A stretch of 38,450 nt of DNA from positions 1-38,450 of the forward strand of contig RFIB01000100.1 in the NCBI GenBank assembly GCA_003695625.1, in the 5' to 3' direction. The notes beneath the pieces were generated by a model. It was not told the DNA's origin and searched no databases. It was given only the letters and a program-made list of their open reading frames with translations. Source of the stretch: Acidobacteriota bacterium (GTDB lineage Bacteria; Acidobacteriota; Polarisedimenticolia; J045). Made by a program: the position numbers and the translations under genes. Within the stretch, counting starts at the first letter, position 1. Each line of letters starts with the position of its first letter. Below are positions 1 to 38,450 of the stretch, piece after piece.

Positions 1-855
1 ACCGACGAGGATCCCCTGGAGCCGCTGGCGCCGCATCATGAACGTCACCGTCGAGAGCTTCGTCTCGACACCGGCCAGCACGCCGATCACCGAGATCGTG
101 CCCCCCGCCCGGGTCGCCCGGATCGAGCGTTCGAGCGTGCCGGCTCCGCCGATCTCGAGCGTGACGTCGGCGCCGAGACCGCCGGTCGCCTCGAGCACCG
201 CCGTGTCCCACTCGGGGTTCGTCGCGTAGTTGATGCCGAACTCGGCGCCCAGCTCGCGCGCCCGCGCCAGCTTGGCGTCGCTGCTGCTGGTGACGATCGG
301 GCGCGCCCCGAGGGCCGCCGCGATCTGGACACCGAACACGGACACGCCGCCCGTGCCGAGGCACAGCGCCGTTCCGCCGGGCTCGAGCCCGCCGTCCTCG
401 AGCAACCCGCACCACGCGGTCAGCGCGGCGATCGGCAGCGTCGCCGCCTGCTCGCTCGACCAGCCGTCGGGGACGGGCACGATCGCGTGCGCCGCGAGCA
501 CGACCTCCTCCGCGGCGACCCCGGGGCCGGGCAGGCCGAGCGTGCCGCCGAGGTAGCGTTCCTCGAACCGGCCGTCCTGCCAGTCGGCGATGAAATGCGT
601 CATCACGCGATCGCCGACCGCCACGTCCTCGACGCCGTCGCCGACCGCGGTGACCGTGCCGGCCCCGTCGCTGACCGGCACCGCGGGCAGCGCGAAGTGC
701 GGGTTGTACTGGCCGCGGACCACCAGCAGGTCCCGGTAGTTGAGCGAGATCGCCTCGATCCGCACGCGGACCTGACCGGGGCCCGGGTGCGGGACCGGCA
801 CGTCGCGCAACGCCAGTCCCTCGATGCCGAATCGCTCGAGCTGCCACGCCTTCAT
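1..855 (-). CDS. NAD(P)-dependent zinc-type alcohol dehydrogenase / quinone oxidoreductase family protein (partial, runs off left edge)
   Basis: Reverse strand reads MKAWQLERFGIEGLALRDVPVPHPGPGQVRVRIEAISLNYRDLLVVRGQYN... from ATG at 855; open to the window edge, so absent from the ORF track. N-terminal MDR-family pattern (GQVRVRIEAISLNYRDLLVVRG). Confidence 0.85.
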   Translation of the reverse strand, partial: MKAWQLERFGIEGLALRDVPVPHPGPGQVRVRIEAISLNYRDLLVVRGQYNPHFALPAVPVSDGAGTVTAVGDGVEDVAVGDRVMTHFIADWQDGRFEERYLGGTLGLPGPGVAAEEVVLAAHAIVPVPDGWSSEQAATLPIAALTAWCGLLEDGGLEPGGTALCLGTGGVSVFGVQIAAALGARPIVTSSSDAKLARARELGAEFGINYATNPEWDTAVLEATGGLGADVTLEIGGAGTLERSIRATRAGGTISVIGVLAGVETKLSTVTFMMRRQRLQGILVG

Positions 856-982
856 CGGAACCGCCCTCCGTGGATTCGTTGCCGGCGTCAGCTTACCGCC
901 GATGCGACGCGCACGGCGCCGGCCCGTCGCCCATAATGGCGACAGGGAACGGGCCCCGCGAACGGGCCGGTCTCCCGGGAGC

Positions 983-1336
983 ATGACGATGGCCCGCAAG
1001 CGGCTCTACCGGGTGGTCTTCCTCGGCCGCGGCCAGGTCTACGAGCTGTACGCCCGCTCGGTCTCGCAGGGATCGCTGTTCGGCTTCATCGAGATCGAGG
1101 GGCTGACGTTCGGCGAGCGCTCGCAGGTCGTCGTCGATCCCGGCGAGGAGAGCCTCAAGCGCGAGTTCGAGGGGGTCGAGCGGATCCACGTCCCGATGCA
1201 CGCCGTGATCCGCATCGACGAGGTCGAGCGCGAGGGGGTCTCGCGGATGCGCCCGGTGGACAAGGGCGACGCGAGCGTGACCCCGTTCCCCTCCCCGATT
1301 CTCGGCGTGCCGCCGCGAGGCGGCGGCAAGGACTGA
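983..1336 (+). CDS. DUF1820 family protein
   Basis: Product MTMARKRLYRVVFLGRGQVYELYARSVSQGSLFGFIEIEGLTFGE... resembles the DUF1820 family; start could also be 989. Confidence 0.75.
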   Translation: MTMARKRLYRVVFLGRGQVYELYARSVSQGSLFGFIEIEGLTFGERSQVVVDPGEESLKREFEGVERIHVPMHAVIRIDEVEREGVSRMRPVDKGDASVTPFPSPILGVPPRGGGKD

Positions 1337-1344
1337 CCGGCGGC

Positions 1345-2565
1345 TCACCGGCGGCGGCGGAGCCCGTCGAGCACCGCGCGCAGCGAGAACACCTGTCGCG
1401 GATCCCGTTCCTCGGTGACGATCCGCTCGAGCCCGCGCGCGAGCCGCGGGCTGCGCGTCACGCACCACGCCGCCAGGTCGACCAGACGGGGACGCGCCGC
1501 CCAGCGCTCCGCGGCGAGAAACCCCTCGTACGCGGGACGGACCGCGCGTTCGATGCGCTCGCGATACAGCGCCGCGGCGTCGCCGTCCGGCCCCGCGGCG
1601 ACGATCGCCTCGGCCGCAATCATCCCGGTCTCGAGCGCCTTGCCGATCCCCTCGTCGGTCAGCGGCAGCGCCGCGGCCGCCGCATCGCCCACGGCGAGCA
1701 CCGGTCCGCGTGCCGCGGCGCGCAGTCCGCGCATGCCGGAGCGGATCTGCGCCGCACGCGGCCTGGCGACGAGACGCCCCCTGGCGAACAGCTCGCGGAC
1801 GGCGGGGTGCGCGGCCAGCGCGGCGAGCCGTTCGCTGACCGGAGCGCCGCGACGGCCGGCGGCGGCGTCCCACGCGACCGCGCCGACGTTGCACAGGCGC
1901 CCGCCGAGCGGGAAGACCCAGCCGTAGCCCGGCGCGAGCCCGTGCGAGAACAGGCCGAGCAGCTCGTCGGGAACCGGAGCGTCGGTCTCGAGATGGCCGC
2001 GCAGCGCGACGGCCTGGGCGACCCCGTCGACCAGCCCGAGGCGGGCACCGAGCGCCGACGCGGCGCCGGTGGCCAGGACCAGCCGACGAGCGGCCACGAT
2101 CCGCGACGCATCGTCGCCGGCCAGCTCGGCGCGCACGCCGTCCTCGCCGACGGTGACGTCCTTGACGGCGGCGCGGACGAACAGCGCCCCGCGGTCCGTC
2201 GCCCACGACGCGAGCCGCGCGTCGAACCGCGCGCGCGAGAGGGTGACGAACGGGCCCGGGACGCTGACCGCACTCCCCGACGGGGCGATCGCCCGCGCCC
2301 GGCCGACGGCGTGCCCCATGCGGGCGATCTCGTCCCACAGACCGAGCCGCTCGAGAACGCGGCGCGCTCCGTGGGCGAGCGCCTCGCCGCAGACCTTGAC
2401 CCGCGGGAATGACGCCCGGTCGACGAGAAGAACGCGCAGGCCGGCCCCGGCCAGGCTCCCGGCGGCGACCGCCCCCGCCGGCCCCGCGCCCGCGACGAGC
2501 ACGTCGGGCCGCTCGGCGCTCGGCGCGAGATCGGCGAGACCGACCTGGCGCAGCTCAGCGGCCAC
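1345..2565 (-). CDS. FAD-dependent oxidoreductase, geranylgeranyl reductase family-like
   Basis: N-terminal dinucleotide fold DVLVAGAGPAGAVAAGSLAGAG, then VDRASFPRVKVCGEAL and a later GPVLAVGDAAAAALPLTDEGIGKALETG motif; GTG start. Confidence 0.85.
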   Translation of the reverse strand: MAAELRQVGLADLAPSAERPDVLVAGAGPAGAVAAGSLAGAGLRVLLVDRASFPRVKVCGEALAHGARRVLERLGLWDEIARMGHAVGRARAIAPSGSAVSVPGPFVTLSRARFDARLASWATDRGALFVRAAVKDVTVGEDGVRAELAGDDASRIVAARRLVLATGAASALGARLGLVDGVAQAVALRGHLETDAPVPDELLGLFSHGLAPGYGWVFPLGGRLCNVGAVAWDAAAGRRGAPVSERLAALAAHPAVRELFARGRLVARPRAAQIRSGMRGLRAAARGPVLAVGDAAAAALPLTDEGIGKALETGMIAAEAIVAAGPDGDAAALYRERIERAVRPAYEGFLAAERWAARPRLVDLAAWCVTRSPRLARGLERIVTEERDPRQVFSLRAVLDGLRRRR

Positions 2566-2613
2566 GGCCCCCGCTCCGCGGGGCGACCGCCGCCGCCTGC
2601 GCCGGGGACGCCG

Positions 2614-3024
2614 TCAGTCCGGGGCGGGATCGCGGCCGGCGTCCCGGTCCACGGCGACGGGCGCGGAGTCCTCGTAGAGCAGCTCGCGCAGCCTGCGCCG
2701 CTCCGCCGGCGGGACCGACACGAACGACACGCCGAACGCCGCGCGCGGCGGACCTGGCGATCCCTCGGGCTCGCGCACGGCGAGCGCCTCGAGGACCAGC
2801 GGACGCGGATCCCCGGGCACGTGGATCTCCAGCTCGAGCAGCGTGCCGAGCTCGACCGCGCCGGCCAGCACGATCAGCGCGCCCGTCTCCGAGATGTTGA
2901 GCGTGTGCCCGCGCAGCGGCCGGCTGGCCGACCCCGCACGGGCGCGCAGCTCGAGCCGCAGCGCACGCCGTGCGCCTGCGCGGCGCTCTCCGCTGAGCCT
3001 GAAGTCTCTCGTCCGCGGGCCCAT
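2614..3024 (-). CDS. PilZ domain-containing protein
   Basis: RRAGARRALRLELRARAG...HTLNISETGALIVL...LLELEIHVPG...FGVSFVSVPPAERRRLRELL; PilZ-like RxxxR and (D/N)xSxxG pattern. Internal Met chosen as start. Confidence 0.7.
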   Translation of the reverse strand: MGPRTRDFRLSGERRAGARRALRLELRARAGSASRPLRGHTLNISETGALIVLAGAVELGTLLELEIHVPGDPRPLVLEALAVREPEGSPGPPRAAFGVSFVSVPPAERRRLRELLYEDSAPVAVDRDAGRDPAPD

Positions 3025-3185
3025 CGGAGCGAACGTAGAGCCGCGGCGGACGGCACCGCAACGTCGGCCCGGCTCGACGCGCCGCGGCACCCGCCGGCCC
3101 TCCGGGACGCCGCCCGGGCCGGCCGGCTCGTGCAGAATGTTCCGTCCGGACCGCCGCCCGGAGCGCGTCCGTGGAGGTCCCCGCG

Positions 3186-6100
3186 ATGCATCGACGTCTG
3201 GCCGGCATCCCGCCCGTCCTTCTCGCGCTGGCGCTCGCGCCGGTCATTCTGGCACCGCGTGCCGCCGCCGGCGCCGCGCTGCCTCCGGCCGAGGAACTCG
3301 CCGGGCTCGCCGCCCGCGCGATCGGTCCGGCCGGGATGAGCGGGCGCGTGACCGACGTCGAGGGGGTCCCCGGCGATCCGGGGCCGCTGTGGGTCGGCAC
3401 GGCCGCCGGCGGCGTGTTCCGCTCGCGCAACGGCGGGCTGACGTTCGAGCCGGTGTTCGACGACCAGCGGTTCGCCTCGATCGGCGACATCGCGGTATTC
3501 GCGCGGGTGCCCGAGATCGTCTGGGTCGGCACCGGCGAGGCCAACGTGCGCAACTCGGTGTCGTACGGCGGCGGCGTGTACCGCTCGACCGACGGCGGCG
3601 AGACGTGGACGTTCCTCGGCCTCGGCGAGAGCGAGCGGATCGCGCGGATCGTGCTCCATCCGGACGATCCCGACGTGGCGTGGGTCGCGGCGCTCGGTCC
3701 GCTGTGGACGGGCGGCGGGCAGCGCGGCGTGTACAAGACGACCGACGGCGGCCGCTCGTGGCGGCGGGTGCTGTTCGTCGACGACGACACGGGGGCGGCG
3801 GACCTGGCCATCGATCCGTCGAATCCGAACCGGCTGCTCGCCGCGACGTGGGACCATCGCCGGACGCCGGCGTTCTTCCGCTCGGGCGGGCCCGGCTCGG
3901 GACTGTGGCGGAGCGTCGACGGCGGCGAGACGTGGACGCGGCTCGGCCCCGCCGACGGCCTGCCGGACGGCGAGCTCGGCCGGATCGGCCTCGCCTTCGC
4001 GCCGTCCGACCCGCGGATCGTCTACGCGCTGGTCGAGGCGCAGCGCAACGTGGTGCTGCGCTCCGAGGACGGCGGACGGACGTTCCGGCGCACCGCGGCG
4101 ACGCGCCGGTTCGGCAACCGGCCGTTCTACTTCTCGCAGCTCCGCGTCGATCCGGAGCGTCCGCTGCGCGTCTACAGCCTGTGGACGCTGGTCAGCGTCT
4201 CCGAGGACGGCGGCGAGAGCTGGCGCGTGCTCGTGCCGTTCCGGGACGTCCATCCGGACCATCACGCGATGTGGATCGACCCGGCGGACGGACGCCGGAT
4301 CGTCGTCGGCAACGACGGCGGCGTGGCGATCAGCCTCGACCGCGGCACGACGTGGCGCTTCGTCGAGACGCTGGCGCTGGCGCAGTTCTACCACGTCGCC
4401 GTCGACGACGACCTGCCGTACCACGTGTACGGCGGGCTGCAGGACAACGGCTCGTGGCGCGGCCCGGCGTACGTGTGGGAGAACGGCGGCATCCGCAATC
4501 ATCACTGGGACGAGGTCGGCTTCGGGGACGGCTTCGACACGCTGCCCGATCCGCGCGACTCGCGGCGCGGCTACGCGACGAGCCAGCAGGGATTCCTGAT
4601 GCGCTGGAATCTCGAGACCGGCGAACGGCGCTCGATCCGCCCCGCCCCGCCGGAGGGCGTCGAGCTGCGCGTGAACTGGAACCCGGCCGTCGCGCTCGAT
4701 CCGTTCGATCCCGACACGATCTGGTTCGGCAGCCAGTTCGTGCACCGCTCGCGCGACCGCGGCGAGACGTGGGAGATCCTCAGCGAAGACCTGACGACCA
4801 ACGACCCGCAGTACCAGCGCCAGGCCGACAGCGGCGGGCTGACCCGGGATGTCACCGGCGCCGAGAACTTCACGACACTGACCGAGATCGCGCCGAGCCC
4901 GGTGGCCCGCGGCGTCGTCTGGGTCGGCAGCGACGACGGCCGCGTGCACCTGACGCGCGACGGCGGCACGCGCTGGACCAGCGTCGAGGACCGCTTCCGC
5001 GGCGTGCCGCGCGGGGCGTGGGTCGCCGACATCCACGCTTCGGCGCACGAGCCGGGGCGCGCCTTCGTCGTGCTCGACGACCACCGCCGCGGCGATCACC
5101 GGCCGTACGTCGTGCGCACCGACGACTTCGGGCGGCACTTCGAGGCGCTCGCGCTCGAGGGCGTCGAAGGGCACGCGATGGTGATCGCCGAGCATCCGAC
5201 CGACGAGCGCGTCCTGTTCCTCGGCACCGAACACGGGCTGTGGATCTCGCTCGACCGCGGGCGGCGATGGTCGCGATTCGAGAGCGGCGTGCCGCGGGCT
5301 CCGGTCCGCGATCTGGCGATCCAGCGCCGCGAGCACGACCTCGTCATCGCGACCCACGGGCGCGGGCTGTTCGTGCTCGACGACATCCGGCCGCTCGCGC
5401 GCCTGGCCGACGGCGAGCCGGCCGCGCGGCTGACGCTGTTCGACGTGCCGCCGGCGATCGAGCACGTCGTGCGGCAGACCGGCGCCTCGCGGTTCCCCGG
5501 ACACGGCGAGTTCCGTGGCGAGAACCGGCCCTACGGCGCGCGGATCCGGTTCCGGATCGTCGACCCGGAGCTGCCCACGGCCGAGGAGCTCGCGCGGCGC
5601 GCGGCGCTGCGGCGCCAGACGGACGGCGGCCGGGACCGCGAGGAGACCGACCAGGTGCGCGCGGTCGTCACCGTCGCCGACGCCGACGGGGCCGTCGTGC
5701 GCCGCTTCGAGCGCCCGGTCCATCGCGGGATCAATCTCGTGACGTGGGACCTGCGCCGCGATCCGTGGAAGCGGCCCCGGCGCCCGGACGCGCTCGAGTT
5801 CGACCGCGGCGCCGGAGCGCCCGTCCCGTGGGGCCGGTACCGCGTGACGGTCCGCGTCGGCGAGGACGAGGCGGCGACGACGGTCGAGGTGCTGCCCGAT
5901 CCGAGGCTCGAGACCACGCCGGAGCAGCGTGCCGCGTGGTGGGAGGCGGTCGCGCGGGCCGGCGCTCTCTCCGAGCGCCTGGCCGCCGCCGTCTCGGCGA
6001 TCGACGAACTGCGCGCCGACGCGGCGGCGCTGCGGCGCAAGGCGGGCGCGCGCTGGCCCCGGCGGCTCAGGAGCGACCCGCCCGCCCCGGAGCGGAAGGA

Positions 6101-6425
6101 GATCGAGGATGCCGCGCGGGCGCTCGAGAAGCGGCTCGACGAGGTCGAGCGGCTCGTCTGGACGCCTCCGGACGCGCAGGGGATCTTCGCGCCGCATCAC
6201 GCATGGGGGCGCCTGTCCCGCGCGCTGATGATGCTCCGTTCGAGCTGGGGCCCGCCGACCGCGGCACAGCTCGCCTACCTGGCCCGGGCGGAGCGCGCGA
6301 CCGGCGAGGCGCTCGAGGCGCTGGCCTCGGTCGACGACGACGCCGCGGCGCTGCGCGAGCTGGCGGCACGGCACGGGCTCGCGCTGCTCGACGCGGCGCT
6401 GGCGGACTCAGCGCCGTCCGACTGA
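3186..6425 (+). CDS. VPS10/sortilin-like BNR-repeat (WD40/YVTN-type propeller) secreted protein
   Basis: Long ORF (3171..6425) with signal peptide and repeated SxDGGxTW / RSTDGGETW BNR motifs. Start at MHRRLAG (3186) or upstream 3171. Confidence 0.85.
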   Translation: MHRRLAGIPPVLLALALAPVILAPRAAAGAALPPAEELAGLAARAIGPAGMSGRVTDVEGVPGDPGPLWVGTAAGGVFRSRNGGLTFEPVFDDQRFASIGDIAVFARVPEIVWVGTGEANVRNSVSYGGGVYRSTDGGETWTFLGLGESERIARIVLHPDDPDVAWVAALGPLWTGGGQRGVYKTTDGGRSWRRVLFVDDDTGAADLAIDPSNPNRLLAATWDHRRTPAFFRSGGPGSGLWRSVDGGETWTRLGPADGLPDGELGRIGLAFAPSDPRIVYALVEAQRNVVLRSEDGGRTFRRTAATRRFGNRPFYFSQLRVDPERPLRVYSLWTLVSVSEDGGESWRVLVPFRDVHPDHHAMWIDPADGRRIVVGNDGGVAISLDRGTTWRFVETLALAQFYHVAVDDDLPYHVYGGLQDNGSWRGPAYVWENGGIRNHHWDEVGFGDGFDTLPDPRDSRRGYATSQQGFLMRWNLETGERRSIRPAPPEGVELRVNWNPAVALDPFDPDTIWFGSQFVHRSRDRGETWEILSEDLTTNDPQYQRQADSGGLTRDVTGAENFTTLTEIAPSPVARGVVWVGSDDGRVHLTRDGGTRWTSVEDRFRGVPRGAWVADIHASAHEPGRAFVVLDDHRRGDHRPYVVRTDDFGRHFEALALEGVEGHAMVIAEHPTDERVLFLGTEHGLWISLDRGRRWSRFESGVPRAPVRDLAIQRREHDLVIATHGRGLFVLDDIRPLARLADGEPAARLTLFDVPPAIEHVVRQTGASRFPGHGEFRGENRPYGARIRFRIVDPELPTAEELARRAALRRQTDGGRDREETDQVRAVVTVADADGAVVRRFERPVHRGINLVTWDLRRDPWKRPRRPDALEFDRGAGAPVPWGRYRVTVRVGEDEAATTVEVLPDPRLETTPEQRAAWWEAVARAGALSERLAAAVSAIDELRADAAALRRKAGARWPRRLRSDPPAPERKEIEDAARALEKRLDEVERLVWTPPDAQGIFAPHHAWGRLSRALMMLRSSWGPPTAAQLAYLARAERATGEALEALASVDDDAAALRELAARHGLALLDAALADSAPSD

Positions 6426-7256
6426 CCGCCCGTCGGCCGGGGATGCCCCGCCATCGCGCGCGAAGAACGCGTCCTCCCACGCGAGCTGTCGCGCGCGTGC
6501 CTCGCGCAGGGGCCGTGACCGCGCGGCCAGGCGGAGCACGGCCCGGTTCAGCGCGCGCATCGGCTGGCGCAGGGGACGCTCGAAGTCGACGAACAGCACC
6601 GCGCGCCACTCGTCGGTGTCGTTCCAGACCTCGTGGTTGTAGGTATCGTCGAAGACGAGGCTGCGCCCTTCCTCCCAGTGCAGGACCCGGTCGGCGACGC
6701 GGATCCGGCAGCGCGCACGCTCGCGCGGCACGACGAGCCCGAGGTGGTAGCGCAGCACGCCCGCGTACGGCCCGCGGTGCTGCGGGATGTGCTTTCCCGG
6801 CGCGAGGATCGAGAACATCGCGGTCAGCATTCCCGGGATCCGTTCCAGCGCGGCGACGGTCCGCGGGCAGTACGCGGCGGCGCGCGGCGAGACGAGCCCG
6901 TAGCCGGCGATGAAGAACGTCTTCCAGCGGTCATCCGACGTGATGGTCGCCACGTCCCGCGCGATCTCGTGAAAGCTCGCCAGCTCCGCCCGGCGGGCGA
7001 GCAGGACCGTGAGCTCGTCGCGGATGGCCCGCCACGACGCCTCCACCTGCGCGACCCACGGGAACGTGTCCGGCGCATAGACCGGCGGATCGCCGTGCAC
7101 CGAGGCGGCGGCGATGGCGCGCTCGAACAGGTCGCCGACGCGGCGCAGCAGCGCCTGGCGGCGCGATCGCGGCGGCGTCACGCGAACGCGGCGCGAATAG
7201 TCGAGCGTCGTCGGCGCGTCGTCATCGGGGGCAGGGTGCGCCCTGCCGTGCGGCAT
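6408..7256 (-). CDS. Aspartyl/asparaginyl beta-hydroxylase domain protein
   Basis: IPQHRGPYAGVLRYHLGLVVP...RIRVADRVLHWEEGRSLVFDDTYNHEVWNDTDEWRAVLFVDFERP matches the Asp/Asn hydroxylase cupin core. Convergent overlap with the preceding CDS. Confidence 0.85.
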   Translation of the reverse strand: MPHGRAHPAPDDDAPTTLDYSRRVRVTPPRSRRQALLRRVGDLFERAIAAASVHGDPPVYAPDTFPWVAQVEASWRAIRDELTVLLARRAELASFHEIARDVATITSDDRWKTFFIAGYGLVSPRAAAYCPRTVAALERIPGMLTAMFSILAPGKHIPQHRGPYAGVLRYHLGLVVPRERARCRIRVADRVLHWEEGRSLVFDDTYNHEVWNDTDEWRAVLFVDFERPLRQPMRALNRAVLRLAARSRPLREARARQLAWEDAFFARDGGASPADGRSVGRR

Positions 7257-7361
7257 CGGTCGCCTCCCCTCGGGAACCGGGCCGGGCCGTCGTGCCCCGC
7301 GGTCAGGATACCGGAAGCCGGGACGGGAGCGGCGGCAACGCACGCTCCGGCGGGCGGAGGG

Positions 7362-8657
7362 TCAGGACTCGTCGAACGGTCGGCCGCGCCCGAGCAGGTA
7401 GCCCTGCCCGTAGTGGACGCCGAGCCGTCGCATCGTCTCGAGCTCGGCCTCCGTCTCGATCCCCTCGGCGACCACCTCGGCCCCCAGCTTGCCGGCGAGC
7501 GCGCACAGCGACGCGATCAGCGCCTGCCGGGCGACGTCGGCATCGGACGAGCGGACGAGCGACATGTCGATCTTGATCAGGTCCGGCTCGAGATCCATCG
7601 CCGCCGCCATGCTCGCGTAGCCCGACCCGACGTCGTCGAGCGCGATCCGGATGCCGATCCGCCGGAAGTGGTCGCAGGTGCGGCGCAGGATGTCGAAGTT
7701 GGTCACCGTCTCGCGCTCGGAGATCTCGAACACGAGGTCGTGGGGCTGCAGGCCGCAGCCGTCGAGCGTGCGCTGGAGTTCCGCGCCGGTGAACGCCGGA
7801 TCGTGCACGGCCGACGGCAGCGTGTTGAGGAACAGCTTGGCGCCGGCGGGCAGCCGGCCGGCGGCGCCGCGCAGCGCGGCCTTCCGGCACAGGCAGTCGA
7901 GCTCGAACGTCACGCCGGCGGTCTCCGCCACGCCGAACAGCTGGGCCGGCGAGACCCACGGCGTCGACCACGGACCGCGGGCCAGCGCCTCGAAGCCGAA
8001 CACCCTGCCCGACGCGATCTCGATCAGCGGCTGGTACACGCTCTGGATCTGCTCGGCGAAGATGATCGTCAGCAGCTCGTTCTCGGCCTCGATCGCGGCC
8101 AGCCGGGCCTTGAGCCGCGCGTGGTCGCGGGCCCGGCGGACCGCGCTGACGAACGCCTTCTCGGGTCGCGTCGCCGGATTGTGCAGCGCCAGTCCGCAGC
8201 CGACGGAGAACCGCGGCGGACGGGCCGCATACGGATAGACGATCTGCGACGCGTGCTTGGCGAGGTAGCGGTCGAGGGTCTCGCCGAGCGCGTGCGCGGC
8301 CTGGCGGTAGAACTCGAGGTCGTCGCGCGGGCGGCCGAGCCAGACGGTCAGCGAGTCGGGCTCGCCGAGGGACGTGACGATCCGGTCCTCCTCGCGCATC
8401 GCGCGTCCGAGGCAGCGGCGGACCGCATCCTCGAGCCGCTCGACGATCCGGTGCCAGGCAGGAGCGCCGAACTGGTCCTCGACGATGCCCAGCTCGGCGA
8501 GGTCGACGTAGAGCACGGCGAGCGCCCCGCACCGCGAGAGCAGTGCGGAAAGCTCCCGGGGGGTCTCCTCGGACGCGGTGCGCTCCCGCGTCCTCGTCCC
8601 CGCGGCCAGCTCGGGCTCGAGCGTCGTGCCTGGACCGGTCGACATCGGCTCCTGCAT
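7362..8657 (-). CDS. EAL-domain cyclic-di-GMP phosphodiesterase with degenerate N-terminal GGDEF-like region
   Basis: GFEALARGP, LVFEISERE, IALDDVGSGYASM, LIKIDMSLV, EVVAEGIETE EAL motifs; no GGDEF signature in the N-terminal half. Confidence 0.9.
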   Translation of the reverse strand: MQEPMSTGPGTTLEPELAAGTRTRERTASEETPRELSALLSRCGALAVLYVDLAELGIVEDQFGAPAWHRIVERLEDAVRRCLGRAMREEDRIVTSLGEPDSLTVWLGRPRDDLEFYRQAAHALGETLDRYLAKHASQIVYPYAARPPRFSVGCGLALHNPATRPEKAFVSAVRRARDHARLKARLAAIEAENELLTIIFAEQIQSVYQPLIEIASGRVFGFEALARGPWSTPWVSPAQLFGVAETAGVTFELDCLCRKAALRGAAGRLPAGAKLFLNTLPSAVHDPAFTGAELQRTLDGCGLQPHDLVFEISERETVTNFDILRRTCDHFRRIGIRIALDDVGSGYASMAAAMDLEPDLIKIDMSLVRSSDADVARQALIASLCALAGKLGAEVVAEGIETEAELETMRRLGVHYGQGYLLGRGRPFDES

Positions 8658-8893
8658 CCCTCCCGGCCGCGGCGGCCGGAGGCCGTCTCCCCCACGAAGG
8701 CAATCTGGGCGGCACCCGGCAGGCGGTCAACCGCTCCCCTGCCGCCCCGCCGCGACGGGCCCGGGCGGGCGACGCGGCACGCGACTGGCCGAATCCGGGA
8801 CGATCCGTATCCTGTCCTTCCGGCCCCATGACCGGCGGCGGCCGGACGGCGGACGGTGGCCGTCCGCCGGAGCTGCCGGCAGGCAATCACCGG

Positions 8894-9580
8894 ATGGATG
8901 ACCTTCGCTCGCTCGAACAGCTCGTCGAGCGCGACCGCGACACCGAGTTTCCGCCCGACGACGACCGGCTGCACGTGCGCGTCGTCGCCGTGGCGGACCT
9001 TCCCACCCGCTACGGGCGGTTCCGGGTCGTCGGCTTCTGCAACAGCCGGGACGACAAGGAGCACCTGGCGATCGTCCACGGTCCGATCGTGGGCGCGGCG
9101 GACGTGCTGACGCGGATCCACTCCGAATGCCTGACCGGGGACGCCCTCGGCTCGCTGCGCTGCGACTGCCGGGACCAGCTCGAGGCGGCGCTGCGCCGAC
9201 TGGCCAGCGCACCGCGCGGGCTGCTGCTCTACCTGCGCCAGGAGGGGCGCGGAATCGGCCTGGCGAACAAGATCCGCGCCTACTCGCTGCAGGACCGCGG
9301 GCTCGACACGGTCGAGGCGAACCTGGCGCTCGGCTTCCACGACGACGAGCGCGACTACGGCATCGCCGCGGCGATGCTGCGCAGCCTCGGCGTGCGGTCG
9401 ATCCGGCTGATGACGAACAATCCGCGCAAGATCGACCAGCTCCGCGCCCTCGGCGTCGAGGTCACGGGCCGCGAACCCCACGTGATCCCGCCCAACGAGC
9501 ACAACCGGTTCTATCTCGAGACGAAGGCGCGCCGCTCGGGCCACTTCATCGAGCTGGAAGCCGCCGCCGACGCGTCGTAG
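8894..9580 (+). CDS. ribA: GTP cyclohydrolase II
   Basis: HSECLTGDALGSLRCDCRDQL zinc site, YLRQEGRGIGLANKIRAYSLQD, RLMTNNPRKIDQL; 228 aa from ATG 8894. Confidence 0.95.
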   Translation: MDDLRSLEQLVERDRDTEFPPDDDRLHVRVVAVADLPTRYGRFRVVGFCNSRDDKEHLAIVHGPIVGAADVLTRIHSECLTGDALGSLRCDCRDQLEAALRRLASAPRGLLLYLRQEGRGIGLANKIRAYSLQDRGLDTVEANLALGFHDDERDYGIAAAMLRSLGVRSIRLMTNNPRKIDQLRALGVEVTGREPHVIPPNEHNRFYLETKARRSGHFIELEAAADAS

Positions 9581-9594
9581 CCCGGCGGCGCGGC

Positions 9595-10665
9595 TCAGCG
9601 CTCCGCGGCGCGCGGGCGCAGGTGCCGGGCGAGAAACGCCCAGATCTTCCGCCGCGACTCGCGCGCGAGCTTCGAGTCCATCCGGTTGAAGCTGTGGCCT
9701 CCGGGAGCGTCGCGGTAGATCTCGTACTCGAATTCCCGGCCGGCCGCCTGCAGGCTCTTGATCAGGTGCTCGACCTCGACGACGTTGACGTCCCGGTCGT
9801 TCGTGTTGGCGTGGACCAGCAGCGGAACGCGCAGCTTGTGCGCGTTCCATGCGGGCGAGCGGCGGCGGTACTCGTCGACGTCCTCGTACGGCGTCCGGCC
9901 GATGTGGTAGTCGGCCGAGTAGAGCCGCCGGTAGGCGTCCGTCTGGTAGCCGAGGCGCGCCAGCAGGTCGGAGACCGGCACTCCGGCGTAGGCTGCCTGG
10001 AACGCGTCGGGGTGATCGAACGCGGCCATCAGCGCGATCAGCCCGCCGTGGGACCAGCCGAGGATCCCGACCCGCGCGCAGTCCGCCTCGGGAACCGCCT
10101 CGCACGCCCAGTCGCGCGCGGCGACGACGTCGTCGACCTCCAGGCCGCCGTAGTCGATCGCCCGCCAGTACTCGCGCCCGTACCCGGTCGACCCGCGATA
10201 CTCGGGGGCGACGACGACATAGCCCTCGGCCATCAGCTCGCGCACGACGTGCGTGTAGTACGTGTCGAAGTCACCGTGGACGCCGCCGTGGGGAAACAGC
10301 AGCAGCGGCGCCCGGGCGCCGGACGCCAGCGCGCGCGGGACGAACACGTAGGCCCACATCCGGAACGGATGGCGCTCGTTGGCGATGCCGTATGTCTGCT
10401 CGGCGCGCGGATTCGGCACCGTGGGGATGAACACCTTGTCGATCCGCGCCACGTCCCCGACGCGCTCGAACCACAGCACGTCGTCGACCTTCTTGGCGAC
10501 GCGGTCGAGCGCGAAGGAGAGTTCCTCGAGCCGGCGCTCGACGGCGGCAAGCCGCGCGTCGAGAGCGTCCGGCGATCCGTCCCCGGAGCCGGCGGCCGCC
10601 GGCGTCAGGAACCCGGCGGCAAGCAGTCCCGCAATCAGCACCGCAGCGATTCGACTCGTCGTCAT
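9595..10665 (-). CDS. Secreted alpha/beta hydrolase (prolyl oligopeptidase/S9-like)
   Basis: Signal peptide MTTSRIAAVLIAGLLAAGFLTPAAAG; LLLFPHGGVHGDFDTYY, GYVVVAPEYRGSTGYG, ARVGILGWSHGGLIALMAA (GxSxxG nucleophile), GGHSFNRMD (His). Confidence 0.88.
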   Translation of the reverse strand: MTTSRIAAVLIAGLLAAGFLTPAAAGSGDGSPDALDARLAAVERRLEELSFALDRVAKKVDDVLWFERVGDVARIDKVFIPTVPNPRAEQTYGIANERHPFRMWAYVFVPRALASGARAPLLLFPHGGVHGDFDTYYTHVVRELMAEGYVVVAPEYRGSTGYGREYWRAIDYGGLEVDDVVAARDWACEAVPEADCARVGILGWSHGGLIALMAAFDHPDAFQAAYAGVPVSDLLARLGYQTDAYRRLYSADYHIGRTPYEDVDEYRRRSPAWNAHKLRVPLLVHANTNDRDVNVVEVEHLIKSLQAAGREFEYEIYRDAPGGHSFNRMDSKLARESRRKIWAFLARHLRPRAAER

Positions 10666-10732
10666 CGGCCGCTCTCCTCGCGGACGCGCCGCGGGCGGGA
10701 CCGGCGGCGCCCGTCGCACGCCGGGCAGGGTA

Positions 10733-12334
10733 TCAGGGACCGGGCGGCGTCGGCGCCCCGGATCCGACCGGCTCGGGCGGCTCGTCGGACGGGCTCGTGT
10801 CGAGGGCGCGCCTGAGCACCTTCCCGGAACTCGTGTGAGGCAGCTCGTCGACGAGATGGATCGCCTTCGGCCGCGCGAACGGCTCGAGGTGGCGCGCGCA
10901 GTGCCGCCGCAGCTCCGCCACATCGAGCCCTTCTTCGCGCGGGACGACATGGGCCTCGATCGCCTGGCCGAGCAGCGGGTCGTCGACGCCGCGAACCGCA
11001 GCGAGCAGCACGCCGGGATGCTCGAGCAGGACCGACTCCACCTCGCGCGGCGCGACCTTCTCGCCACGCGTCTTGATCACGTCGTCCCGGCGGGCGACGA
11101 AGTAGTAGAAGCCGTCCTCGTCGCGCCGGAACAGATCTCCGGTGCGGCAGACCCGCTCCCCGGGCAGCGGTCCGGGAGGAAACCTCGCCGCGCTGGCCTC
11201 GGGATCGTTCCAGTAGCCGCGCATCACGTGACGCCCGCGCGCGACGAGTTCGCCGATCTCGCCGGGACCGACGGGCCGGCCCTCGTCATCCTCGAGCCAC
11301 ACCTCCGTCCCCGGAATCGCGATGCCGACCGACCCGGGCCGGCGATCGACCTCCTCGGGGGGCAGCCACAGGGTGCGCTTGGTCTCGGTCAGCCCGTACA
11401 TCTTGATCAGCCGGACCCACGGCAGCCGCTGGCGCAGCTCGCGAACATGCACCGTCGGCAGTGCCGCGGCGGTGTTCGTCATGTAGCGCAGCGAACTCAG
11501 GTCGTACTGCTCGAGATCCATGCGCAGCAGCAGCGCGAACAGGGTCGGCACCCCGGGAAGGCCGGTCACGCGCTCGCGGACGATCTCCTCGAGGATCCGC
11601 GCCGGGTACGTGAAGCCGCGCCCGAGCACGACGCGCCCGCCGACGCGGAACCCCATCAGCACCTGGTACAGGCCGTAGTCGAACGACAGCGGCAGGGCGT
11701 TGTAGATCACGTCGTCCTCGACGTTGCCGACATACTCGATGATCGAGCCGGACGCGAAGACGACGTTGTCGTGACCGCAGATCACGCCCTTGGGCCGGCC
11801 CGTCGAGCCGGAGGTGTAGATCAGGCACGCGAGGTCGAGATCGATGTTGACCCGCGGCGGGCGGTCGGCCGGCTGGCCGGCGAGCAGGTCGTCCCAGCCG
11901 ACGGCCAGCGCGGATCCGTCGGCAAGACGGCCCGCCTCGGGCCCGGCCAGCCCGACGACGCGCAGCGCCGCCCGCGAGGCGAGCACCGCTTCGAGGGCCG
12001 CGCGCGTGGGAGGAGCGGCCCAGCCGAGAAAGGCCGTCGCCTCGCAGTCGCCGAGGACGTAGCGGAGCTTGTCCGGCGGCGTGTCCGGATTGACGAACAC
12101 GAACGCCGCGCCCGCCTTGAGAGCGGCGAACAGCGCGACCGGGGCCTCGAGCACGTTCGGCATCGAGACCACGACGCGGTCGCCGCGGCGCACGCCGGCC
12201 GCGACGAGGGCGTGCGCGAGCCGGTTGGCCCGCTGCTCCACCTCGGCGTACGTCAGGCGCACGCCGTCGGCGGACAGACAGGGCTTGTCGGGAAGGCGAT
12301 CGGCCGATCGCTCGAGGAACTCCTGCACGAGCAT
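10733..12334 (-). CDS. AMP-dependent synthetase/ligase (acyl-CoA/acyl-ACP synthetase family)
   Basis: LIYTSGSTGRPKGVICGHDN, KMYGLTETKRTLWLPPEEV, RTGDLFRRDEDGFYYFVARRDDVIKTRGEKVAPREVE, SGKVLRRAL. Confidence 0.92.
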   Translation of the reverse strand: MLVQEFLERSADRLPDKPCLSADGVRLTYAEVEQRANRLAHALVAAGVRRGDRVVVSMPNVLEAPVALFAALKAGAAFVFVNPDTPPDKLRYVLGDCEATAFLGWAAPPTRAALEAVLASRAALRVVGLAGPEAGRLADGSALAVGWDDLLAGQPADRPPRVNIDLDLACLIYTSGSTGRPKGVICGHDNVVFASGSIIEYVGNVEDDVIYNALPLSFDYGLYQVLMGFRVGGRVVLGRGFTYPARILEEIVRERVTGLPGVPTLFALLLRMDLEQYDLSSLRYMTNTAAALPTVHVRELRQRLPWVRLIKMYGLTETKRTLWLPPEEVDRRPGSVGIAIPGTEVWLEDDEGRPVGPGEIGELVARGRHVMRGYWNDPEASAARFPPGPLPGERVCRTGDLFRRDEDGFYYFVARRDDVIKTRGEKVAPREVESVLLEHPGVLLAAVRGVDDPLLGQAIEAHVVPREEGLDVAELRRHCARHLEPFARPKAIHLVDELPHTSSGKVLRRALDTSPSDEPPEPVGSGAPTPPGP

Positions 12335-12456
12335 GGCCCGGCCTCCGGGTCACGCTCGGCCACGCCCCCCCTGCCGGGGACCGGTCGCCCCGTCCCGGCG
12401 GTGCGGGTTCGTGCGTGTTGGTACGGAGATCGTCGCCGGCTGTCAACCCCGTCGAG

Positions 12457-12590
12457 GTGCCGCGAAAAAATCGCGCCGCACCGCAGCGTGCGGCGCGGTG
12501 CGGCATGCCGTCCGGCCCTCCGCGCGATCCCCGGCGCCGGCCGCGGGATCCGGAGCATGCCGCAACGCGGCGCGATTTTTTCGAGGCACC
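12457..12590. repeat. Long imperfect inverted repeat (about 134 bp span); REP/MITE-like candidate
   Basis: Left arm GGTGCCGCGAAAAAATCGCGCCGC and reverse complement of right arm GGTGCCTCGAAAAAATCGCGCCGC differ at 1 of 24 positions; inner GGCATGC also pairs. Each arm contains the mini-hairpin CGCGA-AAAAA-TCGCG (left arm) or its near equivalent. Confidence 0.7.
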
Positions 12591-12738
12591 GCCGCAGATT
12601 GCCCACGAGGGGATGACGGATCCGTCCTCGCGGGACTTGCTTGACTTGTCCGTGAAATCAGCGAAGCCTCTCCCCCGCGCGCCCGCCGGCGGGATCGCGG
12701 CTCCGGCGAGTCCCGGGCCCGGGTCGCGCGGGGAGACC

Positions 12739-13521
12739 ATGGCTCACGAGGGGGCCTCACCGAACGCCGCGCGCGACCGCGAGCTGTTCGACGCCATCGC
12801 CGACCGGTACGCGCGCAAGGACCTGCTGCCCGCCTCGCGGGCGGCCCGCCGCGAGCGGCTGCTGCGGACGCTCGCGGCGATCCCGGAGCTGCCCGAGCGG
12901 CCGGCCGTCCTCGAGATCGGCTGCGGCGCCGGGTACGCGGCGGACTACCTGGCCGGCCGCTACCGGTCGTATCTCGGCATCGATCACTCGCGACGCCTGA
13001 TCGAGCACGCCCGCCGCCGCCATGCGAACGGTGTCGCGCGCTTCGAGGTGGCCGACGCCGCGAGCCTCGACGACGGGCAGCGCTACGATCTGGTCCTGAT
13101 GATCGGCGTGCTGCACCACCTCGAGGATCCGCTCGCCGCGCTGCGGACCGCCCGCCGCCTGCTGCGGCCCGGCGGATACGTCGCGGCCAACGAGCCCCAG
13201 CCCGCCAACCCGGTGGTCCAGCTCGCCCGGGCGCTGCGCAAGCGGATCGACAGCACCTACTCCGAGGACCAGTGCACGCTGTCGTGCCGCCAGCTGCGCT
13301 CCCTGTACGAGGCGGCCGCGCTCGAGCAGATCCGGATCGTGCCCCAGGGGCTGCTCTCGACGCCGTTCGCCGAGGTCCCCGCCCCGGCACAGTGGCTCTC
13401 CGCGCCGGTCTCGCGGCTGGCCTGCCGCGCCGACCGCGTGCTCGAGCGCCCCGCCGCGCTGGCCCGCCGGCTGAGCTGGAATCTCGTCGCCGTCGGCCGC
13501 CGGCCCCCTGGCGACCGATGA
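12739..13521 (+). CDS. Class I SAM-dependent methyltransferase
   Basis: AVLEIGCGAGYAADYLAGRYRSYLGIDHS motif I, YDLVLMIGVLHHLEDPLAALR, LLRPGGYVAANEP. Confidence 0.92.
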   Translation: MAHEGASPNAARDRELFDAIADRYARKDLLPASRAARRERLLRTLAAIPELPERPAVLEIGCGAGYAADYLAGRYRSYLGIDHSRRLIEHARRRHANGVARFEVADAASLDDGQRYDLVLMIGVLHHLEDPLAALRTARRLLRPGGYVAANEPQPANPVVQLARALRKRIDSTYSEDQCTLSCRQLRSLYEAAALEQIRIVPQGLLSTPFAEVPAPAQWLSAPVSRLACRADRVLERPAALARRLSWNLVAVGRRPPGDR

Positions 13522-13928
13522 GACGCCTCGCCGGCGCGTTCGGCCGCTTCGGGCTGCTCGGGCTGGTCAGCTTCGCGATCAACCTTGCCGTCACGGCCGG
13601 GCTGCACGAGATCGCCGGGCTCGCCGAGGAGTTCGCCTACGCGGTCGCGCTGGGCGTCGTCCTCGTGACGAACTTCGCGGCCTGCCGCCTGTGGGTCTTC
13701 CCCGACTCCGCCGGCAGCGTCGTCGGCCAGGGGTTCGCGTTTCTCCTCTCCTCGTTCGGCTTCCGCGGGGCCGAGTACGTCGCCTTCCTGCTCGTCCACA
13801 CCCTCGGCGGCGTGCACTACCTGCTGACGATCCTCCTCGTCACCGGCGTCTCGACCGTGGTCAAGTTCCTGCACTACCGGTTTCTCGTGTTCCGGACCGG
13901 ACGCGGCCCGCTGCCCGCCGGTCGCTGA
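13518..13928 (+). CDS. GtrA family membrane protein
   Basis: FGRFGLLGLVSFAINLAVTAGL...VLVTNFAACRLWVF...TVVKFLHYRFLVFR; ATGA overlap with the upstream methyltransferase stop. Confidence 0.88.
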   Translation: MRRLAGAFGRFGLLGLVSFAINLAVTAGLHEIAGLAEEFAYAVALGVVLVTNFAACRLWVFPDSAGSVVGQGFAFLLSSFGFRGAEYVAFLLVHTLGGVHYLLTILLVTGVSTVVKFLHYRFLVFRTGRGPLPAGR

Positions 13929-14033
13929 CCCGCGCCGCAACGCGGCGCGCGACGGTCACCGGCTCGCGTATAGTCGGCGCTCCATGCCGGCGCCGGTCCG
14001 CATCCCCGGCCCCCCGCCAGATGGAGAACCCGC

Positions 14034-15341
14034 ATGAAGCGCACCCCGTTTCCGCCCCTGTTCTGGATCGGCAACGTGATCGAGGTCCTCGAGCGGTTCG
14101 CCTACTACGGGCTGTACATGGGCTTCGGCATCTACGTGACCAAGGCCGTCGCCGACGGCGGCCTCGGCTGGGAGAAGGGCCAGCTCGGGGACATCCAGAC
14201 GCTGTTCCTGCTGCTCTCGTACTCGGTCCCGCTGGTTTCCGGGATCCTCGCCGACCGGTACGGATTCAAGCGGCTGCTGATGCTGTCGTACTTCCTGTAC
14301 CTGCCGGGCTTCCTGCTCCTGCTGTGGGCGCGGAGCTTCCTCGGCGTCGTCGCGGTGATGGCGCTGATCGGCATCGCGGCCGGCGTGTTCAAGCCGCTGA
14401 TCGCCGGCACCGTCCGGCTGACGACGGACCACACCAACCGCACGCTCGGCTTCGGGATCTTCTACCTGATGGTCAACGTCGGCGCGTTCTTCGGTCCGAT
14501 GACCGCGGGCGCCCTGCGCACCCATCACTGGAACTGGGCGTTCCTCGCCTCCGCCGTCGCGGTCGTGCTGATGATCGTGGTCACCGCCGTGTTCTACAGG
14601 GATCCGATCGACCCCACGGCGGCGACCGGCAAGCGACCCGAGCTGCTGGCGCAGATCAAGGAGATCTGGCCGTACCTCAAGGACCCGAAGATCCTGCTGT
14701 TCATCATCATCTTCGGCGTGTTCATCGAGATCCCGTTCTGGGCGTTCTTCAACGTCGTCGCCGTGTTCGTCGACGAGTACGTCCGCACCGACATCCTGTA
14801 CGACATGTTCTCGCGCGTGCTCGGCACGACGATCGTCGGCTGGTTCAGCACGGTCGACGAGAACGGCGTGCATCGCATTGCCGGAGAGACGCTGGCCCAC
14901 ACCGCGCTTTACATCATCATCCTGCAGATGTTCGTCACGCGGACGATGGAGCGGCTGCGCTCGGTCCCGGCGGTCGCCGTCGGGATCTTCCTGATGGTGC
15001 TCGGCTGCATCGGGCTCTACTTCTCGACCGGCCCGATGCCGCTGCTGATGTTCGTCGGCATCCTGCTGTTCGCCGTCGGCGAGATGGGCTGCATGCCGCG
15101 TTTCGAGCAGTACCTGATCTCGATGCTGCCGCCGGAGAAGACCGGCCTCGGCGGCGGCCTGCTGCGGATCCCGGTCGCGGTCGGCGCGTTCTCCGGCTCG
15201 ATCATGACGCGCATGTACGGCTGGTTCGAGAACGCGGGCAATCCGCAGGGAATCTGGCTCGTCCAGGCCGGCTGCCTGCTGCTCGGGTTCTTCGCGCTGC
15301 TGATCTACGACCGCGTGTTCCACGCGGCCGAGATCGACTGA
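14034..15341 (+). CDS. POT/PTR2-family proton-dependent oligopeptide transporter (MFS)
   Basis: N-terminal EVLERFAYYGLYMGFGIYV (ExxERFxYYG motif of the POT family); multiple TM segments. Confidence 0.85.
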   Translation: MKRTPFPPLFWIGNVIEVLERFAYYGLYMGFGIYVTKAVADGGLGWEKGQLGDIQTLFLLLSYSVPLVSGILADRYGFKRLLMLSYFLYLPGFLLLLWARSFLGVVAVMALIGIAAGVFKPLIAGTVRLTTDHTNRTLGFGIFYLMVNVGAFFGPMTAGALRTHHWNWAFLASAVAVVLMIVVTAVFYRDPIDPTAATGKRPELLAQIKEIWPYLKDPKILLFIIIFGVFIEIPFWAFFNVVAVFVDEYVRTDILYDMFSRVLGTTIVGWFSTVDENGVHRIAGETLAHTALYIIILQMFVTRTMERLRSVPAVAVGIFLMVLGCIGLYFSTGPMPLLMFVGILLFAVGEMGCMPRFEQYLISMLPPEKTGLGGGLLRIPVAVGAFSGSIMTRMYGWFENAGNPQGIWLVQAGCLLLGFFALLIYDRVFHAAEID

Positions 15342-15354
15342 CCACGCCGCGCGC

Positions 15355-16050
15355 TCAACGGATCGGCTCGCGCCAGCGGTGCGCGAAGCGGGCGCGCAGC
15401 TTCGAGAGCTTGGGCGAGATGACGAGCCGGCAGTAGCCCTGCTGCGTGTTCCTCGCGTAGTAGTCCTGGTGGTACGCCTCGGCTGCCCAGAACCGCTCGA
15501 GGGGCGCGATCTCGGTGACGATCGGCGCATCGAACACCTTCTCGTCCGTCAGCTCGCGGACCAGCGCCCGCGCCTCGTCCCGCTGCCGTTCGTCGCGCCA
15601 GAAGATCGCCGAGCGGTACTGCGTGCCGACGTCCGCACCCTGCCGGTTGAGCGTCGTCGGGTCGTGCATCGCGAAGAAGATCTCGAGGATCTCGCGATAC
15701 GAGATCCGTCCGGGGTCGAAGGTCACCTCGACCGCCTCGGCGTGCCCGGTCTCGCCCGAACAGACCTGCTCGTATGTCGGCTCGTCGACGTGGCCGCCCG
15801 CGTAGCCGACGCGGACCGCGGTCACGCCGTCGATCCGGCGGTACACCGCGTCGAGGCACCAGAAGCAGCCGCCGGCGACGACGGCCACCTCCCCGTCCGG
15901 GCGGGGCTCGTTCACCTCGGTCTCCTCGCGGGGCGCGGTCCCGCCGCGCCCGTCGCCGCAGGCCGCCGGCGGACCGGCAAGCAGCGCGACGGCCACGCAC
16001 AGGGCGGGGATCGCGGCGCCAGGTCCGGTCGACTCGGCTCGGCGGCTCAT
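15355..16050 (-). CDS. msrA: Peptide-methionine (S)-S-oxide reductase, lipoprotein-type signal
   Basis: VVAGGCFWCLDAVYRRIDGV, VRVGYAGG, GHAEAVEVTFDP, GTQYRSAIF; N-terminal LLAGPPAAC lipobox-like signal. Confidence 0.94.
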   Translation of the reverse strand: MSRRAESTGPGAAIPALCVAVALLAGPPAACGDGRGGTAPREETEVNEPRPDGEVAVVAGGCFWCLDAVYRRIDGVTAVRVGYAGGHVDEPTYEQVCSGETGHAEAVEVTFDPGRISYREILEIFFAMHDPTTLNRQGADVGTQYRSAIFWRDERQRDEARALVRELTDEKVFDAPIVTEIAPLERFWAAEAYHQDYYARNTQQGYCRLVISPKLSKLRARFAHRWREPIR

Positions 16051-16100
16051 GGGGCGATCATGCCCCCGGCCGGCCGATCCGTCACGCGGGGTGCGGCCGG

Positions 16101-16481
16101 TCAGCGCCGGGGCCGGTCCCTGAATCGGCCGGCGAGGAAGACGAGCCGGGTGTTGCCGACCTGGATCTCGTCGAGATGCTTGAGCCGCGTCCACGTCCCC
16201 GTGGCGACGGGGCGATCGTTGAGCGTCGTCCCGTTGCGCGAGGCCAGGTCGGTGATGCGGCAGATCCCGGCGTCGACCTCGATGCGGCAGTGCTCGGCCG
16301 ACACCTCCGGATCGTCGAGGCGGATCGTCGCCTGCTCGTCGCGGCCGACGATCGTCACCGGACCGTTGATCCGGAAGCTGGCCGTCACGTCGGGCCCGGC
16401 GATCGTCGCCAGCACGAACACGTGCGGCGCCGAGAACGGGATCTTCGCCTTCTCGCGGACGCGGGTGGCGACACGGCGCAT
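16101..16481 (-). CDS. FHA domain-containing protein
   Basis: SFRINGPVTIVGRDEQATIRLDDPEVSAEHCRIEVDAGICRITDLASRNGTTLNDRPV: canonical FHA core. Confidence 0.93.
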   Translation of the reverse strand: MRRVATRVREKAKIPFSAPHVFVLATIAGPDVTASFRINGPVTIVGRDEQATIRLDDPEVSAEHCRIEVDAGICRITDLASRNGTTLNDRPVATGTWTRLKHLDEIQVGNTRLVFLAGRFRDRPRR

Positions 16482-16559
16482 GGCGGCTCTCTCCGGGGTC
16501 CGGTCCCTGCAGGCAATCTCGCCGCCACGCGCCGCGCCGTCAACACACGGCGTCCGGGA

Positions 16560-16955
16560 TCAGTCTCGGACCACCGCGCCGACGATCAGCCCGGCGACGA
16601 CCGCCTCGACGACCGTGCCGAGGAACCAGACCAGCGCCATGTGGTACGGGATCGGCATCACGGCGTACGTCCCGTAGCCCATCGACACGCCCATGCCGAT
16701 GCCCCAGACCAGCCCGAACTTCGCGCCGTTGACCGGCGTCCGGTCCGAGACGAACCAGCCCCACAGCGCGGCGAACGCCAGCGCGGCGATCAGCACGGCG
16801 ACGTACATCACGCCGATCTTCATCTCGGCCTGCGGGCGCCACAGCTCGGGCTGCTGCGCGTACGTCCCGCCGAGGATCAGCACGTGGATCACGAAGTCCA
16901 GCACGGCCCAGGCGATGAACACCAGCACGCCACCGATGACGATCTTCTTCCCCAT
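16560..16955 (-). CDS. Small multi-pass membrane protein of unknown function
   Basis: MGKKIVIGGVLVFIAWAVLDFVIHVLILGGTY...; four hydrophobic segments, 131 aa. Confidence 0.8.
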   Translation of the reverse strand: MGKKIVIGGVLVFIAWAVLDFVIHVLILGGTYAQQPELWRPQAEMKIGVMYVAVLIAALAFAALWGWFVSDRTPVNGAKFGLVWGIGMGVSMGYGTYAVMPIPYHMALVWFLGTVVEAVVAGLIVGAVVRD

Positions 16956-16996
16956 CGAGACCTCCTTTCGCGCCCCGACGCGGGCCGGGGCGATCT

Positions 16997-17866
16997 TCAT
17001 CCGCACTCGTCCGGCACCAGCGGTCGCAGGGTCACGCTGCGTCGCGAGTCGACCAGCACGAGGTGGTCGCGGGGCACGAGCCGCCAGCCCGGATCGTCCG
17101 ACAGGCGCTCGGAGCTGACCAGCACCGCGTCGTGCCCGGCCTCCGGCTCGACCATGCGGCAGCGGTCCCCCTCGCAGACGTACCGCCGTCCGGTGTGCAC
17201 GTAGAGGGTCTCGGGCACGGTGTCCGGATCGTCGGCAAAGCGGCAGGCGACCGCCTCGCGGCCGTTGCCGACCACGAGATTCAGCCGGGATACCTCGGTG
17301 CGGCCGTGCGCGCGGGCGCGCGCGAGCACCTGCGAGATCGCGGCGACGAGGGCCTCCGCCATCCGCTCGAGCGGATCCGTCGCGCGGGCTTCGGCCCATC
17401 GATCGAGGAAGACCGCAAACAGCAGTTCCGAGTCGGTGCTGCCCTGGACGACCTCGAAGCTCTCGTCGCTCAGCGAGGCGAGCAGCTCGCGCCGGATCCG
17501 CGGAAAGTGCGCCACCTGCCCGTTGTGCATGAACGCGAACGGCCCGGCGACGAACGGATGGCAGTTGACCTCGGAGACCGGGATCCGGTGGCTCGCCGCC
17601 CGGACGTGGGCGAGCACCGTCCGCGAGCGTGTCACCCGCGCCAGGTGATGCAGGTTCCGGTCGTTCCACGCCGGGCGCACGCTGCGGAACAGCGCCGGCT
17701 CGGGCGAGATCTCGTGCCGGTACCAGGCGAGTCCGAAGCCGTCGCCGTTGAGCGGCTCGCGCCGCTCGAGGCTGTGGTAGCTCTGGTGGACGAGGGAGTT
17801 CCGCGGGCGGGTGACCAGGCTGGCCAGATCGATCTCCGGGCCCTCGTACATCACGAAGCGGCACAC
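16997..17866 (-). CDS. Class II glutamine amidotransferase (YafJ/EgtC-like)
   Basis: GTG-TGC start gives (M)CRFVMYEGPEIDLASLV...LNGDGFGLAWY...LAHVRAAS...NCHPFVAGPFAFMHNGQVAHFP; Ntn-type Cys2 nucleophile restored with the GTG start at 17866. Confidence 0.9.
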   Translation of the reverse strand: MCRFVMYEGPEIDLASLVTRPRNSLVHQSYHSLERREPLNGDGFGLAWYRHEISPEPALFRSVRPAWNDRNLHHLARVTRSRTVLAHVRAASHRIPVSEVNCHPFVAGPFAFMHNGQVAHFPRIRRELLASLSDESFEVVQGSTDSELLFAVFLDRWAEARATDPLERMAEALVAAISQVLARARAHGRTEVSRLNLVVGNGREAVACRFADDPDTVPETLYVHTGRRYVCEGDRCRMVEPEAGHDAVLVSSERLSDDPGWRLVPRDHLVLVDSRRSVTLRPLVPDECG

Positions 17867-17950
17867 GGCGGGTCCTCCCGTCGCGCAGCCTGCCACCGCG
17901 GCGACGACACGGGCAACCGGTCCGGCGTAGAGTGGGCGCGGGAGCACGCC

Positions 17951-19324
17951 ATGCCGCCCTGCGCCCGGTCAGACCGCCGTCCCGCGCGAGCCGTCGCCGC
18001 GCTCGCCGCCGCCTGCCTGCTCGCCGGGCCCGCCGCGCGCGCGGGAACATGGCTCGAGGACCAGGTCCTCCCCCACGACGGTCTCGACCGGCGCTTCCGC
18101 GTCTACGACCCCGGATTCGCCCCACCGGAGGGGATGCCGCTCGTGTTCGTCCTGCACGGCGGAGGCGGCTCGATGGCTTCGGTGACGGACAACGGGACGA
18201 TGGCCGAATGGCCCGACATCGCCGACGAGTACGGGATCCTGCTGATCGTGCCCAACGGCGTGAATCCGGCGACCGGCGATCCGGCCGGCGACGACCAGAA
18301 CTGGAACGACTGCCGCGCCGATGCGCCGGCCGTGGAGACCGGCGCCGACGACGTCGGGTTCGTCTCGGCGCTGATCGACCGGGCCGCCGCGCGCTGGCCG
18401 ATCGACCCGGCACGCGTCTACGCCACCGGGGCATCGAACGGCGGCATGATGAGCTACCGGCTCGCGTTCGAGCTGTCCGATCGCATCGCCGCGATCGCCG
18501 CCTTCATTGCCAACCTGCCCGCGGACAGCGAATGCGGGGAGCCGGAGCATTCCGTCCCGGTGTTCATCTGCAACGGCGACGCCGAAGACGACTACATGCC
18601 GTGGGACGGCGGCTGCGTGAAGGCCGCCTCGGGAACCTGCCGGCGCGGCACGGTGATCGCGGCGGAGGCGACCCGGGACTGGTGGATCGCGCACCTGAAC
18701 ACGACCCGCGAGCCAACCGACATGACCGCCTTTCCCGACCTCGACCCGTCCGACGGATCCACGGTCGAGAGCGCGCTGCACGACGGCGGGTTCGAGGCGG
18801 CCGAGGTGGCGTTCTACCGGGTTCACGGCGGCGGCCACACGACCCCGTCGATCGAGCACCATCGGCCCGCGTGGCTGCTCGCGCTGCTCGGCCTGGGCAG
18901 CCAGAACCACGACATCGAGGGCGCGCGCGAGGCGTGGGCGTTCCTCGCGCGGCACCGGCTCGACGAGCCGGGGGCCGGCACGGCGCCGGGCATCGCGGGT
19001 TTCCTGCGCGTGGCACGGACCGGCGACGGACAGTTGCGACTGACGTTCTCGGGCGACTGCGGCTCGGCAGCGCGGTCGGCGGTCTACCGGGGCGATCTCG
19101 TCGCCGGCTGGGATTCCGTCGCGCCGGAGCCGGGGGCGTGCGATCTCGCCGGGCACGAGGCCCTCGTCCCGGAAGGAACGCGCCCCGCGGAGTTCTTCGT
19201 CGTCGTGCCCCACGACGGCGTGACCGAAGGCTCCTACGGCCGCGAAAGCGACGGCACGCCTCGACCGCCGGCCACCCCGGCATGCCTTCCGCCGGGAGAA
19301 CCCGACGCCTGCGCCGCACGCTGA
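17951..19324 (+). CDS. Secreted PHB-depolymerase/feruloyl-esterase-like hydrolase (LpqC-type) with C-terminal accessory module
   Basis: Signal peptide; LVFVLHGGGGSMASV, RVYATGASNGGMMSYRLA (GxSxG), HGGGHTTPS; C-terminal EFFVVVPHDGVTEGSYGRESDGTPRP module. Confidence 0.87.
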   Translation: MPPCARSDRRPARAVAALAAACLLAGPAARAGTWLEDQVLPHDGLDRRFRVYDPGFAPPEGMPLVFVLHGGGGSMASVTDNGTMAEWPDIADEYGILLIVPNGVNPATGDPAGDDQNWNDCRADAPAVETGADDVGFVSALIDRAAARWPIDPARVYATGASNGGMMSYRLAFELSDRIAAIAAFIANLPADSECGEPEHSVPVFICNGDAEDDYMPWDGGCVKAASGTCRRGTVIAAEATRDWWIAHLNTTREPTDMTAFPDLDPSDGSTVESALHDGGFEAAEVAFYRVHGGGHTTPSIEHHRPAWLLALLGLGSQNHDIEGAREAWAFLARHRLDEPGAGTAPGIAGFLRVARTGDGQLRLTFSGDCGSAARSAVYRGDLVAGWDSVAPEPGACDLAGHEALVPEGTRPAEFFVVVPHDGVTEGSYGRESDGTPRPPATPACLPPGEPDACAAR

Positions 19325-19344
19325 TCCGGCCTCCCGGACGATGG

Positions 19345-19418
19345 TCGGGGCGACTGGATTCGAACCAGCGACCCTCTGCTCCCAAAGCAGATGCGCTACC
19401 AGGCTGCACCACGCCCCG
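19345..19418 (-). tRNA. tRNA-Pro (anticodon TGG)
   Basis: Reverse strand CGGGGCGTGGTGCAGCCTGGTAGCGCATCTGCTTTGGGAGCAGAGGGTCGCTGGTTCGAATCCAGTCGCCCCGA; 7-bp acceptor CGGGGCG/CGCCCCG, GGTTCGAATCC T-loop, anticodon TGG; CCA not encoded. Confidence 0.97.
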
Positions 19419-19475
19419 ACCGAAGACGGATGGTAGCCGCGCGCCGCGGGCTCCGCACCCGCGGCGCCGACGGTC

Positions 19476-19931
19476 TCAGCGGTCGCGCCGCTCCCAGTCG
19501 AACGGGATCTCGTTGACCAGCGGATCCCAGCGCTCCTCGTCGGGGACCAGCGGGTTGTACGCCTCGTCGGTCCACACCACGACGAGCGACTCTCCCTCGG
19601 CGATCCCCTTGAGCCCGAACCAGACCCGCGGCGGGATCAGCACCCGGTACGGCGATTCCGGTGCGAGGAACAGCTCGTTGACCTCGAGGTGCGTCGGCGA
19701 CTCCTCGCGCGGATCGTAGAGGCCGAGCCGGACGAGGCCCTGCACGCAGGCCAGCACGTCGGTGCGCTTTCGGTGACGGTGCCAGGCCTTGATCGCCCCG
19801 CCGCGCACCGTCGAGACGTGCACCTGCCCGAAGGCGGGCAGCGTGTCGTCGTCGGCGCGGAACAGCTCGACCACGCGGCCCCGCTCGTCGAGGTGGTTTG
19901 CGAGCGTGAGCAGCCTGACTCCGTCGATCAC
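19476..19931 (-). CDS. dTDP-4-dehydrorhamnose 3,5-epimerase/WxcM-like cupin family protein
   Basis: GTG start VIDGVRLLTLANHLDERGRVVELFRADD...QVHVSTVRGGAIKAWHRHRKRTDVLACVQGLVRLGLYD...YRVLIPPRVWFGLKG...NEIPFDWERRD. Confidence 0.82.
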   Translation of the reverse strand: MIDGVRLLTLANHLDERGRVVELFRADDDTLPAFGQVHVSTVRGGAIKAWHRHRKRTDVLACVQGLVRLGLYDPREESPTHLEVNELFLAPESPYRVLIPPRVWFGLKGIAEGESLVVVWTDEAYNPLVPDEERWDPLVNEIPFDWERRDR

Positions 19932-20077
19932 GACCCCGCTCCCTTCCCGCGTCGCGCGCGGGCGCGATGGTAGGGAGCGCGCCGCGACGGCGTCAACCGC
20001 GACCGCCTTGCGCCCCGGCACGGGTCGCGCTGCAATGACCGCCGCCCGGATCTTGCGGCCGGGCGGGAGCCTGACGG

Positions 20078-21154
20078 ATGGAGATCGCCCTCTGCGGCCT
20101 GGGCCGCGCCGGAAAGACGACGCTGTGGTCGATCCTGACCGGGCGCGAGGTGCCGCCCGGGGCAAAGCCGGAAACGCGCCGCGGCGTCGCCCGGGTCCCC
20201 GATCCGCGCCTCGATCGGCTGACCGCGCTGTTCGAGCCGAAGAAGCACACGCCGGCGACGGTGACCTACGTCGACGTGCTGGCCCTCGAACGCGGGACCG
20301 GCCGGACGGACAACCCGGTGCTCGCCGAGCTGCGCCCGGCCGACGCACTGATGCTCGTGCTGCGCGCGTTCGACGACCCGGCCGACCCTCACCCCGAGGG
20401 CTCGATCGATCCGGCACGCGACCTCGAGCTGATGGAGACCGAGTTCCTGCTCGCCGACCTGGCCGTGGCCCAGCGCAGGATCGAGCGGCTCGACGCGCTG
20501 ATCCCCAAGACCAACCGCCCCGAGGACCGCGCCGAGCGCGAGCTGATGCACAAGGTCGTCGCCTCCCTCGAGTCGGAGCAGCCGCTGCGCGAGGCGGAGT
20601 TCACGGCAGACGAGCGCAAGGCGCTGCGCGGATTCGCGTTCCTGACCGCCAAGCCGCTGCTCGTCGCGGTCAATCTCGGGGAGGACGACACGACGAAGAT
20701 CGGCGCCCCGCCGGCCGAGCTGGGCCTCGGCGCGCTCGAGGGCCGGTCACAGGTCGACGTCGTCGCGCTGTCGGCACGGATCGAGGAGGAGATCGCCGCG
20801 CTCTCGCCCGAGGACGCCGAGGCGTTCCGCCGCGAGCTGGGCATCGCCGAACCCGCGCTCGACCGGCTGATTCGCGCCAGCTACCGGCTGCTCGGGCTGA
20901 TCTCGTTCTTCACCGTCGGCAAGGACGAGTGCCGCGCGTGGACGATCCGCGAAGGCACCGACGCGCGGACGGCCGCCGGGACGATCCACACCGACCTCGA
21001 GCGCGGGTTCATCCGGGCCGAGGTGATCGAATGGGACCGGCTGCTCGAGGCCGGCTCGCTCGCCGCGGCGCGCGAGCGGGGGTGGCTGCGGCTCGAGGGG
21101 CGCGACTACGTCGTCCGCGACGGCGACGTGCTGCACGTGCGGCACGCGTCCTGA
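20078..21154 (+). CDS. YchF-like P-loop NTPase with C-terminal TGS/DUF933 domain
   Basis: N-terminal P-loop LCGLGRAGKTTLW; VAVNLGED in the position of the YchF NxxE motif; C-term SFFTVGKDECRAWTIREGTDARTAAGTIHTDLERGFIRAEVIEWDRLL. Confidence 0.87.
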   Translation: MEIALCGLGRAGKTTLWSILTGREVPPGAKPETRRGVARVPDPRLDRLTALFEPKKHTPATVTYVDVLALERGTGRTDNPVLAELRPADALMLVLRAFDDPADPHPEGSIDPARDLELMETEFLLADLAVAQRRIERLDALIPKTNRPEDRAERELMHKVVASLESEQPLREAEFTADERKALRGFAFLTAKPLLVAVNLGEDDTTKIGAPPAELGLGALEGRSQVDVVALSARIEEEIAALSPEDAEAFRRELGIAEPALDRLIRASYRLLGLISFFTVGKDECRAWTIREGTDARTAAGTIHTDLERGFIRAEVIEWDRLLEAGSLAAARERGWLRLEGRDYVVRDGDVLHVRHAS

Positions 21155-21315
21155 GCCGGCCGCGGGTTCCGCTTGCGGAAGGAAGAATCCGTCCGGCCGG
21201 GCGCTGCGGGCGCTCCGCGGCCGCCGCCCGGAGCCGCTCGACATACGCGCTCGCAGGGGCCATTTTGTAGGAACGGGGAGTCCGGGCGGGGCCCGACCGC
21301 GCGGGGAGAATCGAG

Positions 21316-22248
21316 ATGACGACGGTCGAGCTCGCCGCCCAGCCGGCCGGGGCGCCACGTGTGCCGTTCCGTACGCGGCTGTTCCGTGTCGTGCACCGGA
21401 TGTTCGCGACAGTCCTGTTCGGGTTGCCCGTGCTCGTCATTGCGTGGGGGCTGCCCTACTACACGGCCCCGCTGGCCGAGCGCGTGCGCCATCCGGCCCA
21501 TCGCGTGCTCAACCCGGCCGGGGACATCGGCCAGGCGTTCGGCGTGCTGGCGTTCGCGCTGTTCCTGTTCCTGTGGCTCTACCCGCTGCGCAAGCGTGTC
21601 GGCCGGGCCCCGTGGCTCGGCCCGGTCCGCGGCTGGCTCGACGTGCACATCGTCGCCGGGCTGGCGGTCCCGCTGATCGGCGCGGTCCATGCGACGTTCC
21701 GGTTCCAGGGCGTCGTCGGCCTCGGCTACGCGGCGATGCTGGTCGTCGCGCTGTCGGGGGTCGTCGGCCGCTACCTCTACGTGCGGATTCCTCGCGGAGT
21801 GAGCGGACTGGCGGCGTCGCGGGAGGAGATCGCCCGCCTGCGGGACGCGATGCTCGCGGAGCTCGCGGGACGCACGGGAATGTCCGCAGACGAGCTGTCG
21901 CGGGCGCTGATCGTCAGCGAGCCGGTCCCGCCCAGGCTCGGGATCGTCGCGACCTTCACCCGGCTGATCCGCGACGACCTGCGCCGCCGGCGGGCCGCCC
22001 GCAGGCTCGTGCGCGAGTGGCGGCGATCCGGCGCGGGCAGCCGCGCCGAGCGCGACGCCGCGCGGAGCGTTCTCCGCCTCGCCCGCCGGCAGATGGCGCT
22101 CGCGCAGCAGATCCGGATGCTCGAGGCGACGCAGCGCGTCTTCGGCTACTGGCATGCCGCACACCTCCCGGTCGCGATCACCGCGATGATCGCCGTGCTG
22201 ATCCACGTCGCGGTCGTCGTTTCCCTCGGGGTCACCTGGTTCTACTGA
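21316..22248 (+). CDS. Multi-pass membrane protein with intramembrane histidines (putative b-type heme / quinone-interacting subunit)
   Basis: About 5 TM segments; LDVHIVAGLAVPLIGAVHATF and YWHAAHLPVAITAMIAVLIHVAVVV carry His residues spaced as in b-cytochromes; SGVVGRYLYVRIPR motif. First gene of the operon with the Fe-S flavoprotein and multiheme cytochrome. Confidence 0.7.
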   Translation: MTTVELAAQPAGAPRVPFRTRLFRVVHRMFATVLFGLPVLVIAWGLPYYTAPLAERVRHPAHRVLNPAGDIGQAFGVLAFALFLFLWLYPLRKRVGRAPWLGPVRGWLDVHIVAGLAVPLIGAVHATFRFQGVVGLGYAAMLVVALSGVVGRYLYVRIPRGVSGLAASREEIARLRDAMLAELAGRTGMSADELSRALIVSEPVPPRLGIVATFTRLIRDDLRRRRAARRLVREWRRSGAGSRAERDAARSVLRLARRQMALAQQIRMLEATQRVFGYWHAAHLPVAITAMIAVLIHVAVVVSLGVTWFY

Positions 22249-22309
22249 CGGTCCGGTGGTACCGGCGCGCCCAGCCGGCTTCCATGCGTTCGACGGGAGA
22301 GACCGATCG

Positions 22310-23755
22310 ATGGAGATGCTGCTGACCACGGCCGGCTTCCTGGCGATCACGGCGCTCGCCGTGCTGTGGCATCTGCGACGCACCGGCCCGCCCGCGGCGG
22401 CGGCCAGCGCACCGACGGGGGAGCCCTGCCCCCGCTGCAGCACGCCGATCGTGCGCGGTGCGACGTTCTGTCCGGGCTGCGGCGTTCCGGTGCAGGTCTG
22501 GGACGTCGTGCGGGCCCCGACGCGGGACCCTGCGACCGCCGGCGCGGACGACGGCGCAGCGAAGCACGCCGTGGTGCGCGCGGATGCGTGTGTCGGCTGC
22601 GGCACGTGCGTCGACGCCTGCCCGGAGGACGGCGCGATCCGCCTCGAGGGCAAGCTGGCGGTCGTCGACCAGCAGAAGTGCGTCGTCCACGGTGCCTGCG
22701 TGAGCGCCTGCCCCGTCGGCGCGATCGTGATCACCACCGGCGAGGCGGTCCAGCGCGTCGAGGCGCCGGAGATCGGCGACGGCTTCGAGTCCAACGTGCC
22801 GGGCGTGTACATCGTCGGCGAGCTCGGTGGCCGCGGCCTGATCAAGAACGCGATCAACGAGGGCAAGATTGCCGTCGAGCACATCGCGGGCCGCATCGCG
22901 CAGTCGCCGCGCCCGGACGAACCGGACGTCCACGACATCGTGATCGTCGGGTCGGGTCCCGCCGGCCTGAGCGCCGCCCTCGAGGCCCGGCGGCAGAAGC
23001 TGTCCGCCGTGGTGCTCGAGCAGGGTTCCCTGGCCGAGAGCATCCGCAAGTATCCGCGCCGCAAGCTGCTGCTCGCCGAGCCGGTCCGGATCCCGCTCTA
23101 CGGCGACCTGTGGGTCGCCGACGCCTCCAAGGAGACCCTGCTCGAGGTGTGGGAGACGATCGTCGCCAACTCGGGCATCACGCTCGAGACGCACTGCCGG
23201 GTCGAGAACGTCGCGCGTCACGGCGACCTGTTCGAGGTGCGCGCGGGCGAGCGTGCCTTTCGCGGGCGGTTCGTCGTGCTTGCGATGGGCCGCCGCGGCA
23301 CGCCGCGCAAGCTCGGCGTTCCGGGCGAAGAGCTCGACAAGGTGTTCTACGACGTGGTCGAGATGGACATGTTCCGCGGCCGGCGCGTGCTCGTCGTCGG
23401 CGGCGGGGACAGCGCCGTCGAGTCGGCGCTCGGGGCGGCCAACCAGGAGGGTGCGACGGTCACGCTGAGCTACCGCGGCGAGCGGATCACGCGCGCCAAG
23501 CCGCGCAACATCGAGAAGCTCGAACGGGCCGTCGCCGAAGGGCGCATCGAGCTGCTCTGCCCGAGCCAGGTGGTCCGAATCCTGCCCGACTCGGTCGAGC
23601 TCCGCGTCGGAGGCGCGACCCGGACGATCCCCAACGACGACGTCGTGATCCGCATCGGCGGCGAGGCCCCGTACGCGTTTCTCGAGCGGATCGGCGTGCG
23701 GATCGTCACCAAGGACGTCCCGCTGGCCACGGAGCTCGAGGGTGTCGGTGCCTGA
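22310..23755 (+). CDS. Membrane-anchored zinc-ribbon / 2x[4Fe-4S] ferredoxin / FAD-NAD(P) oxidoreductase
   Basis: N-term TM (MLLTTAGFLAITALAVLW), CPRCSTPIVRGATFCPGCG, CVGCGTCVDACP and CVVHGACVSACP clusters, DIVIVGSGPAGLSAALEA FAD fold, VLVVGGGDSAVESAL NAD(P) fold. Confidence 0.9.
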   Translation: MEMLLTTAGFLAITALAVLWHLRRTGPPAAAASAPTGEPCPRCSTPIVRGATFCPGCGVPVQVWDVVRAPTRDPATAGADDGAAKHAVVRADACVGCGTCVDACPEDGAIRLEGKLAVVDQQKCVVHGACVSACPVGAIVITTGEAVQRVEAPEIGDGFESNVPGVYIVGELGGRGLIKNAINEGKIAVEHIAGRIAQSPRPDEPDVHDIVIVGSGPAGLSAALEARRQKLSAVVLEQGSLAESIRKYPRRKLLLAEPVRIPLYGDLWVADASKETLLEVWETIVANSGITLETHCRVENVARHGDLFEVRAGERAFRGRFVVLAMGRRGTPRKLGVPGEELDKVFYDVVEMDMFRGRRVLVVGGGDSAVESALGAANQEGATVTLSYRGERITRAKPRNIEKLERAVAEGRIELLCPSQVVRILPDSVELRVGGATRTIPNDDVVIRIGGEAPYAFLERIGVRIVTKDVPLATELEGVGA

Positions 23756-25841
23756 CGCGCTGCTTCCCGGCCGCCGGGCCGCCCTGACGACGTTCCTGCT
23801 GCTGCTCGCGCTCGCCGGCGCAGGGGCGGCGCACGGCCAGGTGTCCCCCGGGCCGCTGTCCGCCCCGCATGCGGAGCTCGAGGGCAACCGCAACTGCACG
23901 AAGTGCCACGGCGGCGGCGAGGTCGGACAGGACCGCCGCTGCCTCGAGTGCCACCGCGGCATCGCGTCGCTGGTCGAGCGGCGGCGCGGGCTGCACGGAC
24001 TCGAGGGCCGCACGCGGTGCGGCCACTGCCACCCCGAGCATGCCGGCGTCGACTTCGAGCTCGTCGACTGGGGCGTGCCGGGCCGCGAGAAGTTCGACCA
24101 TGGACGCACCGGCTGGCCGCTCGAGCAGAAGCACGCCGCGGCCGCCTGTGACGCCTGTCACCGTCCCGACCGCATCGCCGATCCGGCCCATGCCCTGGAG
24201 CCGAAGCCCGAGGCCCTGGCCCACGTCGGCCTCGACCCGCGCTGCACCACATGCCACGAGGACGCCCACCGCGGCGCGCTCGGCGACGACTGCGCCCGTT
24301 GTCACGACGCGCAGGCGTTCCGTCCGGCGCGCAACTTCGACCACGCGAAGACGGCGTTTCCGCTCACCGGGCGCCACGTCAAGGTCCGCTGTGACGACTG
24401 TCACCTGGCCGACCGGCTGCGCCCGGCGCGCGACGCGCAAGGCCGGCCGGTCCCGGTCTACAAGCCGGTCCCGCACGCCTCGTGCGCGGACTGCCACCGG
24501 GACGTGCACCGCGGGCGGCTCGGGACGGACTGCGCCCGCTGCCATGTCACGGACGGGTTCCGCGTCATCCGGCGCGGCGCCTTCGACCACTCGCGGACCC
24601 GGTTCCCGCTGCGCGGCGCCCACGCCCGGACGAAGTGCGCGAAGTGCCACGGCGAGGGCGAGCGCCGCGTCGCCGCTCCGCGGTTCGACGCGTGCGCGAT
24701 CTGCCACCGCGATCCGCACGACGGCAAGGCGACGATCGCCGGGCGCGTGGCCCACGACTGCATCGTCTGCCACGACGAGCGCGCCTTCAAGCCGTCGACG
24801 TTCACCGTCCGTGACCACGCGAAGACCGGCTATCCGCTCGAGGGGGCCCACGCCCGCACCGCGTGCGCGGCGTGCCACAGGCCCGCCGTGTCGCCCGCGG
24901 GTGCGCCGCGCGCCCCCGGATCGGACGTCAGGTTCCGGATGGACCACGCGCGCTGCACCGACTGCCACGAGGATGCGCATGGCGGACAGCTCGCGAGCGA
25001 CGGCCGGCCGGCACCCGACTGCGCCGAGTGCCACGACGTCGCCGCATTCCGGCCGTCGCGCTTCGGCCGCGCGGAGCACGCCCGCCTCCGGCTGCCGCTC
25101 GAGGGGCGGCATGCCGAGATCGAATGCCGCGCCTGCCACGGTCCGGACCGCCGGGGTCTGCCCGCGCTGCCGGGCCGCGACGTGCTGGGCCGCGCGGGCG
25201 TCGCCGTCCGGCTCGACGACGCGCGCTGCGCCTCGTGCCACGCCGATCCGCACGACGGCCGGCTGACACCCACGGGCACCGACTGCGCGGCCTGCCACGA
25301 CGCCTCGACGTTCCGCCCGTCCCGCTACGACTCCGAGCGCCACCGCGAGGCGCGCTTCCCGCTCGAGCAGGCCCACCGCACGGTCCCGTGCGTGCTGTGC
25401 CACCGCGAGCTCGAGAACCGCGCCCGGCCGAAGAGCACGCTCGTCGCCGCACCGGGCCGGCCCGCGGGAGGCCTGACGTTCGCGGTTGCGAAGCAGGAGT
25501 GCCGCGACTGCCACGACACGCCCCACGGCAGCCAGTTCGACACGCGGGAGGGAGGCGCCGCCTGCTCGACCTGCCACGACCAGGGTGCGTTCCGGCCCGC
25601 GAGCCGGTTCGACCACGACCGGGACGCCCGGTTTGCACTGGGCAAGGCGCACCGAAAGGTGGCCTGCGCCGAGTGCCACAAGGCTCCGGCCGAAGGCCGG
25701 CCGGTCGTCTACCGCCCGCTGGACGGCCGCTGCCGCGCGTGCCACGGCCCGGGGCGCGGCGCGCCCGCGCTCCCCGACGACGCGGAGGGCGCGGACGCGC
25801 GGAGCGGCCGCGGTCAGAAACGCCAGCTCAGCGTCAGGTAG
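23742..25841 (+). CDS. Multiheme c-type cytochrome, 23 CXXCH motifs, tandem tri-heme modules
   Basis: GTG start overlapping the upstream stop by 14 nt; signal peptide AALTTFLLLLALAGAGAAHGQ; manual count of 23 CXXCH; repeated module CxxCHxDxHxGxLGxDCxxCHxxxxFRPxxFDHxxTxFPLxGxHxxxxCxxCH. Confidence 0.93.
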   Translation: MSVPDALLPGRRAALTTFLLLLALAGAGAAHGQVSPGPLSAPHAELEGNRNCTKCHGGGEVGQDRRCLECHRGIASLVERRRGLHGLEGRTRCGHCHPEHAGVDFELVDWGVPGREKFDHGRTGWPLEQKHAAAACDACHRPDRIADPAHALEPKPEALAHVGLDPRCTTCHEDAHRGALGDDCARCHDAQAFRPARNFDHAKTAFPLTGRHVKVRCDDCHLADRLRPARDAQGRPVPVYKPVPHASCADCHRDVHRGRLGTDCARCHVTDGFRVIRRGAFDHSRTRFPLRGAHARTKCAKCHGEGERRVAAPRFDACAICHRDPHDGKATIAGRVAHDCIVCHDERAFKPSTFTVRDHAKTGYPLEGAHARTACAACHRPAVSPAGAPRAPGSDVRFRMDHARCTDCHEDAHGGQLASDGRPAPDCAECHDVAAFRPSRFGRAEHARLRLPLEGRHAEIECRACHGPDRRGLPALPGRDVLGRAGVAVRLDDARCASCHADPHDGRLTPTGTDCAACHDASTFRPSRYDSERHREARFPLEQAHRTVPCVLCHRELENRARPKSTLVAAPGRPAGGLTFAVAKQECRDCHDTPHGSQFDTREGGAACSTCHDQGAFRPASRFDHDRDARFALGKAHRKVACAECHKAPAEGRPVVYRPLDGRCRACHGPGRGAPALPDDAEGADARSGRGQKRQLSVR

Positions 25842-27433
25842 ACCTGGTCGTACTCCTGGCCTTCACCCGTCGATCGCTCGGCGTCGAGAAGCAGGTAGAT
25901 CGAGCGCGTGACGAGCAGGTCGATGTCGAAGCCGTACCACGGCAGGCTGCGCGGCTCCCCGACACCGTCGACCGGCTCGTCGTCGCGTCGGCCGGCCTCG
26001 AGGCCGACCCGCAGCCGCTCGCCGAACGGCACGTCGACACCCAGCACGTGGAGCCAGCCGTCGTACAGGGCGTTCGTGTAGCGCGTCGAGCGCGTGCGCA
26101 GCCCGAGCCGGGCCGCCGTCAGGCGCTCGAGCCGGGTCGTCAGCGTCCAGCTGTCGGAACTTCCCGCGGCGCCTCCGTTCGCGCCGCGGAAGCGCAGTCC
26201 GACACGAAAGCGCTCGAACGGGCGGACGTTGACCCCGGCCCAGTAGCCCTGGCGGCTGCTGTCGTCGAACTCGGTCTCCGGCGTCGTGCGGTCGCGATAC
26301 AGCCGCACGTTCTGGCGGTCGTCCCAGCCCGCGTCGACCACGATCCGGTCCGACAGCCTGTATCGCCCGAAGACGAACGTCGACGTCGGTTCGAGCGTGC
26401 TCTGGCCCGAAGCCGCGCGCCAGCCGCGGTTGATGTCGATCTCCTGGATCAGCGAGACGAACAGCCGCTGCGTCCGGTAGCGGCCCTGGAGGTACAGGAA
26501 CTCGCGGTTGATCTCCCCGCCGACGTACGAGCCGATCACCCCCGCGGTGCCCTCCCACCCGCGACGCGGGTCGCGCTCCGAGCGCGCCTGCAGGTACGCG
26601 CCGTACTGCCGCGTCCCGGTCGACACGGACATCGTGGCGGGATCGGGTTCGGAGCCGACGAAGGCGCCGGCCCCCCAGCGCGGCCGCTGGTACTCGGCCA
26701 GCGCGCCGTCGAACAGGCTGATGCCGGCCAGTGCCTGGGAGAACTGGCGTCCGACGGAGACCCGCCACGGCGTGCCCGCGGGATACCACTCGACGGACGC
26801 GCGATAGACGCGCGTGCGATTGACGGTCTCGTCCGTTGCGTCCCGGTACGTGCGGCGCACGCGCGTGTCGAGATGCACGCCGAGGCCGCTGCCGCCGACG
26901 TCGCTGCCGTCGAGGCGCACGGTCAGGGCCGGCTGCGAGAATCCGCCGCCGGTGTCGGCGCGGTCACGGACCGCCAGCCAGGCGAGGCCGACCCGCCCGC
27001 GCAGACCCGCCTCGCGCAGGCGTTCGCGCAACGGCGTGCGTGGCGCACGGGGCGGCGGCGGAGCCGGCGGGGCCGGCTCCGGCGGGGCGACGACGGGCGT
27101 GACGCTCTTCCGGGCGACGAGGCGGACCTCGTCGCCGATCGCGACGCGCTCGCCGACGGGGGCGCCGTCCTGGGGCACCAGCACCGCACGGTGTCCCGAG
27201 ACCTCGCGCACCTCGAGCACCAGCACCACGTGGCCGTCCCGCACGACGTCCACCCGGTCGCCGACGACGACGCCGGACCGGGCGCCGGCGTCGATGTAGA
27301 CCGAGCTGCCGCTGACGTACGTCACGCGGGCCCGGTAGGTGGCGAGCTGTTCCTCCGCGCGCGACGGCGCGCCAGGCGCGAGCGCCAGCGCGAGCGCGAG
27401 CGCGAGCGCGACGGACCTCCCCCGGCCCGTCAC
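25814..27433 (-). CDS. Outer-membrane beta-barrel protein (porin-like) with N-terminal soluble domain and Pro-rich linker
   Basis: GTG start overlapping the upstream cytochrome stop (GTGA); signal VALALALALALAPGAPSRA; alternating-hydrophobicity beta strands; terminal aromatic ...QVYLTLSWRF* typical of OMPs; linker VVAPPEPAPPAPPPPRAP. Confidence 0.82.
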   Translation of the reverse strand: MTGRGRSVALALALALALAPGAPSRAEEQLATYRARVTYVSGSSVYIDAGARSGVVVGDRVDVVRDGHVVLVLEVREVSGHRAVLVPQDGAPVGERVAIGDEVRLVARKSVTPVVAPPEPAPPAPPPPRAPRTPLRERLREAGLRGRVGLAWLAVRDRADTGGGFSQPALTVRLDGSDVGGSGLGVHLDTRVRRTYRDATDETVNRTRVYRASVEWYPAGTPWRVSVGRQFSQALAGISLFDGALAEYQRPRWGAGAFVGSEPDPATMSVSTGTRQYGAYLQARSERDPRRGWEGTAGVIGSYVGGEINREFLYLQGRYRTQRLFVSLIQEIDINRGWRAASGQSTLEPTSTFVFGRYRLSDRIVVDAGWDDRQNVRLYRDRTTPETEFDDSSRQGYWAGVNVRPFERFRVGLRFRGANGGAAGSSDSWTLTTRLERLTAARLGLRTRSTRYTNALYDGWLHVLGVDVPFGERLRVGLEAGRRDDEPVDGVGEPRSLPWYGFDIDLLVTRSIYLLLDAERSTGEGQEYDQVYLTLSWRF

Positions 27434-29190
27434 GGCTTGCGCCCGTCCGGATGGCAGGAGTAGCAGGCCTGGCTGTCGTACCGGTAGCCCGCGACGTCCT
27501 TGTGCTGGTTGTCGGTCTTGTTGCGGTCGGAGTGCGGGTGGCAGCCGAAGCAGGAGAACACCGCGAAGTTGTTGGGCTGCACGTGGCAGTCGCTGCAGCG
27601 ATCCCACTTGCCGCGGTGCTTGCCGGAGTAGATCGGGAACCACGGGTCGTGGTCGAAGTTCGCCCCGGCCCAGCCGCTCGTCGTGTGGCACTGGGTGCAG
27701 TCGGTCGGGAAGCCCGCCGCGGCGTGGTTCGGGTCGGTCGTCCGCTCGTAGTCGTCCCGGTGGCACGCGTAGCAGTCCGTCGGCGTGCCGGCGTAGACGC
27801 CGCCGGCATGGCACGCGGTGCAGTCCAGCGCACGGTGGGCGCCGGTCAGCGGGAAGTTCGTCGCGTCGTGGTCGAAAGTCGCTCCGGCCCAGCTGGAGGT
27901 GTCATGGCACGCGACGCAGTCGGTCGGGAACCCCGCCGTGACGTGGTTCGGGTCGGTCGTCCGCTCGTAGTCGCCCTGGTGGCACGCGTAGCAGTCCGTC
28001 GGCGTGCCGGCGTAGACGCCGCCGGCGTGGCACGCGGTGCAGTCCAGCGCACGGTGGGAGCCGGTCAGCGGGAAGTTCGTCGCGTCGTGGTCGAAGTTCG
28101 CTCCGCCCCAGCCGCTCGTCGTGTGGCACTGGGCACAGTCGGTCGGGAACCCCGCCGTGACGTGGTTCGGGTCGGTCGTCCGCTCGTAGTCGCCCTGGTG
28201 GCACGCGTAGCAGTCCGTCGGCGTGCCGGTGTAGACGCCGCCGACATGGCAGCGGGTGCAGTCCACCGCGAGATGGGCGCCGGTCAGCGGGAAGTCCGTC
28301 AGCGCGTGGTCGAAGTCGGCATCCTTCCAGCCGGTCGGACCGTGACACAGGGCGCAGTCGGTCGGGAATCCCGCCGCACCGTGGTCGGGGTTCGTCGTCC
28401 GCTCGTAGTCGGCCTGGTGGCACGAGAAGCAGTCGACGCTCGTGCCGCTGAACGTGTCGCCGACATGGCACTGCGCGCAGTCGAGCCCGCGGTGGGCACC
28501 GACGAGCGGGAAACCGGTCAGCGCGTGGTCGAAGCGGGCGGTCGTCCAGCCGATCGGCGTGTGGCAGGCCCCGCAGTCGGTCGGGAAGCCGCTGTTCACG
28601 TGGTCCGGATCGGTCGTCGCCCGGTAGTCGTCGATGTGGCACGTCTCGCATTCCGGTGCCAGCCCGACCCAGCGACGCGCGCCCGCCGGCTGGGGCGTAT
28701 GACACGCCTCGCAGTCGGCCGCGAGATGGCTGCCGACCAGCGGAAAGCGCGTCTCGGTGTGCATCTGCACGAAGTTGCGCCGGTCGATGAACGAGCGCGG
28801 CACGTGGCAGCGCGCGCAGTCCGGTCCGAGCTCGCCGAGGTGCACGTCCTGGTGACAGGCGTTGCAGTCGGTCGGCGCGTCGGCGAAGACCAGCGACGCG
28901 TGACACGCCCGGCAGTCCGCGGTGCGGTGCGCCCCGACCAGTTCGAAGCGCGACAGCCGCCCGTGGTCGAACTCGGGACTGATCCGCGCCGGCTTCCAGC
29001 CGTCGTCGCCGTGGCACAGCGCGCAGTCCTCGATGAAGTCGCCGTGCGGGTAGTCCTCGTCGTCGTCCTGCGCCGCGGAGATCCGGCCCGCGGCCGAAAG
29101 ACAGCACGCGATCACGGCGAGCGCGACGACCGGACCGCGGAACGCGACGACGCGGCCGCACCCGGTTTCCCGGGTCCGTTTCGCTGACAT
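27430..29190 (-). CDS. Multiheme c-type cytochrome, 22 CXXCH motifs
   Basis: MSAKRTRETGCGRVVAFRGPVVALAVIACCLSAAGRISA signal; manual count of 22 CXXCH; C-terminal CFGCHPHSDRNKTDNQHKDVAGYRYDSQACYSCHPDGRKP. Confidence 0.93.
   Translation of the reverse strand: MSAKRTRETGCGRVVAFRGPVVALAVIACCLSAAGRISAAQDDDEDYPHGDFIEDCALCHGDDGWKPARISPEFDHGRLSRFELVGAHRTADCRACHASLVFADAPTDCNACHQDVHLGELGPDCARCHVPRSFIDRRNFVQMHTETRFPLVGSHLAADCEACHTPQPAGARRWVGLAPECETCHIDDYRATTDPDHVNSGFPTDCGACHTPIGWTTARFDHALTGFPLVGAHRGLDCAQCHVGDTFSGTSVDCFSCHQADYERTTNPDHGAAGFPTDCALCHGPTGWKDADFDHALTDFPLTGAHLAVDCTRCHVGGVYTGTPTDCYACHQGDYERTTDPNHVTAGFPTDCAQCHTTSGWGGANFDHDATNFPLTGSHRALDCTACHAGGVYAGTPTDCYACHQGDYERTTDPNHVTAGFPTDCVACHDTSSWAGATFDHDATNFPLTGAHRALDCTACHAGGVYAGTPTDCYACHRDDYERTTDPNHAAAGFPTDCTQCHTTSGWAGANFDHDPWFPIYSGKHRGKWDRCSDCHVQPNNFAVFSCFGCHPHSDRNKTDNQHKDVAGYRYDSQACYSCHPDGRKP
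27583..28650 (-). repeat. 219-bp (73-aa) tri-heme tandem repeats within the 22-heme cytochrome (about 5 units, last partial)
   Basis: gcagtccgt landmark recurs at 27772, 27991 and 28210 (219-bp spacing); units around 27781-27999 and 28000-28218 are nearly identical at the DNA level; more diverged units continue to about 28650. Confidence 0.9.
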
Positions 29191-29424
29191 GGGAAGCCCT
29201 CTTGGTTCGCCGCGCGGCGCCGGGCATGCGCCACGCGTTCCCTCCATCCCTCGTCCCGCGGGGGTCCGGACCGCGGCGAGCGCCTCGGGGACCGGTCCGG
29301 CCGAACCCTTCGGGACGACAGGATTATCCCCCGGGGTAACGTGGCGTGTCGAGCCGGTCCGGGCAAGCGGGGGCCGGCCGTGGCGGCCGCACGCGGCCCG
29401 GCGGGACGGCCGCGACCGCCCGCA

Positions 29425-30816
29425 CTAGTCCGCGACGATCCGCCGCACTGCGGAGACGACGATCTCGTCCTCGCCTTCGAGCAGGGTCCGCGGATCGAGC
29501 AGCACGCGGCCCGCCTCGACGCGCGCGACGACCGGCGGCTCGTGCCCGCGAAGCCGGCGGGCCAGCTCCTGCTCGTCGAGCCCGTCGACGCCGAGCGCGA
29601 CGAGCCGCGTGGGCAGCGCCTGCTCGGGTGCCGCCCCGCCGCCGACGCGGCCTTCCCCGTCGATCACCGCCGCCCGGACGCGGTTGCCGAGCGCCAGGAG
29701 CGCGTCCGCGAGCCGGACGGCGCGCGTCTCGAGCTGTTCGGGCGACGCGGCGAGCATGCGCGCCACCGGCGGGCCCTGCGCCCCGGGGTCGGGGACGAGC
29801 CACGCGCGGCAGGTCCACGACAGCGCGGCGAGCGTCAGCTTGTCGCAGCGCAGCGCGCGCGCGAGCGGATTGCGCGCGCAGCGGGCGACCAGCTCCCGCC
29901 GTCCGACGAGGATCCCCGCCTGCGGTCCGCCGAGCAGCTTGTCGCCGGAAAAGCAGACCAGGTCGGCTCCGTCGGCGAGCAGCTGCTCGACCGACGGTTC
30001 GCTGTCCGGCCCGGGTGCGTCGCGATACAGGCGTCCGCAGCCCTGGTCGACGACGAGCGGCAGTCCGTGGTCCGCGGCGATCGGAGCCAGCTCGCGCACG
30101 CCGACCTGCCGCGTGAACCCGACGATCCGGTAGTTGCTCGGCCACACCTTGAGCAGCAGCGCGACGTCACGGCCGCAGACGCGTGCGTAGTCGTCGGGAT
30201 GCGTCCGGTTGGTCGTGCCGACCTCGACCAGGCGCGCCCCGGAGCGCTCGAGGATCTCCGGCACGCGGAAGCTGCCGCCGATCTCGACCAGCTCCCCGCG
30301 GCTGATCGCCACGCCGCGGCCGAGCGCGAGCGTGTTGAGCGCCAGCAGCAGCGCCGCGGCGTTGTTGTTCACCGCGAGCACGCCGTGGTCAGGAAACAGC
30401 AGCTCGAGCCACGGCGCGACGTGGGCCTGCCGGCTGCCGCGCCGTCCCGAGCCGAGGTCGAACTCGAGATCCGAGTAGCAGGCGGCGACCCGTGCGACGT
30501 GCTCCGCCGCCGCCGGCGCCAGCGGAGCGCGCCCGAGGTTGGTGTGCACGACCACGCCGGTGGCGTTGACGACGCGCCGCGGCCCCGGCCGGTCGAGCCG
30601 CTCGAGCCGCGCCCGCACGGCGCGGGCGAGTTCCTCGTCGGCGGGCGGAGGCGCGCCGTCCGCGACCCGGCGCCGCGCGCGCTCGAGCTCCGCGCGGGCC
30701 GCGTGGACGATCGCGCGATGCGCCCAGCGCTCCGCCAGCTCCCGGACCTCCGGCCGCGCGAGCAGCCGGTCGACACCGGGCAGGCCGGCGCGGCGGTCCC
30801 CGGCGGCGCGGCTCAT
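29425..30816 (-). CDS. selA: L-seryl-tRNA(Sec) selenium transferase
   Basis: RRVVNATGVVVHTNLGRAPL, YSDLEFDLGSGRRGSRQAHV, AVNNNAAALLLAL, LVCFSGDKLLGGPQAGILVGR (PLP Lys); ATGA overlap with the upstream sulfatase stop. Confidence 0.95.
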   Translation of the reverse strand: MSRAAGDRRAGLPGVDRLLARPEVRELAERWAHRAIVHAARAELERARRRVADGAPPPADEELARAVRARLERLDRPGPRRVVNATGVVVHTNLGRAPLAPAAAEHVARVAACYSDLEFDLGSGRRGSRQAHVAPWLELLFPDHGVLAVNNNAAALLLALNTLALGRGVAISRGELVEIGGSFRVPEILERSGARLVEVGTTNRTHPDDYARVCGRDVALLLKVWPSNYRIVGFTRQVGVRELAPIAADHGLPLVVDQGCGRLYRDAPGPDSEPSVEQLLADGADLVCFSGDKLLGGPQAGILVGRRELVARCARNPLARALRCDKLTLAALSWTCRAWLVPDPGAQGPPVARMLAASPEQLETRAVRLADALLALGNRVRAAVIDGEGRVGGGAAPEQALPTRLVALGVDGLDEQELARRLRGHEPPVVARVEAGRVLLDPRTLLEGEDEIVVSAVRRIVAD

Positions 30817-32870
30817 CGGGCGTTCTCCAGCGTCCGGGCGGTGCGCTCGAGGAACGGATCGCCCGGCGCCCGGCCCCGCAGCGTGGCGAGCAGGCGCCGC
30901 GCCTCGTCGTCGCGCCCCTGCTCGCGCAGCAGGGCCAGCGCCCCCTCGACCGCGTCGCGGCGCGTCGGTGCGAGCGCGAGGGCCTGGCGGAACGCGGCGA
31001 GCGCGGCGTCCGCGTTGCCGCGGGCGCGCTCGACGCGACCGAGCAGCTCCCACCCCTCGGCGTCGTCGGGACGGCGCTCGAGGTACCGCCCGAGGCGCGC
31101 CGCGGCCTCGTCCTCGAGACCGGCGCCGAGTTCGGCCGCGGCCAGCCGCGTCTCGAGCCCGACGTATCCCGGCAGCAGACCGGACAGGCGGAGCCACAGG
31201 TTGCGCGCCTCGAGGTGGCGGCCCCGCTCCTCGAGGAACGTCGCGTAGAGCCGGTAGCCGAGATAGAACGTCGGCTGGACCTCGATCAGCCGGCGGAACA
31301 CCTGCTCGGTGCCGGGATCGTCGCCGAGCGCCTGGCGTGCCCGCGCCAGCCGGAGCAGGAACTGCGGATTGTCGGGATCCCGCTCGAGCAGGCGCTCGAC
31401 GAGCCGGGCGGCGGCCTCGGCCTGTCCGGCGAGCAGCAGCTCGCGCGTGCGCTGGAACCGGTCGTAGTCGTCGATCGCCTCGCGCGGCGAGCGCCCTTCA
31501 CGCGCGGGCAGCGGGTCGTCGTCGCTGCCGGCCTCGCCGCGATCGGCCCCGCCGCCGCCGGCGACGTAGCCGAGCGACTCGAGCCGGGCGATCGTCTCCG
31601 GATCGGTCCCGCCGCCGAAGCCCGCCGCGGCCGCGAGCCGCGTCGTGTCGACGATCCGCCGCGCGATCTCGCGCAGGGTCGCGCCGAGCCGCGCGACGTC
31701 GTCCGGCCGCGCGCCCGAGAGGTCGCGTCCCTCGCCCGGATCGTCGGCGAGGTCGTAGAGTTCCGGGCGGGTCCCCTCGATCAGCTTGAGGTCCGCCTCG
31801 CGCAGCGCGTAGAGCGCCGACCAGCCGAACTCCTCGTGCGGGTAGAGTGTCTCGGCGTAGACCGGACCGGCGGCGCCTTCGGCCAGCAGGTCGCGTCCGT
31901 GCAGGCCGGCCGGCGGCTCGAGCCCGAGCAGCCCCAGCGCCGTCGGCAGCACGTCGACGAGGCTGGCCGGCCCCTCGATCACGGTCCCGGGAGCGATCCG
32001 TCCGGGCGCGCGCAGCAGGAACGGGACGTGCAGCGCCTCCTCGTAGAGCAGCAGTCCGTGTTCCTGCTCGCCGTGGGTGCCGAGCCCCTCGCCGTGGTCG
32101 GCGATCGCGATCACGACCGTGCGGTCCGCGATCCCCAGCTCGTCGAGCGCATCGAGCAGGCGGCCGACCATCGCGTCGGTGAACTCGATCTCCCCCGAGT
32201 ACGGATCGCCCCGGTGACGCCGCGCGTACTCGGCCGGCGGCGCCCACGGCGTGTGCGGATCGTACAGATGCACCCAGAGCAGGAACGGCTCGTCGGCGTG
32301 CCCGCGCAGCCAGGACAGCGCCCGCGCGACGACCTCGTCCCCGCGCCGCGTGTTGCGCCGGCGTCCGTCGGGCGCGTGGCCGTAGTCGTCGTCGTACAGC
32401 TCGAAGCCCTGCGCGAGGCCGAACATGCCGGCCGTCGTGAACGACGCCGAGACGGCCGCCGTGCGCCGGCCGTGCCGGCGGACGATCTCGGCCAGCGTGG
32501 TCACGTCGTCCGGCAGCCGGAAGCGCGCGTTGTTGCGCACCCCGTGGCCCGGCGGGTACAGGCCGGTCAGGATCGACGCGTGCGCCGGCGTGGTCAGCGG
32601 AACGGTGCTCCAGGCGCGACGCACGAGCGCCCCCTCGCGCGCGAGCCGTTCGAGCGCGGGGGTCGATGCGGGCGAGTCCGGCGCGTACGCGCTGACATGG
32701 TCGGCCCGCGTCGTGTCGAGCGTCACGAGCAGCACCGAGTCGAGCCCGCGCGGGCGCGACGCGCCGCCGCAGCCTGCGGCGGCGATCGCGAGCAGGATGA
32801 GTGCGGCGCCGCGCGCGGCGCGCGGGCCGGCCGGGCGGCGCGCGGCCGGAATTCCGTTCTCGTTCGGCAT
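30813..32870 (-). CDS. Lipoprotein sulfatase-like hydrolase with C-terminal TPR region
   Basis: Lipobox AAAGC; VLLVTLDTTRADHVSAY, STVPLTTPAHASILTGLYPPGHGVRNN, VVIAIADHGEGLGTHGE; C-terminal TPR-like repeats. Confidence 0.88.
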   Translation of the reverse strand: MPNENGIPAARRPAGPRAARGAALILLAIAAAGCGGASRPRGLDSVLLVTLDTTRADHVSAYAPDSPASTPALERLAREGALVRRAWSTVPLTTPAHASILTGLYPPGHGVRNNARFRLPDDVTTLAEIVRRHGRRTAAVSASFTTAGMFGLAQGFELYDDDYGHAPDGRRRNTRRGDEVVARALSWLRGHADEPFLLWVHLYDPHTPWAPPAEYARRHRGDPYSGEIEFTDAMVGRLLDALDELGIADRTVVIAIADHGEGLGTHGEQEHGLLLYEEALHVPFLLRAPGRIAPGTVIEGPASLVDVLPTALGLLGLEPPAGLHGRDLLAEGAAGPVYAETLYPHEEFGWSALYALREADLKLIEGTRPELYDLADDPGEGRDLSGARPDDVARLGATLREIARRIVDTTRLAAAAGFGGGTDPETIARLESLGYVAGGGGADRGEAGSDDDPLPAREGRSPREAIDDYDRFQRTRELLLAGQAEAAARLVERLLERDPDNPQFLLRLARARQALGDDPGTEQVFRRLIEVQPTFYLGYRLYATFLEERGRHLEARNLWLRLSGLLPGYVGLETRLAAAELGAGLEDEAAARLGRYLERRPDDAEGWELLGRVERARGNADAALAAFRQALALAPTRRDAVEGALALLREQGRDDEARRLLATLRGRAPGDPFLERTARTLENAR

Positions 32871-33046
32871 CGGTCGCTCCCGTGCGCACGCCGCGGCGGA
32901 ACGCACGGGCGGGATTGTAGCGCGGCCGCGCGTCCCGTCCCCCGGCCGGGTGCGCGCCGCGCGCCCGCGTGGCCGCCACGGCGGCGCGGGCCCATCTTCT
33001 GCGGGGGAGACCGCCCTCCACGCGGCGGGCGGCCGGAGAGCGCCAC

Positions 33047-33655
33047 GTGAGCGACACCCGTTTCACGCCGACGAACATCCGTGCCGATCTCGACACGCTG
33101 ACCAAGCTGATGAAGCGCCTGTCGGTCGAGTACGAGATGTTCTTCAGCCAGCAGGTGCGCTGGCCTCCGTGGCAGCGTCAGGCCGAGTGCGACGCGATCA
33201 TCCGCCACTACCAGAAGAACCCGCCGCGCCAGACCGCCGACCGGTTCCGCTTCAACACGCTGGTCCACCGCTACCGCACCACCCTCGAGCGGTTCTCGCG
33301 CCGGCGCCGGCAGCTCGAGGAGAAGGGCATGATCGAGCGGCGCGGCCAGCGTCGCTCGGCGCTCGCCGAGCGGGAGAGCGTCGACGTCCACCGTCCGCAG
33401 ACGCTCGTCTCGCAGACCGCCCGCGCCGGCCGGGCCCAGGGCGACCAGGTGCGCGACCTGTACCGCGCCTACCGCGACGCGCGCCGCGCACGCGGCCAGG
33501 AGATCCGCAAGCTGACCTACGCGCCGTTCGCGGAGAAGATCGAACGGCTGCTGAGCAAGGCCCGGGCGCAGGCCGGCGGCCGGGACGTCGAGCTGCAGCT
33601 GACCGAGGCCGACGGCCGGGTCACCGTCGCGGTCCGGCCGGTGCGGCGCAAGTAG
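33047..33655 (+). CDS. Conserved hypothetical protein, MXAN_5187 C-terminal-domain-like
   Basis: GTG start VSDTRFTPTNIRADLDTLTKLMKRLSVEYEMFFSQQVRWPPWQ...RFRFNTLVHRYRTTLERFSRRRRQLEEKG; family assignment from memory. Confidence 0.6.
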   Translation: MSDTRFTPTNIRADLDTLTKLMKRLSVEYEMFFSQQVRWPPWQRQAECDAIIRHYQKNPPRQTADRFRFNTLVHRYRTTLERFSRRRRQLEEKGMIERRGQRRSALAERESVDVHRPQTLVSQTARAGRAQGDQVRDLYRAYRDARRARGQEIRKLTYAPFAEKIERLLSKARAQAGGRDVELQLTEADGRVTVAVRPVRRK

Positions 33656-33725
33656 CCCGGAACGGCGTATCCTTGGTCCGGCCCGGTCCCCGCCGCGCGG
33701 GCGGGGCCGACGCCCGGAGGTTCCG

Positions 33726-34376
33726 ATGCGCCGACTCGCCACCGTCCCGCTGATGATCGCGCTCGCGCTGGCCCTCGGCTGGCCCGCCGAAGGCCGCTCG
33801 AAGCGGCGGGAGGCCGCACCGACGGGCACGTTCCAGCTCGAATCGAAGCTGCTGGCCCGGATGCCGGACGTCGCCGAGGCGCTCGAGCAGACGCGGGCCC
33901 GGCCGAGCGACGCCCACGCCTGGCGCCACCTCGGGACGGTTCTCTCGCGCCGCGGCGCCCATGACGACGCGCTGCGGGCGTTCGACCGGGCGATCCGGCT
34001 CGACCGCCGCAACGCCGACGTGTGGACCGACCTCGGCGCGGCGCACATCCGCGCCGGGTCGCTCAGGGACGCGATCGAGGCCCTCGAGACCGCACTCGAG
34101 ATCGAGCCGTTCCACGCGCTGGCGCACTACAACCTCGGCCTGGCCTACCAGGCACGGAAGCGCTACGACGACGCCCTCGAGGAGTTCAAGGCCGCGCTGC
34201 TGCTCGAGCCGGACCTCGGCGACCCGCAGAAGAACCCGGCGGCGGCGATCAACCCGGCGCTGCCGTACGTGCGCCTGGCGGTCTACCTCGAGACGACCGG
34301 CGCCACGCCGTCGCTGTTCTCGTCGGACGTCGCGGAGCAGACCGAGGGCGAGCCCGGGCAGGGCGACGGGCGCTAG
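33726..34376 (+). CDS. TPR-repeat secreted protein
   Basis: Signal peptide; repeats AWRHLGTVLSRRGAHDDALRAFDRAIRLD, VWTDLGAAHIRAGSLRDAIEALETALEIEP, ALAHYNLGLAYQARKRYDDALEEFKAALLLEP. Confidence 0.9.
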   Translation: MRRLATVPLMIALALALGWPAEGRSKRREAAPTGTFQLESKLLARMPDVAEALEQTRARPSDAHAWRHLGTVLSRRGAHDDALRAFDRAIRLDRRNADVWTDLGAAHIRAGSLRDAIEALETALEIEPFHALAHYNLGLAYQARKRYDDALEEFKAALLLEPDLGDPQKNPAAAINPALPYVRLAVYLETTGATPSLFSSDVAEQTEGEPGQGDGR

Positions 34377-35002
34377 CCCGCGTCCTGCGCGGCGGCGTCC
34401 GGCTCGCGCGTCTCGAGCCCGTAGAGCACGAGGTCGAAGAACGCGTCGCGCAGGCCCGACCGGTCGCGCGCGCGGCCGGGCGCGGTGTCGTCGCGGCCGA
34501 ACAGCTCGGGAACCGTCAGCGCGTGGATCATCGCCTGGATCGCGGCGGCGACCGCGCGGCGCGGCCCGCGCGGGGCGAACACGCCGCGGCGCTCGCCGTC
34601 CTCGAGGATCTCCGCGATCAGGTCGCGCTCGCGGCGCCGGAAGCTCCGCTCCTGGGCCAGCGTCAGCGCCGAGATCTCCTCGCCGATCTCGCGGCGGACC
34701 CCGTGCAGGTCCTTGAGGTCGCGCAGCACCTCGAGTCGCGCGTCGAACACCGCGCGCAGCGCCTCGCGCGGGTCGCGGGCCCGGCGCGCGGCGCGGCGCA
34801 TCGCCGCGAGCATCCGCTGCTCCTCGCGCTCCATGACCGCGTTGAACAGCGCGAGCTTCCCGCCCGGGACGTGGTAGTAGAGTGCGCCCTTGACGACACC
34901 GAGTTCGCGGGCGATCTCGACGAGCGACGCGCGACGGTAGCCGTCGCGGGCGAAATGGCTGCGTGCCACGTCGAGAATCCGCTCGCGGGTGAGCTTGGCC
35001 AT
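34373..35002 (-). CDS. TetR/AcrR family transcriptional regulator
   Basis: MAKLTRERILDVARSHFARDGYRRASLVEIARELGVVKGALYYHVPGGKLALFNAVMERE: TetR N-terminal HTH. Confidence 0.93.
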   Translation of the reverse strand: MAKLTRERILDVARSHFARDGYRRASLVEIARELGVVKGALYYHVPGGKLALFNAVMEREEQRMLAAMRRAARRARDPREALRAVFDARLEVLRDLKDLHGVRREIGEEISALTLAQERSFRRRERDLIAEILEDGERRGVFAPRGPRRAVAAAIQAMIHALTVPELFGRDDTAPGRARDRSGLRDAFFDLVLYGLETREPDAAAQDAG

Positions 35003-35037
35003 CGGTTGTCCTCGCCCTCGCCCGAGCCCCGGGCCAT

Positions 35038-35064
35038 TTTGACCGATGGCAGACAGGAGTCAAA
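35038..35064. promoter_or_regulatory. Putative TetR operator: TTTGAC-N15-GTCAAA inverted repeat in a divergent intergenic region
   Basis: ccattTTGACcgatggcagacaggaGTCAAatcc located between tetR (start 35002) and the divergent M14 peptidase gene. Confidence 0.4.
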
Positions 35065-35098
35065 TCCGGTGCACGCTGCGCTCTCCCGTTTCGGACGG

Positions 35099-36955
35099 AT
35101 GTCCCTGGCCGCCGCCGCGCTGACGGTGGCCGTCGCCTACGGCGTGTCGCCCGGCCCCGCCGCCGTCGCGGCGGACGAGGCGTGGGCGGCCCCGCTGCCG
35201 CCCGCCCTGCCGTGGGACGGTGCCAGCCGGTCGCTGGTCCGGCCCCCCGGCGATCCGTGGCTCACCCCCGCCGAGGCGAGCGGATTCGCCGAGTCGGCCG
35301 GTCTGGACGGTGCGCGGGCGTTCCTCGCCCGCCTCGACGCGGCCAGTCCCGACCTGCGCGTGCTGCCGCTCGCCCACAGCGCCGGCGGGCGGCGGCTCGA
35401 CGTCGTCCTCGCGACCCGCGGCCTGGCCGACGGAGGGCTCGAGGCGCTGCCGCCGGGCCGGCCGGTGGTGCTCGTCCAGGCCGGGATCCACGCCGGGGAG
35501 ATCGACGGGCTCGACGCGGGGCTGATGCTGCTGCGGGACCTTGTCCCGGACCACGGCGCCGACGACCTGCTCTCCCGCGTCACGCTGGTCTTCGTGCCGG
35601 CGCTCAACGTCGACGGACTGGCCCGCCCGTCGCGCTGGGGGCGGATCAACCAGCGCGGCCCGCGGCATGCCGGCTGGCGGACCAACGACCGGAACCTGAA
35701 TCTCAACCGCGACTACACGAAGCTCGACACGCCGGAGGTGCGGGCGGTCGTGGGGCTGCTCGACGCGCTCGACCCGCTGCTGTACCTCGACCTCCACGTG
35801 ACCGACGGCGCCGACTACCGCTACGACATCACGTTCGGCTGGAACGGTCCGCACGGCTGGTCGCCCGGGACGGCGCGCTGGCTCGACGCCGTGCTGCGGC
35901 CCGCCGTATCGGCCGACCTCGAGCGGGCGGGACACGTTCCCGGGCCGCTGATCTTCGCCGCGGACCGGCTCGACATCCGGCGCGGCGTCGTCGCGTGGAC
36001 CGCCTCGCCGCGCCTTTCCAACGGCTACGGCGATGCACGGCACGTGCCGACGATCCTGGTCGAGAACCACTCGCTCAAGCCGTTCGGGCAGCGGGTGCTC
36101 GGCACGCGCGTGCTGCTCGAGAGCGTGCTGCGGCTCGTCGCCGACCGGGGCGCCGGCCTGGCCGCGGCCCGTGACGCCGACCGCGCCCTGCGCCGCTCGC
36201 CGCTGCCGCTCGGCTTCGCCCGGCGCGACGAGCCCGCGGGCACGATGCGCTTTCTCGGCGTCGCGCAGCGCATCGAGCTGTCCGCGATCACCGGCGCGCC
36301 CGTGGCACGCTGGACCGGGAAGCCCTGGGACGGCGAGGTCCCGGTCGTCGCGATCGACGTGCCGCGCCCGGTCGCCGAGCGTCCCTCGGCGTACTGGATC
36401 CCGCCGGCGTGGACCGAGGCGATCGAGCGGATCCGCCTGCACGGGATCCGCCACGAGGTCGTGGACGCCGAGCGGCAGCTCGACGCACAGGTCGCCCGGC
36501 TCGAGGACGCCAGGCTCGACGGCGAGGTCTACGAGGGGCGCGTGCGGGTCCGCGCCGGCGTCACGTGGACCGCCCGCCGCGTCGTGCTGCCCGCAGGGAC
36601 CGTGCGCGTCCCCACCGATCAGCCCCTCGGCGACCTGGCGATGCTGCTGCTCGAGCCCGAATCGCCCGACTCGCTGTTCGCGTGGGGGTTCTTCCCCGGC
36701 GTGCTCCAGCGGACCGAGTACGCCGAGGCCTACGTGATGGAGCCGCTCGCCGCGCGGATGCTGGCCGCCGACCCCGCCCTCGCCGACGAGTTCCGGCACA
36801 GGCTGGCCACCGATCCCGAGTTCCGCGGCAGCCCGCGCGCCCGGCTCGAGTTCTTCTATCGCCGCACACCGTACTGGGACGAGCGCTACATGGTCTACCC
36901 GGTGGTGCGCACCATGCCGTCGCGAACACCCGAGGCGGGACCCGGCCTGCGGTGA
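35099..36955 (+). CDS. M14-family zinc carboxypeptidase-like protein, secreted
   Basis: VLVQAGIHAGEIDGLDAGLMLLRDL (HxxE zinc site), FVPALNVDGLARPSR, RTNDRNLNLNRDYTKLDTPE, YLDLHVTDG; an alternative GTG start at 35069 would overlap or abut the putative operator. Confidence 0.88.
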   Translation: MSLAAAALTVAVAYGVSPGPAAVAADEAWAAPLPPALPWDGASRSLVRPPGDPWLTPAEASGFAESAGLDGARAFLARLDAASPDLRVLPLAHSAGGRRLDVVLATRGLADGGLEALPPGRPVVLVQAGIHAGEIDGLDAGLMLLRDLVPDHGADDLLSRVTLVFVPALNVDGLARPSRWGRINQRGPRHAGWRTNDRNLNLNRDYTKLDTPEVRAVVGLLDALDPLLYLDLHVTDGADYRYDITFGWNGPHGWSPGTARWLDAVLRPAVSADLERAGHVPGPLIFAADRLDIRRGVVAWTASPRLSNGYGDARHVPTILVENHSLKPFGQRVLGTRVLLESVLRLVADRGAGLAAARDADRALRRSPLPLGFARRDEPAGTMRFLGVAQRIELSAITGAPVARWTGKPWDGEVPVVAIDVPRPVAERPSAYWIPPAWTEAIERIRLHGIRHEVVDAERQLDAQVARLEDARLDGEVYEGRVRVRAGVTWTARRVVLPAGTVRVPTDQPLGDLAMLLLEPESPDSLFAWGFFPGVLQRTEYAEAYVMEPLAARMLAADPALADEFRHRLATDPEFRGSPRARLEFFYRRTPYWDERYMVYPVVRTMPSRTPEAGPGLR

Positions 36956-37283
36956 TCATCCACGGCCCGTCCCCGGCGCCGCCTGCCGCGCGTCCGCCCC
37001 CCTTCGATTGCCTTCAGCCGGTCCGCCCTCGACAGTCCTTGCAGGGGGGAGGAGTGTCTCACGGACGTTGGCAGAGAGGGATCCTCCTCCTGACGACCGC
37101 ACAATTATCTCAGCCGAAGAGTGTCAACCTCGAGAGCGGGAACGGGCCACGGCCGGCGTGCCCCGGGGGGGCCGCGTCAGGCCAATCGCTTCCCCGACGG
37201 TGAAGGCCCGGAGCGCCCGTAGGCGCAGAGGGGCTTCGTCCGGCGAAGATCCGATTAGACTGAGCCGATCGACAGCAGCCTCC

Positions 37284-37664
37284 TTATTCCTTATCCGAAC
37301 TCCGATTCTGCTCCAAAGCGTCGACGCGTGGCTCCAGCACTCGACCTCCACGCAGGCCTATCACGCGTCCGTTGAAGAAGTTATAGTCGAGATCTCTCGG
37401 CTGAACGGCGCTTCCATCCGATCTTAAGACATACAGGCCCGACGCCCAGACATCACCTGTGCGCTCGTAGAACACCGTGCATCGATTCGCGTTATTCGAC
37501 CTGTCAAGTTCGCACTTGATCCAACAGCCTCCCTTCTCCCCGCCCACCCACGTGGCGTCCTGTGGCACCTTCGATGGGCGCTGAGGAGCTTTCGGCCGCT
37601 GACACGACAGCGCGGTAAGGAGCCCAAGAAGAATTACGATGTGCAACGGGAGTCGATACCGCAT
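37284..37664 (-). CDS. Small lipoprotein, candidate immunity/accessory protein to the upstream RHS toxin
   Basis: MRYRLPLHIVILLGLLTALSCQRPK lipobox; start (GTG 37670 or ATG 37664) overlaps or abuts the RHS stop codon at 37667-37669. Confidence 0.7.
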   Translation of the reverse strand: MRYRLPLHIVILLGLLTALSCQRPKAPQRPSKVPQDATWVGGEKGGCWIKCELDRSNNANRCTVFYERTGDVWASGLYVLRSDGSAVQPRDLDYNFFNGRVIGLRGGRVLEPRVDALEQNRSSDKE

Positions 37665-37666
37665 GA

Positions 37667-38450
37667 TCACTCCTCCTCATCAGGAGGCTCATAGCGATAA
37701 ACGGTGTCCGCGATCTCCTGCAGCTCCTCGATTACGTTGCGGGGAGAGTTGATGAGCGTAACCGGCGTGTCGACGCCGCCAGCTTCTAGGACATCTTCAC
37801 AGAACGTTGCGCAGTTGTTGCCGGTGAGAGAATACGGTTCGCCTTGACCGGCCTCGGTAGTTGCCTGCAGCCCTTCGGCGTACTCAAGCATCGACGCGAA
37901 GTCCGCGTCTTGGAAGTCGGCCCCCTCGACCGCGCCTCGTTGTCCGAATTTTTTCGACAAGGCCTGCATGAGATTGTCCATCGACTCCTGGGTTGGACGC
38001 TTGTCCTCGCCCATGACCACGTCCGGAATTGTATCGGTTTGGACCAAGCCATGCTCTTCTGCGTCGTATCGACCGTACTCAAAGTACCTCGTAAGCCCGG
38101 AGTCAGGGTCAATGAGCACAACCCCCGAGTGCCCGAGTCGTCGACGCCCGACAGGCGTCTTTACCATGTAGTCTGGATACGTCACGATGAGAGCGGCGCG
38201 ACCGTCGGGATCAATGAAGCCAATGGGATTGTTGAACGTGTAGGTGTAGCGATTCCAGGATTGTGGCGATCCTGGTCGAGCGCTGCTGGCGAGAGGATCG
38301 ACACTCAGGAACCGCCCGAGACTGCTCCCGCAATACCTCGCCACCATATAGTCCAGCCCGAGCACCTCATCCCGCTCGTGTCCCGTGAACTTCATCCGCC
38401 CGGCAGCAGGTCCCGCCAGCTCGACCCCGAACGGCGTGAACTTCACCTCC
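37667..38450 (-). CDS. RHS repeat-associated protein, C-terminal part with variable toxin-like domain (partial, continues past right edge)
   Basis: Core RHS end: FTGHERDEVLGLDYMVARYCGSSLGRFLSVDPL...SWNRYTYTFNNPIGFIDPDG, followed by a variable C-terminal domain (RAALIVTYPDYMV...GHSGVVLID...LTGNNCATFCEDVLEAGG). Confidence 0.9.
   Translation of the reverse strand, partial: EVKFTPFGVELAGPAAGRMKFTGHERDEVLGLDYMVARYCGSSLGRFLSVDPLASSARPGSPQSWNRYTYTFNNPIGFIDPDGRAALIVTYPDYMVKTPVGRRRLGHSGVVLIDPDSGLTRYFEYGRYDAEEHGLVQTDTIPDVVMGEDKRPTQESMDNLMQALSKKFGQRGAVEGADFQDADFASMLEYAEGLQATTEAGQGEPYSLTGNNCATFCEDVLEAGGVDTPVTLINSPRNVIEELQEIADTVYRYEPPDEEE

Follow-up and report, generated by a model that had tools for sequence, protein, structure and literature searches.

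A candidate transenvelope electron conduit encoded by a five-gene set in Acidobacteriota and other uncultured bacteria

We analyzed a stretch of 38,450 nucleotides (hereafter the window; contig RFIB01000100.1) from an Acidobacteriota MAG that is assembled in 392 contigs. It encodes five clustered genes, A to E, which together with associated sequence features are as follows:

21316..22248, + strand: gene A, a 310-aa inner-membrane protein with five transmembrane (TM) segments, candidate diheme b-type cytochrome
22310..23755, + strand: gene B, with a TM anchor, a Zn ribbon, two [4Fe-4S] sites and FAD- and NAD(P)-binding domains
23742..25841, + strand: gene C, an exported cytochrome with 23 CXXCH motifs in c7/c3-like units
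25814..27433, - strand: gene E, an outer-membrane beta-barrel with 22 predicted strands and a C-terminal WRF
27430..29190, - strand: gene D, an exported cytochrome with 22 CXXCH motifs, made of a head, triheme repeats and a tail
27646..28630, - strand: a tandem array of a 219-bp (73-aa) unit corresponding to the triheme modules of gene D (TRF, 4.5 copies, 82% matches)
29323..29352, - strand: a sigma-70-like promoter candidate upstream of D-E (TCGACA-18-GATAAT, 10/12)

Genes A, B (best start the ATG at 22310) and C form one operon on the + strand, and D and E form a second on the - strand that faces it, with the 3' ends of C and E overlapping by 28 nt (25814-25841). Gene E begins with a GTG, in a 4-nt overlap with the stop of D (gcc GTGA), and its product ends in SWRF, in agreement with the translational coupling and the outer-membrane protein ending in WRF that had been claimed in a first-pass annotation of this DNA. 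The promoter candidate ahead of D-E is a consensus match only, and the single such match in 8.4 kb, where 0.1 would be expected. The 45 heme-binding motifs reported earlier for C and D were likewise recovered by counting, against 0.5 expected by chance (0.2 and 0.3 CXXCH in shuffled proteins of the same composition as C and D, respectively), and the host genome also encodes cytochrome c maturation genes. Elsewhere in the window, a gene for a YchF/Obg-type GTPase-like protein (20078-21154, + strand; C-terminal domain PF06071) lies just upstream of A and is not conserved with the cassette; a gene for the selenocysteine synthase SelA (29425-31197, - strand) lies directly past the cassette; and an ORF matching the TseH-like family (PF25218, 79 bits) is found close to the window end (37667-38446, - strand).

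The protein encoded by gene A displays five hydrophobic peaks and eight histidines, four of which, H111, H125, H283 and H297, are invariant in all homologues covering these positions, near and distant (down to 24% identity). They form two pairs with a separation of 14 residues, one in TM3 (H111/H125) and the other in TM5 (H283/H297). Two TM helices that each hold a pair of histidines spaced by about 13-14 residues are the pattern of diheme b cytochromes, and A is accordingly a candidate for binding two b hemes, via H111/H283 and H125/H297. These four residues with their 14/14 spacing lend support to the membrane b-heme step postulated in the first-pass annotation; its characterization of A as a His-rich membrane protein is right as to the membrane but hardly as to the composition (8 histidines in 310 residues, though four are invariant). 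Based on the positive-inside rule, the long basic loop that connects TM4 to TM5 is taken to be cytoplasmic. Searches with A against Pfam recovered no family over its cut-off, including PF01292, PF01794 and PF14358; members of the A family yield weak matches to cytochrome b561 (PF01292; 8 of 22 members, best E 0.0012), DUF4405 and ferric reductase. A fold search against the PDB with the predicted model of A (moderate confidence, pLDDT 84) returned no significant match; hence, A is classed by its histidine pattern and not by its fold. Distant relatives of A and B also lie beside a decaheme cytochrome at two loci (L061 7546-12983 and L072 10045-15663). At L061, the one locus to which these domain assignments apply, a fusion of FAD, cNMP-binding and Fe-S domains is followed by A and then by a decaheme cytochrome with an FHA domain. 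The A-B module thus seems to be reused with other cytochromes, possibly under cyclic-nucleotide control.

The TM, Zn-ribbon, 2x[4Fe-4S] and FAD parts of B are those given in the first-pass annotation for the Fe-S flavoprotein of the + strand operon. Its Zn ribbon is formed by C40, C43, C54 and C57, while the Fe-S cysteines and the glycine motifs for FAD and NAD(P) are invariant across homologues. Positive residues follow its N-terminal TM anchor, which suggests that the body of the protein is cytoplasmic. The FAD- and NAD(P)-binding fold is of the YpdA/TrxB type (best PDB match 7a7b, E 5e-45) and is thus common to B, YpdA/Bdr and TrxB; however, B differs from YpdA/Bdr in having two additional [4Fe-4S] sites and a membrane anchor. 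Moreover, the catalytic cysteine of the YpdA GGGPCG motif is an invariant alanine in all 19 of 19 B proteins, and the score of B against TIGR04018 (165.5 bits) falls below the cut-off of 339.9. We therefore reject a role for B as a YpdA-like bacillithiol disulfide reductase, and infer from the cysteine-to-alanine replacement that it acts as a redox relay.

The two cytochromes, C and D, each consist of c7/c3-like units but show contrasting modes of conservation. The number of heme motifs in C is nearly fixed among its relatives, mostly 23 or 20. In D, a constant head with seven motifs (spacings 36-16-16-35-21-25) and a constant tail flank a middle region with a variable count of triheme units of 73 or 71 aa, from 1 to 14 or more among homologues; the window version has the 7-heme head, four 73-aa triheme repeats and the tail. 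The motif totals in 14 complete copies are 13, 15, 16, 19, 19, 22, 25, 31, 34, 40, 40, 40, 40 and 43, all but one of which fit 13+3k, and one cut copy has at least 52; contigs of many MAGs break off within D, and short reads may therefore understate the number of repeats. All 71 of 71 triheme units of standard length have six invariant histidines, of which three belong to CXXCH motifs and three are free, precisely the number of ligands for three bis-His hemes. D further matches Cytochrome_C7 (PF14522) in six stretches (E 7e-29), as befits a tandem triheme-domain protein, whereas its sequence has no detectable match in the PDB. The fixed ends and variable middle of D would fit a wire that docks at both ends and has a changeable reach, and from its sequence a reach outside the cell is possible. 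At one locus (L006 15045-16312) the D repeats have a 438-bp period, equal to two triheme units, and from this period the array may grow by six-heme pairs. Ten other contigs of the organism's own genome (C388, C349, C129, C189, C235, C169, C4, C108, C257 and C161) also have c7-type matches, which in most cases score above or close to the family cut-off, and the organism is rich in multiheme cytochromes.

The single-chain, heme-free model of E, built from an 11-sequence alignment, is a 22-strand barrel of moderate confidence (pLDDT 76, pTM 0.60), with the barrel strands in residues 144-538, a small N-terminal beta domain at 34-106 and a phenylalanine as the C-terminal aromatic residue. Sequence searches with E found no match in Pfam at E 0.01, none in NCBIfam and none to any solved barrel. 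A Foldseek search with the model recovered generic large barrels alone (PapC, MOMP, AlgE), and these matches, being generic, are not evidence for any function. At loci that hold both genes, D and E are adjacent and usually overlap. In one family (L053 9240-10022, L054 2575-3477 and L056 10922-11758) an extra gene for a secreted-looking protein of 260-300 aa lies between E and A; this protein has no Pfam match and is perhaps a sixth component.

The convergent arrangement of the window raises the question of whether its two halves, A-B-C and D-E, belong together. Scanning 85,462 genomes with B gave 26 loci, which belong to Gemmatimonadota, Eisenbacteria, Acidobacteriota and two unclassified MAGs and in which the order is A-B-C-D-E on a single strand, with gaps that are mostly small or overlaps, to the limits of the contigs. 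No further flanking gene was widely kept when we looked for a wider conserved cluster around the relatives' loci; the conserved unit thus ends at A-B-C-D-E. This set is common to uncultured bacteria of at least three phyla. Of 149 genomes from the host's own phylum, 15 encode A, 13 encode a strong B (over 300 bits) and 10 encode E. Strong B occurs with A in 13 of 13 genomes against 1.3 expected (P 6e-17), and E with A in 9 of 10 against 1.0 expected (P 6e-10), both P values being calculated with shared ancestry ignored. In more distant relatives the order varies by family (C-D-E-A-B, A-C-D-E-B or D-E-A-C-B) and the set is retained. One genome (G071) has A-B on one contig and C-D-E on another; where A-C-D-E occurs without B next to it, B is encoded elsewhere in the genome, and such unlinked B proteins are devoid of the TM/Zn-ribbon part. 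The shuffled orders, the split in G071 and the unlinked B argue against the mere inheritance of one block.

On comparative grounds, therefore, the two halves belong together as one system, and the possibility that they are unrelated neighbors is ruled out by the single operon of the relatives and the genome-wide co-occurrence. The idea of the first-pass annotation that the five genes constitute the set for one path gains from the same evidence, namely the one operon in relatives and the co-occurrence of A, B and E; it had named beforehand, as a reason to abandon this idea, operons that never co-occur in homologous loci, and the opposite was found. At the same time, D-E pairs can stand alone, as in one genome (G122) and as an extra copy in another (G145), and these lone pairs, along with the sometimes unlinked B, indicate that the path may be modular and not one complex. 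The distribution is patchy, with 11 of 41 genomes of the class positive and A present in 14 of 151 genomes of a Gemmatimonadota sample. A tree of B groups the Gemmatimonadota but does not resolve the order of the phyla, and transfer between phyla is possible.

The two convergent operons, which the first-pass annotation had described correctly for the window, are hence no feature of the system as such: this layout, peculiar to this genome or its assembly, arose from what is normally one operon, by local rearrangement or by misassembly. That it reflects MAG misassembly and not a true inversion is possible, if on balance doubtful. The scan relatives with A-B-C-D-E have all the genes on one strand, the genome is in 392 contigs, and the D repeat array breaks many contigs; against this, the C/E junction is compact with its 28-nt overlap, a promoter-like site precedes D, and G071 likewise has A-B and C-D-E as split loci. 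Either origin concerns the layout alone and is compatible with the functional reading developed below.

An outer-membrane barrel encoded with multiheme cytochromes is the trait of porin-cytochrome conduits, and in the Mtr conduit of Shewanella (MtrCAB) and the Pcc and Ext conduits of Geobacter (OmbB-OmaB-OmcB, ExtABCD/EFG/HIJKL) a barrel gene likewise lies beside genes for multiheme c-type cytochromes, with electron transfer across the outer membrane as the proposed role in these as here. The 22 strands predicted for E fall within the range of the Pcc porins (18-22; PMC4245776), while MtrB has 26 (PMC7198977). Membership in the Mtr family is rejected: the MtrB/PioB barrel family PF11854 has no match in E or anywhere in the host genome, C and D score 42.8 and 23.3 bits against the MtrA/DmsE model TIGR03508 (cut-off 192.2), and they have 23 and 22 motifs rather than being decaheme. 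Similarly, C reaches only about 16 bits with the ExtN/ExtO models (cut-off 200), which excludes it from those families. The mismatch with the textbook Mtr or Ext gene sets noted at first pass thus stands, in that there is no Mtr barrel match and the Ext matches are sub-threshold. In functional type, then, this would be a porin-cytochrome conduit set apart from Mtr and ExtN/ExtO by the Pfam and NCBIfam models searched. Unlike these known conduits, the cassette includes an inner-membrane donor module, A-B; its cytochromes also have 13 to 52 or more heme motifs, whereas the periplasmic cytochromes of Pcc have 5 to 14. A lipobox pattern is absent from the C and D homologues bar a single match in the window D, and hence, in contrast to Pcc (OmbB-OmaB-OmcB), no surface lipoprotein cytochrome is evident.

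Individual parts nevertheless have counterparts elsewhere. The Geobacter ExtHIJKLMNOPQS selenite/tellurite cluster combines genes for a porin-like protein and multiheme cytochromes with one for a b-type cytochrome (PMC5877670); its ExtO/ExtP are Rieske and bc-type, and the window set differs also in having no rhodanese gene. In CbcL a c-type part with 3 to 23 motifs is joined to a HydC/FdnI-like diheme b part (PMC6295460), and this combination, seen in the inner-membrane quinol oxidases CbcL/MtrH/MtoC, would recur in A + C. Here, however, the parts are separate genes, A has five TM segments with a large loop in the cytoplasm, and the set gains an Fe-S flavoprotein of NAD(P)H type, B. The triheme array of D resembles Geobacter GSU1996, in which c7-like triheme domains follow one another linearly along a single chain (PMC10138318). 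Nonetheless, the domains of GSU1996 number four and each contains a single His-Met heme, while in D the units number 1 to 14 or more, with three spare invariant histidines apiece, and D has in addition a fixed head and tail and the coupled barrel E. No description of the five-gene set was found in the literature searched; a homology-independent survey (PMC11475568) reports 440 gene clusters without a match in FeGenie models, which implies that such clusters await description, and its supplement may list relatives.

Taken together, the parts, their conservation, heme-ligand signatures, co-occurrence, membrane placement and linkage, as read from the sequences, make it probable that the products of all five genes form a single transenvelope electron conduit running from NAD(P)H (or ferredoxin) via B, A, C and D/E to the outside. 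We infer the electron donor, the order and outward direction of transfer, the placement of D inside E or on it, and the terminal acceptor as follows. B, anchored on the inner face of the cytoplasmic membrane, would oxidize NAD(P)H (or ferredoxin) by means of its FAD and pass electrons via the two [4Fe-4S] clusters to A, which would move them across the inner membrane through two stacked b hemes, one held by H111/H283 toward the cytoplasm and the other by H125/H297 toward the periplasm. C, as a 20-23-heme periplasmic cytochrome, would bridge the periplasm, and the modular triheme wire of variable length, D, together with the barrel E, would carry electrons through the outer membrane to an extracellular acceptor, perhaps even beyond that membrane. 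Electrons that leave the negative-inside cytoplasm are aided by the membrane potential, while uptake to NAD(P)+ is opposed by both the redox and the membrane potential; we therefore prefer outward flow. Such a route would bypass the quinone pool, unlike the CymA, CbcL and ImcH routes.

The chief rival reading is that A + C is a split CbcL-like quinol oxidase or quinone reductase that draws from or feeds menaquinol, with B as an accessory feeding or sensing the same quinone pool and the D-E path unchanged. The joining of a many-heme c-type part with a diheme b part in CbcL is much like C + A (PMC6295460), A has the weak matches to prokaryotic cytochrome b561 noted above, and B is unlinked in some genomes. 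Yet A accompanies strong B in all 13 of 13 genomes and B lies between A and C in the scan loci, pointing to an NAD(P)H/Fe-S entry that belongs to the set; we accordingly regard this rival as unlikely, though it deserves to be kept in view. We deem it improbable that C and D are periplasmic electron stores and E an ordinary porin, with no through-membrane wire. Such a capacitor role has been proposed for very-many-heme cytochromes (PMC11495043) and for the periplasmic nanowire cytochromes of Geobacter, such as GSU1996 (PMC10138318), and would suit the lipobox-free C and most D; however, the adjacency and usual overlap of D and E and the stand-alone D-E pairs elsewhere suggest a D-E unit at the outer membrane. 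Least probable is an inward or two-way path from Fe(II), another cell or a mineral via D/E and C to the quinone pool or B: conduits for both directions exist, as in Mto/Pio versus Mtr (PMC6295460), and nothing in the sequence fixes the direction, but with B as the inner terminus the redox and membrane potentials would oppose uptake to NAD(P)+ or ferredoxin.

Under the preferred reading of an outward conduit, it is quite possible, if somewhat less likely than not, that this is a new, independently evolved extracellular electron transfer system, with a non-homologous barrel, a quinone-bypassing FAD/Fe-S/diheme-b entry and a wire length tuned by triheme modules. Characterized conduits come from few lineages, mostly Shewanella, Geobacter and their relatives, and their proposed inner-membrane entry is by quinol oxidases (PMC6295460); hence, entry from pyridine nucleotides would be the main functional difference from known conduits. 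The cassette marks a separate conduit family that standard Mtr markers would miss, and its gene A occurs in roughly one in ten of the genomes sampled from two large phyla whose members are mostly uncultured. It raises two testable questions: whether Gram-negative bacteria can discharge NAD(P)H to the exterior by a direct, quinone-free path, and what effect the length of a cytochrome wire has, for which D offers a natural series of 13 to at least 52 motifs with constant ends.
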